A stretch of DNA of 64,000 bases from SAR86 cluster bacterium SAR86E (lineage in GTDB: Bacteria; Pseudomonadota; Gammaproteobacteria; Magnimaribacterales; D2472). Location of the stretch: NCBI GenBank assembly GCA_000307935.1, contig AMWX01000012.1, positions 248,001 through 312,000 on the forward strand, in the 5' to 3' direction. The notes below the pieces were generated by a model that had not been told where the DNA came from, did not search any database, and saw nothing but the letters and a program-made list of their open reading frames with translations. A program made the position numbers and the translations under genes. This document shows positions 1 to 64,000 of this stretch, in pieces. How positions within the stretch are numbered: the first letter of the stretch is position 1; every line of letters starts with the position of its first letter.

Positions 1-2
1 CT

Positions 3-236
3 GATTTCCAAAATATCAAAATCAATTTTCAGGATCATGAGATAAAAATTCAGGTCATCGATGATGATAATTTTGATTCTGCATCATTAGAAATAAAAGA
101 GGATACTTGCTTATATCAAATTACTTTCTGGGATGGTTATTCGCAATTAGAAATAATAGAGTCTTTAAATGAAAGGGATGCTGGTAAAAATATAAAGAGA
201 TTTATGAAAAAAATGATAAAAATCCTGAATAGATGA
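3..236 (+). CDS. C-terminal part of an unknown protein (5' end outside window)
   Basis: An open frame enters from the left edge and ends at TGA 234-236, leaving 77 codons. The visible part is acidic and polar in its first half (around ...QVIDDDNFDSAS...), has an aromatic stretch YQITFWDGYSQLE in the middle, and ends in a very basic tail (KRFMKKMIKILNR). No motif is recognised and no function is proposed. Its stop overlaps the start of the next small gene as ATGA, which suggests translational coupling and supports both frames as genuine. The true start and length cannot be seen. Confidence 0.55.
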   Translation, partial: DFQNIKINFQDHEIKIQVIDDDNFDSASLEIKEDTCLYQITFWDGYSQLEIIESLNERDAGKNIKRFMKKMIKILNR

Positions 237-406
237 AAGACACGATCAAAGAATTTTTTAAAAAAATATTAGAGGAAAAACGAAATAAGTTATCAACTAA
301 AGCCCTTGAACGAGCCAGTAATATTAGCAAGCCAAGGGCTGGCACACCTCATGATTGGGAGGACTATGAAAACTATCTTGAGGAGTTACGTAAAAAAAAT
401 AAATAG
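233..406 (+). CDS. Small basic hypothetical protein, 57 aa
   Basis: An ATG at 233 overlaps the TGA of the upstream frame by the ATGA arrangement typical of coupled genes, and the frame runs to TAG 404-406. The protein is highly charged: the first ~30 residues are predicted amphipathic helix (MKDTIKEFFKKILEEKRNK), followed by a segment with SKPRAGTPHDWEDYENYLEE and a basic end. There is no signal peptide or membrane segment. It ends 7 bp before the convergent CIA30-like gene. The function is unknown. A partner role for the upstream protein is possible, but the only support is the overlap. Confidence 0.45.
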   Translation: MKDTIKEFFKKILEEKRNKLSTKALERASNISKPRAGTPHDWEDYENYLEELRKKNK

Positions 407-413
407 GTAATTA

Positions 414-917
414 TTAAAACAAAGTTATGTCTTTGATTGCTAAATCAACTTTAAAGTCTCGCCCATAACCGGCAATACTTAAGTCTTTTATATTTTTTGC
501 CTTCAAAGATGCAGCTGTAAAGCCGGTGGCTAATTTTAAATCGCTAAAAAAGATTTCGTATTGTTGCCAACTATCATTTACTTCAAATGATTTGCTGAAA
601 TAAGACCATGGTGGTATTTTGAGACCCTTGAGGGTGACATGAATTTCATACGTTTCATTGTTGCCCTTGGCTTTAAATTTAATTCCTTGGACTTCATTGC
701 TTAAAAGTTTGATTGAGTTGGAGAGCCTTACAAAGCCGCCATTGTTTTCAGTGGATACATTCCCAGACATATAAAAGACTCCATCTTCATGCTGGATAAT
801 AAGATCTGAGACACCTCCCATCACCTGATCAGTGACACCTCTCCAAGTATTTGGATCACTTAATGGTTGTGAAAAAGCATTCAATGAAAAAATAGTTAAT
901 ATAAGTGTTCTTAGCAT
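414..917 (-). CDS. CIA30-family (NDUFAF1-like) exported protein
   Basis: This 167-aa protein has a short hydrophobic N-terminus (about residues 1-16, ending SLNAFS) that looks like a signal peptide. The rest matches the CIA30/NDUFAF1-like beta-sandwich fold: the early WRGVTDQVMGGVSD segment is the family's best-known signature, followed by GGFVRLS near residue 60 and a C-terminal IKDLSIAGYGRDFKVDLAIKDI-type end. In eukaryotes the family assists complex I assembly. The bacterial exported versions are uncharacterised, and a carbohydrate-binding-like role is only a guess. The gene is divergent from the S9 peptidase across a 129-bp gap, which must hold both promoters. Confidence 0.8.
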   Translation of the reverse strand: MLRTLILTIFSLNAFSQPLSDPNTWRGVTDQVMGGVSDLIIQHEDGVFYMSGNVSTENNGGFVRLSNSIKLLSNEVQGIKFKAKGNNETYEIHVTLKGLKIPPWSYFSKSFEVNDSWQQYEIFFSDLKLATGFTAASLKAKNIKDLSIAGYGRDFKVDLAIKDITLF

Positions 918-1046
918 TTTAAGGAAGAATATTTAATTTTCTTTATTTTACCTCGAAAATTTATATCTAAAAAAATTGAGTTTCCCTCATTAGGTTTAAC
1001 TTTAGTGTATTTTTGTATAGCCTAGGGTATTAAGGGGTAAAAAATT

Positions 1047-3026
1047 ATGCGTAAAACATTTATATCAATCAGTCTATTATTTTCAATATTAGTAATGGGG
1101 GGTGGTCTCACTCAAGAAAGTTATTGGGATATTCAGTCAGTTTCAAATCCACTTATCAGCCCAGATGGAACATATGTAATTTTTACAAAAAAATTTATTG
1201 ATAAAAAAAATGATAAGCGCATAACTGAGCATTGGATTATGAACAAAGATGGTTCTAACAAGAGGTTTTTTGTAGAGGGTTCTAATCTTAAGTGGTCCCC
1301 CGGAAGTAAAAAAATTGCTTATGTAAAGGAGGATGAGAACGACACATCTCAAATATATGTTAAAAATTTAATTAATGAATCTGAATCAAAAATTACTAAT
1401 TTTGGTCACAATGTAAAAGACTTTTCATGGTCACCAAACGAAGAATTTTTTTCTTTCTCAGCTTTTCAGGAATATGAAGATAATTGGATCATTGATATAC
1501 CTGGGAAAGTTGATGGTGAGGAATATGAGTGGACGGAAGAACCAACTGTTGTAACAACCATGCATTGGCGTGCAGATAGAATTGGAGAATTAGAAAGCGG
1601 TGAAAATCATTTATTTTTGGTTGATTCTAGTGGCGGCGCTGCAATTAAGGTCTCAGACTGGGGTTTAGACTATATAGATGATTTGCACTGGCTAAATAAT
1701 TCTCAAATATTATTTACAGGCAACAATTCCCTCGATGATTTACAAACACCATGGAAGCAGACTTCAGTCTTTCTATTAAATGTTCAAAATAAAAAACTTG
1801 AAAAAATCTCTGATCAAAAAGGCGTATTTATGAAGCCCAAGGCATCTATTGATGGAAAGAAAATTGCTTTTATAGGTCATCCATCTAAAGATTATTCTTC
1901 AGTGGCTCATGATGTGTATGTTCACGATATAAGTTCCGGAAAAAATAAACAATCTACAAAAAATATAAGTTCATCGCCTAAAAATTTATTTTGGCTGCCA
2001 GGAAATCAACTGGTTTTTGATTTAGATGCAAGAGGCTCATCAAAAGTAATGAAACTTGATATAGATAATTTAAATCTTACAGAGGTTATTTCTGATTTCA
2101 CTGATCAATTTTTTCTTAGCTCAGTGCATAAAGATAGTTTATATGGCACTCATGCAACGCCTAATAGACCTGGTGAAATTGCCTCAATAATGAATAGTCG
2201 ATTAACTAGACTGACAGAATTTAATGAGCTGATCTTAGGTGAATATAATTTGGGGAAAACCCATGAGGTTAATTACCAAGCTCCAGATGGAACTCCAATT
2301 CAGGGTTGGTATATAACTCCCCCAGATTTTGATGAAAATAAAACATATCCATTGATTTTGATTATTCATGGAGGTCCGCACGCAATGTATAGACCAGCTT
2401 TTAATTATTCATGGCATCAATTTGCAAGTGATGGATATGTTGTTTTATTTACTAACCCAAGAGGCAGTACGGGCTATGGCACTGAGTTTGCAAATGTAAT
2501 TGATAACGATTATCCCGGTGCTGGCGACTTATCAGATTTACTTGCAGGAGTCGACTATATTACAGACAAAGGTATTATTGATACATCTAGAATGTATGTT
2601 CAGGGCTGCAGTGGCGGCGGCGTATTAACCGCATGGGTAGTTGGACATGATGACAGGTTTGCAGCTGCTGCCTCCTTATGCCCAGTGACAAATTGGATAT
2701 CTATGGTTGGGACTACTGATATTCCCGCATGGACATTTGAATGGTTTGACAAACCTTTCTGGGAGGATCCTTCAAACTGGCTTGATAGATCACCAATCAT
2801 GAGAACTGGATTTATTAATACACCAACATTGTTTATGACCGGCGTTCTCGATATTAGAACACCCATGCCTCAAACTGAAGAGATGTATGTTGCGCTAAAA
2901 GAAGCGGGAGTTGATACAGCTTTAATTAGAATGAATGAAGAATGGCATGGAACAAGTTCTAAACCATCTAATTGGTTTAGAACATATGGCTATTTAACTG
3001 AATGGTACGAACGCTATAAGAAATAA
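1047..3026 (+). CDS. Secreted S9 family (prolyl oligopeptidase-type) serine peptidase
   Basis: This 659-aa protein begins with a signal peptide (hydrophobic stretch in residues 5-20). Residues ~25-390 form a TolB/beta-propeller-like domain with repeated W-S-P/D-G blocks, and ~400-659 the alpha/beta-hydrolase peptidase domain. The catalytic triad is readable: Ser522 in GCSGGG, Asp602 in GVLDIRTP, His634 in EEWHGTS. The nucleophile elbow is GCSGGG rather than the common GWSYGG, a variant known in this S9 subgroup. The HGGPH oxyanion motif lies near residue 440. It probably degrades peptides in the periplasm or outside the cell. A purine-rich AAGGGG precedes the ATG. Confidence 0.9.
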   Translation: MRKTFISISLLFSILVMGGGLTQESYWDIQSVSNPLISPDGTYVIFTKKFIDKKNDKRITEHWIMNKDGSNKRFFVEGSNLKWSPGSKKIAYVKEDENDTSQIYVKNLINESESKITNFGHNVKDFSWSPNEEFFSFSAFQEYEDNWIIDIPGKVDGEEYEWTEEPTVVTTMHWRADRIGELESGENHLFLVDSSGGAAIKVSDWGLDYIDDLHWLNNSQILFTGNNSLDDLQTPWKQTSVFLLNVQNKKLEKISDQKGVFMKPKASIDGKKIAFIGHPSKDYSSVAHDVYVHDISSGKNKQSTKNISSSPKNLFWLPGNQLVFDLDARGSSKVMKLDIDNLNLTEVISDFTDQFFLSSVHKDSLYGTHATPNRPGEIASIMNSRLTRLTEFNELILGEYNLGKTHEVNYQAPDGTPIQGWYITPPDFDENKTYPLILIIHGGPHAMYRPAFNYSWHQFASDGYVVLFTNPRGSTGYGTEFANVIDNDYPGAGDLSDLLAGVDYITDKGIIDTSRMYVQGCSGGGVLTAWVVGHDDRFAAAASLCPVTNWISMVGTTDIPAWTFEWFDKPFWEDPSNWLDRSPIMRTGFINTPTLFMTGVLDIRTPMPQTEEMYVALKEAGVDTALIRMNEEWHGTSSKPSNWFRTYGYLTEWYERYKK

Positions 3027-3034
3027 TTAGATAT

Positions 3035-4225
3035 CTATGAAAGCGTGCTTTCAAAAGAAATGCCAGCTTTTATTAATCGTGATATGAGTGGCTCCCCAAG
3101 TCCAGACGCTGAGGTTAAGACTCCACCATAATGAGATCCACCAGGAAGACTATCTGCATCTTCAATCAAGCAAAGTGCGCACTCTGAGACAAGCTTTGAA
3201 GTAACTTTGTATCCTGGATCACCCTTACCATGCATAGTAAAAACTGATTTCAGCCCATCATCTGTTTCAACGATAAATTTACAATCAAACCAACCGTTTT
3301 CTTGGACAGCTTCTGAAGGCCCTTCTCCCGGCTTAGGTAAAAATGGTTTAACTAATTTTTTTAAAGGGGACATTAAAACTAAAACAGAAATTCCGGTAAG
3401 TATCAGTGATTTAAATGCGCTAAACCAAGATCTATGAAATGCATGTTCTTGATAAGTGAAGTTAGTACCATAAGATTCCTGCCTCAAAGCCAACAGCGCT
3501 TCAGTTCTTCTTACTACTCTTGTATTTGCAGCGGCCATAATAAATGGCCCTGACCATGCTTTGATTTCAGGCTTTTTGGAGATGCCTACTCTGTCACTGC
3601 TAAGTTTTTTTTGTTCATTAGAGTAAGAATCTTCTGGATTTAATAAAAATGGATTCGTAAGGTCGTCTCCTAAATCTAAGTCTCCCATAGAGAACATAGT
3701 TTCTAAGGTTCCCCCTGAGGCGCCACCTTGATATGAATGAAATGATTCAATTCTTCTAATAGATTTTCCAAGACTTTTAGCTGCATAGAAAGTTCCTAGA
3801 TCTGATGGTATTGAATCAAATCCACATGAAGGAATAATTCTTATACCTTTCATTGTGGCCTCCTCATGATGAGAATCTATTAAATCTTTAACCCAGAAAT
3901 TTTCACCTGTAATGTCTACGTAGTGAGTATTATTCTTAACGCATGATGCAACCAATTTAGAACCATATCTATGAAAAGGCCCGGCTGTAGATAAAATTAC
4001 CTTGGCTCTTGAGGTTAAGTAATCTAAAGCAACCTCATCATCTGAATCAGCTATTAAAATTTCTATTGTTGCTAGATTCTCTTCAGCAACTTTTTTAAGC
4101 TTTTCTTGATTTCGGCCTGCAATTGCCCACTTTAGTGTGGTCCCCAATGATTTGAAATATTTAACGCAAAGCTGGCCAGTAAACCCTGTGGCTCCATAAA
4201 TAATAATATCTATATCTTTATCCAT
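3035..4225 (-). CDS. Saccharopine dehydrogenase-like / trans-acting enoyl reductase family protein
   Basis: This 396-aa protein starts with a Rossmann NAD(P)-binding motif (IIYGATGFTGQ, about residues 8-18) and an AGR motif near residue 37, as in the saccharopine dehydrogenase NADP-binding family. A GENFWVKDL stretch and CGFDSIPSDLG match the branch annotated as trans-acting enoyl reductases, whose best-known members act in lipid biosynthesis in mycobacteria. The substrate here is unknown. A hydrophobic segment near residues 275-290 (LILTGISVLVLMSPL) could anchor it to the membrane. It is divergent from a second protein of the same superfamily 62 bp away, hinting at joint expression. Confidence 0.8.
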   Translation of the reverse strand: MDKDIDIIIYGATGFTGQLCVKYFKSLGTTLKWAIAGRNQEKLKKVAEENLATIEILIADSDDEVALDYLTSRAKVILSTAGPFHRYGSKLVASCVKNNTHYVDITGENFWVKDLIDSHHEEATMKGIRIIPSCGFDSIPSDLGTFYAAKSLGKSIRRIESFHSYQGGASGGTLETMFSMGDLDLGDDLTNPFLLNPEDSYSNEQKKLSSDRVGISKKPEIKAWSGPFIMAAANTRVVRRTEALLALRQESYGTNFTYQEHAFHRSWFSAFKSLILTGISVLVLMSPLKKLVKPFLPKPGEGPSEAVQENGWFDCKFIVETDDGLKSVFTMHGKGDPGYKVTSKLVSECALCLIEDADSLPGGSHYGGVLTSASGLGEPLISRLIKAGISFESTLS

Positions 4226-4287
4226 ATATATAAATTGTTGAGTTATTAGTTATTAGATAATAAGGTGAATGAGCTTTGGAGTAAATT

Positions 4288-5487
4288 ATGAAAATACTTG
4301 CTATTGGCGGTTGCGGAAGCATGGGTCGCTATGCCATGAGAGCAGCACAAAACCTCAGCTCTATTGATAAGATCGTTATCGCTGACATTGACAAAGAAAG
4401 TGCCGAGTCTTTTGCTGCAACTTTAAATCAAAAAGTTTCTGCTATGCAACTTGATGTCAATGATGGTAATGCGCTGAAAAAAGCCATGAAAGACATCAAC
4501 ATTGTTGTTAATACCTGTGGCCCTTATTTTAAATTTGCAGCTCCCATTCTTAAAGCTGCTATATCTTCAGGCTGCAACTACATTGATATTTGTGATGATT
4601 GGGAACCCACGATTGATATGATGCAGCTTGATGCTGAAGCTAAATCAGCTGGAATATCTGCCACTATAGGTCTGGGTGCGAGTCCTGGGCTCACAAATTT
4701 GATGGCACTCCTTGCTATTCGAGAGTTAGATGAAGTAACTACGGTCTATACCGGTTGGGACATTGATGGAATATCGCTAGATGAAAATGCAATGCAGCAA
4801 TCTGAAAATGCAGCTATGATGCATGGCGTTGAACAGATGACGGGGCAGGTAAAAATATTCAAAGATGGTATCTTTAAAATGGTCAAACCGCTTCAGAAAG
4901 TCATAGTCGACTACCCAGGTTTGGCTATGTTTAATGGAAATATATTTGGTCACCCTGAGGCAGTCACTTTCCCGTATTATTTTCCCAAACTCAAAAACTC
5001 AATCAATCTTGCTCATGGGAACTATGCTGACTTTATCACGCTTAAAATTATAATGAACTTAGTAAATTTAGGATTGCTCAGCAAGATTAAAGCAGTTAAT
5101 TTATTTACTTTTATAGAAAGCAAGGGATCTGTTCAAACAAAACAAAAAAATATTGATCGCCCGCCTGTTATGTATGGTTTTGCTCATGGACTTAAAAATG
5201 GTATACCTGCAAGTGCAGGAGTTTGCATGACAAGTGAAACAGGTAACTCAGATATTGATGAGCAAATTAAAAACATAGGCATGGGAGAAATTACAGGAAT
5301 TCCCCTAGCATGTGGCATTAAGATGCTTGCGGAGAATTGCATAAATCAAACTGGGGTGCTGGCACCTGAGGCAGGTCACATAGAGCCTTATAAATTTATA
5401 ATTGATGTATTTGAAGAAATATCGAAAGTATTGGGACTACCGAATGATAGTCTGAATGACTCTATCCAAATTACTCGTTCTTGGTAA
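4288..5487 (+). CDS. Saccharopine dehydrogenase family protein
   Basis: This 399-aa protein opens with a Rossmann motif (AIGGCGSMGRYAMR, residues ~5-18) and an acidic residue after beta-2 (IADIDKES), typical of NAD(P)-dependent saccharopine-dehydrogenase-like reductases. The NTCGPYFKFAAPILKAAI segment is the conserved block after the cofactor domain, and GLGASPGLTNLMA the block before the C-terminal domain. True lysine biosynthesis is unlikely from context. It lies head-to-head with another member and tail-to-tail, with a 17-bp overlap, with an Old Yellow Enzyme. The three reductases may share a pathway, but its substrate cannot be read from the sequence. Confidence 0.8.
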   Translation: MKILAIGGCGSMGRYAMRAAQNLSSIDKIVIADIDKESAESFAATLNQKVSAMQLDVNDGNALKKAMKDINIVVNTCGPYFKFAAPILKAAISSGCNYIDICDDWEPTIDMMQLDAEAKSAGISATIGLGASPGLTNLMALLAIRELDEVTTVYTGWDIDGISLDENAMQQSENAAMMHGVEQMTGQVKIFKDGIFKMVKPLQKVIVDYPGLAMFNGNIFGHPEAVTFPYYFPKLKNSINLAHGNYADFITLKIIMNLVNLGLLSKIKAVNLFTFIESKGSVQTKQKNIDRPPVMYGFAHGLKNGIPASAGVCMTSETGNSDIDEQIKNIGMGEITGIPLACGIKMLAENCINQTGVLAPEAGHIEPYKFIIDVFEEISKVLGLPNDSLNDSIQITRSW

Positions 5488-6805
5488 TTCTTGAACGATG
5501 CTGCTGGTGTTCTAAATAATCTTTTAAAGCGAGCTTGTCTGCCTTGGTATCTTTTCGCAATGCATTAAAAAGTTTCTGGCTGTGATTTGGCATTAAACCA
5601 TCAGCCATTCTTTTGATTTGCTGATAGAACCATGCCATGGCTCCAAAGGCATTGATTACTTGAATCAAAGTAATTGGACTGGAGGGAGAAAAAATCCATG
5701 GACCTAAAGATAAAGTTTTCTCAAAACTAGGGAGGACTTCTAGTTTGCCATCAATCATTTTCTTGATGCAATAGGGATCAGCACAAAATGGACGTCCCAC
5801 CCCAACAATCTGACAAATATTACTTTGCAAAGCAATTTCAATTCCTTCTTTTGATCTAAAGCCTCCTGTAACCATAAGTGGTAAGGATACTGCTTTTCTA
5901 ATATTGCTAGCATATTCAAGAAAATATGCTTCTCTAGCGATAGTGCTCTCTTTTCTAACTTCGCTTCTTTCAGGATTAATGCTTAGATCATCAGCTCCTA
6001 TTTGTTTGGGTTGTTCATATGATCCACCAGAAATTTCTATAATGTCTACGCTTGCACCTTCTAACATCTTAGCAACCTGAATGCTTTCATCAGCCGTAAA
6101 GCCACCTTTTTGGAAGTCTGCAGAATTTAATTTAACTGAAATTGGGAAATCTGTACCAACTTCAGCTCTACACTTTTGAATAATTTCTAAATGAATTCTG
6201 GCTCTATTTTCAATACTGCCACCCCACGCATCATTGCGGGTATTAATATCAGGTGATAAAAATTCGGATAAAAGATAGCCATGAGCTGAATGAAATTGGA
6301 CGCCAGTAAATCCTGTCTCTCTGGCAATTTTTGCTGTGAAAACAAACCTATCTATCACATCCAAGATATCTGCTTCTGTCATAGCTTGGGGAATGCCATA
6401 ATTACGACCAGGGATTTTCAGTCCAACATTGGAGGGCGCCAAAGGAGAAGAATTGATTTCTCCGGGAGTTTGTCTGCCAGCATGAGAAATCTGCATCCAA
6501 AGCTGGGTCTTGTCTTTTGTTCCTGCTGCAGACCAGGCTTTTAAAACATCAAGTTGTTTTTTGTAGTTATATTTATCGATAACAACGTTTGCTGGACCTT
6601 CAAGGTTGCGATGATCAACTTGAACATTTCCAGTTAATAAAATACCGATATTGCCTTCTGCCCATTTTTTATATAAATTTACATGTCCTTGGTGCGCTAG
6701 ATTATCGCCTCGCGCTATACGCTCAGTCATGGCTGCTTTGCATATTCGATTTTTAATTACTTGGCCACAGGGCAAGGTGAGTGATTCATTCATAAAATTA
6801 GACAT
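5471..6805 (-). CDS. NADH:flavin oxidoreductase, Old Yellow Enzyme family
   Basis: This 444-aa protein has an OYE TIM barrel (about residues 5-370). Visible landmarks are the QISHAGRQ block (residues ~105-112), the substrate-binding H172/H175 and Y177 in FHSAHGYLLSEFLSP, the NDAWGGSIENR block after it, and GGFRSKEGIE near the FMN-phosphate site. It lacks the 4Fe-4S/FAD extension of 2,4-dienoyl-CoA reductases and instead has ~75 extra C-terminal residues. It should reduce activated C=C bonds of enones or electrophiles with NAD(P)H. A GGAG sits 9 nt before the ATG. Its promoter has a MerR/SoxR-type layout (separate entry), which fits a redox or electrophile stress role. Its 3' end overlaps the convergent saccharopine-dehydrogenase-like gene. 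Confidence 0.9.
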   Translation of the reverse strand: MSNFMNESLTLPCGQVIKNRICKAAMTERIARGDNLAHQGHVNLYKKWAEGNIGILLTGNVQVDHRNLEGPANVVIDKYNYKKQLDVLKAWSAAGTKDKTQLWMQISHAGRQTPGEINSSPLAPSNVGLKIPGRNYGIPQAMTEADILDVIDRFVFTAKIARETGFTGVQFHSAHGYLLSEFLSPDINTRNDAWGGSIENRARIHLEIIQKCRAEVGTDFPISVKLNSADFQKGGFTADESIQVAKMLEGASVDIIEISGGSYEQPKQIGADDLSINPERSEVRKESTIAREAYFLEYASNIRKAVSLPLMVTGGFRSKEGIEIALQSNICQIVGVGRPFCADPYCIKKMIDGKLEVLPSFEKTLSLGPWIFSPSSPITLIQVINAFGAMAWFYQQIKRMADGLMPNHSQKLFNALRKDTKADKLALKDYLEHQQHRSRITKNE

Positions 6806-6826
6806 TGATTAATTCTCCAAAAAATA

Positions 6827-6857
6827 ACTATACAACTTCGAGGTAGCTCGAGGTCAA
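6827..6857 (-). promoter_or_regulatory. SoxR/MerR-type promoter of the Old Yellow Enzyme gene
   Basis: Reading the minus strand, a -35 element TTGACC (6857-6852) and a -10 TATAGT (6832-6827) are separated by 19 bp. That over-long spacer is the hallmark of MerR-family activators. A dyad fills the spacer: ACTTCGAG (6835-6842), 4 bp, CTCGAGGT (6847-6854) on the plus strand, 7 of 8 pairs matching. The layout closely follows the E. coli soxS promoter, where the SoxR box has the form CCTCAAG-N4-CTTGAGG; here it is CCTCGAG-N4-CTCGAAG. The regulator gene is not in this window, so SoxR itself versus another MerR protein is undecided. Confidence 0.6.
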
Positions 6858-6885
6858 GCTTTAGATCTATGCAAATTAATATAAA

Positions 6886-6932
6886 GGTAGGCCCGGGAGG
6901 ACTCGAACCTCCGACCAATGGATTATGAGTCC
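6886..6932 (-). other. 3' fragment of tRNA-Ile2(CAT), attachment-site-like direct repeat
   Basis: Bases 6890-6932 are identical over 43 bp to 8191-8233 of the intact tRNA and lie in the same orientation. The copy covers the anticodon stem and loop through the T arm and acceptor 3' strand; 6886-6888 continue the match after one mismatch at 6889. The 5' half is absent, so it cannot make a tRNA. A tRNA 3'-half copy downstream of the intact gene is the classic product of site-specific integration by a tyrosine recombinase. Confidence 0.8.
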
Positions 6933-6940
6933 GTTAACAA

Positions 6941-6976
6941 AGGCTAAAAAGCCTATAGATAAAGGCTTAGAAAGCC
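6941..6976. repeat. Two tandem small hairpins next to the tRNA fragment
   Basis: AGGCT-AAAA-AGCCT (6941-6954) and GGCTT-AGA-AAGCC (6964-6976) are two perfect 5-bp stems with short loops, both preceded by AAAGG/TAAAGG. They lie 8 bp inside the tRNA-derived repeat. They could be recombinase or accessory-protein sites, or decay products. Neither has the T-tract of a plus-strand terminator. Confidence 0.5.
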
Positions 6977-6984
6977 CTATTTTA

Positions 6985-7079
6985 TGATAACTTCTTGATA
7001 ACTTTTAATTTTCTTCTAAATTTTGATGATCTTTCTATACAATCCATTTTAGTACTTTGTGATAACCATATGATAACTT
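6985..7079 (+). repeat. Two pairs of TGATAAC direct repeats with 11-bp spacing
   Basis: TGATAAC occurs at 6985, 6996, 7060 and 7071, so each pair is offset by exactly 11 bp, about one helical turn, and the pairs are 64 bp apart. Three of the four continue as TGATAACTT. The last copy ends 6 bp before the ATG of the GST-like gene. Tandem direct repeats beside an attachment core resemble arm-type integrase sites. An operator for the adjacent gene is the alternative. Confidence 0.6.
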
Positions 7080-7085
7080 TTTACT

Positions 7086-8183
7086 ATGTTTAAAGATCCC
7101 ATAACTATCTATGGCTCAAGCATTTCTTATTTTACTGGCAAGATGGAGAGCTACTTTAAAATTAGAGGCATACCCTATAAAAGAATAGTTGCTCCCTATC
7201 CATCTTTTGAAAGAAAAATGAAAAAAAGGGTAGGCATCCATCAAATGCCAGCAGTAGTCTTACCCGATGGTAGATGGATGACCGACACCACTTCAATGAT
7301 TCAATGGTTTGAATCAAATCTTCCCCATTCGTCAATTATTCCTTCTGATCCAAAACAAGCGTTTGCTTGTTATTTAATAGAAGATTGGGCAGATGAATGG
7401 TGGTGGCGACCAGCGATGCATTATCGTTGGCATTACAAAGAAGGAGCAAATTTTGCTTCAAATCATCTAGCAAAAGAGCTATTAGGATCATTTCCAGCCC
7501 CTCATTTTCTTAAGAAAAAATTTCTTACTCGAAGACAAAGAAATGGCTATACAGTTGGTGACGGTGTATCTGCAGACAATATAGTTTCTATTGAGGCAAA
7601 TGTTAAAAACCTATTCCGCAATTTAGAAAAGATTTTTTCTAAAAGAACATTTATATTTGGAGATCATCCATCTCTTGCAGATATTGGTCTATCAGGCCCT
7701 TTCTTAAGACATTTTGCTCTTGATCCAGTTCCCCTCAAAATAATTAAAAATGAAGCTCCTGCAATCCTTAATTGGCTCCAATCTTTATGGAATATAAAAC
7801 TATCAAACCAAGAATTTAGTTACTTAGATAATATACCGAATGATTTGAGTCCACTTCTGAATGAGATAGGAAAAATTTATCTGCCCTATTTATGCGCCAA
7901 TGTAGATGCTGTGAGTAAAAATAAAAGGCGCTTTGAATTTAAATCTGATGAAATGCATTTTGTAGGTGCAAGATACTCTCAATATAGAGTCTGGTGTTTA
8001 AAGCAACTTCAAGAAAAATATCATCAATTACATGAAAACCAAAAAGAAGATATAAAAGCGATGCTTAGTGAACATGGATGCTGGGAACCATTATGGAGGC
8101 ATCAAGATTTACCTATGAAGGGATCACAGGAAGAAAAACTGCCCTTTTGGGCGTATAGAAAAATGATTGGAATAAATGAATAA
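7086..8183 (+). CDS. Glutathione S-transferase-like protein with long C-terminal extension
   Basis: This 365-aa protein has an N-terminal thioredoxin-like GST domain (residues ~5-85: ITIYGSSISYFTGKMESYF, with a QMPAVVLPDG cis-Pro loop near residue 58) and an all-helical C-terminal GST domain to about residue 240, in which HPSLADIGLSGPF carries the S-x-x-D capping box. About 120 more residues follow that I do not recognise, making it much longer than ordinary GSTs (~200-230 aa). The substrate is unknown. No clear Shine-Dalgarno precedes the ATG; the upstream bases are the TGATAAC repeats. The stop codon lies 2 bp from the encoded CCA end of the convergent tRNA. The gene is the only cargo between the two tRNA-derived repeats. 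Confidence 0.8.
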   Translation: MFKDPITIYGSSISYFTGKMESYFKIRGIPYKRIVAPYPSFERKMKKRVGIHQMPAVVLPDGRWMTDTTSMIQWFESNLPHSSIIPSDPKQAFACYLIEDWADEWWWRPAMHYRWHYKEGANFASNHLAKELLGSFPAPHFLKKKFLTRRQRNGYTVGDGVSADNIVSIEANVKNLFRNLEKIFSKRTFIFGDHPSLADIGLSGPFLRHFALDPVPLKIIKNEAPAILNWLQSLWNIKLSNQEFSYLDNIPNDLSPLLNEIGKIYLPYLCANVDAVSKNKRRFEFKSDEMHFVGARYSQYRVWCLKQLQEKYHQLHENQKEDIKAMLSEHGCWEPLWRHQDLPMKGSQEEKLPFWAYRKMIGINE

Positions 8184-8185
8184 CA

Positions 8186-8262
8186 TGGTGGGCCCGGGAG
8201 GACTCGAACCTCCGACCAATGGATTATGAGTCCACTGCTCTAACCAACTGAGCTACAGGCCC
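8186..8262 (-). tRNA. tRNA-Ile2 (CAT anticodon, lysidine-type), CCA encoded
   Basis: The minus strand folds as a full 77-nt cloverleaf including encoded CCA: a 7-bp acceptor stem (GGGCCTG with CGGGCCC, one G-U), D arm, anticodon loop CTCATAA, variable loop TGGTC, and T arm GGAGG-TTCGAGT-CCTCC. CAT could mean elongator Met or Ile2. C4-G69 and C5-G68, which TilS uses to distinguish Ile2 from tRNA-Met, are both present, and the G27-T43 pair and TGGTC variable loop match E. coli ileX. It begins only 5 nt after the rpoD stop codon on the same strand, so it is probably cut from the rpoD transcript. Confidence 0.9.
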
Positions 8263-8267
8263 GAAAA

Positions 8268-10073
8268 CTATTCGTCTAAGAAATTTTTCAGGTGACTTGA
8301 TCTTGAAGGATGTCTTAGTTTTCTTAAAGCTTTAGCTTCAATTTGACGAATCCTTTCTCTTGTTACATCAAACTGTTTACCAACCTCTTCCAACGTATGA
8401 TCTGTATTCATACCAATACCAAAGCGCATTCTTAAAACCTTAGCTTCTCTTGCAGTTAAGGACGAAAGAACATCATCAGTTGCAAAGTGAAGACTGCCTT
8501 CAGTAGCGTTTTTTAATGGGGAATGAATCACTGTGTCTTCAATAAAATCGCCTAGATTCGAATCTTCATCATCACCAATAGGTGTCTCCATTGAAATAGG
8601 TTCTTTAGCAATTTTTAGAACCTTTCTAACCTTGTCTTCCGGCATATCAAGCTCTTTACTTAACTCTTCAGGAGTTGGCTCTCTTCCCATATCCTGCATC
8701 ATTTGACGAGATACTCTGTTTAATTTATTGATAGTTTCAATCATATGAACAGGTATTCTTATGGTTCTAGCTTGGTCAGCGATTGATCTGGTAATTGCTT
8801 GCCTAATCCACCATGTTGCATAGGTTGAGAATTTATAACCTCTTCTGTACTCAAACTTATCAACTGCTTTCATAAGGCCAATGTTGCCTTCTTGAATTAG
8901 ATCTAGGAACTGCAAGCCTCTATTCGTATATTTTTTAGCAATAGATATTACAAGTCTGAGGTTAGCTTCAACCATATCCTTTTTCGCTCGCCTCATTTTA
9001 GTCTCGCCCATGGACATAGCTCGATTAATTTCTTTAATATCTTTAATGCTTAAACCCACTCTTTCTTCAACGCCTTTGATTGCTTTCTGCGCTATTACCA
9101 CATCAGGCTTAATGTGTTCTAGAGATTTTTTGGAGTATTTTTTATTAGTCATCAAAGAATCAACCCATTTCACCTTAGTAATATTGTCTTTGTACATAGC
9201 AATGAAATCTTTACGAGGAATTCTTGCAGATTTAACAAATAAGAACTGGATTCTTTTCTCATGTAAGCGTATTTCCGCTAAGTCACTACGAGCAAAGAAA
9301 GCTAGGTCTTCAAACATCTTTGGTGAAAATTTTAGAAACTGAAAAATTAATCCTAGTTTTGCGAACTCAGCTTTAGCTTCTTTAGAGTGCCTGCCTTTTG
9401 ATTCAACTACCTTATGTGTTTTATTGAATTGACGCTTTAGATTGGTCATGCGTCTTTGAACTTCAGCTAAGTCAGGACCATTATCAACCTCTTCATCACT
9501 CTCTTCTAATTGCTTAGCTTTCTCACTTCCTGGGCCAGCAGAGGGCACTTCTTCCATTTCTTCCAAAAAACCAGTCAGTAGCTCGCTTAGCTTTTTATCT
9601 TCGCTTTTGACTTGCTCATAAAAATCAATAATGTGCTCAACAATGCCAGGATAATGAACGCTTGCATCAAGCAAGTCACGCATGCCCTCCTCGATACGTT
9701 TAGCAATTTCAATCTCACCTTCACGTGTAAGCAGGTCCACTGTACCCATTTCACGCATGTACATTCTGACTGGATCAGTGGTACGTCCAGTTTCATTCTC
9801 AACAGCAGCCAAAGCTTCAGCTGCCTGCTCAAGGGCAATATCATCTTGATCATCGGATGACTCAGAAAGCATTAATGTATCTGCATCAGGAGCAGTCTCA
9901 TGAACTTGAAGACCTAAATCATTGATCATGCCAATGATTTCATCAACCTGATCAGGATCAGAAATATCTTCCGGAAGATGATCGTTTACATCCGCATAAG
10001 TTAAATAGCCCTGCTCGCGACCTTTTTCAATTAACTCTGCAATTCTTGAACCTTGTTTTTTTAGCTTATCCAC
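8268..10073 (-). CDS. rpoD: RNA polymerase primary sigma factor (sigma-70)
   Basis: This 601-aa protein is close to E. coli RpoD (613 aa). An acidic region 1.1 comes first, then region 1.2 ([12 protein letters not shown], ~95-108), a non-conserved acidic insert, region 2 with the core- and -10-binding helices ([28 protein letters not shown]), region 3, and the region 4 helix-turn-helix ([20 protein letters not shown]). The start is GTG at 10073 after a GAGG. A possible promoter lies just upstream, with a perfect TTGACA (10112-10107), a 17-bp spacer and TAAATA (10089-10084), which would leave almost no leader. It follows dnaG as in the usual macromolecular-synthesis operon, but rpsU is not upstream. 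Confidence 0.98.
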
Positions 10074-10123
10074 TCAATGCCTCTATTTATCGTTCACTAT
10101 ATGTGATGTCAAATTTAATTTTT

Positions 10124-11881
10124 TCAATCTTGTTTTGAACTTAATTTTTCTAACCAATGTCGATCATCGTCAGTGATATCTTGCTTTTTTAAGATGATTT
10201 GCTGTAAATCTCTTCTTTCTACTGGCGTAATCGATCTGACATTATACTTGTCTTTGAGTGTTTGCTCCCTATCTTTTTGATTTTTTAACAAAATATCCAT
10301 ACAGTCGCTAACAAGCATTAATGCATTTTTTTCAGATAACTCTAGCCCGGCGACAACAGCCTCTGAAAAGTAACCCTTTATTTGATCTGACTCAAGGCTT
10401 TCAATTACCCTAGAGGGCTTAATATCTGGTGTTTTCCTATATAAATCCAAAATTATAAATAAAAAATCAAATTTCTTATTATTTTTTAATTCATCAAAGA
10501 GAGATTCCTGAGCAATTGATGGAAAAGCTAACAAAGCACTAAAAATATTAATCACTGCTTTTACTCGCACTGGCGTAGTTGAGCTTGCCCTCAGCGCAGT
10601 ATCTGAAATAAAACTAGCAGTCTGACTTGAGGGTGTATCCATAGTTTTAATATCCATGCCACACAATTTTGAGATTTCGCTGGTATACACTTCCTTGATA
10701 ACAGAATTATTTATTTTGTTTATGATGGGAATGGCAAAAGATGCTGCTTGAGCCCTGCCTTCCAATGTCTCTAAATTAAATTCTTTAACCTTTGATAAAA
10801 AGTATGACGAAAGAGAAACAGATTCATCTAAAAGTTTTTGAAAGGCTTTAAGCCCGTGCTCATTAATAAAAGAATCTGGATCATGGCCCTGCTCAAAAAA
10901 TACAAAATGGATATTGATATCTTCTCTTATGATTGGGAAAGTATTTTCAACAGCTTTCCAAGCCGCTTTGCCTCCTGCTAAATCTCCATCAAAGGCAAAA
11001 TAAATCTTATTGGTATAACGCATGATCTTGGAAACATGATTTGGTGTAACGGCTGTTCCAAGTGTTGCTACCGCATTTTTAATACCATGCTCATACAGAC
11101 CTATTACATCCATATAGCCCTCAACAATGATTAAGGAAGCTATATTTTTCTCTAATTCTTTTACCTCATATAAGCCAAACAATTCATTTGATTTGTTAAA
11201 AAATGAAGTCTCAGGAGAATTAAGGTACTTAGGCTCACCCTCATCTATAATTCTTCCGCCCATTGCAATAAAATCACCTTTTATATTTCTAATTGGAAAG
11301 ATAATTCTGCCTCTAAATCGATCGTAAAATCGATCATCTTTCTTGCTAAATAATCCAGACTCATCCAATTCTTTCTGAGGGATATCAGCCCCTAAATGAT
11401 TTAATAGGCCATCCCATTTATCTAGGGCATATCCGATATTAAATTTTTTGGCTGTGGTGCCAGTAATTTCTCTATCCTTAAGATACTGAACAGCTTTTGG
11501 GGCAGTCGTTTCATTCAAATTAGCTTGATAATACTTAACCGCTTTCTCAACCAAACCGCTGGGTCTAGATTTTTCTGATCTACTATTTTCATATGGGACG
11601 GTCATGCCTGCTGAACTTGCAAGTGTTTCGATTGCGTCAACAAATTCTAGGTTTTCATATTGCCTTAAAAAATGAATTGCATTCCCAGATTCCTGGCAAA
11701 CAAAACAATAAAAAAACTGTTTTTCTTGATTGACAGCCATGGATGGGTTTGAGTCATCATGAAATGGACATTGACACCAAAAATTTGATCCCTTTTTATT
11801 CAATGGTATACGTCGTCCTACCACATCTACAATATCGGTTTGATCCAGTAGCTGATCAATAAAACTAGTTGGAATTGACAT
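10124..11881 (-). CDS. dnaG: DNA primase
   Basis: This 585-aa primase synthesises RNA primers at the replication fork. The N-terminal CHC2 zinc finger is intact (C38, H41, C59, C62 in CPFHDD...FYCFVC). The TOPRIM domain has LIIVEGYMDVIGLYEHG near residue 250 and the metal-binding AFDGDLAGGKAA near 300. The C-terminal region (~430-585) is the divergent helical DnaB-interacting domain. The start overlaps the ruvX 3' end by 17 bp. rpoD follows 50 bp downstream. Confidence 0.97.
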   Translation of the reverse strand: MSIPTSFIDQLLDQTDIVDVVGRRIPLNKKGSNFWCQCPFHDDSNPSMAVNQEKQFFYCFVCQESGNAIHFLRQYENLEFVDAIETLASSAGMTVPYENSRSEKSRPSGLVEKAVKYYQANLNETTAPKAVQYLKDREITGTTAKKFNIGYALDKWDGLLNHLGADIPQKELDESGLFSKKDDRFYDRFRGRIIFPIRNIKGDFIAMGGRIIDEGEPKYLNSPETSFFNKSNELFGLYEVKELEKNIASLIIVEGYMDVIGLYEHGIKNAVATLGTAVTPNHVSKIMRYTNKIYFAFDGDLAGGKAAWKAVENTFPIIREDINIHFVFFEQGHDPDSFINEHGLKAFQKLLDESVSLSSYFLSKVKEFNLETLEGRAQAASFAIPIINKINNSVIKEVYTSEISKLCGMDIKTMDTPSSQTASFISDTALRASSTTPVRVKAVINIFSALLAFPSIAQESLFDELKNNKKFDFLFIILDLYRKTPDIKPSRVIESLESDQIKGYFSEAVVAGLELSEKNALMLVSDCMDILLKNQKDREQTLKDKYNVRSITPVERRDLQQIILKKQDITDDDRHWLEKLSSKQD

Positions 11882-12272
11882 GGTGCTCTATCCAATTATC
11901 TAAAAATATTTTAGCTGCCAAATCGTCGATACGCCCATTTTTTACATTTACTTGAGCTAATCGCTTAGCTTCAAACGAAGTTAATCTCTCATCAACTAAC
12001 TCACATGGAACATCGCTTATCATTTGAAGTTTCTTAAAAAATGGGTCAACTTTTTTCATCATATCACTGGTAGTACCGTCCATGTTCAAGGGGTTGCCAA
12101 CCAGCAGCTGGTCAGGTTTCCACTCATGGATGAGGTCTGCGATTGTATTCCAGATAGCTTTACCTTCTTGAGCAACATCAAGCACCATTAAAGGAGAAGA
12201 AGTTCCCGTAATGGTTTGCCCAACAGCAATACCAATATATTGAGTTCCAAAATCAAAAGCTAAAATCTGCAT
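11865..12272 (-). CDS. ruvX: Putative pre-16S rRNA nuclease / Holliday junction resolvase-like YqgF
   Basis: This 135-aa protein has an RNase H-like fold: first acidic motif AFDFGTQYIGIAVG (Asp7), the VGNPLNMDG block near residue 60, and the DERLTSFEA motif near residue 98, all typical of YqgF/RuvX. In E. coli YqgF matures the 5' end of 16S rRNA; it was earlier proposed as a resolvase. It sits between a TonB-like gene (2-bp gap) and dnaG (17-bp overlap), so it is translationally coupled to primase. Confidence 0.93.
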   Translation of the reverse strand: MQILAFDFGTQYIGIAVGQTITGTSSPLMVLDVAQEGKAIWNTIADLIHEWKPDQLLVGNPLNMDGTTSDMMKKVDPFFKKLQMISDVPCELVDERLTSFEAKRLAQVNVKNGRIDDLAAKIFLDNWIEHHVNSN

Positions 12273-12274
12273 TG

Positions 12275-12892
12275 TTAAGAAGTTGAAAAATTCCAGTCTC
12301 GAATGATTTCAAGTTGCTGATAGTTATCCGTCATGCCTCTAGGAAATGGTTCAAATGGCGATGATTGACGTAAAATTTTTAATGCCAAGGCATCCAGTGC
12401 TTCATTTCCAGAGGATTGCAAAATATCAGCGCCTATTAAATTACCCATGTAATCAATGGTTGTCTTGATTTGAACTCTAAAATCTCCCTGAATAATAGCT
12501 GAACGAGCTATTTCATAGTAGCCAGCTGTTTCAACCCGTCTTTGCCACTCATTCAAGTAAATGCTCTCAAAGCTTTCCAAGGTTGAATTAGATTCCAAGC
12601 GCCTAATACTAAACTGAGACTGATCCTGAAGACTGACATCTCTAGATACCAATGTATTTCTTTGGTTATGTTGTTGAAGAGATTCCAAGCCATTCAAAGA
12701 TCTGCCCTGCATATCAAATGCTCCTTGGGCAAATTTAATATTTACAATTGTTGCTTCATCAGATTCCCATGGTTGCTGAATTACAGCAAAGCTGACTCCA
12801 AAAATAACTACTCCATGAAAAATAAGAGAAGTAATCATAGATTTTCTAAATCCCCATCTTTGAATTTTTTGCTTGTAAATAAGTGGCTGCAT
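12275..12892 (-). CDS. TonB-family energy transducer-like protein
   Basis: This 205-aa protein has a short cytoplasmic N-terminus, one transmembrane helix at about residues 18-38 (MITSLIFHGVVIFGVSFAVI) and a periplasmic remainder. The last ~85 residues resemble the TonB C-terminal domain (YLNEWQRRVETAGYYEIA..., then IDYMGNLIGADILQSSGNEALDALALKILRQSSPFEPFP). It lacks the long Pro-rich linker of classical TonB, and no exbB/exbD is nearby. Its place between gshB and ruvX matches the TonB-like gene seen next to gshB in Pseudomonas and relatives. Whether it energises a receptor cannot be told. Confidence 0.85.
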   Translation of the reverse strand: MQPLIYKQKIQRWGFRKSMITSLIFHGVVIFGVSFAVIQQPWESDEATIVNIKFAQGAFDMQGRSLNGLESLQQHNQRNTLVSRDVSLQDQSQFSIRRLESNSTLESFESIYLNEWQRRVETAGYYEIARSAIIQGDFRVQIKTTIDYMGNLIGADILQSSGNEALDALALKILRQSSPFEPFPRGMTDNYQQLEIIRDWNFSTS

Positions 12893-12893
12893 T

Positions 12894-13826
12894 TTATATT
12901 GATTGAAGCAAAGTCTTAATTGGGTTTTGGTTGGTTTGCAACAAAATCTCTCGTGCGCCGGTTGGACTAGTAATATTAATTTCAGTTAAATAGTTTCCTA
13001 TCATGTCTATTCCTGCAAATACAATTCCCTCATCCATAAGCAACTTACCAATCTCCATACTAACTTTAACTTGATCATTGGATAATTCTCTAGCTTCACC
13101 TTTGCCGCCTGCAGCAAGATTGCCCTTAAAGCTGCCTTCTTGAGGAATTCTTGCAAGCGCAATAGGGAATGGTTTGCCGTGAATGATAAGTATCCGATAA
13201 TCACCATCATAAATTTCAGGTAAAAAATTCTGAACCATAACCATCGTTTGATGATTATTGGTTAATGATTTAAAAATATCTAAGTGATCTTGCGAGCTTT
13301 CATCAAATTTATAGATTGACTCGCCGCCCATTCCATTGAGTGGCTTTAAGATAATGGTCGAATATTTTTTTTTGAATCGTTTGAAGTCCTCCTCTCTACA
13401 AATAACGCTTGTATCAGGCATCCAATTTGAAAATTGAAGCGCAAAAATTTTTTCATTAAATTTCTGTAATGCCGTAGGGCGATTAATTATATTAGCTCCC
13501 TCAGATTCAGCCTGAGAAAGTAGATGTAAAGCGTTCATGTAGTCTTCATTTACCGGTGGATCCTTCCTCATAAAAATATAGTCGAAATCTTTTAGAGCTT
13601 GAATCTTATCTACTTTGCAACTAATTTGCGGATGATGATTAGGATCTTGAATTTCAGAAAAGTCAGCAAAAGTTTGTTGATTTTTATATATTAAATTACT
13701 CATCTCGCACTGAAAAATTTGACCACCCATGGTAAAGGCTTCCTGCATCCATAAAATAGTTGTATCTTTTTTTGGATTTAATGATTCCAGAGGATCAGTA
13801 ATAAAAAGTGAGGTCGTGCCTTGCAT
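12894..13826 (-). CDS. gshB: Glutathione synthetase
   Basis: This 310-aa ATP-grasp ligase joins gamma-glutamylcysteine and glycine. Visible are the N-terminal preATP-grasp domain with the FMRKDPP motif (~residue 85), the ATP-grasp core IILKPLNGMGGESIY (~155-169), VQNFLPEIYDGDYRILI, and the C-terminal metal/ATP site AGIDMIGNYLTEINITSPTG. The length matches E. coli GshB (316 aa). It overlaps the rsmE stop by one base (TAATG), implying coupling. Glutathione made here may serve the GST-like protein at 7-8 kb, but that link is only inference. Confidence 0.96.
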   Translation of the reverse strand: MQGTTSLFITDPLESLNPKKDTTILWMQEAFTMGGQIFQCEMSNLIYKNQQTFADFSEIQDPNHHPQISCKVDKIQALKDFDYIFMRKDPPVNEDYMNALHLLSQAESEGANIINRPTALQKFNEKIFALQFSNWMPDTSVICREEDFKRFKKKYSTIILKPLNGMGGESIYKFDESSQDHLDIFKSLTNNHQTMVMVQNFLPEIYDGDYRILIIHGKPFPIALARIPQEGSFKGNLAAGGKGEARELSNDQVKVSMEIGKLLMDEGIVFAGIDMIGNYLTEINITSPTGAREILLQTNQNPIKTLLQSI

Positions 13827-14566
13827 TAATATTCTCCAAGCAAATTATGAAACTTTGATAAGCCTGCAACGGGGGCTGTTTCTGCGCGTAAGGTATAATG
13901 CCCAATCTTGAGAGACCTCAGTCCGCACTCATTCATAAATCCACGTTCAGTTTCTGAGTAACCCGATTCAGGCCCCGAAATAATACCAATACTTTCTAAA
14001 TTCAAAATTTCATTTTTTTTAATGAGTTGATTGGCAATTGTATCAAGAACGAATAATCCCTCGAAATCTCGATTTATGTGTTCACTTTGAATACATTTTT
14101 GAAGCCCAGTAAAATAATGAATGCTCGGGAAATGATTACAGCCAGATTGCTCGCATGCCCCTATCATGGCCTCCTCTAATCTAAGATTTAATTTAGATAA
14201 ATCCTTTTTTACTAATGATTGATCTAAATGATCTGGTCTATATACAAGAATTGAATGTATGCCCACCTCAACAAGCTTTTGTATTGAGTAAATTAAACTT
14301 TCTTTTTTCATGTAAGGAATTATTGCTTGGTACAGTTTTTTATATGGATTTTTTGTATGCAAAATATCGTCTACATAAAAATTTATATTCGCTTTTGCAA
14401 TATCTTGAATCTTGCCACGTGCCACGGAACCATGGCCATCAAATAACTCCACAGGATCATTTGCTTTCAATCTTAGAACCTTGGCAAGATGATGTATTTG
14501 TTTTATGTTAGTGCACGCACAAGTTGGTGAAGATAATTTAGGGCAAAAAATTCTAGGCTTTCTCAT
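13826..14566 (-). CDS. rsmE: 16S rRNA (uracil(1498)-N3)-methyltransferase
   Basis: This ~246-aa SPOUT-class methyltransferase has an N-terminal PUA-like domain (HHLAKVLRLKANDPVELFDG, ~25-45) and a C-terminal SAM-binding knot with GIISGPESGYSETE near residue 190 and the final LRAETAPVAGLSKFH, the family signature. ATG at 14566 is preferred over an in-frame TTG one codon upstream. gshB follows, overlapping by one base, an arrangement common in Gammaproteobacteria. Confidence 0.95.
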   Translation of the reverse strand: MRKPRIFCPKLSSPTCACTNIKQIHHLAKVLRLKANDPVELFDGHGSVARGKIQDIAKANINFYVDDILHTKNPYKKLYQAIIPYMKKESLIYSIQKLVEVGIHSILVYRPDHLDQSLVKKDLSKLNLRLEEAMIGACEQSGCNHFPSIHYFTGLQKCIQSEHINRDFEGLFVLDTIANQLIKKNEILNLESIGIISGPESGYSETERGFMNECGLRSLKIGHYTLRAETAPVAGLSKFHNLLGEY

Positions 14567-14594
14567 CAAATAATTATAATTGGTATTTTTTACA

Positions 14595-15155
14595 ATGAGT
14601 CAAAGTCATATCATTCTTGTCAGACATGGAGAAGCTTCAGCGAAATGGTCCGTGCATCCTGATCCTGGTTTAAGTGAACTAGGTCATGAGCAAGCTAAAG
14701 ATGCAGGCAGACTAATGAAAGAGAAAATATCAAGCTATCAGCTTCTTTCGAGCCCAAAAAAAAGGGCAGTAGAGACCATGGAAGCAATGAGCGAAGAAAA
14801 AAAATATAATTTCCAAATAGATTCTATATTTACTGAAATACCATCCAGTAAAATCAACGATAAGCAAAAACAAGAATGGCTTAAAGAAATTTTTATAGCC
14901 CCAATTGAGACGCTGCCAAAAGATGTAAAAGAATGGCGCAATAATTTAATAAGCTGGCTGAAGAATGCTGATGGTAACTTTATTGTGACTACACACTTTA
15001 TGGTTATTAATTCATTGGTTTCATATATAACAAAAAATAATAAAATTTCATGCTTTCATCCTGATTATGTATCGAGAACTGAGATATTCATTAAAGATGG
15101 AGAATTGACACAATTAATTTTAGGTGATGACAAAAAAACTGTAATTAATCTCTAA
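14595..15155 (+). CDS. Histidine phosphatase family protein (SixA-like)
   Basis: A branch-1 histidine phosphatase of 186 aa counted from ATG 14595. The phosphate-accepting histidine is in LVRHGEAS near residue 10; the second catalytic histidine is probably in VTTHFMVINSL near residue 140. An in-frame TTG at 14580 would add five residues (MVFFT) but has no support over the ATG. Short members like this include SixA, which acts on phosphohistidine. The substrate here is unknown. It is divergent from rsmE and upstream of fis. Confidence 0.85.
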   Translation: MSQSHIILVRHGEASAKWSVHPDPGLSELGHEQAKDAGRLMKEKISSYQLLSSPKKRAVETMEAMSEEKKYNFQIDSIFTEIPSSKINDKQKQEWLKEIFIAPIETLPKDVKEWRNNLISWLKNADGNFIVTTHFMVINSLVSYITKNNKISCFHPDYVSRTEIFIKDGELTQLILGDDKKTVINL

Positions 15156-15161
15156 AATCTG

Positions 15162-15189
15162 TTGAGCAATTTTTAATCAGCTGTAGAAT
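15162..15189 (+). promoter_or_regulatory. Predicted sigma-70 promoter of fis-purH-purD
   Basis: TTGAGC (15162-15167), a 16-bp spacer and TAGAAT (15184-15189; 5 of 6 consensus bases) lie in the gap after the phosphatase gene. Initiation would fall near 15196, giving a ~20-nt leader before ATG 15218. This supports that ATG over the in-frame TTG at 15197. Confidence 0.5.
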
Positions 15190-15217
15190 TTATATTTTGC
15201 AGAATAATCTCTACTTA

Positions 15218-15484
15218 ATGGCTAAAACAGTCTCACAAAAACCAAAAAGCAAGCCGCTCAGCGAGCAAGTTAGAAAAGCTATGAAGAAATACTTTGCAAC
15301 TCTTGGTGACACAAACCCAGCAAATGTATATGAAATGGTTATGGCTGAAGTTGAGCCTGAGCTTTTGAGATCAGTAATGAAGTATACAAATAACAATCAG
15401 TCGAAGGCTGCAACTGCCTTAGGGTTGAATAGAGCTACTCTTAGAAAAAAATTGCATCGATACAATATTTTAGAGAAATCATGA
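15218..15484 (+). CDS. fis: DNA-binding protein Fis
   Basis: This 88-aa protein is a nucleoid-associated factor that bends DNA and affects rRNA promoters and recombination. It aligns with E. coli Fis (98 aa) along its whole length after the N-terminal arm: PLSEQVRKAMKKYFATLG, then YEMVMAEVEPELL, and the C-terminal helix-turn-helix NNQSKAATALGLNRATLRKK. The last motif is near identical to Fis and to NtrC C-termini, but there is no other domain. ATG 15218 is chosen because the predicted promoter would place the TTG at 15197 at the transcription start. It overlaps purH by 4 bp. No dusB precedes it, unlike in enterics. Confidence 0.93.
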   Translation: MAKTVSQKPKSKPLSEQVRKAMKKYFATLGDTNPANVYEMVMAEVEPELLRSVMKYTNNNQSKAATALGLNRATLRKKLHRYNILEKS

Positions 15485-17019
15485 ATCTTATTACTCCCAA
15501 AACTGCCCTTGTCAGCCTTTCAGATAAATCTAACTTAGATGAGTTGATAAAGTTTTTGCTCGATCAAGAGGTAAAAATTATTTCAACTGGTGGCACATAC
15601 AGTGCCATCAAAAAAATTACGAATAAGGTTATAGAAGTTTCTGAATTTACAGGATTTGAAGAAATGATGGATGGAAGAGTTAAAACATTGCATCCAAAGA
15701 TTCATGCTGGAATTTTAGCTAGAAGAGAAACAGACATAGAAGTTTTAACTGATCGTGGATACGAGTGCATTGATATTGTAATAGTGAACCTATATCCATT
15801 CCGTGAAACTATTGCTTCCGGATGTTCATTTGACGAAGCCATTGAAAAAATCGACATAGGTGGCCCTACAATGATCAGATCTGCTGCTAAAAACTTTAAA
15901 GATGTTGCAGTTATCTCTGATCCAAATGATTACACTCAATTAATTGATGAATGGAAAAATAATGGCGGAATCTCTTATGAATTTAGAAAAGAGCTTTCAC
16001 AAAAAGTATTTCAGCTCATGGCTGAATATAATCTATCGATTGCAAATTACTTAAAAGATATTTCCTTCAACACCCATCAATATAACTTACAGAAGAGTCA
16101 ATCATTAAGATATGGCGAAAATCCTCATCAAACAGCTAATTTATTTACCTTCGCCAATTTAGAGCATAAAAATATAGCCAATGCAGATGTTTTGCAGGGT
16201 AAAGAGCTTTCTTACAATAATATTGTTGATGCGGATGCTGCCTGGGAGTGTGTAAGAGCCTTCGATGAACCAGCCTGTGTGATTGTGAAACATGCTAACC
16301 CCTGTGGTGTAGCTGAAGGGAGCTCCATTTTTGAAGCATATGATTTAGCATTCAATACTGATCCAACATCAGCTTTTGGTGGCATCATAGCTTTCAATAG
16401 AAAGGTAGATAAAAAAACTGCTGAAGAAATTAATACTCGTCAATTTGTTGAGGTTGTCTTAGCTACTAGTTTTGAAGAAGCTGCATTGGAGGAACTGGCA
16501 AAAAAGAAAAATGTAAGAGTTTTGTGTGTCGATTTGGAGCAAGATAACCCTTATCCAGGCGTCATAAAAAAAGTGTCTGGCGGAATATTAATTCAAAGTG
16601 ATGATACTTTTATTGTTCCCACAGAAGACCTTAAGTGCGTTACAAAAAGACAGCCAAGCGCTGAAGAAATTAATGATCTAATGTTTGCATGGAAGGTAGC
16701 TAAGTTTGTTAAATCAAATGCTATTGTTTATGTTAAAAATAAACAAACTATTGGCATTGGTGCTGGTCAAATGAGCAGAGTTATTAGTGCTGAGATTGCT
16801 AATTTAAAGGCCAAAGAGGAAGGTTTAGAAGTTAAAGGTGCAGCAATGGCCTCAGACGCATTTTTTCCATTTAGAGATGGTATAGATAAAGCTGCTTCTA
16901 GTGGTATTGCAGCAATTATTCAGCCCGGTGGCTCGATTAGAGATGAAGAAGTAATTGCAGCCGCTGATGAAAATAACATTGCAATGGTCTTTACTTCAAC
17001 GCGTCACTTTAGACATTAA
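15481..17019 (+). CDS. purH: Bifunctional AICAR formyltransferase / IMP cyclohydrolase
   Basis: This 512-aa enzyme performs the last two steps of IMP synthesis. The N-terminal MGS-like cyclohydrolase domain (~1-190) has STGGTYSAI and DGRVKTLHPKIHAG. The transformylase domain has SQSLRYGENPHQTA (~205-218), VKHANPCG (~265) carrying the catalytic Lys-His, and SDAFFPFRDGIDKAA near the end. The size is normal. Its ATG overlaps the fis stop, and purD follows 2 bp later, a fis-purH-purD order common in Gammaproteobacteria. Confidence 0.98.
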   Translation: MNLITPKTALVSLSDKSNLDELIKFLLDQEVKIISTGGTYSAIKKITNKVIEVSEFTGFEEMMDGRVKTLHPKIHAGILARRETDIEVLTDRGYECIDIVIVNLYPFRETIASGCSFDEAIEKIDIGGPTMIRSAAKNFKDVAVISDPNDYTQLIDEWKNNGGISYEFRKELSQKVFQLMAEYNLSIANYLKDISFNTHQYNLQKSQSLRYGENPHQTANLFTFANLEHKNIANADVLQGKELSYNNIVDADAAWECVRAFDEPACVIVKHANPCGVAEGSSIFEAYDLAFNTDPTSAFGGIIAFNRKVDKKTAEEINTRQFVEVVLATSFEEAALEELAKKKNVRVLCVDLEQDNPYPGVIKKVSGGILIQSDDTFIVPTEDLKCVTKRQPSAEEINDLMFAWKVAKFVKSNAIVYVKNKQTIGIGAGQMSRVISAEIANLKAKEEGLEVKGAAMASDAFFPFRDGIDKAASSGIAAIIQPGGSIRDEEVIAAADENNIAMVFTSTRHFRH

Positions 17020-17021
17020 AG

Positions 17022-18290
17022 ATGGATATTTTGGTTATTGGATCAGGCGGCAGAGAACATGCTTTGGCTTGGAAATGTGCTCAAGATAAATCTGTGTCTG
17101 AGGTTTTTGTTTGTCCAGGAAACGCAGGAACTGCTTTAGAAAATAAACTATCTAATATCTCCATTAATGTTGATGATTTTGTAGCAGTTAAAGATTTTTG
17201 TATTGAAAAAAATATTGCGCTTGTAATTGTTGGGCCAGAACAACCTCTGGTTGATGGATTAGTAGATTATTTACAAACTAACAATATAAAAACCTTTGGG
17301 CCTTCTAGCGCTGCTGCTCGACTAGAGGGCTCTAAAACATTCTCAAAAGACTTTTTTATTAAATATGGTATTCCTACAGCGACTTATGCAGCCTTTGATA
17401 ATTTTGATAGTGCACAAGAACATTTAAAAAATATTCCATATCCAACAGTAGTAAAAGCAGATGGTTTAGCTGCAGGCAAAGGAGTCATTATTTGTCAAAC
17501 TCAGGATGATGCCCTACAAGCCTTGACCAGTATATTTAAGGATCAAACATTTGGTACTGCTGGAGCAAGTGTTGTCATTGAAGATTTTTTAGATGGGGAG
17601 GAAGCTAGCTTTATCGCTGTTGTAAGCAAGGATAAAATAATCTCTCTTGCAACGAGTCAAGACCATAAACCAGTAGGTGATGGTGATGTGGGCTTAAATA
17701 CTGGTGGCATGGGAGCCTATTCACCAGCACCCATTGTGGATGAAGCAATGCATCAAAAAATTATTGAAGAGGTTATGCAGCCAACAATGCAGGGTTTAAT
17801 TGCTGAGGGCTCACCCTACCTTGGTTTTTTGTATGCTGGACTCATGATCAATAACGGAGAATTGAAAGTTCTTGAATTTAATTGTAGATTTGGAGATCCC
17901 GAAACTCAGCCAATATTGCTAAGATTAAAATCAAGCCTAGTAGAACTGTGTCTAGCTGCGATCGAGAATAACTTGACTGATTATGATATTAATTGGAACG
18001 ACCAGCACGCATGTGGAGTTGTAATCGCAAGTCATGGCTATCCCGAGGAATATACAAAAAATAATGAGGTTTCATTTCAACCCTATGATATAGAAGGAGC
18101 AAAGCTTTTTCATGCAGGGACAAAACTGGAGGGTGATAAGGTTTTAACAACAGGAGGAAGGGTCTTTTGTGCGACTGCTCTGGGTGAAGATCTTCATGAT
18201 GCTCAAATAAAAGCATATAATTTGGTAAAATCTGTATCCTTCGATGGAGCTTTTTATCGAAAAGATATTGGAAATAAAGGAATTAGATGA
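17022..18290 (+). CDS. purD: Phosphoribosylamine-glycine ligase (GAR synthetase)
   Basis: This 422-aa ATP-grasp enzyme makes GAR in purine synthesis. Landmarks are the N-terminal VIGSGGREHALAWK, GPEQPLVDGL, the ATP-grasp VVKADGLAAGKGVI (~145-158), HKPVGDGDVGLNTGGMGAYSP (~220) and the C-terminal metal site LEFNCRFGDPETQ (~285). The size is normal (E. coli 429 aa). The start lies 2 bp after purH, and the stop overlaps coq7 by 4 bp. Confidence 0.98.
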   Translation: MDILVIGSGGREHALAWKCAQDKSVSEVFVCPGNAGTALENKLSNISINVDDFVAVKDFCIEKNIALVIVGPEQPLVDGLVDYLQTNNIKTFGPSSAAARLEGSKTFSKDFFIKYGIPTATYAAFDNFDSAQEHLKNIPYPTVVKADGLAAGKGVIICQTQDDALQALTSIFKDQTFGTAGASVVIEDFLDGEEASFIAVVSKDKIISLATSQDHKPVGDGDVGLNTGGMGAYSPAPIVDEAMHQKIIEEVMQPTMQGLIAEGSPYLGFLYAGLMINNGELKVLEFNCRFGDPETQPILLRLKSSLVELCLAAIENNLTDYDINWNDQHACGVVIASHGYPEEYTKNNEVSFQPYDIEGAKLFHAGTKLEGDKVLTTGGRVFCATALGEDLHDAQIKAYNLVKSVSFDGAFYRKDIGNKGIR

Positions 18291-18913
18291 ATATTCTAGA
18301 TAATTTTATAAATGAATGTGACATTGCCTTAAAAACATTGTCGTATAAAAAAAATGGAACCGGAAGATCGTATCCAGTTAATCAGACTAACTCTAATCTA
18401 TCAAAAGAAGAGAAAAGTCTTTCTGCACAATTAATGCGGGTTAATCTGGCTGGTGAAGTTGCAGCACAGGCGCTCTACAGAGGCCAAGCAATGGTTTGCA
18501 AAAATGCTGATATAAAAAATCACTTAGTTCAAGCTGGAGAAGAGGAGACTGACCATTTAATTTGGTGTAAAAAACGTCTTGAAGAGTTGAATGGAAAACC
18601 CTCCATTCTGAATCCAGTCTGGTATGCGGGATCATTTGCTATTGGCGCAGTATTTGGAAGCTTTGGAGAAAAAACTAGCTTAGGATTTGTTGAAGAGACT
18701 GAAAAGCAGGTAGTCAAACACCTTGAAAAACATTTAAGTAGAGTTTCTAAAAATGATACTGATACAATTGAGATTTTAAAGACCATGCGGGCTGATGAAG
18801 ATATGCATGCGCAAGAAGCAATAGAAAGTGGAAGCGAGTCATTGTCTGAACCAACAAAAAAAATGATGAGCTTTACTGCAAAAGTAATGACTTCATCCAG
18901 TGCTTATATTTAG
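18287..18913 (+). CDS. coq7: Demethoxyubiquinone hydroxylase (Coq7/UbiM-class di-iron enzyme)
   Basis: This 208-aa ferritin-like di-iron monooxygenase performs the last ring hydroxylation of ubiquinone synthesis. Iron ligands are visible as repeated E...E-x-x-H blocks: NLAGEVAAQALYRGQ, GEEETDHLIW, GFVEETEKQVVKHLEKHL and ADEDMHAQEAI. Coq7 replaces UbiF in Pseudomonas and many marine Gammaproteobacteria. It is the last gene of the fis-purH-purD unit and overlaps the convergent trpC by 4 bp. ubiC and ubiA occur about 39 kb away. Confidence 0.94.
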   Translation: MNILDNFINECDIALKTLSYKKNGTGRSYPVNQTNSNLSKEEKSLSAQLMRVNLAGEVAAQALYRGQAMVCKNADIKNHLVQAGEEETDHLIWCKKRLEELNGKPSILNPVWYAGSFAIGAVFGSFGEKTSLGFVEETEKQVVKHLEKHLSRVSKNDTDTIEILKTMRADEDMHAQEAIESGSESLSEPTKKMMSFTAKVMTSSSAYI

Positions 18914-19656
18914 AAGGAGCCTCTCATTAGACTCTCTCCGATAAGAAAAACTTTAATATTATTTTGTTTTAAATAATTCATATCTTCTCTAGTTTTAATT
19001 CCTGACTCAGCTATAAAAATATTCTTTTGTTTAAACAAATTTCTTAAACGAACAGAATTGTTCAGGTCAACTTCAAATGTTTTTAAATTTCTATTATTCA
19101 CACCTATTAACGCGTCATCAAAATGCTCAACTCTCTTAAGCTCATTTTCATCATGTACCTCAATTAAATAATCAAGGTCTAACTTTTTAGCAATATAAAT
19201 AAAATCTTCTATTTGCTGGTCAGAAAGGATAGATGCAATTAATAAAATACAATCTGCACCAATTAATTTCGATTCATACACTTGATATTCATCAATCATA
19301 AAATCTTTTCTTAAAATTGGCAGCGAGGTGATTGCCTTCACTTTTTTTAAGTAATCAACACTTCCCATAAAAAAATTTTCTTCAGTTAAGATCGATAAGG
19401 CCGATGCTCCAAAAGCTTCATACTCAAGCGCTTTTTTTACTGGGTTAAAATCTTCATCAATGACCCCAGCGCTTGGTGAAGCTTTTTTTATTTCCGCAAT
19501 AATGGCTTCATCTTTATTCAAGATATTATCTTTAAATTTTCCTTTTGGAAGGCTCAGATCCTCTAAAGAAAGCTTTATCTGCTCCAAAGGTAATTGGGCT
19601 TTCTTTTCAATAAGATTAGCTTTTGTATTTGTAACTATTGTTTGAAGGATACTCAT
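18910..19656 (-). CDS. trpC: Indole-3-glycerol phosphate synthase
   Basis: This 248-aa TIM-barrel enzyme is the monofunctional synthase without a TrpF fusion. Family motifs in order: AEIKKASPSAGVI (~50-63) with the catalytic Lys, EYEAFGASALSILTE, LRKDFMIDEYQVYES (~117) with another catalytic Lys, EVHDENELK, GVNNRNLKTFEVD (~180) and ESGIKTREDM. It is the last gene of the minus-strand trp unit; its start overlaps the trpD stop by one base. No trpF, trpB or trpA is in the window. Confidence 0.97.
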   Translation of the reverse strand: MSILQTIVTNTKANLIEKKAQLPLEQIKLSLEDLSLPKGKFKDNILNKDEAIIAEIKKASPSAGVIDEDFNPVKKALEYEAFGASALSILTEENFFMGSVDYLKKVKAITSLPILRKDFMIDEYQVYESKLIGADCILLIASILSDQQIEDFIYIAKKLDLDYLIEVHDENELKRVEHFDDALIGVNNRNLKTFEVDLNNSVRLRNLFKQKNIFIAESGIKTREDMNYLKQNNIKVFLIGESLMRGSF

Positions 19657-20666
19657 TAGCTATTTGATACTCGAACATAAGAAGCTAATTTATCTGCAGC
19701 CATACCGTTATTCATTAATTCAAATGAAAGCTCTATACCGTCAGCAATAGAGTTTACCTTTTTTGCAAGGTACAAAGCCGCGCCTCCATTCAGAGCAATC
19801 ATATCTTGAACAGCTGATTTTTCTCCAGAAAAAGCTTCTCTAATCAATTGCAAGCTATCATCTGGCGACTGAGCAGATATTTCTGAATGCACGCCAAGAG
19901 ATAAGCCAAAGTCTTTTGGAGAAATTTCATACTCAGAAATAGTATTATTTTTAAGCTCTGCAATATATGTGGAATCTGTTATGGTGATCTCATCCAAACC
20001 ATCCATACCATGAACAATGAGCACATGATCCATGGAGAGATTCTTTGCAACAGAGGCAAAAGTCCTTACTAAATCTTTTTGATACACTCCAAGAATCTGC
20101 CTTTTTGCATTACAAGGATTTGTATGAGGTCCAAGTAAGTTAAATAAAGTTTTTTTTCCTATTTTTTGCCTTGCAGGCATAACATATTTCATTGATTGAT
20201 GATGCATAGGAGCAAATAAGAAAACAAAACCCACCCTTTTAAATATAGCCTCAAGCTTTGCTCTGTCATGCGCTATATCAGCTCCAGCTGCCATTAATAA
20301 ATCTGCACTTCCAGACTTACTGGAGACTGCTTTATTACCATGCTTGGTAACTGCAGCACCACCTGCAGCAGCAACAAAAGCAGATGCAGTAGAACAGTTA
20401 AAAGTATGGAGGCCTGATCCACCCGTTCCACAAGTATCAATATGATCTCCATTGCCTAATAAAAAAGTTAAGGATTTATCTTTCATCACTCTAGCAGCCG
20501 CAGTTATTTCTTTTTCACTGATACCTTTTTCATTCAGAGCAAGTAAAAATAATTCAATAGATAGGTCATCTACTTCGCCGGTCATAATTAATTCAATCGC
20601 ATCCTGCATAGAATGAAAATCTAGATCTACTTTTTGCTCAAGCTGACCTATGAAATCTTTAATCAT
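19656..20666 (-). CDS. trpD: Anthranilate phosphoribosyltransferase
   Basis: This 336-aa enzyme transfers phosphoribose to anthranilate. The PRPP-binding glycine-rich loop is clear (DTCGTGGSGLHTFNCSTA, ~78-95), followed by KHGNKAVSSKSGSADLL (~113) and RQKIGKKTLFNLLGPHTNP. There is an N-terminal helical domain of about 70 residues. The size is normal. It is coupled to trpG upstream by an ATGA overlap and to trpC by a one-base overlap. Confidence 0.97.
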   Translation of the reverse strand: MIKDFIGQLEQKVDLDFHSMQDAIELIMTGEVDDLSIELFLLALNEKGISEKEITAAARVMKDKSLTFLLGNGDHIDTCGTGGSGLHTFNCSTASAFVAAAGGAAVTKHGNKAVSSKSGSADLLMAAGADIAHDRAKLEAIFKRVGFVFLFAPMHHQSMKYVMPARQKIGKKTLFNLLGPHTNPCNAKRQILGVYQKDLVRTFASVAKNLSMDHVLIVHGMDGLDEITITDSTYIAELKNNTISEYEISPKDFGLSLGVHSEISAQSPDDSLQLIREAFSGEKSAVQDMIALNGGAALYLAKKVNSIADGIELSFELMNNGMAADKLASYVRVSNS

Positions 20667-21226
20667 AAATTTAAAAAATTACTTATTAACTTCATTCCAT
20701 TCTCTGTATCAATTGATTCGGGGTGAAACTGCACACCATATATTGGTTTAGAAATATGTTCTATACCCATGATGATATTAGGATTATCTATGAGCGTTGA
20801 AGTAATTCTTAAATCATCAGGCAAAGTTGAGCTCTCAATTATGAGGCTATGATATCTAACCACCTCATAATGCTTAGGCATATCTTGGAAAATATTTTTT
20901 CCGGAATGGGTAATTGTAGATTTTTTGCCATGAAAAACTTCTGGGGCTTTAATTATATTAGCTCCAAATGCTGCGCCAATTGACTGATGCCCCAAGCAAA
21001 CTCCAAGTATTGGAACAATAGACTCTCTCACAATATCTACTGAAATTCCTGCTTCCTTAGGCGTGCATGGACCAGGAGAAATGACTATCTTACTAGGACT
21101 TAATGATCTAATTTGTGGAAGCGTTATCTCATCATTTCTTTTAACTACAATCTCTTGGTTACACTCCCCTATGTAATGGACAAGGTTGTATGTAAAAGAA
21201 TCGTAATTGTCTATTACTAAAATCAA
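20663..21226 (-). CDS. trpG: Anthranilate synthase component II (glutamine amidotransferase; also possible PabA)
   Basis: This class I glutamine amidotransferase supplies ammonia to TrpE. From TTG 21226, overlapping the trpE TGA as TTGA, it is 187 aa and begins (M)ILVIDNYDSFTYNL, exactly where homologues begin. A longer in-frame ATG at 21274 would lie within trpE and add unlikely residues. The catalytic Cys is about residue 77 in GVCLGHQSIGAAFG; the His-Glu pair is in VQFHPESIDTENG. In many bacteria one such subunit serves both TrpE and PabB, and no pabA is seen here. Confidence 0.95.
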   Translation of the reverse strand: MILVIDNYDSFTYNLVHYIGECNQEIVVKRNDEITLPQIRSLSPSKIVISPGPCTPKEAGISVDIVRESIVPILGVCLGHQSIGAAFGANIIKAPEVFHGKKSTITHSGKNIFQDMPKHYEVVRYHSLIIESSTLPDDLRITSTLIDNPNIIMGIEHISKPIYGVQFHPESIDTENGMKLISNFLNL

Positions 21227-22689
21227 GAAATCATCTCCATGGCATCCATGAATACTTTTGATTTTTGTCTGCACTCAAGCCACTCATTTTCAGGAATTGA
21301 GTCTGCAACAATGCCTGCTCCTGCTCCAACATGAATTACCTGATCTTTAATAACTGCCGTTCTAATTGCAATAGCGGTATCCATGTTTCCATTCCAGCCA
21401 ATATATCCAATTGCCCCACCATATATTCCCCTGGAGCTTGGCTCGAGCTCATTAATAATTTCCATTGCTCTAATTTTTGGAGCTCCGGATAATGTTCCAG
21501 CAGGTAATGCAGCCTTCAAGACATCAAAATAGCTTAAACCAGAGGCTATTTTCCCAATTACATTTGATACTATGTGCATCACATGAGAATATTTTTCAAT
21601 CACCATCTTGTCTGTAACATTTACTGAGCCAATTTCAGATACCCTTCCAACATCATTTCTTCCCAGATCAATCAGCATTAGGTGCTCAGCAATTTCTTTC
21701 GGATCATTAAGCAGGTCTTCTTGATTATATCTATCCTCCGCATTATCTTTGCCTCTTTTTCTGGTTCCTGCTAGAGGCCTTAGCGTTATCTCGCTGTCTT
21801 CAAGTCTTACTAAAATTTCAGGAGATGCTCCAACAATATGAAATTCGTCTAAATGCAAAAAATACATATAAGGAGAGGGATTAAGACTTCGAATCGCTTT
21901 GTATAAATCAAATGGGTTATGCTCAAAATTCGCTGAATAATCTTGAGCTAAAACGACCTGCATGACGTCCCCTTCTGCAATGTAATTTTTTATTATATCG
22001 ACTGCATCAAAATACTCTTTTTTAGTAAAATTTGATTTAAATTCAAATGAACTGTTAATAGTCTTAAAACTTTCCACATCGCTCGGTATGGCGATGTTTA
22101 ATTTGCTTTCAATCTCATCAAGCTTTGATTGCACAAAGTCATAGCTCATTTCTTTAAGAGCAGCGTTGAAAATAATTTGGGTTGTGTTGTTTAAATTATC
22201 GAAAATAATAAGTTGCTCAGCCTTTACAAGCATAATATCTGGCATATGCTCTGAGAACTTAGAACCCTTGCTTGGGAGTGAAGCTATTTTAGCTTCTGCA
22301 TATTGAGCACTTTCATATGCAAAAAAACCAATGTAGCCTCCATGAAATCTTGGTAAATTCTCTAGATTTGGGGAACTATGTTCAGCGATTATTGCCTCAA
22401 TTGCTTGCAAGGGATTTGTTGATATCAGAGAATTCTCTATTCCTTGAATTGAGGTTTCAACTTTATTTCCAGAAACCTTTATAGTATCAAGACAGCCAAA
22501 TCCAATAATTGAATATTGAGCCCATCTATCTCCACCTTCAACTGATTCAAATAAAAAATTATTTTTTTGGTCAGATATCTTTGAGTACAAAGATAATGGA
22601 GTCTCATTAGGGGCAGATATCTTTCTGCTCACTGGCAAGATGGTGAAGTGCGACTGCTTGAAATTATTGTATTCTTTTTTGGATATCAT
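21223..22689 (-). CDS. trpE: Anthranilate synthase component I
   Basis: This 488-aa chorismate-utilising enzyme catalyses the first committed step of tryptophan synthesis. The N-terminal FLFESVEGGDRWAQYS corresponds to the tryptophan feedback pocket (LLES in Salmonella; LFES here). The catalytic domain has GDVMQVVLAQ, the PLAGTRKRG and HLMLIDLGRNDVGRV blocks, and the C-terminal GTLSGAPKIRAMEII and GYIGWNGNMDTAIAIRT. Only 11 bp separate it from the upstream DUF192 gene, so there is no room for a leader-peptide attenuator directly before trpE. Confidence 0.97.
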   Translation of the reverse strand: MISKKEYNNFKQSHFTILPVSRKISAPNETPLSLYSKISDQKNNFLFESVEGGDRWAQYSIIGFGCLDTIKVSGNKVETSIQGIENSLISTNPLQAIEAIIAEHSSPNLENLPRFHGGYIGFFAYESAQYAEAKIASLPSKGSKFSEHMPDIMLVKAEQLIIFDNLNNTTQIIFNAALKEMSYDFVQSKLDEIESKLNIAIPSDVESFKTINSSFEFKSNFTKKEYFDAVDIIKNYIAEGDVMQVVLAQDYSANFEHNPFDLYKAIRSLNPSPYMYFLHLDEFHIVGASPEILVRLEDSEITLRPLAGTRKRGKDNAEDRYNQEDLLNDPKEIAEHLMLIDLGRNDVGRVSEIGSVNVTDKMVIEKYSHVMHIVSNVIGKIASGLSYFDVLKAALPAGTLSGAPKIRAMEIINELEPSSRGIYGGAIGYIGWNGNMDTAIAIRTAVIKDQVIHVGAGAGIVADSIPENEWLECRQKSKVFMDAMEMIS

Positions 22690-22700
22690 ATTTTTCTAGA

Positions 22701-23129
22701 CTAGAAATTAATCTTATCGCCAATCAAAATTTTATTTTTTTTAAACCAACCCTGATTAACTTCTAATGCCATCCTAACCTTTTGTGTGGAGCAAATAGAT
22801 TGTTCTGAAAACGGGACCATATCATAAATTTCTAAAATTTTTCCATCTTGTGAAAGGTATGCAACACTTAGAGACAATGAAGTATTTTTCATCCACATGC
22901 ATTGTTTTTTGCTGAATGGCCATACAAAAAGCATTCCTGTATTTTTTCCTAGAACTGACTGATGCATTAAACCTTTTTGTCTTGATGTATCAGTATTAGA
23001 AATAATTAAACTTAACTCAGCAGTCTTACCCTCAAAGCCAGCCTTCACATCAGCAATAGTAACAGCAGAGAATGAAATTAAGACTAGGCTAAGTAATTTT
23101 TTGACGAAAACCTTGAATTGTTTTTTCAT
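22701..23129 (-). CDS. DUF192 family exported protein
   Basis: This 142-aa protein starts at ATG 23129, inside the last 41 bp of rpe in another frame. Residues 1-~25 (MKKQFKVFVKKLLSLVLISF...) form a signal peptide, and the mature part is a DUF192 domain: TDTSRQKGLMHQSVLGKNTGMLFVWP, QCMWMKNTSLSLSVAYLSQDGKI, then ICSTQKVRMALEVNQGWF. The family function is unknown. In Pseudomonas the position between rpe and trpE is held by gph; here DUF192 fills it. A longer in-frame start within rpe is rejected because it lacks the signal peptide at the N-terminus. Confidence 0.87.
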   Translation of the reverse strand: MKKQFKVFVKKLLSLVLISFSAVTIADVKAGFEGKTAELSLIISNTDTSRQKGLMHQSVLGKNTGMLFVWPFSKKQCMWMKNTSLSLSVAYLSQDGKILEIYDMVPFSEQSICSTQKVRMALEVNQGWFKKNKILIGDKINF

Positions 23130-23754
23130 AATCTGATGATCCAAAGATAGCAGATCCTGCAACAAAAACATTTGCGCCTGCTTGTGAAACTCTTGAGATT
23201 GTCTCATTGTTAATGCCACCATCAACCTCCAAGAAAATTGGATGATCTTGTTGATCAATAAGCTTTTTAGCATCGGCAATCTTTTCAATTGTATCCTCAA
23301 TAAATTCTTGGCCGCCAAATCCAGGATAAACACTCATCAGCAGAACAAGATCTATATCAGTGATAATATTTTCTAGTACTGATAATGAAGTATCAGGATT
23401 TATTGCAATACCAACTTTACATCCGCTCTCCTGAATGATTCCAATTGTTTGATCAACATCGTCAACCGCTTCAGGGTGAAAACTAATCAAGTCTGCCCCA
23501 GCTTTAGCAAAACTTTTTGCCAAATCATTCACGGGAGTAATCATTAGATGAACATCTATAAAGTCTTTTATGCCATCGTCTCTTAAAGATTTGCATACCA
23601 TGGGCCCAACAGTCAGGTTAGGGACATAGTGATTATCCATAACATCAAAATGTATCCAATCTGCTCCAGCATTTATTACTGAATTTACTTCTTCTCCCAA
23701 TCTAGCAAAGTTTGCCGATAGGATTGAGGGAGCTATTAATGAGTGAGAGTTCAT
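23089..23754 (-). CDS. rpe: Ribulose-phosphate 3-epimerase
   Basis: This 221-aa TIM-barrel epimerase interconverts ribulose-5-P and xylulose-5-P. Catalytic and metal residues sit in standard blocks: APSILSANFARLGEE, WIHFDVMDNHYVPNLTVGP (~33-51), DVHLMITP (~70), LISFHPEAV, LMSVYPGFGGQEF (~140), LEVDGGINNET (~175) and VAGSAIFG. The size is typical. It lies 3 bp after murU and overlaps the DUF192 gene. Its association with trp genes is conserved in many Gammaproteobacteria. Confidence 0.97.
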   Translation of the reverse strand: MNSHSLIAPSILSANFARLGEEVNSVINAGADWIHFDVMDNHYVPNLTVGPMVCKSLRDDGIKDFIDVHLMITPVNDLAKSFAKAGADLISFHPEAVDDVDQTIGIIQESGCKVGIAINPDTSLSVLENIITDIDLVLLMSVYPGFGGQEFIEDTIEKIADAKKLIDQQDHPIFLEVDGGINNETISRVSQAGANVFVAGSAIFGSSDYEKTIQGFRQKIT

Positions 23755-23757
23755 TTG

Positions 23758-24429
23758 CTAATTTTCATCTTTTAAAACTCTCCTTGCAAGCTCCAGTCTA
23801 TCTTCAGTACCAACATCAATCCAAAGGGAGTTATCAAGATGGGCTGTTATTAATGAATTAGTAACCAAAGGCTTTAAAATGGTATTCCATAAATCAAAAG
23901 GATACTCTCTACTAACATGCGCTTCTAGAATTTTAGGGTTAATGATGGATACTCCTGAGTAAGTGAAGTCGTTTCTTTCATTGTGCACAAAAACAGTGTT
24001 CTTATTTATAGAAAAATCTCCTTTCTGATTATGATCAGGATTTTTAACTGCGATTAAATGTGCAGATTCCACATGCACGGGGAGCTTCGTCTGAGAAAAA
24101 TCAAATATGATATCAGAGGTTGATAACATGAATGGTTCATTTCCAAGATGAGCTTTAGCATTAACTAATGCCCCTCCTGTTCCAAAAGGAAATGGCTCCT
24201 CAATAAAAGTTATATTGGTTCCATTTTGTGATGACTTCATGGCATCTTTAATTTGATCTCCTAGATAGGAGATATTGATTATAAATTCATCTACTCCTAG
24301 TTTTTTTAAGTTATTTAACGAACGCTCTATGAGAGTTCCACTACCAATTTTTAATAATGGTTTAGGCAGCTTATTAGTAAATGGTCTCAATCTTGAGCCA
24401 AGTCCAGCCGCTAAAATCATAGCCTTCAT
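23758..24429 (-). CDS. murU: N-acetylmuramate alpha-1-phosphate uridylyltransferase (MurU-like)
   Basis: This 223-aa nucleotidyltransferase has the signature MILAAGLGSRLRPFTNKLPKPLLKIG at residues ~4-28 (sugar-1-P nucleotidyltransferase loop and Lys). Further blocks are FIEEPFPFGTGGALVNA and the metal-site SDIIFDFSQ. The short form coupled (ATGA) to a sugar kinase matches Pseudomonas MurU, which makes UDP-MurNAc from MurNAc-1-P in a cell-wall recycling route that bypasses MurA. A generic sugar nucleotidyltransferase is the alternative, but the AmgK-like neighbour favours MurU. Confidence 0.9.
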   Translation of the reverse strand: MKAMILAAGLGSRLRPFTNKLPKPLLKIGSGTLIERSLNNLKKLGVDEFIINISYLGDQIKDAMKSSQNGTNITFIEEPFPFGTGGALVNAKAHLGNEPFMLSTSDIIFDFSQTKLPVHVESAHLIAVKNPDHNQKGDFSINKNTVFVHNERNDFTYSGVSIINPKILEAHVSREYPFDLWNTILKPLVTNSLITAHLDNSLWIDVGTEDRLELARRVLKDEN

Positions 24430-25424
24430 AATTTGACCAATTTCCTTTCTAGGATTTGCATGACATCGTTTAATAGAAAGTTAGATAGCATGTCCTGATT
24501 TAATGCGGTAGAGATGGTTGCTGTATTAAGGACGATTTGAGGCAAATCTCTTATTCTAAATGATCTATTAAATTTTAGATAAAGCTGCGTTAATGTTCCC
24601 ATGATCCTAAGATTTCTTTGAAGGCCTCCCCATAAAGTTGCTTGATAGAAATCATCAGAAGACATTGAAAAAACCGAAAGGTTTGAAAAATATTTACAAT
24701 TCTCTTTAACCTTATCAAGATCACATGGGATGTAATGATCAATTAATATTCCAGCTAGATCAATTCCAATTGGACCAAAGCACATATCTTGAAAATCTAT
24801 TAGCGCAAGATCTCCATTTTGCAAAAGATGAATATTTCTTCTTTCAAAATCAAAATGACAATTGGTCCACTGCTGATCCATTATTCCATGCCTTAAATTA
24901 AGATATAAATCTTGATATTTATCAAACATCTTTAGTTTTAAGAAATGATCACAAAAAACTTCTGAGAATTTTTTTGATTGTGACTCTAGGCCTATCCAAA
25001 AAGTTGTATCCAAATTTTCAAACTTAGATTGATGCATTGAATTTAGGAGCTTTAAAGTGGAGAAAACTAGCTCTTCTTTTTGATAGAAATCACCCTCATT
25101 AATTAAAGAATGATCGCCCACATCTTCCATTAAAGTTAAGTGATTAATGAGATCAAAATGATAGATCTTTGGAACTCTAACGCCACAATCTGCTAATTCT
25201 TTTGCTCGATCAATAAAAATTGACTGTCCATTTATCTCGCTATCATCAAAAGAAATTACATAGGAGCTTGTATCTGATTCTGCCCTAAAGTACTTCCTCC
25301 CGCTTGCCTCAATTTTTAATGGTTCTAGCGTTGTTAATTCTTCATCATAAGTTTGAGCATAACGAAGTAAATTACTTGTTGATAGGTCAGCTATTTTTAA
25401 TCTCCGATGGTAAAGGGGTATCAT
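24426..25424 (-). CDS. amgK: Anomeric MurNAc/GlcNAc kinase (AmgK-like phosphotransferase)
   Basis: This APH-fold kinase is 332 aa from ATG 25424, close to Pseudomonas AmgK. The N-lobe shows LEPLKIEASGRKYFRAES. The catalytic loop is NCHFDFERRNIHLL (H-x-D-x4-N) and the metal-binding motif LIDFQDMCFGPIGIDLAGI. It is coupled to murU by ATGA, as in Pseudomonas, where AmgK-MurU recycle MurNAc and GlcNAc from peptidoglycan and give intrinsic fosfomycin tolerance. ATG 25424 overlaps the preceding SDR gene by 38 bp. A further in-frame ATG at 25472 would only add residues from within the SDR gene. Confidence 0.88.
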   Translation of the reverse strand: MIPLYHRRLKIADLSTSNLLRYAQTYDEELTTLEPLKIEASGRKYFRAESDTSSYVISFDDSEINGQSIFIDRAKELADCGVRVPKIYHFDLINHLTLMEDVGDHSLINEGDFYQKEELVFSTLKLLNSMHQSKFENLDTTFWIGLESQSKKFSEVFCDHFLKLKMFDKYQDLYLNLRHGIMDQQWTNCHFDFERRNIHLLQNGDLALIDFQDMCFGPIGIDLAGILIDHYIPCDLDKVKENCKYFSNLSVFSMSSDDFYQATLWGGLQRNLRIMGTLTQLYLKFNRSFRIRDLPQIVLNTATISTALNQDMLSNFLLNDVMQILERKLVKL

Positions 25425-26244
25425 CTGGCAAAAAGAAATCAAGAGCGAGTTTATCAAATGGAACATCTGCATACTTTGAAAAGTCTCTTATCCCTGCTTC
25501 ATATAAAATAAGATCATCGATGCAAAAATTACCTGTAAAACTAGATGGATCTTGAATAAAAATTTCATAAGCAGCATCTGCCATAATTTCAGGTGTTCGA
25601 GAAATATTCATTAACTCTTCGCCCCCTAATACATTTTTGACTGCTGCAGTTGCAATTGCCGTTCTTGGCCACAAACCATTTACCGCAATTCTGTCTGGCT
25701 TAAGCTCTTCAGCCATACCTAAAACACACATACTCATAGTAAATTTTGCCATGGTATAAGCAAGATGAGGTCCAAACCACTTTGGCTTCATATCTAGAGG
25801 GGGAGCCAAATTTAGAATATGAGCTTTATTAGAATTTTTAAGATGAGGAATACAATACTTACTTACTAAGTAGGTGCCCCTACCATTAATCTGATGCATC
25901 AAATCATACCGTTTCATATCTGTATCTGGGGTATTAGTAAGTGAAATGGCAGATGCATTGTTTACACAAATATCTATGCCGCCAAAGTGAGAAACGGTTT
26001 GCTCAACTGCATCTCTTACATTTTGCTCATCACGAACATCTAGCACTAAGGGCAACGCTTCCCCTCCAGCATCTATAATTTCTTCAGCAGCTGTAAAAAT
26101 TGTGCCTGGGAGTTTTGGATGTGGTTCTGCAGTTTTTGCAGCCAATACTACCTTAGCACCATCCTGCGCTGCTCTTTTTCCAATTTCAAGGCCAATTCCC
26201 CGACTACCACCTGTAATAAATAATACTCTACCTTTTAAACTCAT
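25387..26244 (-). CDS. Short-chain dehydrogenase/reductase, HSDL2-like
   Basis: This 285-aa SDR has TGGSRGIGLEIGKRAA (residues 11-26) as the cofactor loop, NNAS near 95-98 and the Tyr163-x3-Lys167 pair in AYTMAK. Its closest relatives by eye are hydroxysteroid dehydrogenase-like 2 proteins (ILNLxPPL...KPKWFGPHLAYTMAKFTMSM, LWPRTAI); it lacks their C-terminal SCP2 domain. Position 147, Ser in HSDL2's NLSPPL block, is Ala here. The substrate is probably a lipid-like carbonyl or hydroxyacyl compound, unproven. It heads the minus-strand unit that runs through amgK-murU to trpC. Confidence 0.85.
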   Translation of the reverse strand: MSLKGRVLFITGGSRGIGLEIGKRAAQDGAKVVLAAKTAEPHPKLPGTIFTAAEEIIDAGGEALPLVLDVRDEQNVRDAVEQTVSHFGGIDICVNNASAISLTNTPDTDMKRYDLMHQINGRGTYLVSKYCIPHLKNSNKAHILNLAPPLDMKPKWFGPHLAYTMAKFTMSMCVLGMAEELKPDRIAVNGLWPRTAIATAAVKNVLGGEELMNISRTPEIMADAAYEIFIQDPSSFTGNFCIDDLILYEAGIRDFSKYADVPFDKLALDFFLPDDTPLPSEIKNS

Positions 26245-26296
26245 GAGATCTCCTGCTTTTAGATAATTCTTGGATGATGTTGCATTTTTATAATGG

Positions 26297-26324
26297 TTGA
26301 TGCAAGTTAAGAGTTAATTATAAG
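26297..26324 (+). promoter_or_regulatory. Predicted sigma-70 promoter before the HCCA-isomerase-like gene and lptD
   Basis: TTGATG (26297-26302), a 16-bp spacer and TATAAG (26319-26324) give a start near 26331, then a leader with GAGGACG before ATG 26345. An inverted repeat TTGCAT (26280-26285) / ATGCAA (26300-26305) overlaps the -35 region and could be an operator. This 100-bp gap must also drive the divergent SDR-trp unit. Confidence 0.4.
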
Positions 26325-26344
26325 CCTATACAACGAGGACGACC

Positions 26345-26941
26345 ATGAATGTAGATTTTATTTTTGATTTTGCTAGCCCTAATGCCTATCTCTGTCACAA
26401 AGCTATTAAAAATCTTGAAAAGGCGCATGATATTAAATTTAACTATATTCCATGCTTGCTGGGAGGAATTATGAAATTATCTAATAATCAGCCCCCAATG
26501 GTTACCCTTGCTGAGATTCCGAATAAATCTAAATACGAATTTGACACAGCTTTTAATAGATTTATGAAAGAGCATAATATTACAAATTTTAAAATGAATA
26601 AGCACTTTCCGGTTAACACCATTTCATTAATTAGAGGTGCAATCGTTGCTCAAAAGAATGATTTTTTTAATGAATATATAGAAATAGTTTTAAGCGGACT
26701 TTGGGAGCAATCTTTAAAACTGGATTCGCCAGAAGCTCTTTATGAGCTATTAAAAGAGAATGATTGTCATCCAGATATAATAATAGAGGGAATTTCTACG
26801 GATGAAATAAAGCAAGAATTAATTGCAAATACTAGTATGGCAGTTGAAAAAGGGGCATTTGGAATACCTACATTTTTTGTTGAAGAAGAAATGTTTTATG
26901 GAAAGGATACATTAAGAGAGTTAAGAGATATGACATCCTAG
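26345..26941 (+). CDS. 2-hydroxychromene-2-carboxylate isomerase-like protein (DsbA/kappa-GST family)
   Basis: This 198-aa thioredoxin-fold protein starts VDFIFDFASPNAYLCHKAI, the N-terminal signature of HCCA isomerases and kappa-class GSTs, with the glutathione-binding Ser in FASPN. The middle is a helical insertion and the C-terminus has EKGAFGIPTFFVEEEMFYGKDTL, another family block. The naphthalene-pathway enzyme gives the family its name, but no aromatic degradation genes are nearby, so the function is probably a general glutathione-dependent isomerisation. It is divergent from the HSDL2-like SDR and 14 bp upstream of lptD. Confidence 0.88.
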   Translation: MNVDFIFDFASPNAYLCHKAIKNLEKAHDIKFNYIPCLLGGIMKLSNNQPPMVTLAEIPNKSKYEFDTAFNRFMKEHNITNFKMNKHFPVNTISLIRGAIVAQKNDFFNEYIEIVLSGLWEQSLKLDSPEALYELLKENDCHPDIIIEGISTDEIKQELIANTSMAVEKGAFGIPTFFVEEEMFYGKDTLRELRDMTS

Positions 26942-26955
26942 CAAAGTAGAAGTTT

Positions 26956-29280
26956 TTGAAATTTAAAATCACACAACTCAAATTAATACATGAAGCTAAG
27001 ACTTTTCTCTCCATATTATTATTCTTTTTTTCATTCAACTTAATCGCTCTTGAGCCTAATGACTCGCTAAGTGAGCCCTCTTTATACTTGCGGGGGTGCA
27101 TAAATCCTCAGTATCCAAAAGTCATAAACAGCTCTTTCACCAGAAAACTACAAGCTGGAACGCTCAATGTGCAATCAAATGGAGAAATTTTGCTTGATGA
27201 TAATTTTTTCATGCCTATTGATAGTGGCAGTATTCGAGCTTCCTCAGCTTTATATCTTAAAAACAAAGAATTTATCAAAGAAATAAAAAATGGAAAAATT
27301 AATTACCAAAACAACTATTTTGAATTTTTAAATGGGGCTATTGAGAAGAATTCAAATAAAATTACATTGTCTGAAGGAAGTGCATTTATTCAAGAAAGAA
27401 ACCTTTTAATGAATTACCAGTCTTTGAGCGGCGCTTTAGATAAAACTCTTGTTTTTCAGAATGCAAAATTGAGTTCTTGCAACGATCCTTTAAGGGGATG
27501 GGAAATCAATGCGAAAGAAATTATAATCAATAATGAATCTAGCCGGGGTCAAATAAAAAATTTAAGTTTAAAAATTTTTGATACGACTATTTTGAGGCTG
27601 CCATATTTTCCATTTCCAGCAACCACTGAAAGATTAAGCGGTTTTTTAGAGCCCGAAATATCAATGACATCAGATGGTTTAGATCTTTTTTTACCCTATT
27701 TCTGGGTCTTATCTTCAAAGTCTGATTTAACAATTGCTCCAAGAATTGTTAATGAAAGAGGTGATGGAATAGAAAGTAACTTAAGATATGTAACTTCTGC
27801 AAGTAATAGCAATTTCTTTGACATGCTATTTTTTCCAAAAGATAAAGTTTTTGATGAAGATTATCCTGGTCTTGATAGCGATAGATGGGCATTTAAGTTG
27901 AAAGAAAAAAGAGAGGTCTCAAATTTTTATACTAAAATTAATTGGGCAAAATCATCAGATGCAATGATCGCATTGGATCTTCCCTCAAGCCTTGCAAAAA
28001 TTGCGAACCAAAGAGAGCACTATTTAATTCAATCACTTGCTGCTGGAATAAATTTAAAAAACTTTTCACTGGACATTTCTCATCAAGGCCATCAAAGTCT
28101 AAATCCATTTATCAATACTGGCTATGTAAAAAAACCAGCTATTAATTTTCAGTATTCAAAACAGGAATCATTTTTAAATTATTTTTTTAATATAAATTAT
28201 GCTGATTTTGATATTGATCAAAGCAATGATTATCTTTTTATCAACCCAAATCAACAACTTACTACAGGTCAAAGGTTTATTTATGAATTTGGAAGCGAAA
28301 TACATCAAAAAGTAGAGCAACTTAATATTTCATTAATAACTTCATTAATATACAAGGATTACGAGCTAGATGAAATAAAAAACAAGGATCACTCAAAATC
28401 CATACCATCAATTCAATTGAAGGTATCTTCTTTATTGAAAAGATCATATGAAGAAAAAGTTTCTTTTATTAATCCTGAATTGATTTACCAAAAAACTAAA
28501 TTTCGAAATCAAAGCAAAGACCCTATATTTGATCTCCATCCAAGAAATTCCTCAATCATAGAGACTTACAATAATCATTATTTTTTTGGGGATGACAGAG
28601 TACCCGATACAGAAGCCTTAATTGGTAAGTTAAAATGGCAGTTAAGACATAGTAATAATCGCAGATACTCTCTTGAGTTAATAAAGAGAAATGAGCTGAA
28701 GCCCAGTCAAGTATTAAATTCAATGATGGGGTACTCAATTGGAAAAGATAATCAAGTGGGCACCAGCCTTGCTTTTGATGATCAAAATTTGGGAGTATTT
28801 TTTAATGCTAATTATTCTCAGAAAAGAAATGAGATAGTTTTTGGTAGAGGAGGAATAGAGATTAACTTACCCAGTATAAAAATTTCAGTCTCAAGGAATT
28901 TCCAACGCAATATTCCTTTGCTTAATTTAAATAACAAACTAGATTATGGAGAGTTCTCAATAGAAAAAATAATGCCTAATGGATACAAATTATTAGCTGG
29001 TTTCTCAGAGGATCTTGATTCAAATAAAACTTTAGATAGTTACTTTGGTTTAGGGTTTGAGAATTGTTGTATTGCTATTAAATTATATGCATCAGATAAA
29101 AGGCTTTCAAAATATAGTTTTCCTCACGAACAAATAGCAGAATGGAACAATGAAAATTGGGAAAAAATGATTGCAATTGAAAATAAAAGCAGAATTAACT
29201 TTGAATTTGAATTAAAAGGTTTAATGGGCAGTCGGGACAAAATTAATCAATTTTTTTCGAATAAGTTTGTAAACCTTTAA
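26956..29280 (+). CDS. lptD: LPS-assembly outer-membrane protein LptD
   Basis: This 774-aa protein inserts LPS into the outer leaflet with LptE. A hydrophobic N-terminal segment (~15-31) is the signal. Next come the periplasmic OstA beta-jellyroll (~60-200) and a C-terminal beta-barrel with many aromatic alternating strands. Four cysteines match the E. coli disulfide pattern: C48, C175 and the adjacent pair C704-C705 (FENCCIAIKL). The start is taken as TTG 26956, since no in-frame ATG fits before the signal peptide. The following surA, pdxA, rsmA and apaH order is the conserved gammaproteobacterial cluster. Confidence 0.95.
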   Translation: MKFKITQLKLIHEAKTFLSILLFFFSFNLIALEPNDSLSEPSLYLRGCINPQYPKVINSSFTRKLQAGTLNVQSNGEILLDDNFFMPIDSGSIRASSALYLKNKEFIKEIKNGKINYQNNYFEFLNGAIEKNSNKITLSEGSAFIQERNLLMNYQSLSGALDKTLVFQNAKLSSCNDPLRGWEINAKEIIINNESSRGQIKNLSLKIFDTTILRLPYFPFPATTERLSGFLEPEISMTSDGLDLFLPYFWVLSSKSDLTIAPRIVNERGDGIESNLRYVTSASNSNFFDMLFFPKDKVFDEDYPGLDSDRWAFKLKEKREVSNFYTKINWAKSSDAMIALDLPSSLAKIANQREHYLIQSLAAGINLKNFSLDISHQGHQSLNPFINTGYVKKPAINFQYSKQESFLNYFFNINYADFDIDQSNDYLFINPNQQLTTGQRFIYEFGSEIHQKVEQLNISLITSLIYKDYELDEIKNKDHSKSIPSIQLKVSSLLKRSYEEKVSFINPELIYQKTKFRNQSKDPIFDLHPRNSSIIETYNNHYFFGDDRVPDTEALIGKLKWQLRHSNNRRYSLELIKRNELKPSQVLNSMMGYSIGKDNQVGTSLAFDDQNLGVFFNANYSQKRNEIVFGRGGIEINLPSIKISVSRNFQRNIPLLNLNNKLDYGEFSIEKIMPNGYKLLAGFSEDLDSNKTLDSYFGLGFENCCIAIKLYASDKRLSKYSFPHEQIAEWNNENWEKMIAIENKSRINFEFELKGLMGSRDKINQFFSNKFVNL

Positions 29281-29356
29281 CTTTTTTTTAGTCAAAGAAT
29301 AAAATAAATCAGTGATGAGTATATTTGCTGCAATTTTATTAAGTACAATACCGGTT

Positions 29357-30601
29357 ATGAAATTTTTTATCAGAATATTTACGCTTCTTTTTTTTGTTTC
29401 TCCTGCATTTGCGAAAATTGAAATGCTAGATCGAGTAGCCATAATCGTTGGTGAAGGAGTGGTTCTAGAATCACAAGTTAAGACAATGTTAAAAAACATT
29501 GAAAAGAGATATGAGAGTCAGGGTGCTACATTGCCTCCTGATGAAATAATATTAGAGCAAGTTAATGAAAGGCTGATTATTGAAGAGTTGCAACTTCAAC
29601 TTGCTAATCAGGCCGGTGTAAGAATAAGTGATTCAGAGTTAAATGATGCCTTCGAAAATATTGCTCGGAGTAATGGGGTTACTCTTGATAAATTTATTCA
29701 AACGATAGAGGACGATGGTGAGTCCTATGAAGTTCTCAGAGAAAATGTAAAAAAAGAAATGACTATTCAAAGAGTGCAACGAGGTAAAGTGGGTAGAGAA
29801 ATTAACATTACTGAGCAGGAATTAGATGGATTTTTAGCTACAGAGGGAGCAATGAATACTCTCTCTCCAGAGTTATTTGTAAGGCAAATTCTAGTTTCAG
29901 ATGAATCAACTGCTAATAAAATTTTAGATGAACTTAAGGAAGGAATAGATTTTAGTGAATTAGCAGTTAAATACTCAAAAAGCTCTAATGCAAGTTCAGG
30001 TGGTGATATGGGTTGGAGAAATTTGGCTGATCTCCCTTCTCTTTTTTCTGAAGCGCTGGTTAGCAAGAAAAGAGGCTTCATTTCAAATGCTTTGAAAAGT
30101 GGATCAGGTTACTACATATTGAAATTAGAAGATAAAAGAGGAGATCTAGTAAGGTTTGAAGAACAATGGCATGTTCGTCACATCTTAATGATGACTACTA
30201 AACTAAGAGATGAAACATTTACCCAAAAAGAGCTTGGAGAAGTTAGGGATAGAGTGATTGCTGGAGAAGACTTTAGCCTATTAGCGAAAGAATTTTCAGA
30301 GGACCCAGGCTCTGGGAGTAAAGGCGGTGATTTAGATTGGCTCAGTAAAGGCCAAACCGCTCCAGCATTCGAAAAAATGATGTTGGAATCCCCCATAGGA
30401 GAAATTTCGCCAGTATTTGAGTCTGAATTTGGTTTTCATTTCCTTGAGGTCTTGGATCAGCGAACAGAAGATTTAACTGAAGAAGTTATTAAAGACAGGG
30501 CCTACGGAATACTCTTCTCAAGAAAATATGATGAGGAACTAGAAAATACACTCAGAACGATGCGTGCTGAAGCATTTGTAGAATACAAAGAACTAGATTG
30601 A
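29357..30601 (+). CDS. surA: Periplasmic chaperone / peptidyl-prolyl isomerase SurA
   Basis: SurA of 414 aa from ATG 29357, which begins directly with a signal peptide MKFFIRIFTLLFFVSPAFA. GTG and ATG codons at 29312 and 29315 would put 15 extra residues in front and are less likely. The N-terminal chaperone domain (RVAIIVGEGVVLESQV) is followed by two parvulin domains: one at ~165-265 (VRQILVSDES...GGDMGWRNL) and one at ~275-375 (VRHILMMTTK...GGDLDWLSKGQTAPAFEKMM). It escorts outer-membrane proteins such as LptD. The stop overlaps the pdxA start as TTGA. Confidence 0.96.
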   Translation: MKFFIRIFTLLFFVSPAFAKIEMLDRVAIIVGEGVVLESQVKTMLKNIEKRYESQGATLPPDEIILEQVNERLIIEELQLQLANQAGVRISDSELNDAFENIARSNGVTLDKFIQTIEDDGESYEVLRENVKKEMTIQRVQRGKVGREINITEQELDGFLATEGAMNTLSPELFVRQILVSDESTANKILDELKEGIDFSELAVKYSKSSNASSGGDMGWRNLADLPSLFSEALVSKKRGFISNALKSGSGYYILKLEDKRGDLVRFEEQWHVRHILMMTTKLRDETFTQKELGEVRDRVIAGEDFSLLAKEFSEDPGSGSKGGDLDWLSKGQTAPAFEKMMLESPIGEISPVFESEFGFHFLEVLDQRTEDLTEEVIKDRAYGILFSRKYDEELENTLRTMRAEAFVEYKELD

Positions 30602-31584
30602 AAAGAATTTTATACTCGCATGGTGAACCAGCAGGTATTGGAATTGATATAGTTTTATATCTTTCTAAATTAAGATTTTGGGAAGAAATTAAAGCGACTT
30701 TTGTGTGCATTGCAGATAAAGAAATTTTAGAAACTAGGGCTCAACTCCTTAGCTTAAAAATAAATTTTGTTGAAATTAAAAGCTTAGAAAAAGCTAAGAA
30801 AAATAAATGTAATAAAGTTCAATTTATTCAAGTTGCAAAATGCATGGATACTTCTCCGGGAATCCTTAATCCTAAAAATGCTCAATATGTTTTAAAGAAT
30901 CTTAATTTTGCTATCTCTGAAAGCTTGAAAAACAATAAAATTGCTCTAGTTACTGGCCCAATTCATAAAAGCAACATTATTAATGGAGGTTTCAAGAACT
31001 TTTGTGGGCATACAGAATGGATACAAGCGAAAACAAATTCTAAGAAAGTGGTAATGCTACTGTCCTCCAAAAAAATTAAAGTTGCACTTGCCACCACTCA
31101 TATTCCTTTGGCAAAAGTTTCTGAGAGTATCAAAAAATCAAATTTGTTAGAGATCATTATGATCCTAAATAATGATTTGAAAGAAAAATTTAAAATTCAG
31201 AATCCTGTTATTACAGTTCTTGGATTAAATCCACATGCTGGTGAGGATGGCAAAATTGGAAAAGAAGAAATTTCGAAGATAAATCCTGCAATAAAAATAT
31301 GTAAAGAAATGGGGATAAACGTCTCGTATCCTATTCCAGCTGATACTGCATTTACGAAAGAAAAATTAAATCAAACTGATGCTTTTCTTGCCATGTATCA
31401 TGATCAAGCTTTACCAGTCTTGAAAGCTTTAAGTTTTGGGGAAGCAGTAAACGTTACCCTAGGGGCTCCTATTATCAGAACATCAGTAGATCATGGCACT
31501 GCATTAGAAATTGCTGGTAGAAGTCGCCCTAATCTTGGATCAATCAAACAGGCGATTAAGCTGGCAGATCTTCAACTTAGATGA
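30598..31584 (+). CDS. pdxA: 4-hydroxythreonine-4-phosphate dehydrogenase
   Basis: This 328-aa enzyme of pyridoxal-5'-phosphate synthesis begins at TTG 30598 (overlap with the surA stop), giving KRILYSHGEPAGIGIDI, the PdxA N-terminal block. The metal-binding histidines occur in GHTEWIQA (~140), LATTHIPLAKV (~165), GLNPHAGEDG (~210) and MYHDQALPVLK (~265). The size matches E. coli (329 aa). It is coupled by ATGA to rsmA. Confidence 0.96.
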   Translation: MKRILYSHGEPAGIGIDIVLYLSKLRFWEEIKATFVCIADKEILETRAQLLSLKINFVEIKSLEKAKKNKCNKVQFIQVAKCMDTSPGILNPKNAQYVLKNLNFAISESLKNNKIALVTGPIHKSNIINGGFKNFCGHTEWIQAKTNSKKVVMLLSSKKIKVALATTHIPLAKVSESIKKSNLLEIIMILNNDLKEKFKIQNPVITVLGLNPHAGEDGKIGKEEISKINPAIKICKEMGINVSYPIPADTAFTKEKLNQTDAFLAMYHDQALPVLKALSFGEAVNVTLGAPIIRTSVDHGTALEIAGRSRPNLGSIKQAIKLADLQLR

Positions 31585-32348
31585 ATGATAGAGCACACCG
31601 ACGTAAGTTAGGTCAAAACTATTTAGTTGATCCAGTAATTTTGTTTGAAATTGAAAGAGCAATTAATCCTCAAGAGCAAAATTCTTTTTTTGAAATTGGT
31701 CCCGGAACAGGCGCATTAACGAAGCATTTAATTGGTCAAAATAGAACAGTTTTGGCAATGGATTTAGATAAAAAAAACGTTGACCTGCTCTCTAAAGAAT
31801 TTAATGATGCTCATCATAAATTTTTACATGGTGATGTTCTAAAGGAATCATTAGATTTTTTTTCAGAAAAAGATTATAGGGTTGTAGGCAACCTTCCATA
31901 CAATATTTCAACACAAATTATTATTAAGTTAATAAGATACTTTGATAACATTCAGGACTTACATTTTTTGGTTCAAAAAGAAGTTGCTCAAAGAATTTGT
32001 AATACAGGATCATCAAACCATTCAGGTCGACTGGGAGTCAAAATTGGTGCTTTATTTAATACAGCTATCTTATTTGATGTGCCGCCCGAATCATTTGATA
32101 TCAAACCTAAGGTTCAATCAGCATTCATTAGAATGATTCCTAAAACAAGGCCAGAAATCAATCTCGATGAATTTACAGAATTTTCTAATTTGATAGATCT
32201 ATCATTTTCAAACAAGAGGAAGAGTATTAAAAATAATCTCAAGAAATTAGGAATTGATTTCAAAAATTTTAATATTAATCCCTTGGCAAGAGCTGAGGAG
32301 CTTGCCATAGAAGATTTTATTTCAATCTTTCGAGGAATTGATCAATAG
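31581..32348 (+). CDS. rsmA: 16S rRNA dimethyladenosine transferase (KsgA)
   Basis: This 255-aa Rossmann methyltransferase dimethylates A1518/A1519 of 16S rRNA. Motif order: AHRRKLGQNYLVDP at the N-terminus, SAM motif EIGPGTGALTKHL (~37-49), LAMDLDKK, and the N6-adenine methyltransferase NLPYNIS motif (VVGNLPYNISTQ, ~105). The C-terminal helical domain has FSNKRKSIKNNLKKL. The start overlaps pdxA by 4 bp and apaH follows with no gap. Confidence 0.97.
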   Translation: MNDRAHRRKLGQNYLVDPVILFEIERAINPQEQNSFFEIGPGTGALTKHLIGQNRTVLAMDLDKKNVDLLSKEFNDAHHKFLHGDVLKESLDFFSEKDYRVVGNLPYNISTQIIIKLIRYFDNIQDLHFLVQKEVAQRICNTGSSNHSGRLGVKIGALFNTAILFDVPPESFDIKPKVQSAFIRMIPKTRPEINLDEFTEFSNLIDLSFSNKRKSIKNNLKKLGIDFKNFNINPLARAEELAIEDFISIFRGIDQ

Positions 32349-33152
32349 ATGAGTACATATGTGATTGGTGATTTGCATGGCTGTTATGATCAGTTTGCTC
32401 GAATACTAGACAAGATTAATTACAACAGTGCTCTTGATAGGATTATTTTAACAGGTGACCTAGTAAATAGAGGGCCAGAGTCTCTTCGTATCCTTAATTA
32501 CTGCATGGCTGATAAAAATATCAATACAGTATTAGGCAATCATGATCTTTACTTGCTTTATCTGATGAGCATTAATCAGGGAAAAGGAATTTTAAAAAAA
32601 GTAATTGAAGCTCAAAATAGTTCGCAAATATTTGAATGGCTTGTTAACAGACCTTTGCTAATTAAAATTTATAACAAAAGCCTAGGTAAGTCCTTTGTTA
32701 TTTCTCATGCTGGCATTCCAGAGATCTGGTCTATACAAAAAGCAGAGAGACTGGCAAAAGAAGTCTCAATAGCTTTAAAGGAAAATGCCCCATATGTTTT
32801 ACAAGCAATGTGGGGAGATAAGCCTGATAGATGGGATGATGGCCTGACTCACGGAGAAAGGTACCGAACTATAATCAATTATTTAACTAGAATGAGGTTT
32901 TTAAGTGAATCTGGGATATTAGATTTTAATAACACTAGCTCAGAACCTGAAAAGGGTTTTAAGCCATGGTTTGACTACCAATCAAAATCTCATCAAGAAA
33001 ATAATCAGTATTTTATATTTGGTCATTGGGCTGCATTAAACGGTCAAACAAATGATCCTCACTTTATTGGTTTAGATACGGGATGCGTTTGGAAAGGAAA
33101 TCTAACCGCGCTGAGACTTGAGGATTTAAAAAAAATTTCGGTAAAGTATTAG
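32349..33152 (+). CDS. apaH: Diadenosine tetraphosphatase (symmetrical)
   Basis: This 267-aa metallophosphatase hydrolyses Ap4A to two ADP. The phosphoesterase motifs are complete: GDLHGCYDQF (residues ~8-17), LTGDLVNRGPESL (~36-48), VLGNHDLYLL (~65-74), SHAGIPEIWS (~120) and the C-terminal FGHWAALNG with the final His. It abuts rsmA exactly, and cca follows after one base. No apaG is present between rsmA and apaH, unlike in enterics. Confidence 0.96.
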   Translation: MSTYVIGDLHGCYDQFARILDKINYNSALDRIILTGDLVNRGPESLRILNYCMADKNINTVLGNHDLYLLYLMSINQGKGILKKVIEAQNSSQIFEWLVNRPLLIKIYNKSLGKSFVISHAGIPEIWSIQKAERLAKEVSIALKENAPYVLQAMWGDKPDRWDDGLTHGERYRTIINYLTRMRFLSESGILDFNNTSSEPEKGFKPWFDYQSKSHQENNQYFIFGHWAALNGQTNDPHFIGLDTGCVWKGNLTALRLEDLKKISVKY

Positions 33153-33153
33153 G

Positions 33154-34170
33154 ATGAAATTTTTTCAAGTTGGAGGTTCAGTTAGAGATGAGCTCCTAGG
33201 GTTCAGACCAAAAGATCGCGACTGGGTTGTAATTAATTCAAGCCCTAATGAGATGGAGCAAAATGGATTTAAACCAATTGGTAAAGATTTTCCAGTGTTT
33301 CTCCACCCTGATACAAATGAGGAATATGCCTTAGCAAGAACAGAAAGAAAGTCAGGAGTAGGATACAAAGGTTTTAAATTTTATTTTGATTCAACCGTAA
33401 CATTAGAAGAAGATCTACAACGTAGAGATTTCACTATCAATGCCATTGCTAAAGATCAAAATGGTAAAATTATCGATCCATATAATGGTAGGCAAGACCT
33501 AAAAAATAAAACCTTTCGACATACCTCGCCTGCATTTTCAGAAGACCCTTTGAGGCTTCTCAGGTTTGCAAGATTTAAATCATATGAACAGCTTCATGAT
33601 TTTAAATTACACAAAACAACAGAAGTATTTTTTGATAAGATTGTTAGCTCGGGAGAGCTTGCAAATCTTTCTGCGGAAAGGGTCTGGATTGAGACTAAAA
33701 AATCATTAGAAAATAAACATACTGAAAATTTTTTCAAAATAATTATGCAATATAAAATTGCAAGCCCTTGGTTCAGTAATTTAAATTCAATAGCTTGTGA
33801 TGGCTTGCTGCCGGAAATGAAATGGGCAGATATGCAAAGAATTAATGGTTTTAAGCTCTCTCAATTGCTGCCAATTCCAAAATCATTCCAAAAAATACTA
33901 GACTGTTTAAAGCAAGTAATAGAAATGATTGAGTCTAAAGATCCAAAAGAAAAAATTTATTTAATAGAAAAAATGAACATTCATAGAAATTATGAAATTT
34001 TTAAAGATATTCAACAACTTTTCTTTCTTCAGGAGCACCAACAATATCTTCAGAGCATATATGATTCAGTCATGGCTATTGACTTCAGCGTCTTAGCAGA
34101 AGTTGATACCTCAGATGTTTCGTATAAAAAACAATTGCTTTATTATGAAGCCTTACAAAATATGTTATGA
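33154..34170 (+). CDS. cca: tRNA nucleotidyltransferase (CCA-adding enzyme), short form without HD domain
   Basis: This 338-aa class II nucleotidyltransferase starts FQVGGSVRDELLGFRPKDRDWVV, containing the GGxVRD loop and the catalytic DxD. The RRDFTINAIA motif follows at ~90-99, with DPYNGRQDL and the nucleotide-selecting EDPLRLLRFARF region (~130). It lacks the C-terminal HD phosphohydrolase domain of the ~412-aa E. coli enzyme. The only tRNA gene in this window encodes its CCA, so a repair role is plausible. It is coupled by ATGA to the pteridine reductase gene. Confidence 0.95.
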   Translation: MKFFQVGGSVRDELLGFRPKDRDWVVINSSPNEMEQNGFKPIGKDFPVFLHPDTNEEYALARTERKSGVGYKGFKFYFDSTVTLEEDLQRRDFTINAIAKDQNGKIIDPYNGRQDLKNKTFRHTSPAFSEDPLRLLRFARFKSYEQLHDFKLHKTTEVFFDKIVSSGELANLSAERVWIETKKSLENKHTENFFKIIMQYKIASPWFSNLNSIACDGLLPEMKWADMQRINGFKLSQLLPIPKSFQKILDCLKQVIEMIESKDPKEKIYLIEKMNIHRNYEIFKDIQQLFFLQEHQQYLQSIYDSVMAIDFSVLAEVDTSDVSYKKQLLYYEALQNML

Positions 34171-34892
34171 ACAAAACAATTCTCATCACTGGCGCAGCAA
34201 AAAGAATAGGCAGAGAAATGGCACTATCGTTCTTTAATAAGGGTTGGGATGTTGTAATACATTTTAATAATTCAGAAGATGATGCCAAAGTCTTAGCAGA
34301 TGAGATGAATTCGCAGAGAGATGGCAGCGCAATCATCGTTCAAGCAAATCTTGATAATGTAGATGAAATAAAAAAATTGGCAAAAATAACGTTAGAAAAA
34401 AATCAACGTATTGATGCATTGATTAATAATGCCTCTACATTTTACCCCACTCCTGTTGATACATTTTCTGAAGCAGACTGGATAGCATTAATGGGAAGTA
34501 ATTTAAAAGCCCCTCTCTTTCTCATCCAAGCTTTTAAAGAAGAACTAAAAAAAAGAAAAGGCTTCATTATTAATTTTACTGACATAAACGTAGATAAAGC
34601 TTTTACAAACCACTCAATTTATCTTGCTGCTAAATCAGGGCTTCAAACACTTACAAAATCATTAGCAAAAGAGTTAGCTCCTGAGATTAGAGTAAATGCA
34701 ATTGCTCCTGGCGCAATACTAGAGCCTCCAAACGTTCAATGGACAGCCGAACAAAAAAATAACATTATTAATTCGGTGCCAATGGCTAGAATGGGCACTG
34801 AAAAAGATATAGTTGATGCTGTAATCTATATTTCTGATGCAGACTATGTAACCGGACAAATATTAAATATAGATGGAGGGAAGTCTCTGTAA
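34167..34892 (+). CDS. Pteridine reductase-like SDR (FolM family)
   Basis: This 241-aa SDR has TGAAKRIGREMALSF at the N-terminus, where the arginine after GAAK-x is typical of pteridine reductases, NNAS (~89-92) and YLAAK (~153-157). The usual catalytic Ser position is in an NFTDIN block, as in FolM/PTR1 proteins, where Asp replaces Ser. It should reduce dihydromonapterin or dihydropteridines. folK and folB lie 1 kb away on the opposite strand, which supports a pterin role. It overlaps cca by 4 bp and the next gene by one base. Confidence 0.85.
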   Translation: MNKTILITGAAKRIGREMALSFFNKGWDVVIHFNNSEDDAKVLADEMNSQRDGSAIIVQANLDNVDEIKKLAKITLEKNQRIDALINNASTFYPTPVDTFSEADWIALMGSNLKAPLFLIQAFKEELKKRKGFIINFTDINVDKAFTNHSIYLAAKSGLQTLTKSLAKELAPEIRVNAIAPGAILEPPNVQWTAEQKNNIINSVPMARMGTEKDIVDAVIYISDADYVTGQILNIDGGKSL

Positions 34893-35965
34893 TGAATGAA
34901 TCTAACTCAAATAATCCTGATGGCAATAAAATTTTTTCAGGAACAAAAGAAGTAGCTAAAAATCTAAAGTTTAATGAAAAAGGTCTTCAAGAATGGATTA
35001 ATGACAATATTCCAAATTCTGGAAAAATTGTAAACATAGCTCAATTTAAAGGCGGGCAATCAAATCCTACGTATAAAATTGTAACTGAAAGAAAGGAATT
35101 TGTTTTAAGAAGAAAGCCTCCTGGAGTTTTACTTCCATCTGCTCATGCTGTAGATAGAGAATATAGAGTAATGACGGCACTGGAAAATACCGAGGTGCCA
35201 GTACCAAAAACATATGGGCTATGTGAAGATGAAGATGTCATTGGAACTCCTTTTTTTATAATGGATTTTCTTAATGGCAACATTTACTGGGATCTGTTGC
35301 TTGCTGAAAAATCTCCAGCAGAAAGAATGGAAATTTATAAAAGTAAAAATAATGTAATTGCACAACTTCATATGGTTGATTATGACTCTGTCGGATTATC
35401 AAGCTATGGCAAGCCTGGAAACTATATTGCAAGACAGGTTTCGAGATGGACAAAACAATATATTGCATCGGAAACTCAAAATATCCCTGCGATGAATAAC
35501 TTAATAGACTGGCTGCCATCAAATATTCCCGATGATGATGAAACCTCAATAGTGCATGGTGATTATCGTCTAGATAATATGGTTTTTAACTCTAATAATG
35601 AAGTCATGGGTGTTTTAGATTGGGAGCTTTCTACGCTTGGACATCCCATTGCAGATTTTAACTATCACTGTATTAGTTGGCGCAATATTCCACAACTTAC
35701 TGATGAAAAATTCTGCACTCAAAATGGCATTCCAAGTGAAAAGGAGTATCGAAATATGTACTCAGAAGTGACTGGTAAAAGTCTTGATGAAAATTGGGAG
35801 TTTTATACTATTTTTAATATTTTTAAACTTGCTGGAATCTTGCAAGGAATCATGGGAAGAGTAAGAGATGGGACAGCTGCAAGCAAACACGCAGAAGAGC
35901 GAGGAGATCAAGTTGGCCCGCTCGCAAAGGCGGCTTGGGATTTAGTAGAAAAAAATTATAAATAA
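34892..35965 (+). CDS. Phosphotransferase family protein (ACAD10/11 kinase-like)
   Basis: This 357-aa APH-fold protein has the N-lobe Lys in FVLRRKPPGVLLPSAHAVDREY (~77-98), the catalytic loop VHGDYRLDNMVF (~218-229) and the Asp metal motif VLDWELSTLGHPIADF (~240-255). This matches the subfamily fused to or found with acyl-CoA dehydrogenases (ACAD10/11), thought to phosphorylate 4-hydroxyacyl substrates. No acyl-CoA dehydrogenase lies in the window, so the substrate is unknown. It is the last gene of the plus-strand run starting at lptD. Confidence 0.88.
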   Translation: MNESNSNNPDGNKIFSGTKEVAKNLKFNEKGLQEWINDNIPNSGKIVNIAQFKGGQSNPTYKIVTERKEFVLRRKPPGVLLPSAHAVDREYRVMTALENTEVPVPKTYGLCEDEDVIGTPFFIMDFLNGNIYWDLLLAEKSPAERMEIYKSKNNVIAQLHMVDYDSVGLSSYGKPGNYIARQVSRWTKQYIASETQNIPAMNNLIDWLPSNIPDDDETSIVHGDYRLDNMVFNSNNEVMGVLDWELSTLGHPIADFNYHCISWRNIPQLTDEKFCTQNGIPSEKEYRNMYSEVTGKSLDENWEFYTIFNIFKLAGILQGIMGRVRDGTAASKHAEERGDQVGPLAKAAWDLVEKNYK

Positions 35966-35967
35966 AC

Positions 35968-36345
35968 TTATAACAATTCTGACAGCGGCTCAGATACAAA
36001 AGAATATTTTGCAATTTCATCACTTTCAAAAAGAATTTCGTCATCTTCGCTAAGCTGAAGGACTATGTCTATATCCAGTGTCCTAGATGAAAATTTTGGA
36101 GCGCTTCGATCTCTCCCAGCCTTATCTTCGATATCTTTTAACTTCTTGTTGAGCTCATCAAAAGAAAGGGAGCAAGAGCCACAGAAAACAAGATTCAAGA
36201 AATCTTCCCCATCAAAACCTTCTGCAGGAGTTTTATGTATTGAAGAGGAGAGTGTATTTTCAAAAATATTGCTCAACTCAAAAATAGCTAAATCTAGATG
36301 ATTGACTGGATCAATATTACTCCCTAGAGATAAATAGTATTTCAT
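35968..36345 (-). CDS. folK: 6-hydroxymethyl-7,8-dihydropterin pyrophosphokinase (short HPPK)
   Basis: This 125-aa protein is shorter than E. coli HPPK (159 aa) but has its main landmarks: the N-terminal YYLSLGSNIDP, TPAEGFDGEDFLNLV in the substrate region, and the FSSRTLDIDIVLQ signature carrying the magnesium-binding Asp pair. The missing length is in the loop after the signature and the C-terminal part (EIAKYSFVSEPLSELL). It overlaps folB by one base. A functional but trimmed HPPK is likely; loss of activity cannot be excluded. Confidence 0.88.
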   Translation of the reverse strand: MKYYLSLGSNIDPVNHLDLAIFELSNIFENTLSSSIHKTPAEGFDGEDFLNLVFCGSCSLSFDELNKKLKDIEDKAGRDRSAPKFSSRTLDIDIVLQLSEDDEILFESDEIAKYSFVSEPLSELL

Positions 36346-36692
36346 TATCTGTGAATAATTACCCCAACATCATTTGCATTTCTAAGTGCGCCTGGCTTTG
36401 ATACTCTGAGTTTCAGTGAGGTTACATTAAATTCATTTTTCACCAAATCAGCAATGCTTTCCGCTAAGGTTTCTTGCAGCTGGAACTTAGAGTTTTCAAC
36501 AAACTTAATAATTCCTTTGGTAATACTTTTATAATCTAGGGTATCCTCAATGGCATCGGTTTTTGCAGCTTTTTTACAGTCAAACATAATCTCTAAATCG
36601 ATGCTAACCTCTTGACGGACTTTTCTTTCCCATCCAAAAATTCCTATGATTGTTTGAATTCTTAAATCTTTAATGTACATCACATCTTTCAT
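36345..36692 (-). CDS. folB: Dihydroneopterin aldolase (or epimerase-type FolX)
   Basis: This 115-aa tetrahydrobiopterin-synthase-fold protein has YIKDLRIQTIIGIFGWERK at the N-terminus (catalytic Glu of the GVxxxE block), DYKSITKGIIKFVENSKFQLQETLAE in the middle, and a final LRVSKPGALRNANDVGVII, all FolB features. ATG at 36692 is used; an alternative ATG four codons in (MYIKD) is possible. It lies between tsaD (1-bp gap) and folK. A FolX assignment is less likely next to folK. Confidence 0.92.
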   Translation of the reverse strand: MKDVMYIKDLRIQTIIGIFGWERKVRQEVSIDLEIMFDCKKAAKTDAIEDTLDYKSITKGIIKFVENSKFQLQETLAESIADLVKNEFNVTSLKLRVSKPGALRNANDVGVIIHR

Positions 36693-36693
36693 T

Positions 36694-37692
36694 TTATTCA
36701 GTCCCTAAAGGCCATCTTGCTCGAGCGTGAGAAGTTAATTCCAGGGAGGCATGGTTTGCCTTTAGATTGCCTAGATAGGCAATCATGGCAGCATTATCTG
36801 TGCAATGAGCAATTGGTGGATATAAAACTGTAATATTAAGTTCCTGCTGCAAAGAAGAAATTTTCTTTCTTAGTAAACCATTTGCTGCCACTCCTCCTGC
36901 CAAAACAATGCCTTGCCTTCCAGTATCCTTAATTGCCTTGGTAATTTTTTTCACCAAAACTTCAATTGCAGCATATTGAAATGAGGCCGCAATATCTGCT
37001 TGAACTTCTTTGGTTATGGTATCCAAATCCTGGACAGCATAAAGAACTGCTGTTTTTAAACCACTAAAACTAAAATCATAATTTTGGCTATTTTGCATGG
37101 GCTGAGGAAATTGAAATTTTGCAGAGTCACCAGTTTTTGCAATTCGTTCTATTTCTGGACCTCCTGGATATCCCAAACCTAAAAGTTTTGCAACTTTGTC
37201 AAATGCCTCTCCTACAGCATCATCTCTTGATTGACCAAGTATCTCGTAATCGCCCAAGCCCCTAACATCAACGATTAATGAGTGACCGCCTGAAACTAGA
37301 AGAGTTAAAAAAGGAAAGTCTAATTTGTCTCCACTTAGAAAAGGAGCCATCAAGTGACCTTCAAGATGATTTACTGGAATGAGCGGTCGATTTAGAGCAA
37401 CAGATAATCCTTGAGCAAAGTTTTCACCTATTAAAAGTGCCCCCAAGAGTCCCGGACCAGCAGTGTAAGCTATCTGATCAATCGAATTAGGACTTATTGC
37501 TCCAAGGGCTTTCTTGAAAATTTGATTTATTTTTTGGCAATGGTCTCTAGATGCAAGCTCTGGTATTACTCCACCATACTCCGCATGAAGATCTATTTGA
37601 GAAAAAACTGCCTCTCCTATTAATCCCTTGTTAGAATCATAAAGAGCTATAGCGGTTTCATCGCATGAAGTTTCAATACCAAGTGTTATCAT
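36694..37692 (-). CDS. tsaD: tRNA N6-adenosine threonylcarbamoyltransferase TsaD
   Basis: This 332-aa ASKHA-fold enzyme makes t6A in tRNAs reading ANN codons, with TsaB/C/E. Motifs: LGIETSCDETAIAL (residues ~3-16), YTAGPGLLGALLIG, the metal-binding NHLEGHLMAPF (~108), LLVSGGHSLIVDV and VLAGGVAANGLLRK (~264). It is divergent from rpsU, the classical arrangement in Gammaproteobacteria. Confidence 0.97.
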   Translation of the reverse strand: MITLGIETSCDETAIALYDSNKGLIGEAVFSQIDLHAEYGGVIPELASRDHCQKINQIFKKALGAISPNSIDQIAYTAGPGLLGALLIGENFAQGLSVALNRPLIPVNHLEGHLMAPFLSGDKLDFPFLTLLVSGGHSLIVDVRGLGDYEILGQSRDDAVGEAFDKVAKLLGLGYPGGPEIERIAKTGDSAKFQFPQPMQNSQNYDFSFSGLKTAVLYAVQDLDTITKEVQADIAASFQYAAIEVLVKKITKAIKDTGRQGIVLAGGVAANGLLRKKISSLQQELNITVLYPPIAHCTDNAAMIAYLGNLKANHASLELTSHARARWPLGTE

Positions 37693-37742
37693 AAAAAAGT
37701 TTTTGCATTCCCTCTATAAAAAGAATAAACTACCCAGCAATT

Positions 37743-37961
37743 ATGCCTTCTATAATAATAAAAGAAACAGAATACTTCGACGTTGGTCTTAGAAAATTTA
37801 AAAGAGCTTGTGAAAAAGCTGCAATAGTACCCGAGATCCGCGCAAGAGAATTCTATGAAAAACCAACAGCCGTTAGAAAAAGAAAAATGGCTGCGGCTGT
37901 AAAGCGCGCCCATAAAACTAATAGAAAATATAGTTTCTCTCGACAGCGGTCATATCGCTAA
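37743..37961 (+). CDS. rpsU: 30S ribosomal protein S21
   Basis: This 72-aa, very basic protein matches S21 (E. coli 71 aa): [33 protein letters not shown] and a basic RQRSYR end. A weak promoter may lie just upstream (TTGCAT 37703-37708, 17-bp spacer, TAAACT 37726-37731), leaving a leader of only ~5 nt. S21 helps translation initiation. In most Gammaproteobacteria rpsU heads the operon with dnaG and rpoD; here those genes are about 26 kb away and yqeY follows instead. Confidence 0.97.
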
Positions 37962-37962
37962 T

Positions 37963-38406
37963 TTGTCTCTACTAGAATCCATCAATCAAGATTTAAAAGC
38001 AGCAATGCTTAGCAAAGACGTCGTTACGCGTGATACTCTTAGAATGTTAATTTCAGAAATTAAGAAGTTTGAAATTGATGAAAAAGTTGAGGCAAACGAC
38101 ATCACGATATCTACATTAATAAATAAAAATGTTAAGCAAAGAAGAGATTCTATCGATCAGTTCAAAAAAGGTGCGCGCGATGATCTTGTTGCAACTGAAC
38201 AAAAGCAACTGGATGTTATTTTAAAGTATCTTCCTGAACAACTCTCTGAGGATGAGATCCATACAATTGTCAAAGATGGTATTAATGAAGTTTCCGCTGC
38301 CGGCATGCAGGATATGGGAAAGTTGATGGGCCATCTAAAACCTAAATTTGAAGGCAAAGCGGACATGTCAATCGTAAGCAAGTTCGTAAAAGAATTACTG
38401 AGTTAA
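37963..38406 (+). CDS. yqeY: GatB/YqeY family protein
   Basis: This 147-aa helical protein is homologous to the tail domain of GatB. TTG at 37963, one base after the rpsU stop, gives SLLESINQDLKAAMLSKD, matching the family N-terminus; the first in-frame ATG would remove 15 conserved residues. Other blocks are QRRDSIDQFKKGARDDLVATEQ, KYLPEQLSEDEI and GMQDMGKLMGHLKPKFEGKADMSIVSKFVKELLS. It may act with tRNA or amidotransferases, but the function is unproven. Coupling to rpsU is a widespread arrangement. Confidence 0.95.
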   Translation: MSLLESINQDLKAAMLSKDVVTRDTLRMLISEIKKFEIDEKVEANDITISTLINKNVKQRRDSIDQFKKGARDDLVATEQKQLDVILKYLPEQLSEDEIHTIVKDGINEVSAAGMQDMGKLMGHLKPKFEGKADMSIVSKFVKELLS

Positions 38407-38413
38407 TAATTAT

Positions 38414-39655
38414 CTAATGCTTATAAGAAGATGGTTTATCTTCTTTATTCGTATATCTTTCAGTTAATCTAGAGGATCTTGAGGATAGATCTTGAATCAC
38501 CCCATCAATCATAACGATCTTTGGGAAAGAGGATGGTTCTAAAGGGTCTCCATCCCAAACAATAATATCTGCAAATTTTCCAGACTCAATTGATCCCCTA
38601 TTACCCAATTTAAAGGTATCTGCAACAACCTTAGTCATGCCAGCAATTGCTGATTCATATGACATCCCGTGAGCAACTGCATTGCCAGATCCTTGTCTCA
38701 TAAGATGATAATTGTGACTTCGTTGAGTACTAAACATAATTTTAATTCCAGCTTGATCCAAAATTCTGCCAAGCTCAAGGCTTGAGCCCAATTCATCAAA
38801 TGAGTTTGGAATATTATCCATAGGGTCAATTATAACTGGGGTGTCACTCTCCTTTATTCTATCAAGAACCATTGGCGCCTCTTCGATACTAACTAAAACT
38901 AAATTCAAGTTGTATTTTTCTTTTAAAGCTAATGCCTGCAAAATATCAACCGCACGATTTGTTTCTAGGACAAATGGTAAGCCTTCATTAACCACTTTTC
39001 CCAACGCGAATATGTCTTGAGATTGAATGTCTAACTTTTCAACTAAACTTAATTCAAGAATCTCTTGAATAGGAGTTGTTCCAAGCATTCTGCCAATATC
39101 CAACAATGAATCTAGCATCGATAAAGTCTCAGCACGAGACCCATAGGTTGCTCCGATTCTTCCAAACATAGCAATATCTTTTAAACCCTTAATTTCAAGA
39201 CTTCCATCTAAAATAAAATAAGAACCCAAACCAAATACTGAAGCTCGAGATGGGCTTGGGGTGCTGATTGCACTGGTAATTCCGTTGCTTCTATTCCAAG
39301 GAATACCAGTAGAATGTGGATTAAATGCATTAAAAATACTAAATCCTGCAGTTAAAACCTCTGACTCATCATCACGCGTCACATCTAAAGCATTAATTTC
39401 AACAATTCCTAAATTGCTTAAAGGTGAAATTAATCCAGGCGTTACTGGTAATCCATCGAGCTCAATAACTCTTGTATTCCCATCAATGATCAAATTATCT
39501 CCAACGGCTTTAATAATATTATCAGAAAGTAAAATATCTTGAATAATGGCGGAGTTTCCATCTCCAGAGTGTACTAAGCCCCCTTTTAATAAAACTGTCT
39601 CAGACGATAAAGAAGTACCTAATAAGAAAAATAAACTTAAATAAAAATATCTCAT
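38414..39655 (-). CDS. Amidohydrolase-superfamily exported protein lacking the HxH metal motif
   Basis: This 413-aa protein has a signal peptide (MRYFYLSLFFLLGTSLS) and the beta-sandwich of amidohydrolases. At the position of the first metal motif (normally TPGLID-x-H-x-H), it reads VTPGLISPLSNLGIVE, with no histidines. The C-terminal SIESGKFADIIVWDGDPLEPSSFP block is typical of the fold. It follows an intact amidohydrolase lipoprotein by one base, so it may be a non-catalytic partner in a heteromer or bind metal differently. Similar tandem pairs occur in other marine Gammaproteobacteria as I recall. The substrate is unknown. Confidence 0.85.
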   Translation of the reverse strand: MRYFYLSLFFLLGTSLSSETVLLKGGLVHSGDGNSAIIQDILLSDNIIKAVGDNLIIDGNTRVIELDGLPVTPGLISPLSNLGIVEINALDVTRDDESEVLTAGFSIFNAFNPHSTGIPWNRSNGITSAISTPSPSRASVFGLGSYFILDGSLEIKGLKDIAMFGRIGATYGSRAETLSMLDSLLDIGRMLGTTPIQEILELSLVEKLDIQSQDIFALGKVVNEGLPFVLETNRAVDILQALALKEKYNLNLVLVSIEEAPMVLDRIKESDTPVIIDPMDNIPNSFDELGSSLELGRILDQAGIKIMFSTQRSHNYHLMRQGSGNAVAHGMSYESAIAGMTKVVADTFKLGNRGSIESGKFADIIVWDGDPLEPSSFPKIVMIDGVIQDLSSRSSRLTERYTNKEDKPSSYKH

Positions 39656-39656
39656 A

Positions 39657-41054
39657 TTATTCCACTCTATTGTTTTGCGGCTGAATGATTCCTAAATCAA
39701 AATCAGTAATTGGTTGAATTTTAGGATTATGCATGTCAAAGACCAATGCTCCATCTATAAATACTTTCTCAGCTCTGGAATAAACACTAAATGGATTTCC
39801 TGTCCACAAAACTACATCTGCATCTTTATCAATTTCTATCGAGCCTGTTTTATTAAGAATTCCAGCTGCTTTTGCAGGGTTGCTTGTAATCCACCTCATT
39901 GCGTGAGCTTTTGAAATGTCAAATCCTGCTCTATTGCCAGCAGCCATTGCTTTGGCAGCTTCCTGATTTAAGTGCTGAATGCCAACGGCATCGTCTGAAT
40001 GAACTATTGCACATCCTGTTCCATTTCTTGCTTGATCTATTATTGCAATATTGGCTTGGACCATATCATAAGCCTCATGCTTAAAGCCCCACCAATCAGC
40101 CCACATGGCAGCACAAATCCCCTCATCAGCAAGTAGATCAGCAATTTTATATGCCTCAACAGCATGATGGAAAGCGGTTATTTTATAATTAAACTCTCGA
40201 GATAATTCAATCATCATTGCCATTTCTTCAGCGCGATAACAATGATTTTGGATTAAAATTTCATCATTTAAGACACCCATCAGTGTATCCATGGCCAGAT
40301 CTCTTTTAGGCCTTCGGTCAATATTGTCTTCATTCATGCCATCGGTATATTCAACAGCATCTATCCAAGCGCTCCTGTAACCTGCCATATTACCCATTCT
40401 TGTAGATGGTGCTTGTCTTCTATTCCCATAAACACGCTTGGGATTTTCACCACATGCCATTTTAAGTGAGTGCGGTGCTCCTGGAAATTTCATATCTTGA
40501 ATTGTATTTTTTGAAATATTTTTAAAAGTTGCTCCACGTCCACCGAATAAATTTGCAGATCCTGGCAAGACATGAAATGCTGTTACACCACCCTTTAAAG
40601 CAAGAGCAAACTGAGGATCTTGCGTCCAAAGTGAGTGCTCCGCCCAGACTTCTGCAGTTACTGGAGAGGTAGCCTCATTTCCATCTGAACTAGTTGACAC
40701 TCCTGGTGCAGAATAAACTCCCATATGAGAATGAATATCTATTATTCCAGGAGTAATCCACTTATCACTTGCATCTATGATTAATGCATTATTTGAATCA
40801 ATAGATTTATTAATCTCAATAATCTTTCCATCTGAAAGCAAAAGATCATAATTTATAAACTCGCCGCCTAGACCATCATAGATATTTGCCGATTTCAACA
40901 GAACAGGCTGTGAATCCATTGATTTATATGTTGAATTAAATGCATCATCGATTCCTGGGTTGATAGATTCATTATCACTGAAGGACACATTGAAAGAATC
41001 TGAGCAGCCAACAAGCACAATGAATGATGCAAAAATAAATAGCCATTTTTTCAT
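39657..41054 (-). CDS. Amidohydrolase family lipoprotein
   Basis: From ATG 41054 this is a 465-aa protein with a lipoprotein signal (MKKWLFIFASFIVLVGCSDS, lipobox LVGC). An in-frame start at 41240 lies inside rph on the other strand and is rejected. The amidohydrolase metal ligands are present: HSH in IDIHSHMG, His in LIQNHCYRAEEM, His in ITAFHHAVEA, and Asp in IVHSDDAVG. The C-terminus has the usual GSIEIDKDADVVLWTGNPF. Imidazolonepropionase-like or dipeptidase-like activity in the periplasm is possible, but the substrate is not identifiable. It heads a two-gene unit with the HxH-less paralogue. Confidence 0.9.
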   Translation of the reverse strand: MKKWLFIFASFIVLVGCSDSFNVSFSDNESINPGIDDAFNSTYKSMDSQPVLLKSANIYDGLGGEFINYDLLLSDGKIIEINKSIDSNNALIIDASDKWITPGIIDIHSHMGVYSAPGVSTSSDGNEATSPVTAEVWAEHSLWTQDPQFALALKGGVTAFHVLPGSANLFGGRGATFKNISKNTIQDMKFPGAPHSLKMACGENPKRVYGNRRQAPSTRMGNMAGYRSAWIDAVEYTDGMNEDNIDRRPKRDLAMDTLMGVLNDEILIQNHCYRAEEMAMMIELSREFNYKITAFHHAVEAYKIADLLADEGICAAMWADWWGFKHEAYDMVQANIAIIDQARNGTGCAIVHSDDAVGIQHLNQEAAKAMAAGNRAGFDISKAHAMRWITSNPAKAAGILNKTGSIEIDKDADVVLWTGNPFSVYSRAEKVFIDGALVFDMHNPKIQPITDFDLGIIQPQNNRVE

Positions 41055-41097
41055 AATAGATTTTCCTCTAAAAAGATTATAGGCACTTTTAAAGAGA

Positions 41098-41103
41098 TAT
41101 AAT
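41098..41103 (+). promoter_or_regulatory. Consensus -10 box immediately before rph
   Basis: A perfect TATAAT lies only 6 bp before the A of the rph ATG at 41110, and no good -35 is seen at 16-18 bp. Transcription from it would start at or next to the start codon, giving a leaderless or near-leaderless message. No Shine-Dalgarno is visible before that ATG. Confidence 0.4.
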
Positions 41104-41109
41104 ATTAGT

Positions 41110-41814
41110 ATGACAAGAAAAAATAATAGAAAAACAAATGAAATGCGTTCCATTGAAATAGAACTTGGAGTGAATAAACATGCAGAGGGTTCAGCTCTTA
41201 TTAAATTTGGAGATACGCATGTCATATGTACAGCGAGCATCGAAAATCATGTTCCTAGATGGATGCGAGGCTCAAATGAAGGATGGATAACCGCTGAATA
41301 TGGAATGCTTCCTCGCTCTACCCATGAGCGAATGAATCGAGAGGCCGCAAGAGGCAAACAAAGTGGCAGAACTATGGAAATTCAAAGATTAATCGGTAGA
41401 TCTTTGCGGCAGGCAGTTAACTTGAAATACCTGAAAGATAAAACAATAAATATTGATTGTGATGTGATTCAAGCTGATGGGGGAACTAGAACAGCGTCAA
41501 TAAGTGGAGCCTGCGTGGCACTGTTTGAAGCTATAAAAAATTCACATGATGATCAGCGTGCTATAAAGGAATATGTTGCTGCTGTTTCAATTGGACTTAA
41601 AGATGGAACGCCTTTCTTAGATCTAGACTACGATGAAGACAGCGATGCAGATACAGACTTAAATGTAGTAATGACTGAAAACGGAGGGATTATCGAAATT
41701 CAAGGTACTGCTGAAAAAAATCCTTTTACAAAAGATCAGCTGGATGAAATGATTATGTCTGCATCAAATGGCATTGCAGATATAGTAAGTTTTCAAAAAT
41801 CATGCCTGAGCTAA
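41110..41814 (+). CDS. rph: Ribonuclease PH
   Basis: This 234-aa phosphorolytic exoribonuclease trims tRNA 3' ends. Clear motifs: [22 protein letters not shown] (written in parts: KHAEGS near residue 24, GDTHV near 36), [17 protein letters not shown] (~61-77), [28 protein letters not shown] (~120) and [20 protein letters not shown] (~185). The size matches family members (238 aa). It lies divergent from the amidohydrolase pair and overlaps pyrE by 13 bp; rph-pyrE is conserved in Gammaproteobacteria. Confidence 0.97.
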
Positions 41815-42449
41815 AACACTTCCAAAAAAATTTTATTGAGCTTGCATTAGAATCTAATGCACTGGAATTTGGAAAATTTACGCTTAAATCAGGTAGAACA
41901 AGTCCATATTTTTTTAATGCTGCAAAAATGCTGAATGGTTGTAATTTACATCAACTAGCCACTTGCTATGTAGATAAAATTAAAGATTCAAATGTTAAAT
42001 TTGATTCCTTGTATGGGCCTGCATATAAGGGCATTTTCTTGGGAACAATTGTAGCCATGATATATAGTCATGAAGGAACTCCAATCCCGCTGTCTTTTAA
42101 TAGAAAGGAAATAAAAGATCATGGTGAGGGAGGTAACATCATTGGCTCTAATCCGACTGGAGAAGTTATGATTATTGATGACGTTCTATCTGCTGGTACT
42201 GCAGCGAGAGAATCAATCAATCTCATAAAAATTTATGATGCCTTACCAAAATTTTTTCTTGTCGGACTTGATAGGCAGGAAAAAGGAAACGGTGACTTTT
42301 CTGCAAAGCATGATCTTGCAAAGAACTTCGGTATAAATGTTTTATCAATTATCAATTTAGATGATCTCATTTACTTTTCCCTTAATAATGAAAATTTTAG
42401 TTCATATGCGGAAGAGCTTGAACGTTATCGAACTGAATGGGGCGCATAA
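41802..42449 (+). CDS. pyrE: Orotate phosphoribosyltransferase
   Basis: This 215-aa type I phosphoribosyltransferase makes OMP. Visible are [13 protein letters not shown] (~25-37), [11 protein letters not shown] (~72), [13 protein letters not shown], the catalytic loop (~100-112), and the PRPP-binding [17 protein letters not shown] (~122-138). The start lies within the last 13 bp of rph. The stop overlaps ribE by one base (TAATG). In E. coli rph-pyrE is attenuated; no clear attenuator hairpin can be seen here because the genes overlap. Confidence 0.97.
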
Positions 42450-43060
42450 TGTTTACTGGAATTGTAAGTGGTTCAGGCACGGTCCAAAGAATAATAAAAA
42501 ATGAGGACTACATTACAATAACTGTAAGAGCTCCAAAAGGTTTTTCAAAAAATCTAATAAAAGGTTCTAGTATTGCTGTGAACGGAGTTTGCCTAACAGT
42601 AAAAAAAGGTAAAACAGATAACCTTGAGTTTGATGTAATTGATGAAACCTTAGATAAAACGAATTTAAAAAGTCTGGCAAAATCAGACAAAGTAAACTTA
42701 GAGCGTTCTATGACTGCTGCAACCGAGATTGGCGGTCATTTAGTATCAGGTCACATTCATGGAGTCGGAAAGGTACTGAAAGTGATAAATAAAGCTAAAA
42801 CAAAAGATCTACTTATCAAAATTCCTCAGGATCTAAGAGAATACTTTTTCTACAAAGGTTACGTGGCTCTAAATGGGTGCAGTCTTACAATTGGAAAGGT
42901 ACTGAAATCATCCTTCTATATTCACCTTATTCCTGAAACTCTAACTATAACAACGTTTAAAGACATAGCTTTAGGAGATATTATCAATATTGAAGTTGAT
43001 CAATCAACGATAAACACTGTGGAAACAGTAAAGAGGGTTATGTTTGAGAAAAAAGCTTAG
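42449..43060 (+). CDS. ribE: Riboflavin synthase alpha chain
   Basis: Riboflavin synthase of 203 aa counted from ATG 42449, which overlaps the pyrE stop and gives the canonical MFTGIV start. An in-frame start at 42437 would add four residues and is rejected. The two lumazine-binding repeats are visible: the first with SSIAVNGVCLTV (~36-47) and the second with GYVALNGCSLTIGKV (~130-144). MTAATEIGGHLVSGHIHG joins them. It dismutates 6,7-dimethyl-8-ribityllumazine to riboflavin. No FMN riboswitch precedes it. The 3' end overlaps the convergent pyrB by 23 bp. Confidence 0.96.
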   Translation: MFTGIVSGSGTVQRIIKNEDYITITVRAPKGFSKNLIKGSSIAVNGVCLTVKKGKTDNLEFDVIDETLDKTNLKSLAKSDKVNLERSMTAATEIGGHLVSGHIHGVGKVLKVINKAKTKDLLIKIPQDLREYFFYKGYVALNGCSLTIGKVLKSSFYIHLIPETLTITTFKDIALGDIINIEVDQSTINTVETVKRVMFEKKA

Positions 43061-43952
43061 TTAAAACAGCCATTCTCATTCCAACACCATTAAAGATTTG
43101 GTTTCTGATTTTACAGTTCTCTAACTCTGCTGCTTCTTTGCTTAATTCGATACCAAAATTTACAGGCCCAGGATGCAATAAAATCATATCTGGATCTGCA
43201 ACTTGCAGCGAGTCAACGTTGATTTGGTATCTTTCAATATAATCATTTGCAGAAATAGATAGTTTGTCTGATAGTCTTTCATTTTGAATACGCAAAGTCA
43301 TCACCACATCGGCGTCTTGCAGTGCAACGTCTAGCTCGGGCTCAAAACTCCCAATAGGATTCTCAATATAGTCTTTACAAAGATCTGGATGACCGCAGAA
43401 AGTGACTCTCTTATATCCAACAATTTTTATAGCTTCTAAGAATGAGCTAACTACCCTAGAGTGATCAAGATCGCCAACGATGGCAATATTTAAATTATCA
43501 AATTTTTCTTTTGATTCATGAATTGTCATCAAATCTATTAAAGATTGAGTGGGGTGAGCAACCGTCCCTTCTCCTGCATTTATAAATTGCATATTTAAAA
43601 AACTCTTCTCTAGCTCATGTATCACTGATTCGGTGTGACGCAAAATACATAAATCAACCCCCATCATTTCCATTGCATCCAAAGTGTCTTCAAGAGTTTC
43701 TCCTTTTTCCATGGATGAATTATTTAAATCAAAATCTATAAAAGTAGCACCAAGATTGTGTGCCGCCACTTCAAAAGATAGCTTGGTCCTTGTGCTAGGC
43801 TCACAAAACATGGAAACAATTTTTTTATCAGGAAATAAATTTTCATGTCTATAGCCAAGCATTTCTTCAGATTTAAAATTGTTTGCGAGATCAATTAAAT
43901 CAAATATATCTTTCTTACTATGACCGGATAAATTAATTAAATTTTTAGACAT
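43038..43952 (-). CDS. pyrB: Aspartate carbamoyltransferase catalytic subunit
   Basis: This 304-aa transcarbamylase has the carbamoyl-phosphate loop MFCEPSTRTKLSFE (~49-62), in which the usual STRTR ends in Lys, then EKGETLEDTLDAME, CILRHTE, NAGEGTVAHPTQSLIDLMT (His/Gln block ~126-144), IVGDLDHSRVVSS and HPGPVNFGIELS (~256), the aspartate-side loop. No pyrI regulatory gene or pyrC-like partner is adjacent. The start overlaps the ridA stop by one base. Confidence 0.93.
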   Translation of the reverse strand: MSKNLINLSGHSKKDIFDLIDLANNFKSEEMLGYRHENLFPDKKIVSMFCEPSTRTKLSFEVAAHNLGATFIDFDLNNSSMEKGETLEDTLDAMEMMGVDLCILRHTESVIHELEKSFLNMQFINAGEGTVAHPTQSLIDLMTIHESKEKFDNLNIAIVGDLDHSRVVSSFLEAIKIVGYKRVTFCGHPDLCKDYIENPIGSFEPELDVALQDADVVMTLRIQNERLSDKLSISANDYIERYQINVDSLQVADPDMILLHPGPVNFGIELSKEAAELENCKIRNQIFNGVGMRMAVLTKLFSQT

Positions 43953-44335
43953 TAAGCTTGTATAGATAGGATAGCATCCATTTCAATTTCAACGCCTTTT
44001 GGTAGCTTTGAAATCTCAACAGTTGCTCTAGCAGGAAAAGGTTCAGAGAATCTTCTCTCCATAATCTTGTTTACAACATCAAACTTTTCAAGATTAGTTA
44101 AAAATATTGTTAACTTAAGAATATGATCAAGACTAGCACCAGCCTCGATACAGATAGCCTCAAGATTGTCTATGACTTGATTTGCTTGATCACTAAAACT
44201 AGCATCATTTAACTCGCCGGTTGATGGAATTAGTGGAATTTGCCCAGAAATAAAAACTACATCGCCCCATTGAATAGCCTGCGAGTATGGGCCTAGCGCT
44301 TCTGGTGCTTTATTTGTAAAAATTGGTTTTTTCAT
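43952..44335 (-). CDS. ridA: RidA family reactive intermediate/imine deaminase
   Basis: RidA of 127 aa from ATG 44335 (E. coli 128 aa). A longer frame beginning at 44359 lies inside spoT and lacks homology. Signatures: APEALGPYSQAIQWGDVVFISGQIPL with the Tyr and the cofactor-facing Arg later in FPARATVEISKLPKGVEIEMDAI. RidA clears 2-aminoacrylate released by PLP enzymes. It overlaps the spoT 3' end by 26 bp; the spoT-ridA neighbourhood is conserved in Gammaproteobacteria. Confidence 0.95.
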   Translation of the reverse strand: MKKPIFTNKAPEALGPYSQAIQWGDVVFISGQIPLIPSTGELNDASFSDQANQVIDNLEAICIEAGASLDHILKLTIFLTNLEKFDVVNKIMERRFSEPFPARATVEISKLPKGVEIEMDAILSIQA

Positions 44336-46532
44336 TTTTTGTTTTGGTGTCATTAACAATTCGAGAGCAGCTAGTTACATATCTAAGTGAGCGCAATTTT
44401 AGCATTAATTTGTTTAATGAATCTGTATTTAATATCTCTACCTCAACAATGAATTCAATAATCATGGCATCAATATCCCTACTTTGAATATTCACAATAT
44501 TCAGATTCGATTTTGTAAAAATTGATGCTATGTCAGCTAATATTCCTGGCCTATCCTCAGCATGTATTTTTATGTGGCCAAGATAATGTATTTCTTCTTT
44601 ATCCGAACCCCACATTGCAGGAATATATCTTGTAGAAATCTTATGACTTCGATGCGGCGCAACTTGTCTGCATCGCGCATGATGAATGACTATCCCTCTA
44701 TCTGTATCTGAGTGAGCGGTAATTGGATCGCCATGGATAGGCATACAACACTTTGCATAAATAACAGATACGCCTTCAATCTGATTATCAGCTAAAACCA
44801 TGGCTTTGATAGATTGGGTTTTATTTTTCTTAATTTTTAATCCTGAAAAAAATCTTTCAGCTACGAGAGCACCTGTTTTCTTACCTGTCCCAAGATCTGT
44901 TAAAAGTTCATTTAATGATTTGACTCCTATCAATTCTAGTATCCTGGACATTCTGCCACCACGATATTGATCAAGAGAAACTCCTCCCCTTTTTAGTTCA
45001 CTTTCTAAAACTAACTTGCCGGCCTTGCGAGATTGAGAAATTTTTTGATTTCTTAAGGCTAAGCGAATGGATGATCTTGCCTTACTCGTGACAACAAAAT
45101 TCAACCATTCTGGACTAACTTCCTGTCTATCTGATGAAATGATTTCTATGGATTGGCCATTTTCAAGACGAATATTTAAAGGAGCATATCTCCTATTCAC
45201 CTTGCAAGCTGCTGCTTTGTTTCCAAGATCTGTATGAAGCTCATATGCAAAATCAATTGGAGTAGAGCCAGCCTTCAAATTTACAATCTTGCCAGCAGGT
45301 GTGAAAACATAAACTTCATCATAAACAAGGTCTGTTTTAATTGCCTCTACAAATTCATGAGAGTCCTTTGATGCTCTATCTAAATCAGTAAAACTTTCTA
45401 TCCATTTTTTAGCTCCAATTGAGTCTGTGCGAACTTTATCTTTTGTTTTGTATGACCAATGAGCTGAAATCCCAGTTTCAGCTATAATTTCCATGCTTTT
45501 AGTTTGAATTTGAACTTCAATTGGTATGCCATCTAATGCTATGAGAGAAGTATGAATTGCCTGATATCCATTTGATTTAGGAATAGCGATATAGTCTTTA
45601 AAACGCTTCCCAATAGGTTTGTGCACATTATGAATTGTGCCTAAGGCTCTATATGCATCATCTACAGAGTCAACAATAACTCTAAATGCATATACATCTA
45701 AAATTTCAGAAAAAGGTTTTTTCTTTTGTTTTATTTTCCTATAGATGCTGTAAAGAGATTTTTGACGACCCTGAACAGTTGCAAGTATTTGATTGTTTTT
45801 TAAATGATATTGAAACTGTTTTCTGAGCTTAGAGATAATTCTTTGTCTTCCTCCTACAGCCTCTTTAATTGCAGATTTGAGCATTCTAGCTCTCATTGGA
45901 TGCAAACATTTAAATGCTAAGTCCTCTAACTCAACTCTTATATTTTGCATGCCAATTCTAATAGCGATAGGCCCATATAAATCTAAAGTTTCTAAAGATT
46001 TGCTAATTTGTTTCTCTCTTGGAAGAAATTCAATTGTTCTCATGTTATGCAAACGATCGCAAAGTTTTACAATTATTACCCTGACATCCTTGGACATGGC
46101 AAGAGCCATCTTTTGAAGATTATTTGCATTTCGGTCTTCAATACTATCAAAATCTAGCTTATTTAAATTACTCACTCCATCAACAATTGCCACAATATCT
46201 CTGCCAAACAGTTTTTCTAGATAAGCTTTTTTAATAAAGCTATCCTCAAGAACATCATGCATGAGTCCAGCGCAAACAGTTTCAATATCTAAATGTAGTT
46301 CAATTAATATTGTTGCAACTTCAACAGGATGGGTTATATATGGGGAACCTTCTTTGCGGTATTGGTTTTTATGCGCTTCGAAAGCAACATTATAAGCCAC
46401 GTGCAAAAGATCAAGCTCTTTCTTAGAAAAATATACTCTAGCCGATTGATAAAGTTTTTTTGGGACAGGAGAGAGTAGTTTTTTATTAGAAAAATCTAAT
46501 AAAGGTTGATTTGAGATTACCTGATCACTCAA
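44310..46532 (-). CDS. spoT: Bifunctional (p)ppGpp synthetase/hydrolase SpoT
   Basis: This 740-aa RSH enzyme starts at TTG 46532. The hydrolase HD domain is intact (YITHPVEVATIL ~62, LMHDVLEDS ~88-96), so it can degrade (p)ppGpp. The synthetase domain shows YRKIKQKKKPFSEILDVYAFR and SNGYQAIHTSL (~318). TGS (VYVFTPAGKIVNLKAGSTPIDFAYELH, in parts near 405-430), a conserved-Cys helical region (IYAKCCMPIHGDPI ~612) and a C-terminal ACT domain follow. No second RSH gene lies in the window. The rpoZ-spoT order is typical. Confidence 0.97.
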   Translation of the reverse strand: MSDQVISNQPLLDFSNKKLLSPVPKKLYQSARVYFSKKELDLLHVAYNVAFEAHKNQYRKEGSPYITHPVEVATILIELHLDIETVCAGLMHDVLEDSFIKKAYLEKLFGRDIVAIVDGVSNLNKLDFDSIEDRNANNLQKMALAMSKDVRVIIVKLCDRLHNMRTIEFLPREKQISKSLETLDLYGPIAIRIGMQNIRVELEDLAFKCLHPMRARMLKSAIKEAVGGRQRIISKLRKQFQYHLKNNQILATVQGRQKSLYSIYRKIKQKKKPFSEILDVYAFRVIVDSVDDAYRALGTIHNVHKPIGKRFKDYIAIPKSNGYQAIHTSLIALDGIPIEVQIQTKSMEIIAETGISAHWSYKTKDKVRTDSIGAKKWIESFTDLDRASKDSHEFVEAIKTDLVYDEVYVFTPAGKIVNLKAGSTPIDFAYELHTDLGNKAAACKVNRRYAPLNIRLENGQSIEIISSDRQEVSPEWLNFVVTSKARSSIRLALRNQKISQSRKAGKLVLESELKRGGVSLDQYRGGRMSRILELIGVKSLNELLTDLGTGKKTGALVAERFFSGLKIKKNKTQSIKAMVLADNQIEGVSVIYAKCCMPIHGDPITAHSDTDRGIVIHHARCRQVAPHRSHKISTRYIPAMWGSDKEEIHYLGHIKIHAEDRPGILADIASIFTKSNLNIVNIQSRDIDAMIIEFIVEVEILNTDSLNKLMLKLRSLRYVTSCSRIVNDTKTKNEKTNFYK

Positions 46533-46553
46533 TCAGAGACCTCAAAATATAAA

Positions 46554-46826
46554 CTAATTAGAGGTTTCGTCTTCTGGTTTTTGCCTGTCAATTGCAAATT
46601 CATCTAATAACACATCCTCTTCCAAGGTTTGGTCAAGTATTTCTTTAGTTATCAAACCTTCCTCAATTTCTCTCAATGCAACAATGGTTGGTTTGTCGTC
46701 TTCCCATTCTACCATTGGTTCTCTGCTAGTTGTTGAAAGCTGTCTTGCTCTGCCAGATGCTAATAAAATGAGTTCAAATCGACTAGCGACTTTATCCAAA
46801 CAACCTTCTACTGTAATTCTTGCCAT
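46554..46826 (-). CDS. rpoZ: RNA polymerase omega subunit
   Basis: This 90-aa protein matches E. coli omega (91 aa): [30 protein letters not shown] at the N-terminus (in parts), then [18 protein letters not shown] and an acidic tail. It aids assembly of beta' and takes part in ppGpp binding to RNA polymerase, which fits its place beside spoT (21-bp gap) and downstream of gmk. Confidence 0.97.
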
Positions 46827-46865
46827 AATGTTTTTCTCCGAGGGCGTATTTTAGTGTTTATTTAC

Positions 46866-47498
46866 CTAATAAGACAATAGCTGTGATAAAAACTGCTTAA
46901 CTTCTTCAGTATTTTTGTTATTTAACGGCGTTTCTTGCGAAATAATGCTTAAAAGTTGTCCTGCAGCCACCTCAAAAGAATCATTAACAATAATATGCTG
47001 ATATTCACTTGCAAAACTCAACTCATCTTTTGCATTTTTGAGCCTTAAGTTGATAGCTTCAACATCATCATCTCCTCGAGCTTTAATCCTTTTCTCTAAC
47101 GAGCTAATTGATGGGGGTAGAATAAAGATGGATTCATAATTAATATCAAGATCATTAATTTGCCTGAATCCCTGAACATCTATCTCCAGAATTAGATTTA
47201 CACCAGCATTTAATTTTGACTCGACAAATTCAACAGAAGTACCATAAAGATTCCCGTGAACCTCAGCATCCTCTAGAAAAAAATGAGAATTTTTTTTATC
47301 TAGAAAATTTTTCTTGGAGATAAAGAAATATTGGCTTCCATTTGACTCTCCTTTTCTTGGAGATCGAGTTGTATATGAGATGGACAATTCCAACGCTAAA
47401 TCAGACTGATTTGCAGAAGCTAAAACTGCATCGATAAGCGAAGATTTTCCAGCGCCAGACGGCGCGGAAACAAGAAAAAGCTTTGGTTCTTTTTTCAC
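46866..47498 (-). CDS. gmk: Guanylate kinase
   Basis: This 210-aa kinase converts GMP to GDP. The P-loop is SAPSGAGKSSLI (residues ~9-20), the GMP-binding SYTTRSPRKGESNGSQYFF (~41-59) contains the Arg/Glu/Tyr ligands, and LILEIDVQGFRQI and SLEKRIKARGDDD follow. It starts at GTG 47498 and overlaps the yicC stop as GTGA. gmk-rpoZ-spoT form the conserved nucleotide/stringent cluster. Confidence 0.97.
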   Translation of the reverse strand: MKKEPKLFLVSAPSGAGKSSLIDAVLASANQSDLALELSISYTTRSPRKGESNGSQYFFISKKNFLDKKNSHFFLEDAEVHGNLYGTSVEFVESKLNAGVNLILEIDVQGFRQINDLDINYESIFILPPSISSLEKRIKARGDDDVEAINLRLKNAKDELSFASEYQHIIVNDSFEVAAGQLLSIISQETPLNNKNTEEVKQFLSQLLSY

Positions 47499-48346
47499 TC
47501 TAAGTTCTGCGCCTGCTCTCGCAATTCCTCTACCTTTAACTTCATAGTTAAAGCTAAATCTTTTAAATCTGGTTTCTCTATTTTTACTGATAAAGTATTC
47601 ACTTCCCTAAATAACTCTTGAAGAATAAAGTCCATTTTTTTTCCATGCGCATTTTTTAGTTTGAATAATTTGTTTAATGATTCAATGTGAAAACTAATTC
47701 TCTCAAGCTCCTCAGCTATATCATGTTTTAGCGCTACATTTGATAGCTCATTGGCGATCTCATCTTTATTAATATCGATATACTTTTGGATGAACTTATT
47801 CTTAATAGTTTTAACTCTGTGCTTCAGCAATGAAGGTGCCGACCTTGATAACTTTTGATGAGCATTTTTTAAAAATAACGTCTTAGCTATGATGATCTTC
47901 TCTATTTTTTGACCTTCCTTGGCTCTAGACTCTACTAGGTTCTTTATTGCAATATTTAATGCTTTCTTTCCTAAAGGTGAAATATCTTTCTTTGAGCTCC
48001 TAACTGTTAAAAGGCCTGGAATATCTCTCAGATCACTTAATTTAAGATTTAAGTTTTTAAAATCTTTACTAGCTTTTAAAGTACTTTTTAAATTTCTGAT
48101 ACTTTCTTGGTTAAGCTCATAAGAATGCTCAGATTGGAAATTATCATGAATTTTTACCTCAAAAGAGCCTCTAAGAAATTTTTTCTTTAGCTGAATTTTT
48201 ATATATTCCTCAAAATCATTTGGCAGGCTGTATCCTCTGAAAGATATATCTACAAATCTGTTATTAACTGATTTAATTTCACATAAAACTTCCATCTTTT
48301 TTGAGATGGCTTGTCCCGTTCCATACCCTGTCATGCTGTAAAACAT
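47495..48346 (-). CDS. yicC: YicC family endoribonuclease
   Basis: This 283-aa protein begins MFYSMTGYGTGQAI, the YicC/YloC N-terminal signature, with CEIKSVNNRFVDISFRGY (~22-39) and the C-terminal ELFREVNTLSVKIEKPDLKDLALTMKLKVEELREQAQN region (in parts) containing the conserved Glu residues of DUF1732. E. coli YicC is an endoribonuclease that affects RyhB stability. An in-frame ATG at 48334 is a possible alternative start. It overlaps gmk by 4 bp. Confidence 0.94.
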   Translation of the reverse strand: MFYSMTGYGTGQAISKKMEVLCEIKSVNNRFVDISFRGYSLPNDFEEYIKIQLKKKFLRGSFEVKIHDNFQSEHSYELNQESIRNLKSTLKASKDFKNLNLKLSDLRDIPGLLTVRSSKKDISPLGKKALNIAIKNLVESRAKEGQKIEKIIIAKTLFLKNAHQKLSRSAPSLLKHRVKTIKNKFIQKYIDINKDEIANELSNVALKHDIAEELERISFHIESLNKLFKLKNAHGKKMDFILQELFREVNTLSVKIEKPDLKDLALTMKLKVEELREQAQNLE

Positions 48347-48370
48347 AAGTTTCCTAAATACTTTTTGCTA

Positions 48371-49150
48371 TTATCTCATTAAACCACTATCTAATAACTT
48401 TTGCGGATCAAATGACTTACCAATTTTGTCTGAACCTATAAAAAAATCTTCAAAAGATTGATTAGGGCAAACAAGAGAAAAAATTTCACTATACCTTCGA
48501 GCTTGCTCACTACAAATTAGCGGTCCAGATATATAAGCTGATTCTTTATTGCAAATATAATTTGCTATTACCAATGCAAGATTGGTTCTGCTAAACATAT
48601 TGGCTTCAGCAAATCGAAGGGGGTATTTTTTTCCATCAAAAGCATCCACATGGTTTTTCATCCAATGAGCTTGGTCATCATACAGCCCCGAGGGACGCAA
48701 AATTAAAGGCTCTATTTTGGATTCACGCGATACAAACTCTTCATACTCTAAAATAATTTTTGCTTGCTCATCATCAGGCAAAGGTTTTACTGCTTCTGTT
48801 ATCTCTCTTCCATTACCCAAGCCATAAACCCTGGTTGAAGTAACAATTAGTAATTTTTCATAACCTATCTTGTTATTAAAAAAATCCATCATCTGATATG
48901 ACGCATCTAAGAATCCTCTCTGATAGCCACCTATATCTGGCGAGGTTGGCTTTAATATCAACACAATGGTTGAGAAATCTATACAAGGCAAAATCAATCT
49001 TGATTCGTTCATCCAGTCTTGCTGAACGAATTGAACATTTAGTAAATCAGCAGGCGCACTTCTAGAAACGCCTATAAATTCTTGCTTTGGAAGTCTTGCA
49101 GCTATGCGACTGCCAATGTCTCCGTGGCCGATAATTAAAACTTTTTTCAT
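48371..49150 (-). CDS. NAD(P)-binding SDR/epimerase family protein (YeeZ-like)
   Basis: This 259-aa Rossmann protein begins VLIIGHGDIGSRIAARLP, a GxGxxG variant, and contains TSTRVYGLGNGREITE (~107-122), reminiscent of the S/T-x-x-Y-G block of extended SDRs, and LRPSGLYDDQAHWM (~155). This is the atypical SDR group that includes E. coli YeeZ, often annotated as a nucleoside-diphosphate-sugar epimerase without a known substrate. The classical Y-x3-K is not clearly present. It is divergent from recG across 43 bp. Confidence 0.8.
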   Translation of the reverse strand: MKKVLIIGHGDIGSRIAARLPKQEFIGVSRSAPADLLNVQFVQQDWMNESRLILPCIDFSTIVLILKPTSPDIGGYQRGFLDASYQMMDFFNNKIGYEKLLIVTSTRVYGLGNGREITEAVKPLPDDEQAKIILEYEEFVSRESKIEPLILRPSGLYDDQAHWMKNHVDAFDGKKYPLRFAEANMFSRTNLALVIANYICNKESAYISGPLICSEQARRYSEIFSLVCPNQSFEDFFIGSDKIGKSFDPQKLLDSGLMR

Positions 49151-49193
49151 ATATATGTTTCTAAAGTTCTTATATTAAAAGTATTATCGTTAA

Positions 49194-51257
49194 GTGGCTA
49201 ATATTGAACTAACTCAGTTAAAAGGTATCGGACCTTCTATCGTTGAAAAACTAAACCTTATTGGAATTTTTAACTTAAGAGATCTCTGCTTTCATCTGCC
49301 TTTTGGGTATCAGGATAGAACAAAAATTACGCAAATAGTTAATCTCCAACCAGGAGATGAAAAATTAATCAAGGTAAAGATCTTGTCTGCGCAATCGCTG
49401 TATCGACCTAGAAAAATGATGGTCCTTAAATCTACTGATGAATCTTCTACTATTAATGTGCGTTTTTTTTATTTCCATCCTGCCCAAACAAGACAACTCA
49501 AAGCTGGAACTGAGCTTTTGTGTTACGGGAAAGTGAGCCTCAGTAGGTATGGATTAGAGATGATTCATCCAGAATACGAAGTGATATCAAGTGATCATGC
49601 ATTAAAAGATAAAAAATTGACTCCGGTTTATAGAGTGCCAAAAGGCATAGGTCAAAAAAAAATAAGGGGCTTTATTCATGCGGCTATTTCAAAACTAGAT
49701 TTTGCAGAAGATTTTCTTGATGTAGAAAAATATGATTCATCTTTAAACATGAAAATTATTGATGCTCTAGCAACCATTCATAATCCTGATGCAGGAATAA
49801 ACATTGAAGAAATGCTTCCTGGAGGTTCGCATCCAGCTAGAGTAAGACTATTAAAAGAGGAAATGATTGCTTTTCAAGCTGGCATGGCGTTTTTAAAACG
49901 CAAACAAAAAAGACATCAAGCTTTTCCATTGTTTAAAGAGAATGAATGGACAGCAGAGGTTCAATCAAATTTTCCTTTTGAATTAACTAGTGCCCAAGCA
50001 AGAGTTGTAAGTGAAATTAAAGAGGACCTATCTCAGGCAGTTCCAATGATGAGGTTGGTTCAAGGAGATGTTGGATCAGGAAAAACAGTGGTGGGTGCTT
50101 TGGCCGCTGCCTTGGCTCTTGATTCGTCATTACAGGTTGCTTTTATGGCGCCAACCACACTGCTAGCAGAACAACATTTTCTTAGTTTAAAATTATTTTT
50201 TAATAAACAAGCAGGAAAAGTAGCTCTTCTTACTGGCAGCACTTCTTCAAGCCAAAGAAAGAAAATCTTACAGGACCTCAAAGAAAATAAGATAAAATTA
50301 ATAGTTGGAACCCATGCTTTATTTCAAAAAAGTGTCGAGTTTTCTAATCTTGCTCTCATTATCATTGATGAGCAACACAGGTTTGGAGTGAATCAGCGAC
50401 TAGCCTTAAGGAAAAAAAATGACTCTGAGACATTAGCCCCTCATCAGCTAACATTAACAGCCACCCCTATTCCAAGAACGCTTTCTATGAGTGTATATGC
50501 AAACATGGATGTGTCTATAATCGATGAGCTGCCTCCAGGCAGGAAGCCAATTCAAACATCATGTTTGCCTTTAAGCGGAAAAGATAAGCTTATTGAAAGA
50601 ATGTTAGCTGCAACAAAACAAGGCAGTAAAGTATATTGGATATGTCCTTTAATCGAGGAATCTGAAAACCTAGATTTAAATGCCGTCATGGAAACCTATG
50701 AAGATTTATCTGAGCATTTTAGCCAAGAGAAAGTTGGTTGCCTGCATGGCAAGCTCTCAGCAAATAAAAAACAAGAGCAGATTCAAGCTTTTAAGGATTC
50801 TAAAACTTCAATATTAGTATCAACGACTGTTGTCGAGGTCGGAGTCGACATCCCTGATGCGGATATCATGGTTATTGAAAATGCAGAAAGATTTGGTTTG
50901 GCTCAACTGCATCAATTAAGAGGCAGAATAGGCAGAGGAACCAAAGAGAGTTTTTGCATTCTTCTGCACAAAGATAAGATTCAAGATGTCTCATCGCAGA
51001 GACTCCAAGTATTAGTAGACTCTCAAGATGGTTTTAAAATCGCCGAAGAGGATCTGGTCATAAGAGGCCCCGGAGAAATCATGGGCGCACAACAAACAGG
51101 TATTGTCCCAATGAAATATACAAATCTAGTCAGAGACAGTCAGTATCTAATGGAAACCAAAAAAGTTGCTGAATTAATATGTAATGAGGAGCCTGAGCTT
51201 GCCAATCAGTTAATAGAAAGGTGGATCTCAGGCTCAATAGCCTTTGCTGACGCTTAG
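49194..51257 (+). CDS. recG: ATP-dependent DNA helicase RecG
   Basis: This 687-aa branch-migration helicase begins at GTG 49194. The N-terminal wedge/OB domain has LKGIGPSIVEKLNLIGI and LCFHLPFGYQDRTKI (~30). The helicase core has Walker A GDVGSGKT (291-298), motif II DEQH (392-395) in IIIDEQHRFGV, TATPIPRTLSM, and motif VI LHQLRGRIGRG. The C-terminal TRG-type region has DLVIRGPGEIMGAQQTG. It rescues stalled replication forks. The gmk-rpoZ-spoT cluster usually runs into recG; here recG is on the opposite strand from it. Confidence 0.98.
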   Translation: MANIELTQLKGIGPSIVEKLNLIGIFNLRDLCFHLPFGYQDRTKITQIVNLQPGDEKLIKVKILSAQSLYRPRKMMVLKSTDESSTINVRFFYFHPAQTRQLKAGTELLCYGKVSLSRYGLEMIHPEYEVISSDHALKDKKLTPVYRVPKGIGQKKIRGFIHAAISKLDFAEDFLDVEKYDSSLNMKIIDALATIHNPDAGINIEEMLPGGSHPARVRLLKEEMIAFQAGMAFLKRKQKRHQAFPLFKENEWTAEVQSNFPFELTSAQARVVSEIKEDLSQAVPMMRLVQGDVGSGKTVVGALAAALALDSSLQVAFMAPTTLLAEQHFLSLKLFFNKQAGKVALLTGSTSSSQRKKILQDLKENKIKLIVGTHALFQKSVEFSNLALIIIDEQHRFGVNQRLALRKKNDSETLAPHQLTLTATPIPRTLSMSVYANMDVSIIDELPPGRKPIQTSCLPLSGKDKLIERMLAATKQGSKVYWICPLIEESENLDLNAVMETYEDLSEHFSQEKVGCLHGKLSANKKQEQIQAFKDSKTSILVSTTVVEVGVDIPDADIMVIENAERFGLAQLHQLRGRIGRGTKESFCILLHKDKIQDVSSQRLQVLVDSQDGFKIAEEDLVIRGPGEIMGAQQTGIVPMKYTNLVRDSQYLMETKKVAELICNEEPELANQLIERWISGSIAFADA

Positions 51258-51584
51258 TTATCTGGTCAAAATCTCCATTGCTTTTTTATCATCTACTACA
51301 GGGACTATTGCAGAATCACACACTTCGCTCCATCCGTTAGCAAATTCAATTACAAGCGTTGGGTCATCAGCTTCTACTATAACTATGCCGCTGCCAGTAG
51401 TGAGGTCATGATATCTAGCAAGCTTTTTAGAGCCCTCTAAGAATTCACCATCAAGTTCCTCTAACGTCATGGTAGCAAAAACTTTATATGCCTCTTGATC
51501 GCATTTGAAATCAATCATATATACAGCTGCTTGTGAGATATTGCAAAACATTAACGCCATCCCTAGAACAAAATACTTTTTCAT
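51258..51584 (-). CDS. Small exported protein, possibly DUF3303-like
   Basis: This 108-aa protein has a clear signal peptide (MKKYFVLGMALMFCNISQA). The mature part VYMIDFKCDQEAYKVF...GSGIVIVEADDPTLVIEFANGWSEVCDSAIVPVVDD resembles small ferredoxin-fold proteins of the DUF3303 type, in which a strand-rich domain ends in a D-x-x-V-P-V block. The similarity is by eye and may be coincidental. Two cysteines remain in the mature part. It abuts the convergent recG stop and is preceded by a 93-bp gap before the aldehyde dehydrogenase gene. Confidence 0.75.
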   Translation of the reverse strand: MKKYFVLGMALMFCNISQAAVYMIDFKCDQEAYKVFATMTLEELDGEFLEGSKKLARYHDLTTGSGIVIVEADDPTLVIEFANGWSEVCDSAIVPVVDDKKAMEILTR

Positions 51585-51677
51585 TTTATGTCTCCATTAG
51601 ATTTAATAATTTATTATATGAAATCTTTAGCAAACCGCCACAGAGTATTTAGTGTGAATGGTTGCTAGTCAGTCAAT

Positions 51678-53138
51678 TTAGATTGCACCAAGAATTTTGT
51701 TTATTCTTTTTCTAAACTTTTCGCCAAAAGGAGGTCTTGCCCCGATGATTGGCAATACATCAATCATAGTTTGACTATAAATGGCACGAGCATGGCTCAT
51801 ATTTTTAAAACCTTCTGGTCCATGATATGCACCCATACCCGAAGCGCCAACACCACCAAATGGAAGATCCTCTTGAATATAGTGCAGAGTAATATCATTG
51901 ATACAAACGCCACCACTTTGCACATGACTCAATAAATATTCCTGCTCACTTTTATCTTTTCCAAAATAATACATAGCAAGTGGGTTTCGGCGCGGTTCAA
52001 TCATATCTGGAACCTCAGCAATATTGCTGTAAGTCATGATCGGTAGAATGGGGCCAAAGATTTCTTCATGCATAACTAGCATGTCTTCGTTTACATTCTG
52101 AAGAATATGCAAAGGCATGCGACGATTATCTTTAGATGCATGATAATTTTCATCGCCTATGATTGTGAGTTTAGCGCCCTTATCTACAGCATCATCAATG
52201 TAGTTCTGTAACCTGGCTAAATGGTTTTCATTAAACACACCAGCATAATCCATATTTTCTGTTATGTTTGGGTACATTGATTGGGCTTCATGAGCTACAC
52301 GAGAAATGAGCTGCTCTTCTAAGTCCTCAGGAACGACTACATAGTCTGGTGATAGACATAGCTGGCCACCGTTTAAAAGTTTGCCAAATGTCAGACGTGT
52401 GCCTGCAAGATCAATCTTTGCCGTTCGACCAATAATAACGGGTGACTTCCCACCAAGTTCTAATGTTACAGGAACAAGGTTTTTTGATGCTGACTGCATC
52501 ACTTTAGCCCCTACATGAGTGGACCCGGTGAACAATAGATGATCAAAAGGCAACTCTGCAAATTTTTGACTAATGTCTTGGCCTCCGGTCACAACCGAAA
52601 CTTCATCAGCGGGAAAGTAATTAGGAACAACTTCAGCAAACATAGCAGCAGTTTCAGGAACGTGTTCCGAGGGTTTGAGCATTGCTCGATTGCCTGCAGC
52701 CAATGCGCTCGTTAAAGGTGAAACAGTTAATCCAAATGGAAGGTTCCAGGGAGAAATAATTCCAATAACACCTTTGGGGAAATACCTTACCTCACTCCTG
52801 CCTCCCAAAAAATTCATTGGTTTATTAGTTTTTCTTCTCTCACTCTTCATCCAGTCCTTTAGATGTTTTAATGAGTAATCTATCGCCTCTACCTTTGATG
52901 CAAACTCTGAAAACAAACTAAATTCATAGGATCGCGCTCCGTTAAACTCACGCTTTGTTGTTATTGCAAAATCTTTTTTGTTTTCAACAATCATTGCCTT
53001 CAGTCTTTTAAGGCGATCTACTCGTTTTGTATATGTAACCTCTCCTTCTTCACGAAACTTACTTCGTTGAAGTTCGACTAACGCATCAAGATTTTGGGTT
53101 TTTAATTTTGTAACGTTGCTATGTTCGGCTGTACTCAT
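51678..53138 (-). CDS. Coniferyl-aldehyde-dehydrogenase-like ALDH
   Basis: This 486-aa aldehyde dehydrogenase has Asn132 in SPWNLPF, the NAD-site FTGST (~203-208), the general base Glu227 in LELGGKSPV, and the nucleophile Cys261 in NGGQLCLSPDYV. The GGQLC-SPDYV form and the C-terminal HYIQEDLPFGGVGASGMGAYHGPEGF (in parts) match the class 3-like coniferyl aldehyde dehydrogenase (CalB) group. It oxidises aromatic or fatty aldehydes; the exact substrate is unknown. It is divergent from a TetR regulator, and a perfect palindrome lies between them, so it is very probably controlled by that repressor. Confidence 0.9.
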   Translation of the reverse strand: MSTAEHSNVTKLKTQNLDALVELQRSKFREEGEVTYTKRVDRLKRLKAMIVENKKDFAITTKREFNGARSYEFSLFSEFASKVEAIDYSLKHLKDWMKSERRKTNKPMNFLGGRSEVRYFPKGVIGIISPWNLPFGLTVSPLTSALAAGNRAMLKPSEHVPETAAMFAEVVPNYFPADEVSVVTGGQDISQKFAELPFDHLLFTGSTHVGAKVMQSASKNLVPVTLELGGKSPVIIGRTAKIDLAGTRLTFGKLLNGGQLCLSPDYVVVPEDLEEQLISRVAHEAQSMYPNITENMDYAGVFNENHLARLQNYIDDAVDKGAKLTIIGDENYHASKDNRRMPLHILQNVNEDMLVMHEEIFGPILPIMTYSNIAEVPDMIEPRRNPLAMYYFGKDKSEQEYLLSHVQSGGVCINDITLHYIQEDLPFGGVGASGMGAYHGPEGFKNMSHARAIYSQTMIDVLPIIGARPPFGEKFRKRINKILGAI

Positions 53139-53166
53139 AATTTTTATTTTAAGATTTGGAATTAAA

Positions 53167-53190
53167 ATATTTTATACGCGTATAAAATAT
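53167..53190. promoter_or_regulatory. Perfect 24-bp palindrome, probable TetR-type operator
   Basis: ATATTTTATACG (53167-53178) is followed directly by its exact reverse complement CGTATAAAATAT (53179-53190). It lies 29 bp from the ALDH start and 50 bp from the TetR start. Each half contains TATAAA in outward orientation (53181-53186 plus, 53176-53171 minus), so binding could block both divergent promoters. The size and symmetry fit a TetR-family dimer or dimer pair. Confidence 0.75.
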
Positions 53191-53239
53191 ATATCAATTC
53201 ATTTATACTTGTGCAAATATTTAAAAAAACCTCAAAAGG

Positions 53240-53875
53240 ATGTCAGTAAGAACATTAGTTAAGCAGGAGCGTCGAGATAGAATTTTGTCCTGCGCTCGAG
53301 AATTAATCTCTCATGAGGGCTTTGAAGGATTAAGCATCAGAGTGTTGGCTGCTAAGGCTAAGGTTTCAACACCGACTATTTATAATCTTGTAGGCAATAA
53401 AGAAGATATACTCCATTTTCTTGGAGAGACTATCGTTCAGCAGTTGACAGAAGCCTATCAGAGTTCCGCGGAAGAAGATCCAATTAACAAGGCTAAAGAA
53501 ATTGTCCAGACACTACATCAGATTTATGCGCAGGATGAGTATTATTCTAGAGAGCTTTTTATTGGAAAGAGTGCTCTTTCTCAAACAGGATATGGCGGCG
53601 CTAGTGAAAATATTCCTATGCTCAAGGTTGCTAAGGATATTTGTGAGAGTGCACTTAAGAAAAAGCTACTCAGAGGCGAAGTATCCTCTGCTGTTCTCGG
53701 ACAAGGCATTGGTAACAGTGTGTATCTTGCTCAACTGGGTTGGATACAGGGCTCATTAGGACTTGCTGAATTTGAGCGCCAGGCTATGACTGGAATTTAT
53801 CTGACATTGGCTGCAGATGCCATGCCAAAACTTCAAATAAGATTAGTGAAATATCTCAAACAAATGGGTGCCTAA
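53240..53875 (+). CDS. TetR/AcrR family transcriptional regulator
   Basis: This 211-aa protein has an N-terminal TetR helix-turn-helix (about residues 12-58: RDRILSCARELISHEGFEG, then RVLAAKAKVSTPTIYNLVGNKEDIL, in parts) and an all-helical ligand domain without recognisable specificity. AAAAGGA precedes the ATG. It is divergent from the aldehyde dehydrogenase gene, with the palindrome between them, so the simplest model is a repressor released by an aldehyde or related compound. A terminator hairpin follows its stop. Confidence 0.9.
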   Translation: MSVRTLVKQERRDRILSCARELISHEGFEGLSIRVLAAKAKVSTPTIYNLVGNKEDILHFLGETIVQQLTEAYQSSAEEDPINKAKEIVQTLHQIYAQDEYYSRELFIGKSALSQTGYGGASENIPMLKVAKDICESALKKKLLRGEVSSAVLGQGIGNSVYLAQLGWIQGSLGLAEFERQAMTGIYLTLAADAMPKLQIRLVKYLKQMGA

Positions 53876-53900
53876 ACAAGCAAAATAATTGGAAATAAAA

Positions 53901-53920
53901 AAACCCGCTATTGCGGGTTT
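53901..53920. terminator. Bidirectional rho-independent terminator
   Basis: AAACCCGC-TATT-GCGGGTTT forms an 8-bp perfect stem with a 4-nt loop. It is preceded by an A-rich run and followed by CTTATTTTTA, so it can stop transcription of the TetR gene (plus) and of hppA (minus), whose coding ends lie at 53875 and 53944. Confidence 0.9.
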
Positions 53921-53943
53921 CTTATTTTTAGTTGAAGTAATTT

Positions 53944-55932
53944 TTACAACATTCCATTCAATGTTAATAAAGGAGCTATAACTAAACTCACTATTGCCAT
54001 TACATTGATTAGGATGTTCATTGAAGGCCCAGAAGTATCTTTAAATGGATCGCCAACTGTGTCGCCCACTACAACTGCAGCATGCGTATCAGAACCTTTT
54101 CCACCAAGGTTACCCTTCTCAACATATTTCTTAGCGTTGTCCCAAGCACCACCAGCATTTGCCATAAATAATGCAAGTGCAACACAACCTAAAAGACCGC
54201 CTGCAAGCATTCCGCCTAAAGCCATAGCACCCAAGCCAAATCCTACTACCGCTGGCATCGCTACTGCAATAACCCCTGGTAACATCATTTTCTTTAAAGC
54301 AGCTTTAGTTGCTATCTCAACACATTTTTCTGAATCAGGATCTGCAGTACCTTCCATCAAACCGGTGATTTCTCTAAATTGTCTTCGAATTTCATTAATC
54401 ATCTCAAATGCAGCATCTCCAACAGCTGTCATGGTGATTGAAGAAATCAAGAAAGGAATACAAATTCCTATAAACATTCCTACCAATACAATTGGTTGGC
54501 CAAGAGATAAAGTAAATGCATCACCAAAATTAAGACTTACGACTGCAGAGAATGCAGAAATAATTGCAAGTGCTGCTAAAGCTGCGGCTCCAATTGCGAA
54601 ACCTTTACCAATAGCTGCTGTTGTATTGCCGAGCTCATCCAAAGAATCTGTAATCTCTCTTACGTCCTCTCCCATGCCAGCCATCTCAGCAATACCACCT
54701 GCGTTATCTGCAACTGGACCATATGCATCAATTGCCATGGTTATCCCAACTGTTGAAAGCATACCTACAGCAGCAATACCCACTCCATAGACTCCTGAAA
54801 GAGTTGTTGAAATTAAAATAATTGTTGCTAAAACTAAAATAGGAATTACAACAGATTGCATTCCAACTGAAAGGCCGGAAATCATAACGGTTGCAGACCC
54901 AGTTTCACCAGATTCAGCAATCTTTTTCACAGGATCTCCACCTGTATAGTATTCAGTTATTAATCCAATCAGAACTCCGCCGACTGCACCACAGACCACA
55001 GCCCACCAAACATTCATTGACACTCCTGCCATGCTGTTTGTTAAAAAATATGCCATTACAATAAATATTGCCGGTGCTAATAGAGTTCCTGAGCGTAAAG
55101 CACTTGCAGGCGCTTTAGCAGACTGTAATTTAACTATTATGATTCCAATGATAGAGGCTATTAAACCAATTGAAGTTAAAGCCAATGGAAACATCATCAT
55201 TTCCTTTGAGCCTAATGTGTAGGCTATCGCGATAGAGGCAATCATTGATCCACAATAAGATTCAAAAATATCTGATCCCATTCCTGCAACATCACCAACG
55301 TTATCACCAACATTGTCTGCGATAACTCCTGGGTTTCTTGGATCATCTTCAGGAATTCCTGCTTCAATCTTACCCACTAAATCTGCTCCAACATCAGCAC
55401 TCTTAGTAAAGATGCCTCCACCAACACGAGAGAATAACGCTACCACTGATGCGCCCATTCCAAATCCTTCAAGAGCATGAACATGAGATTCACTAAAGAA
55501 ATAGAAGAGGCCACCTAAACCAATTAAGCCAAGAGAGGCAACACATAGTCCCATGACCGAGCCACCGTAAAAAGAAACACTTAATGCTGCAGCTGCGCCG
55601 TCTTGTTGAGCTGCAGTTGCAGTTCTAACATTTGCTTTTGTCGCAGCGTACATTCCAATAAATCCTGCTAAGGATGAACAGGCAGCACCAACAACAACTG
55701 CAATCGCAGATTGAATTGTAAGAAAGGTTGCAACCAACACAACTAATACTGCTACAAAAATTAATAGATAGGTATATTCAGTTTTCATGAATTTCATTGC
55801 GCCCTTATGAATTTCATCACCAATCTTTTTAACTTGATCAGTTCCATCTGAATAACGCATGACCAAACTGAACACCACAAATGCGGCTATCAGACCAAGA
55901 ACACCCAATGCTGGGGCAATTAATATATTCAT
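53944..55932 (-). CDS. hppA: Membrane-bound ion-pumping pyrophosphatase, K+-dependent type
   Basis: This 662-aa, ~16-helix membrane protein hydrolyses PPi and pumps H+ or Na+. The PPi-binding acidic motifs are present: [22 protein letters not shown] (in parts, ~175-200), [16 protein letters not shown] just after it, and the C-terminal [15 protein letters not shown]+ dependence is read from [10 protein letters not shown] (435-444): position 439 is Ala, where K+-independent enzymes have Lys. Whether H+ or Na+ is pumped cannot be decided by eye. It would save energy by using PPi from biosynthesis, a common trait of oceanic bacteria. Confidence 0.96.
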
Positions 55933-55992
55933 CCTTTCTCTCCTATTAACAAGCGTTAGATTTTATCAAATAAAATTGAATTTAATTAGTAA

Positions 55993-57255
55993 TTAAGCCT
56001 TTGAATTGAAAATATTTTCATCCAATTGATTCTCTGTTTTCGCAACTATACATGCAATTGCAGCATCACCGGTAACATTAACTGATGTTCTGATCATATC
56101 CAGCACTCTATCGACTGCAAGAATGATACCAATTGCCTCAAGTGGCAAATTGAATTGTTGCAAAATTATTATCAAAGTAATGGTTCCTGCGGATGGAACA
56201 GCTGCAGTTCCAATGGAAGTTGCGACCGCCAATAGCACAACTTGAATATATTGAAACAACGTTAGGTCAATACCAGACATTTGAGCAATAAATACTGTTG
56301 CTAAACCCTGCATAATTGCAGTTCCATCCATATTGATAGTAGCCCCAACAGGCACCACAAAAGAGGCAACATTTTGATTTACACCTAAGTCTTGATTTAC
56401 TGTTCTAAGAGTTACAGGAATTGTTGCTGCGCTTGATGAGGTAGAAAATGCAAATAATGCAACGTCTTTCATCTTTCTATAAAAAGTTAATGGATTTAAT
56501 CCTCCGATAAACTTCAAAAACATTGAGTATGTAAAAGCTGCATGAAATAAAAGGAGAGCAATTAAGAGAACAACATATGCCAAAACATCTTGGAAAATAT
56601 CAAGACCATCAGCAATAACAAACTTTCCAATTAAACAAAAAACTCCCAATGGAGCAAAGCTCATGATCATGACTATCAGCTGAAGAAATACTGTATTTAA
56701 TTTTGCAAATGAGTCGCTTAAATTTCCTGTTAAATGATTTGTTTTATTGAGGGCTAAACCAAAAATAATGCTAAAGAATACAATAGCCAGCATCTGATTT
56801 TCAGCCATCGCCTGAATAATGTTTGAAGGAAAGATTCCAACAATGGTTGAGTAAATTCCTTGCCCTTGAGGCAATGAACTTGGCGCAGCCATGGCTATAT
56901 CAGATGAATAATTAGAGCCTGGCTGAAAGAAAGAACCAGCTAAAAGTGCTAAAGAAACAGCAATGCCTGTAGTTAACAAATAAAAACCTACTGTTTTAAA
57001 TGTAAGTTTCCCTAAAGACTGTGAGCTTCCAAGAGAGGAAATGCCTGTCACCAAAGAAAAGAAAACCAAAGGCACAACTAATAACTTTAGTAGATTCATG
57101 AAAATATCTCCGCCCATCTTAAAGATATATTTTTCTACAAAAGCATCTACTGAACTTGGAAAGAAGTTTGTGTAAAACAGGAAAGCGCCAACAACAAAAC
57201 CAAGAATCAGACCAACAAGTATGTTTCTGGTTAAGTTTTTCGGCGTATCAATCAT
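55993..57255 (-). CDS. Dicarboxylate/amino acid:cation symporter (DAACS family)
   Basis: This 420-aa transporter has about eight membrane helices and two re-entrant loops. The first carries the serine-rich FAFSTSSSAATIPV motif (~270-283) and the adjacent helix the PVGATINMDGTAIMQG motif (~302-317), both diagnostic of GltP/DctA-type proteins. DRVLDMIRTSVNVTGD near the C-terminus holds substrate-binding Asp/Arg residues, consistent with glutamate or aspartate uptake with Na+ or H+. Its start overlaps the rubredoxin stop by one base, so the two are probably co-transcribed. Confidence 0.92.
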   Translation of the reverse strand: MIDTPKNLTRNILVGLILGFVVGAFLFYTNFFPSSVDAFVEKYIFKMGGDIFMNLLKLLVVPLVFFSLVTGISSLGSSQSLGKLTFKTVGFYLLTTGIAVSLALLAGSFFQPGSNYSSDIAMAAPSSLPQGQGIYSTIVGIFPSNIIQAMAENQMLAIVFFSIIFGLALNKTNHLTGNLSDSFAKLNTVFLQLIVMIMSFAPLGVFCLIGKFVIADGLDIFQDVLAYVVLLIALLLFHAAFTYSMFLKFIGGLNPLTFYRKMKDVALFAFSTSSSAATIPVTLRTVNQDLGVNQNVASFVVPVGATINMDGTAIMQGLATVFIAQMSGIDLTLFQYIQVVLLAVATSIGTAAVPSAGTITLIIILQQFNLPLEAIGIILAVDRVLDMIRTSVNVTGDAAIACIVAKTENQLDENIFNSKA

Positions 57256-57425
57256 TAAATTTCTGTCATTTCAAAATCTTCTTTACCCACACCACAGTCA
57301 GGGCATAACCAATCGTCCGGAACATCATCCCAAGCAGTTCCTGGAGCAATGCCATCATCAGGCCAACCCAGTTCTTCGTCATATATTAGTCCGCATACAA
57401 TGCATTCCCATTTTTTATATTCCAT
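57255..57425 (-). CDS. Rubredoxin
   Basis: This 56-aa iron protein has the two CxxC pairs of rubredoxin: C8-x2-C11 in [10 protein letters not shown] and C41-x2-C44 in [33 protein letters not shown] between them is the standard middle. It carries single electrons in the cytoplasm, for example to alkane hydroxylases or oxidative-stress enzymes. It starts at ATG 57425 and ends as TAATG with the symporter start. It is divergent from ubiC, a neighbourhood also found in Pseudomonas relatives. Confidence 0.96.
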
Positions 57426-57483
57426 TTTATCTCTCTTAGTTTTTCTGACTTAAAAAGTCTCATTCAATAAAAATTAAGCAGGC

Positions 57484-57489
57484 TATAAT
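57484..57489 (+). promoter_or_regulatory. Consensus -10 box upstream of ubiC
   Basis: TATAAT at 57484-57489 would start transcription near 57496, 17 nt before ATG 57513. The -35 region 17 bp upstream (CATTCA, 57461-57466) is weak. No other strong element is seen in the 87-bp gap shared with the divergent rubredoxin gene. Confidence 0.4.
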
Positions 57490-57512
57490 ATCAGATTTTA
57501 GAGATCTAATTC

Positions 57513-58004
57513 ATGCAAGCAAAAAGAATTAATAATTGGCTAAATGCCACAGAGTTAAAAAGCTCTTTAAAAGATCAAAATATTTTAGATTGGTTAAATG
57601 AAGATGGTTCAATTACTGCAAGAATTTCATCTAATGCTAAATTCAAACTTGAAGTCTTAAGTGATGATCTCGGCGTTGCTGAGGATGAGGAGTATAGTGC
57701 TCTGAACATAGCCTCAGAAGACGTTCGTATTAGAGAGGTAATTTTATATGGAGATCTAGTGCCCCTTGTTTATGCGAGAAGCATCATTCCAAATCTAACC
57801 GCATCAAAGGGTTATCCAGGGTTAGGATCAATTGGATCAAAACCGCTTGGTGATTTGCTCTTTCAAAGCGACCTATTTACTAAAACACATCGAGAGTTTG
57901 CTCAATTTAAAGCTGCTTCTGAAGACTTAATTTGGGGAAGAAGGACTCGATACCTTGTCAAAGGATATCCATTAAGTGTTATGGAGGTATTTTTGTTGCC
58001 ATGA
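57513..58004 (+). CDS. ubiC: Chorismate lyase (4-hydroxybenzoate-forming)
   Basis: This 163-aa enzyme splits chorismate into 4-hydroxybenzoate and pyruvate, the first step of ubiquinone synthesis. It has the UbiC pattern of DWLNEDGSITARI near the N-terminus, VREVILYGD-like IREVILYGDLVPLVYARSIIP (in parts, ~72-92) with the conserved Arg residues, and LGSIGSKPLGDLLF (~108). The length is typical. Its stop overlaps the ubiA ATG by ATGA. Confidence 0.93.
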   Translation: MQAKRINNWLNATELKSSLKDQNILDWLNEDGSITARISSNAKFKLEVLSDDLGVAEDEEYSALNIASEDVRIREVILYGDLVPLVYARSIIPNLTASKGYPGLGSIGSKPLGDLLFQSDLFTKTHREFAQFKAASEDLIWGRRTRYLVKGYPLSVMEVFLLP

Positions 58005-58843
58005 ATAAGACACTTGCCATTTTCGAATTGATGCGATTAGACAAGCCAATAGGTATATACCTTTTGCTTTGGCCAGCATTATTAGCGCTAGTGATTAGCA
58101 CAAATGGAGATTTTGAATACTCTCACTTATTAATTATTGTTATTGGAAGCATCTTAGTGCGATCAGCAGGCTGTGTAATCAATGACATTTTGGATAAAGA
58201 CCTTGATGGAGATGTAGAGAGAACAAAAACTAGACCAATACCCAGCAAGAAGCTCTCAATATTTGAAAGTTGGGCTGTTTTTGGGGCGCTTGGCTTATTT
58301 AGCCTGATGTTACTTAGCTTAACAAATACAAATACAATTTTTATAAGTCTCTGCTTTGGATTAATGATAGTTTTATACCCTCTGACAAAGAGATTTTTTA
58401 TTGGTCCTCAAATTTTTCTTGGCCTTACTTTTAACCCAACAATTATTGTTTACGCAATGACAAATGAATTAAATAATCCAACGATGTTTTTTTTATATTT
58501 CGCGGTCGCAGCAAAAACTATCGCCTTTGACTCTTTCTATGGATTATGTGACATAGAGGATGATAAAAAATTAGGCATCAACTCAACTCCCTTATGGTGG
58601 GGATCAAAAACTTTATTAATAATTGCAATCCTACAATTTGCTGTAATTGGCCTTTTTATCATGGTGGGATTTAAAGCAGAACTTTCATCTGCTTGGTACA
58701 TAGGAATAATTTTATTAAGTGGTTTTTATTTTTATCAGCATCGGCTTGCTTCGCAAAAAGATTTTTTACTTGCTTTTAAAAATAATCATTGGGCATCTTT
58801 ATATTTACTCTTCCTCTCAGTATTTTGTTTTCTGATAATCTAA
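58001..58843 (+). CDS. ubiA: 4-hydroxybenzoate polyprenyltransferase
   Basis: UbiA of 280 aa from ATG 58001. A longer in-frame start at 57932 lies within ubiC and is rejected. It is a multi-helix membrane protein with LMRLDKPIGIYLLLWPALLAL at the N-terminus (in parts). The first Asp-rich motif is NDILDKDLDGDVERTKTRPIP (in parts, ~60-80) and the second is YGLCDIEDDKKLGI near residue 180. It attaches the isoprenoid tail to 4-hydroxybenzoate supplied by UbiC. It is coupled to ubiC by a 4-bp overlap. Confidence 0.96.
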   Translation: MNKTLAIFELMRLDKPIGIYLLLWPALLALVISTNGDFEYSHLLIIVIGSILVRSAGCVINDILDKDLDGDVERTKTRPIPSKKLSIFESWAVFGALGLFSLMLLSLTNTNTIFISLCFGLMIVLYPLTKRFFIGPQIFLGLTFNPTIIVYAMTNELNNPTMFFLYFAVAAKTIAFDSFYGLCDIEDDKKLGINSTPLWWGSKTLLIIAILQFAVIGLFIMVGFKAELSSAWYIGIILLSGFYFYQHRLASQKDFLLAFKNNHWASLYLLFLSVFCFLII

Positions 58844-58847
58844 TTGA

Positions 58848-59972
58848 ATGTTATCTGAAATCAAAAACATTGATTTACAGCAAAGGCTTTATTCAATTAA
58901 AGCGAATAATCCTTTTGAAGACTTTTCATATTTGCGAGCAATGGAACAAAGTAATTCTGCATCAGAAAAATCTGGCTGGATTCCAGATCATCTTGGCGAA
59001 ATTAAAAATAAAGAATTAATTAGTTTTCTTCCTTTATATAAAAAATTTAATAGCTATGGGGAATTCATTTTTGATCATCAATGGGCAAATGCATTAAATA
59101 GGACTGGCAGAAATTATTATCCAAAATTACTAACGGCCATTCCTTTCACTCCCTGTGAAGGAGACAGAATTATAGGCAAAGATGAAAAATCAAAATTTAA
59201 TCTTATTGACGCAGCTATTAAAAAAATGGAAACAGAGGAAATAGAATCCTGGCATATTCTTTTTCCTAATGAATCAGGTAAGAGTGTTCTAAAAGAGAGA
59301 AATTTTATTGAAAGATATAACTATAGGTTTACTTGGAAAAATGAAAATTTTTCTGATTTTGATAGTTTTCTATCTATATTTACTTCTCGACAAAGAGCAA
59401 CTATTCGAAAAGAACGAAAAAGTATTTCAAAGTTAGGCATTGAATTTAAATGCAAGAAACACAATGAAATTAATGCAGAAGATTGGGATTTATTTTATGT
59501 ATTTTATCAGAAAACCTATTATGAAAGAGCTCAAAACCCTTACCTAAATAAAGAATTTTTTAAGTTAATTAATACCGTAAATCAGTTAGTTAAACCAGTT
59601 TTATTCTTTGCTGAAATTGCAGGAGAGCCGATTGGCGCATCATTATGTTTCGAGGGTGAAGATACCTTATATGGAAGACATTGGGGGGCAACATCAAAAG
59701 TAAAAAACCTACACTTCGAATGCTGTTACTATCAGGGTATAGAATATTGCATTAAGAATAATCTCAAATTTTTTGATCCAGGAGTTCAGGGAGAGCATAA
59801 AATCAGGAGAGGCTTTCAACCACACTTAAGCTCATCATTTCATTATTTTTTAAAAGAGGATTTTGGGCAAGCGGTAAGTGATTTTTGCAAATCAGAAAGG
59901 GTTCAAATTAAAAATTATATTGAGGCATGCAAATCCTATACGCCGTTTAACAATGATTATAGAATCAAATAA
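58848..59972 (+). CDS. COG3146/DUF482 GNAT-type acyltransferase (FemAB-like)
   Basis: This 374-aa protein matches the COG3146 family, sometimes described as predicted N-acyltransferases or peptidogalycan biosynthesis proteins: NPFEDFSYLRAMEQSNSA at the N-terminus, FIFDHQWANA, LTAIPFTPCEGDRI (~107-120), RATIRKERKSI (~187) and the C-terminal FFDPGVQGEHKIRRGFQP (~310), all family blocks. Two GNAT-like halves are expected. The true acceptor is unknown. It starts 4 bp after ubiA and ends just before the DUF1249 gene. Confidence 0.88.
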   Translation: MLSEIKNIDLQQRLYSIKANNPFEDFSYLRAMEQSNSASEKSGWIPDHLGEIKNKELISFLPLYKKFNSYGEFIFDHQWANALNRTGRNYYPKLLTAIPFTPCEGDRIIGKDEKSKFNLIDAAIKKMETEEIESWHILFPNESGKSVLKERNFIERYNYRFTWKNENFSDFDSFLSIFTSRQRATIRKERKSISKLGIEFKCKKHNEINAEDWDLFYVFYQKTYYERAQNPYLNKEFFKLINTVNQLVKPVLFFAEIAGEPIGASLCFEGEDTLYGRHWGATSKVKNLHFECCYYQGIEYCIKNNLKFFDPGVQGEHKIRRGFQPHLSSSFHYFLKEDFGQAVSDFCKSERVQIKNYIEACKSYTPFNNDYRIK

Positions 59973-60404
59973 ATGTATAAAAGTTTAAAAACAAAAAATC
60001 ATTTAACGACTTGCAGTGCAAATTTTTCTAGGCTGAGAAAAATTTTATGTGATTTTGAAAGTGATACTTATACATTTGAAATTTTAAACAATGAACAAAA
60101 AAATTGGGCTGAATTTTTGGTAATCTCCAGAACTCCACATACTCTGATGATCGAAGCAAAATTTAAAAATAAAGATGCGGCCTTGGTAAATTTTTTGCTC
60201 AGAATAAATATTTATATTGATGCAAAGTTAGCAGAGGTAATTTCTTACCAACAAGAAAAACCTGTTCCATTTTTTATCCCCTCTCCATTCTCACAATCAC
60301 AAGATGAAAAATATCAACAAAATAGAATCCTAACCGAATGGCTTGAAAATATTTTTTTAAATGGAGCAGTTGAAGCAAAAGAAATAAATTTTTTAAATGA
60401 TTAA
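59973..60404 (+). CDS. DUF1249 (YqiB-like) protein
   Basis: This 143-aa protein has the DUF1249 layout: an N-terminal NFSRLRKIL block, a beta-rich middle with TPHTLMIEAKF, then RINIYIDAKLAEVISYQ and PVPFFIPSPFSQSQDEKYQQNRILTEWLENIF (in parts), where the D-E-K-x2-x-N-R-x-L-x-E-W-L end is the signature. The function is unknown. In enterics yqiB neighbours yqiA, as here, and cpdA; a cpdA is not seen. It begins immediately after the stop of the acyltransferase gene. Confidence 0.88.
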   Translation: MYKSLKTKNHLTTCSANFSRLRKILCDFESDTYTFEILNNEQKNWAEFLVISRTPHTLMIEAKFKNKDAALVNFLLRINIYIDAKLAEVISYQQEKPVPFFIPSPFSQSQDEKYQQNRILTEWLENIFLNGAVEAKEINFLND

Positions 60405-60486
60405 ACTTTAAATAGAATTCTAACTAAGTAATTTAAAAACATATTTTTTAATTTAAAATTTTAAGCAAAAGAAATAAATAACCTGT

Positions 60487-61059
60487 ATGACTAAAATTTT
60501 ATATCTTCATGGATTTGCATCCTCTGCTGATTCAACAAAGGCAAAAGTAATTAAGTCTTTTGTTAAAAAAAATACTAGCTCAACTAAAATCTTAATTCCT
60601 AATTTGGATAATAATATTAAACGTGCTTATCAGCAGATTGAAGAAATAATAAAAACAGAATCTCCCTCCTCAATTATTGGGAGTTCCTTGGGTGGTTTTT
60701 TTGGAATATATTTCGCAGAAAAATATGATCTTTTATGTGTGAATATAAATCCTGCAATTCCCCCAATTGATATGTCTGAATATCTTGGTGAAAATCAAAA
60801 CTACTCAACTGGAGAAAAGTTTGTTATTGATCAAGATCAGCTTGACTGGTTAGGCTTAATGAATAAAAAAATTAAGAACTTAAAAAAACACAAAAATTTC
60901 ATGACTATGGTTCAGTCAGGCGATGAAGTTCTTGATTATAAGCTCGCTATTGAGTACTTTTCCGGTAGTCAGATTGACATTACATTTGGAGGAGATCATT
61001 CATTTGAATATTTCGAGTCTCATATTCAAAAAATAAGAAATTTTCTAAATATGCACTAG
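60487..61059 (+). CDS. YqiA/YcfP family alpha/beta-hydrolase esterase
   Basis: This 190-aa hydrolase begins ILYLHGFASSADSTKAK, the YqiA signature. The nucleophile is Ser in IIGSSLGGFFGIYFAEKY (~62-79) and the catalytic His is in FGGDHSFEYFE near residue 172. An Asp acid is probably in QSGDEVLDYK (~138). E. coli YqiA has esterase activity toward acyl-CoA-like and nitrophenyl esters. The last 8 bp of the gene and the bases after it form one of the NtrC-type palindromes that control glutamine synthetase. Confidence 0.9.
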   Translation: MTKILYLHGFASSADSTKAKVIKSFVKKNTSSTKILIPNLDNNIKRAYQQIEEIIKTESPSSIIGSSLGGFFGIYFAEKYDLLCVNINPAIPPIDMSEYLGENQNYSTGEKFVIDQDQLDWLGLMNKKIKNLKKHKNFMTMVQSGDEVLDYKLAIEYFSGSQIDITFGGDHSFEYFESHIQKIRNFLNMH

Positions 61060-61073
61060 AAAAGTGCATATTT
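61047..61073. promoter_or_regulatory. Upstream NtrC-type palindrome (enhancer site 1), possible terminator
   Basis: TGCAC-TAGAAAA-GTGCA (61052-61068) fits the NtrC consensus TGCAC-N7-GTGCA. The symmetry extends to 10-bp arms over 61047-61073. It spans the stop codon of the YqiA-like gene, and its RNA form, followed by TTTTTATT, could also end that transcript. Its centre is about 94 bp upstream of the predicted GSII transcription start. Confidence 0.75.
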
Positions 61074-61102
61074 TTATTACTTGCCCTATAATTAATCACA
61101 AA

Positions 61103-61121
61103 TTGCACATATTATGTGCAA
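61103..61121. promoter_or_regulatory. Promoter-proximal NtrC-type palindrome (site 2)
   Basis: TTGCACATATTATGTGCAA is a perfect 19-bp palindrome with the NtrC half-sites TGCAC and GTGCA 7 bp apart. Its centre (61112) is 52 bp, about five helical turns, from site 1 and only ~42 bp upstream of the predicted start. This position resembles the proximal low-affinity sites of E. coli glnAp2. Confidence 0.8.
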
Positions 61122-61127
61122 ATATAT

Positions 61128-61143
61128 TGGCATAGATGTTGCA
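61128..61143 (+). promoter_or_regulatory. Sigma-54 promoter of the glutamine synthetase gene
   Basis: TGGCATAGATGTTGCA carries the invariant GG (61129-61130, -24) and GC (61141-61142, -12) with the obligatory 10-bp gap, matching TGGCACG-N4-TTGCW in all but two bases. The start should be near 61154, leaving a ~31-nt leader that contains AGGAG before ATG 61185. Confidence 0.85.
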
Positions 61144-61184
61144 TATTTAATAATAAGTATTTTCAAATTTTTAGGAGAAATAGA

Positions 61185-62165
61185 ATGTCAAAATATACAA
61201 CTTATGAATACATATGGCTTGATGGGTATCAGCCAGAACCCTCAATGAGAAGCAAGGTTAAAGCAACTGATGCAAGCACGCCTCCAGATTGGTCATTTGA
61301 TGGATCATCAACTCAACAAGCTGAAGGTGGGAGTTCAGACTGTTTGCTCCTACCAGTTCAAACATACGAAAACCCTCATGGTCATGATTTGGTTATGACG
61401 CAAGTTCAATCAGCTGATCACACCACTCATCCAACTAACTTTCGAGCTGCAGCTGAAGAAGTTGTAACGGATGAATGGTGGTTTGGATTTGAACAAGAGT
61501 TTTTCTTTACAGACCCAGAAACTGGAGAACCTCTTGGTTGGGAAAATGGTGAGCCGAGAGCACAAGGAGATTTTTACTGTGGTGTAGGTGCTGGAAATGT
61601 AGTTGGCAGAGAGATATCAGATCATCATCTTCAAGCGTGTTTAGACCTAGGAATTACACTCACAGGAACTAATGCTGAAGTTGCATTAGGGCAATGGGAA
61701 TATCAATGTCTTGGCAAAGGCATTAAAGCAGCAGACGATTTATGGGTAAGCAGATACATGCTTTATAAGATTGCTGAAGAGTATGGTGTGGGAGTAAATA
61801 TTCATCCAAAGCCTAAAACTGGTGATTGGAATGGATCTGGTATGCACACCAACTTCTCAAATGAAGAGATGAGATCTCGAGGTTCAGAAGAATTATTTTC
61901 ATCCATGTGTGAAAAGCTTGGTGAAGTTCATCAAGAAGGAATTGCAGCTTATGGCTCTGATAATGATATGAGATTAACTGGTCTTCATGAAACACAAAGT
62001 ATTGATCAATTCTCTTATGGAGTAAGTGACCGTGGAGCAAGTATAAGAATCCCGGTGTATACAGTCGAGCATAACTGGAATGGCTATTTAGAGGACAGAA
62101 GACCAGCTTCTAACGCAGACCCATATAAAATCCTAGCGCACATAGTTGGAACGCTAACGAAATAA
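61185..62165 (+). CDS. Glutamine synthetase, eukaryotic type (GSII, GlnII-like)
   Basis: This 326-aa enzyme ligates ammonia to glutamate. It starts at ATG 61185 after AGGAG; a longer in-frame start at 61116 lies in the promoter. It is the short GSII type, not the ~470-aa GSI: YEYIWLDGYQPEPSMRSK at the N-terminus, WSFDGSSTQQAEGGSSD (~43-59), WFGFEQEFFF (metal Glu, ~100), YCGVGAGNVVGREISDHH, NAEVALGQWEYQ (~165), DWNGSGMHTNFSNEEMR (~214) and RRPASNADPYKI near the end. GSII lacks the adenylylation control of GSI, so regulation should be transcriptional. It lies behind an NtrC/sigma-54 promoter and upstream of ntrBC, the place normally held by glnA. Confidence 0.95.
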   Translation: MSKYTTYEYIWLDGYQPEPSMRSKVKATDASTPPDWSFDGSSTQQAEGGSSDCLLLPVQTYENPHGHDLVMTQVQSADHTTHPTNFRAAAEEVVTDEWWFGFEQEFFFTDPETGEPLGWENGEPRAQGDFYCGVGAGNVVGREISDHHLQACLDLGITLTGTNAEVALGQWEYQCLGKGIKAADDLWVSRYMLYKIAEEYGVGVNIHPKPKTGDWNGSGMHTNFSNEEMRSRGSEELFSSMCEKLGEVHQEGIAAYGSDNDMRLTGLHETQSIDQFSYGVSDRGASIRIPVYTVEHNWNGYLEDRRPASNADPYKILAHIVGTLTK

Positions 62166-62202
62166 GCAAGAGATTGAATAACTCTTATACAGAGCAATTT
62201 AA

Positions 62203-62227
62203 AAAGCCCTCCTTAAAAGAGGGCTTT
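62203..62227 (+). terminator. Rho-independent terminator between GSII and ntrB
   Basis: AAAGCCCTC (62203-62211) pairs with GAGGGCTTT (62219-62227) around a 7-nt loop, followed by ATTCTTT. It should end most GSII transcripts. ntrB begins 19 bp later, so ntrBC expression probably depends on partial read-through, as in the E. coli glnALG operon. Confidence 0.88.
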
Positions 62228-62246
62228 ATTCTTTAAAGTTTTTTTC

Positions 62247-63335
62247 ATGGATTACTCAGAATTTAAAGCATTTGACAACTTAAATACTGAAATCATTATT
62301 TTAGATGGAGATGATTTCAAGCTACTCTGGATTAATGATGCCGCAAAAGCCGCAAACTGGATTGGCGATTCTTCAAAATTTGAAGACAAATCCATTTCAT
62401 CGTTACTAAATGAAGAAACAGGGCTTCAGATAAATGAAATTCTACAAAAAACTAGAGAGAATTCTGGATCTGTGACCAGAAGAGATTTTGAGATTGTTCA
62501 TCAATCCGGTACTATGAGATCGGTTGACCTAACCATCACTTTTGCAGAGAAAAAAAATCTAATTTTTATAGAAGCGGTAAGCATTGATAACCTCAATAAA
62601 ATCATTGATTCCACAAGAAGTTTCTCAACCCAAAAAATCGCAGCTGGTTTAGCTAGAACCTTAGCTCACGAAGTTAAAAACCCTTTGTCAGGTATTAAAG
62701 GTAGTGCGCAAATTTTAAAGTCAAAATATGTTGATGATTTTTCAAAAAAATTCTTAAAAATAATTGAAGAAGAAACAGATAGGTTAAATGAGATTGTTAC
62801 CAGAATATTAACTCCCGCCAAAAAACCAACCTTTGAATATTTTAACCTTCATGAATCTTTGCAAAGAGTATTAGCATTAAGTAATGCAGAATCTCAAGAA
62901 AACTTATCAATAGATAGAGATTATGATCCAAGCATTCCTGAAATTTACGGAGATAAAAATTTGTTTATTCAGGCTTTAATTAATATTACTCAGAATGCAG
63001 TTCATGCATGCACAAATTTTGCTGAAAACCCCCGTCTCGGCATTCAAACTAAAATCTCTTATCGGCAACCCATTAATGGAACAGTTCATAGCACTTTAGC
63101 TGAAATTATTGTTAAAGATAATGGTCCTGGTATTAGTCCAGAGATTAAAGATCAAATTTTCTTTCCAATGATATCGGGCAAAGAAAATGGTTCAGGCATC
63201 GGCCTATCTATTTCACAAGATATCGTCCGAATCCACGGAGGTGCAATATCATTTGATCGAAAAGATGATCAAACAATGTTTTCAATTTTAATACCTATTT
63301 CAAGCAGTAATATTAATGGAGTTAAGAGTGCCTAA
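62247..63335 (+). CDS. ntrB: Nitrogen regulation sensor histidine kinase NtrB
   Basis: This 362-aa cytoplasmic kinase has an N-terminal PAS-like domain (~15-115), no membrane segment, the H-box LAHEVKNPLSGIKGSA with phospho-accepting His141, and an HATPase_c domain with NITQNAVHAC (N box), VKDNGPGISPEI (G1) and GSGIGLSIS (G2). In low nitrogen it phosphorylates NtrC; PII reverses this. glnB/glnK are not in the window. It overlaps the start of ntrC. Confidence 0.95.
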   Translation: MDYSEFKAFDNLNTEIIILDGDDFKLLWINDAAKAANWIGDSSKFEDKSISSLLNEETGLQINEILQKTRENSGSVTRRDFEIVHQSGTMRSVDLTITFAEKKNLIFIEAVSIDNLNKIIDSTRSFSTQKIAAGLARTLAHEVKNPLSGIKGSAQILKSKYVDDFSKKFLKIIEEETDRLNEIVTRILTPAKKPTFEYFNLHESLQRVLALSNAESQENLSIDRDYDPSIPEIYGDKNLFIQALINITQNAVHACTNFAENPRLGIQTKISYRQPINGTVHSTLAEIIVKDNGPGISPEIKDQIFFPMISGKENGSGIGLSISQDIVRIHGGAISFDRKDDQTMFSILIPISSSNINGVKSA

Positions 63336-64000
63336 AATATGGATCGCTGATGATGATGAGGCTATTCGCATGGTTCTTGAGGAGGGCCTAAAGAGTGCTG
63401 GCCTCGAAATCATTACTTTTGCTGATGGAGAATCATTAATTGATGCTTTAAATGATGATAAACCAGACCTAATAATTTCTGATATAAAAATGCCAGGCAT
63501 GCATGGCTATGACCTTCTAAAACATATCAAGAATAATTATGACAAATTACCAGTCATAATTATGACGGCTTTCACGGATATGCAGGCTGCAATTGATTCT
63601 TATGGGGGTGGTGCTTTTGAATATATTCCAAAACCTTTTGATTTAGAAGAAGCTATTATCACTGTTAAAAAAGCTCTTGAAGAGCATAAAGAGGCTAAGC
63701 CAAAAAAAGTTTCTAAATCAGAGATCATTGGATCGGCACCTTCAATGCAGATCGTCTTTAGATCCATTGGAAAGCTAGCCAACACAAATGCCACTGTTCT
63801 TATTCAAGGAGAATCGGGAACTGGAAAAGAGCTTGTTTCTAAATCATTGCATAAAAATAGTCCAAGGCATGATATGCCATTTATTGCCCTAAACATGGCT
63901 GATATTCCAAAAGAACTCATTGAATCAGAGCTATTTGGTCATGAAAAAGGAGCCTTCACCGGAGCTGTTGAGCAAAGAATTGGTAGGTTCGAACAGGCAA
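63328..64000 (+). CDS. ntrC: Nitrogen regulation response regulator NtrC, 3' end outside window
   Basis: The frame is open to the window edge (224 complete codons). The receiver domain has IADDDEAIR with the acidic pocket, phospho-acceptor Asp52 in ISDIKMPGMHG, and the TAF and PKPFD blocks. A linker leads to the AAA+ domain with Walker A GESGTGKE and the sigma-54 contact motif GAFTGA in ELFGHEKGAFTGAVEQR. The C-terminal Fis-type HTH is beyond the edge. GTG 63328 with GGAG 6 nt upstream is preferred; ATG 63316 is also possible. The GAFTGA motif and the TGCAC-N7-GTGCA sites before GSII agree with each other. Confidence 0.95.
   Translation, partial: MPKIWIADDDEAIRMVLEEGLKSAGLEIITFADGESLIDALNDDKPDLIISDIKMPGMHGYDLLKHIKNNYDKLPVIIMTAFTDMQAAIDSYGGGAFEYIPKPFDLEEAIITVKKALEEHKEAKPKKVSKSEIIGSAPSMQIVFRSIGKLANTNATVLIQGESGTGKELVSKSLHKNSPRHDMPFIALNMADIPKELIESELFGHEKGAFTGAVEQRIGRFEQA

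Follow-up and report, generated by a model that had tools for sequence, protein, structure and literature searches.

The 1.3-kb segment between an intact tRNA(CAU) gene and a displaced copy of its 3' part in SAR86 cluster bacterium SAR86E very probably represents a small mobile cassette in its integrated state. It lies in a 64,000-nucleotide stretch of contig AMWX01000012.1 (the window, to which all positions refer), from a 1.4-Mb genome of 13 contigs that is 87.8% complete. In the mechanism that we propose, a circular DNA bearing the 3' half of the tRNA would have been joined to the chromosomal tRNA by a tyrosine recombinase, with a crossover that, judging from the breakpoints described below, probably fell at the anticodon loop; the tRNA would have been rebuilt in this way, and its old 3' half, which indeed lies 1.25 kb away, would have been left behind. 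The cassette appears to retain one end with putative arm sites and no recombinase, hence it would be non-autonomous, and it could have arisen from a larger element by deletion, or else be a segment moved by the integrase of another element. The presumed cargo is a glutathione-S-transferase-like (GST) gene, located at this tRNA in three SAR86 genera. The features of the locus are the following.

8268..10073, minus strand: presumably rpoD, the conserved neighbor on the 5' side of the tRNA
8186..8262, minus strand: intact tRNA(CAU), the target gene (ARAGORN and Rfam; identical at 77/77 positions in most family genomes)
8224..8230, minus strand: anticodon loop CTCATAA of the intact tRNA, probable crossover region (breakpoints of 3' and 5' remnants)
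8191..8233, minus strand: 43-bp copy within the intact tRNA (exact repeat)
7086..8183, plus strand: cargo gene, 365-aa GST-like protein with a C-terminal extension (GST_N_3 and GST_C_2 over cut-off)
7060..7079, minus strand: repeat pair 1 (AAGTTATCA / TGGTTATCA), putative integrase arm sites (homologous module in G021, G048, G007:C15 and G019)
6985..7004, minus strand: repeat pair 2 (AAGTTATCA twice), putative arm sites (same layout in G021)
6933..6984, minus strand: spacer from pair 2 to the remnant; short inverted repeats, AAAGGCT/AGCCTTT, noted by eye
6886..6932, minus strand: displaced tRNA 3' part (t30-76, 46/47), attR-like remnant (sequence comparison)
6923..6929, minus strand: anticodon loop CTCATAA in the remnant (sequence comparison)
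5471..6805, minus strand: flanking gene, which we take to be an old-yellow-enzyme-like (OYE) oxidoreductase

Bases 6890-6932 and 8191-8233 are identical at 43 of 43 positions and have the same orientation, as the first-pass annotation of this DNA had stated. If one mismatch is allowed, the repeat grows to 47 bases (46/47; tRNA nucleotides 30-76, window 6886-6932). The displaced part is situated 1301 bp from the matching part of the intact tRNA and carries two changes within its final five bases; its Rfam score of 25.2 bits is under the cut-off of 29. The intact tRNA scores 75.5 bits and has the anticodon CAT and the ARAGORN label Met(CAT), and we take it to be tRNA-Ile2 from known features of this tRNA. 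Between the two copies there are a single long ORF, the GST-like gene, and approximately 150 bp of AT-rich DNA. The GST stop codon ends at 8183 and the last A of the tRNA is at 8186, leaving a 2-bp gap to the CCA, so this claim of the annotation was borne out too, as was the lack of an integrase in the segment, according to the ORF list and the domain search.

None of 20 shuffled tRNAs matched the same set of loci, nor did minus-strand fragments, and a chance origin of the repeat is excluded. In the source genome, this tRNA is the only one with a partial self-copy within 1.5 kb (30 tRNAs examined; 32 over the cut-off). Alternatively, the 3' part of the tRNA could have been duplicated locally in tandem, with an unrelated gene gained afterwards, or the repeat could stem from an assembly join; among the loci read, this right junction is seen in the window's genome (G000) only. 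However, the contig is 347 kb long, other genera show the GST/tRNA junction as well, and the tRNA has nine loci with 3' remnants, as well as empty alleles and arm modules, all described below. We consider this origin extremely improbable.

The family census comprised 85 loci with an intact tRNA; of the 107 genomes, 84 contributed loci and 23 had no full-length tRNA match; the contigs bearing the remnants of G003, G010 and G106 are outside it. The first gene after the tRNA belongs to 39 families across the 82 loci where it could be named, and on the opposite side of rpoD one neighbor family, presumably dnaG, judging from the window ORF, is present in all 45 readable loci. In the genus of the window, all 26 genomes have an RpoD match (RpoD itself, n = 22; a distant sigma factor only, n = 4), and 21 genomes were read on the side of rpoD that faces the tRNA. 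The cargo between the tRNA and the next shared genes includes a 330-aa protein, CobW-like GTPases, WD40 and FG-GAP proteins, a zinc ABC transporter, a metal-dependent repressor and others; in G001, the tRNA is 78 bp from the start of the next shared gene. Thus, this tRNA is an insertion hotspot in the SAR86 family.

Two peculiarities of the neighborhood concern other genes. In 9 of the 21 genus loci (e.g. L074:17533-18189), a YrbL-like gene separates rpoD from the tRNA; the rest, including the window, lack it. In G053 (L143), tRNA(CAU) is present as three tandem copies, complete and identical, at 5132, 6828 and 9414 (1.7 and 2.6 kb apart).

A 3' tRNA remnant was observed 0.7-5.2 kb downstream of the intact tRNA in 9 of the 85 loci (G000, G018, G021, G040, G075, G078, G079, G096, G100), eight of which contain, between tRNA and remnant, cargo other than that of the window, and on another contig in three more genomes (G003, G010, G106). 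The 3' remnants begin at t19-46 (seven of the nine at t30-36), and grade from 100% to 88% identity down to a length of 22 bp, those shorter than about 20 bp being below the detection limit. In four loci (G043, G087, G088, G092), a 5' remnant lies upstream of the intact tRNA; the 5' remnants with element sequence after them end at t39-40, and then a common end sequence starts. The same partial tRNA and end sequence are present in G006, where the contig stops 0.4 kb later; the rpoD-side tRNA of G007 is cut by the contig end at t50. The breakpoints of the 3' and 5' remnants meet in the anticodon loop CTCATAA.

If imported DNA had entered by homologous recombination between tRNA 3' ends, no integrase would be needed; most family genomes indeed share the tRNA at 77/77 positions, and in G018, where a tandem arrangement is present, the repeat continues 57 bp past the CCA. 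Such an origin is improbable, as the breakpoints from both sides meet at a 7-nt loop and the ends carry paired arm-like repeats, while the long G018 repeat looks like a common element end (the ends of the G078 and G106 elements match each other, and the G018 end resembles both by eye).

The sequence past the remnant of G003 matches the sequence past the intact tRNA of G009 and G008 at 118/120 and 112/120 bases, respectively; hence these are filled and empty alleles of one site for a sister element. In the window, OYE is 80 bp beyond the remnant. It follows the intact tRNA after 43-48 bp in six loci and after 77 bp in two, all from other genera, and directly after the intact tRNA it was seen in none of the genus genomes read. 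The arrangement of GST, arms and remnant found in the window occurs in none of the other 84 loci. Of the two kinds of allele that the annotation proposed to seek in relatives, other cargo is there, near-exact empty alleles were obtained for the sister element only, and the empty-type order for the window element (the tRNA, then OYE) is confined to other genera. The situation named in advance as contrary to integration, the same GST gene at this place in all relatives, does not occur, since only 2 of the 26 genus genomes have this gene and the site accommodates other cargo. Together with the breakpoints in the anticodon loop and the arm-type pairs that recur at other tRNA-Ile2 loci, the other cargo and the sister empty alleles support site-specific integration into the tRNA gene, the reading that the annotation gave to this footprint.

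At the right end of the window element, 9-bp direct repeats form two pairs, each with a spacing of 11 bp. Pair 1 (AAGTTATCA / TGGTTATCA, 7/9 bases alike) ends 6 bp ahead of the GST start codon; pair 2 (AAGTTATCA twice, exact) begins at a distance of 75 bp from the loop. This layout is repeated in G021, where pair 2 lies at 76 bp and the repeat is TGGTAACCA. A 44-column module that includes pair 1 aligns across the window, G021, G048, G007:C15 and G019, and so is present at four further tRNA-Ile2 loci, whose neighbors differ; it is nearly unchanged over 53 columns between G021 and G048, which represent different genera, and in G019 it lies without cargo between the tRNA and DUF411. The window and G007:C15 align with a score of 50 (best of 2000 shuffles, 41), and a pair pattern built from these sequences has only these ends as its three places of occurrence within the 1.05 Mb of locus sequence. 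The pairs differ in other elements: in G018, TGTGAACAC stands twice past the CCA, and in G106 there are two copies of GTGAGAACA; GTTATCA and GGTAACCA are putative arm-type sequences of 3'-type elements. Pairs 10-12 bp apart number 7 in 20.6 kb of element ends (0.62 expected) versus 31 in the other 1.03 Mb; the P value of this enrichment is only indicative, because the end windows and settings were picked after the repeats had been seen, a single G018 end accounts for two of the seven pairs and the G026 pair is AT-rich.

Paired sites of this sort are the usual arm sites of tyrosine integrases, and we take the repeat pairs to be putative integrase binding sites. Where GST meets the tRNA, we saw no such repeats; the gene abuts the CCA there, so one att arm may be lost, and the present copy may be unable to excise.

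The module model (R1) yielded no strong match in 203 genomes beyond its five training sites, which match by construction (next best, E 0.002). With the window right end as the query, 81 of the 203 genomes matched at E 0.01, mostly in short AT-rich stretches, and among nine other matching loci checked for tRNAs only G007:C15 adjoins a tRNA-Ile2 copy. This 6.5-kb contig (L161) has no rpoD and carries a second copy of tRNA(CAU), 96% identical; it may belong to another SAR86 genome. On the remnant side of the window element, the inverted repeats AAAGGCT/AGCCTTT at 6933-6984 adjoin the remnant.

The GST gene has a history of its own. Besides the two genus genomes that contain it, a third has a 23-aa piece; in the 24 genomes other than those two, the search gave weaker matches in 16 (near 30% identity or short pieces) and none in 8. 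At this tRNA, GST is found in 5 of the 85 loci from three genera, the orthologs being those of G018 (behind a remnant), G045, G046 and G097, and in three genera its stop is 2-3 bp from the CCA. The named records with GST at the same place are AG-447-B02, AG-447-M16 and MED-G82, all SAR86, and TMED104, labeled 'Gammaproteobacteria'; other named records with this gene are from SAR86, SAR11, Halieaceae and a few others. Among 51 GST loci, the fetched stretch contains a tRNA in four, and these are the four at tRNA-Ile2. In a tree of the window and 26 of those 51 loci, the sequences at the tRNA form one clade (100/100), where the window is paired with G097, from a different genus (94/90, under the starred level), and the same-genus G018 clusters with G045 and G046 (99/95). 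Compared with the window, GST is 76.7% identical in G097 and 74.5% in G018, the respective values for RpoD being 84.0% and 98.5%. From the tree we infer that GST was probably transferred between SAR86 genera. The best NCBIfam and PDB matches of the protein are weak. We also considered defense cargo and rejected it: of four proteins tested with PADLOC, GST, the 330-aa G018 protein and the G087 recombinase had no match, and the G021 CobW-like protein had one weak match (E 0.0024).

The recombinase of the proposed integration would have come from outside the cassette or been lost from it. PF00589 has two matches of XerC/XerD size in the source genome (87.8% complete) and at least one in 103 of the 107 family genomes, most having two and eleven a third; it misses the 470-aa recombinase of G087, hence these counts are lower bounds. 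When a model built from 31 recombinases was run on 938 ORFs of at least 70 aa from 87 loci, it matched only two G087 proteins, of 470 and 191 aa. They are the two tyrosine recombinases of a 7.3-kb insertion (L150:3539-10905) situated between the 5' remnant and the intact tRNA. The same insertion holds a 160-aa ORF with an HAH motif, which to us resembles HUH replication proteins.

The other three insertions with 5' remnants (hereafter, type 2), in G043, G088 and G092, are 0.7-1.1 kb inside, have no recombinase detectable by the 31-recombinase model, and share with G087 approximately 85 bp of the left end, plus 94-144 bp upstream of the intact tRNA. As in G088 the right-end sequence is also found upstream of the remnant, the likeness of the right ends may be chromosomal, and the left end provides the cleaner evidence. 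From these common ends it seems that short forms without an integrase arise at this tRNA. Moreover, G006 and G088, from different genera, have 447 bp in common at 96.6% inside a type-2 insertion, which points to transfer between genera, provided that the G006 contig is not a chimera at the tRNA. Only for type-2 insertions is G087 a candidate parent. For the 3'-type cassette of the window, we found neither a parent element (ICE/IME) nor an integrase matching its arms.

As mentioned earlier, there are two variants of how an integrated cassette could have come to lack a recombinase. In the first one, an integrase-bearing element would have been cut down, after insertion, to GST, one arm region and the remnant, and would now be immobile. 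No integrase is present at the locus, no arm site was seen on the tRNA side, and the remnant has two changes in its last five bases; the arm module of G019 has no cargo, and the remnants form a decay series from 100% to 88% identity and to 22 bp. On the other hand, GST is open and full length, and its stop 2-3 bp from the CCA in three genera suggests an inherited cassette structure rather than separate deletions. We give this variant slightly less than an even chance. In the second one, the recombinase of another element or phage would recognize the arms and both excise and integrate the cassette. The common ends of the type-2 insertions with the recombinase-bearing G087, the segment shared by G006 and G088, and the module that the window has in common with four loci are consistent with such mobilization in trans. 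However, type 2 is another type of element with a mirror-image layout, no integrase for the arms of the window was found, and the G087 recombinase has no relative in viral contigs. Since, in addition, the right-end likeness may be chromosomal (cf. G088) and the G006 contig, which ends 0.4 kb past the partial tRNA, may be a chimeric join, we regard mobilization in trans as plausible, though less likely than not.

For the same two reasons, we regard a wider generalization as likewise less likely than not. The family could possess a cassette system with one tRNA as the docking site, where insertions, mostly of one to few genes and some with conserved att arms, pass between genera, and recombinases present in very few cells, elements or phages act in trans. 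Its two mirror-image classes would use the same anticodon loop and carry either the 3' half of the tRNA or its 5' half, the latter together with a region upstream that by eye resembles a promoter.

The annotation compared the segment with tycheposons of Prochlorococcus, and this comparison stands in idea only. Tycheposons encode a tyrosine recombinase. Both are tRNA-borne cargo in streamlined marine bacteria, integrated at a tRNA, but the SAR86 cassette is 1.3 kb long and has no recombinase, whereas the size of tycheposons is 4-200 kb (as quoted in the available part of PMC10872708). A phage satellite was rejected, as the segment has one GST ORF and no phage-related genes, and no relative of GST was found in viral contigs. 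A closer likeness is to the cis-mobilizable elements (CIMEs) of Streptococcus, integrase-less and att-flanked (PMC7563491), and to Dehalococcoides ssrA islands without an integration module (PMC3146451); according to the available portions of these reports, classical CIMEs span 1.2-13 kb and microCIMEs have no genes (PMC7563491, PMC3146451). As far as these portions go, all are att-flanked at one target gene, bear cargo, lack recombination genes and occur in tandem arrangements. In the window, the att-like repeat places apparent att sites of one target gene at both sides, and recombination, conjugation and mobilization genes are absent, GST being the single long ORF. The same portions describe conjugative or mobilizable descent and accretion-mobilization for CIMEs; for the SAR86 cassette, both would be hypothetical, and its host belongs to an uncultured marine lineage.

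Cassettes at tRNAs with tRNA-fragment repeats are described, in the parts of the papers available, for the additive flexible genomic islands of Actinomarinales, with cassette exchange between genera (PMC7771536), and for fGI-2 of Methylophilaceae (PMC10872708); PMC11389934 and PMC12416821, likewise available in part, give further context. The hotspot is similar to additive flexible islands in having differing genes at the same site in relatives (39 first-gene families in 82 loci). SAR86 differs in the arm-type pairs, the 5'-remnant insertions and the integrase-bearing relative; the available parts of the Actinomarinales and Methylophilaceae papers contain no such analysis of ends. Our search, which left most subscription journals outside, found no SAR86 paper describing this locus in its title or opening abstract.

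Thus, the kind is already known from CIMEs and additive flexible islands, to which the SAR86 cassette adds a new member of very small size. SAR86 bacteria abound in the ocean and are for the most part uncultured, and the att anatomy of this cassette is unusually clear for an uncultured lineage. The locus bears on how streamlined cells gain genes one at a time, ties the tRNA-repeat cassettes of other streamlined marine bacteria to integrase-type attachment sites, and, for tests of trans-mobilization, provides a defined target together with end sequences and a pair of candidate recombinases.

In viral contigs, neither an excised circle nor an attP form was seen, the tRNA patterns matching only whole tRNA genes in five contigs; the type-2 end pattern and relatives of GST and of the 470-aa G087 recombinase were also sought there and not found. 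Carriage of the cassette by phages was rejected, as GST has no relative in these contigs and the tRNA matches are whole genes. Two further recombinase-like genes may be mentioned. The 7.9-kb contig G018:C7 (L159) encodes a 529-aa integrase (Arm-DNA-bind_3) and has an end that we take to be DNA-polymerase-like; it may be part of a provirus. In G079 (L198), a 520-aa ORF approximately 10 kb after the tRNA looks to us like a serine recombinase. Finally, two phage contigs, presumably T4-like from the look of their proteins, contain tRNA-Arg and a tRNA(CAU) identical to the host tRNA at 77/77 positions (L111:1786-1950, L112:7463-7627), followed by a gene for a 214-aa secreted-looking protein without a Pfam match; this tRNA(CAU) is a possible link to the host and a possible landing site.
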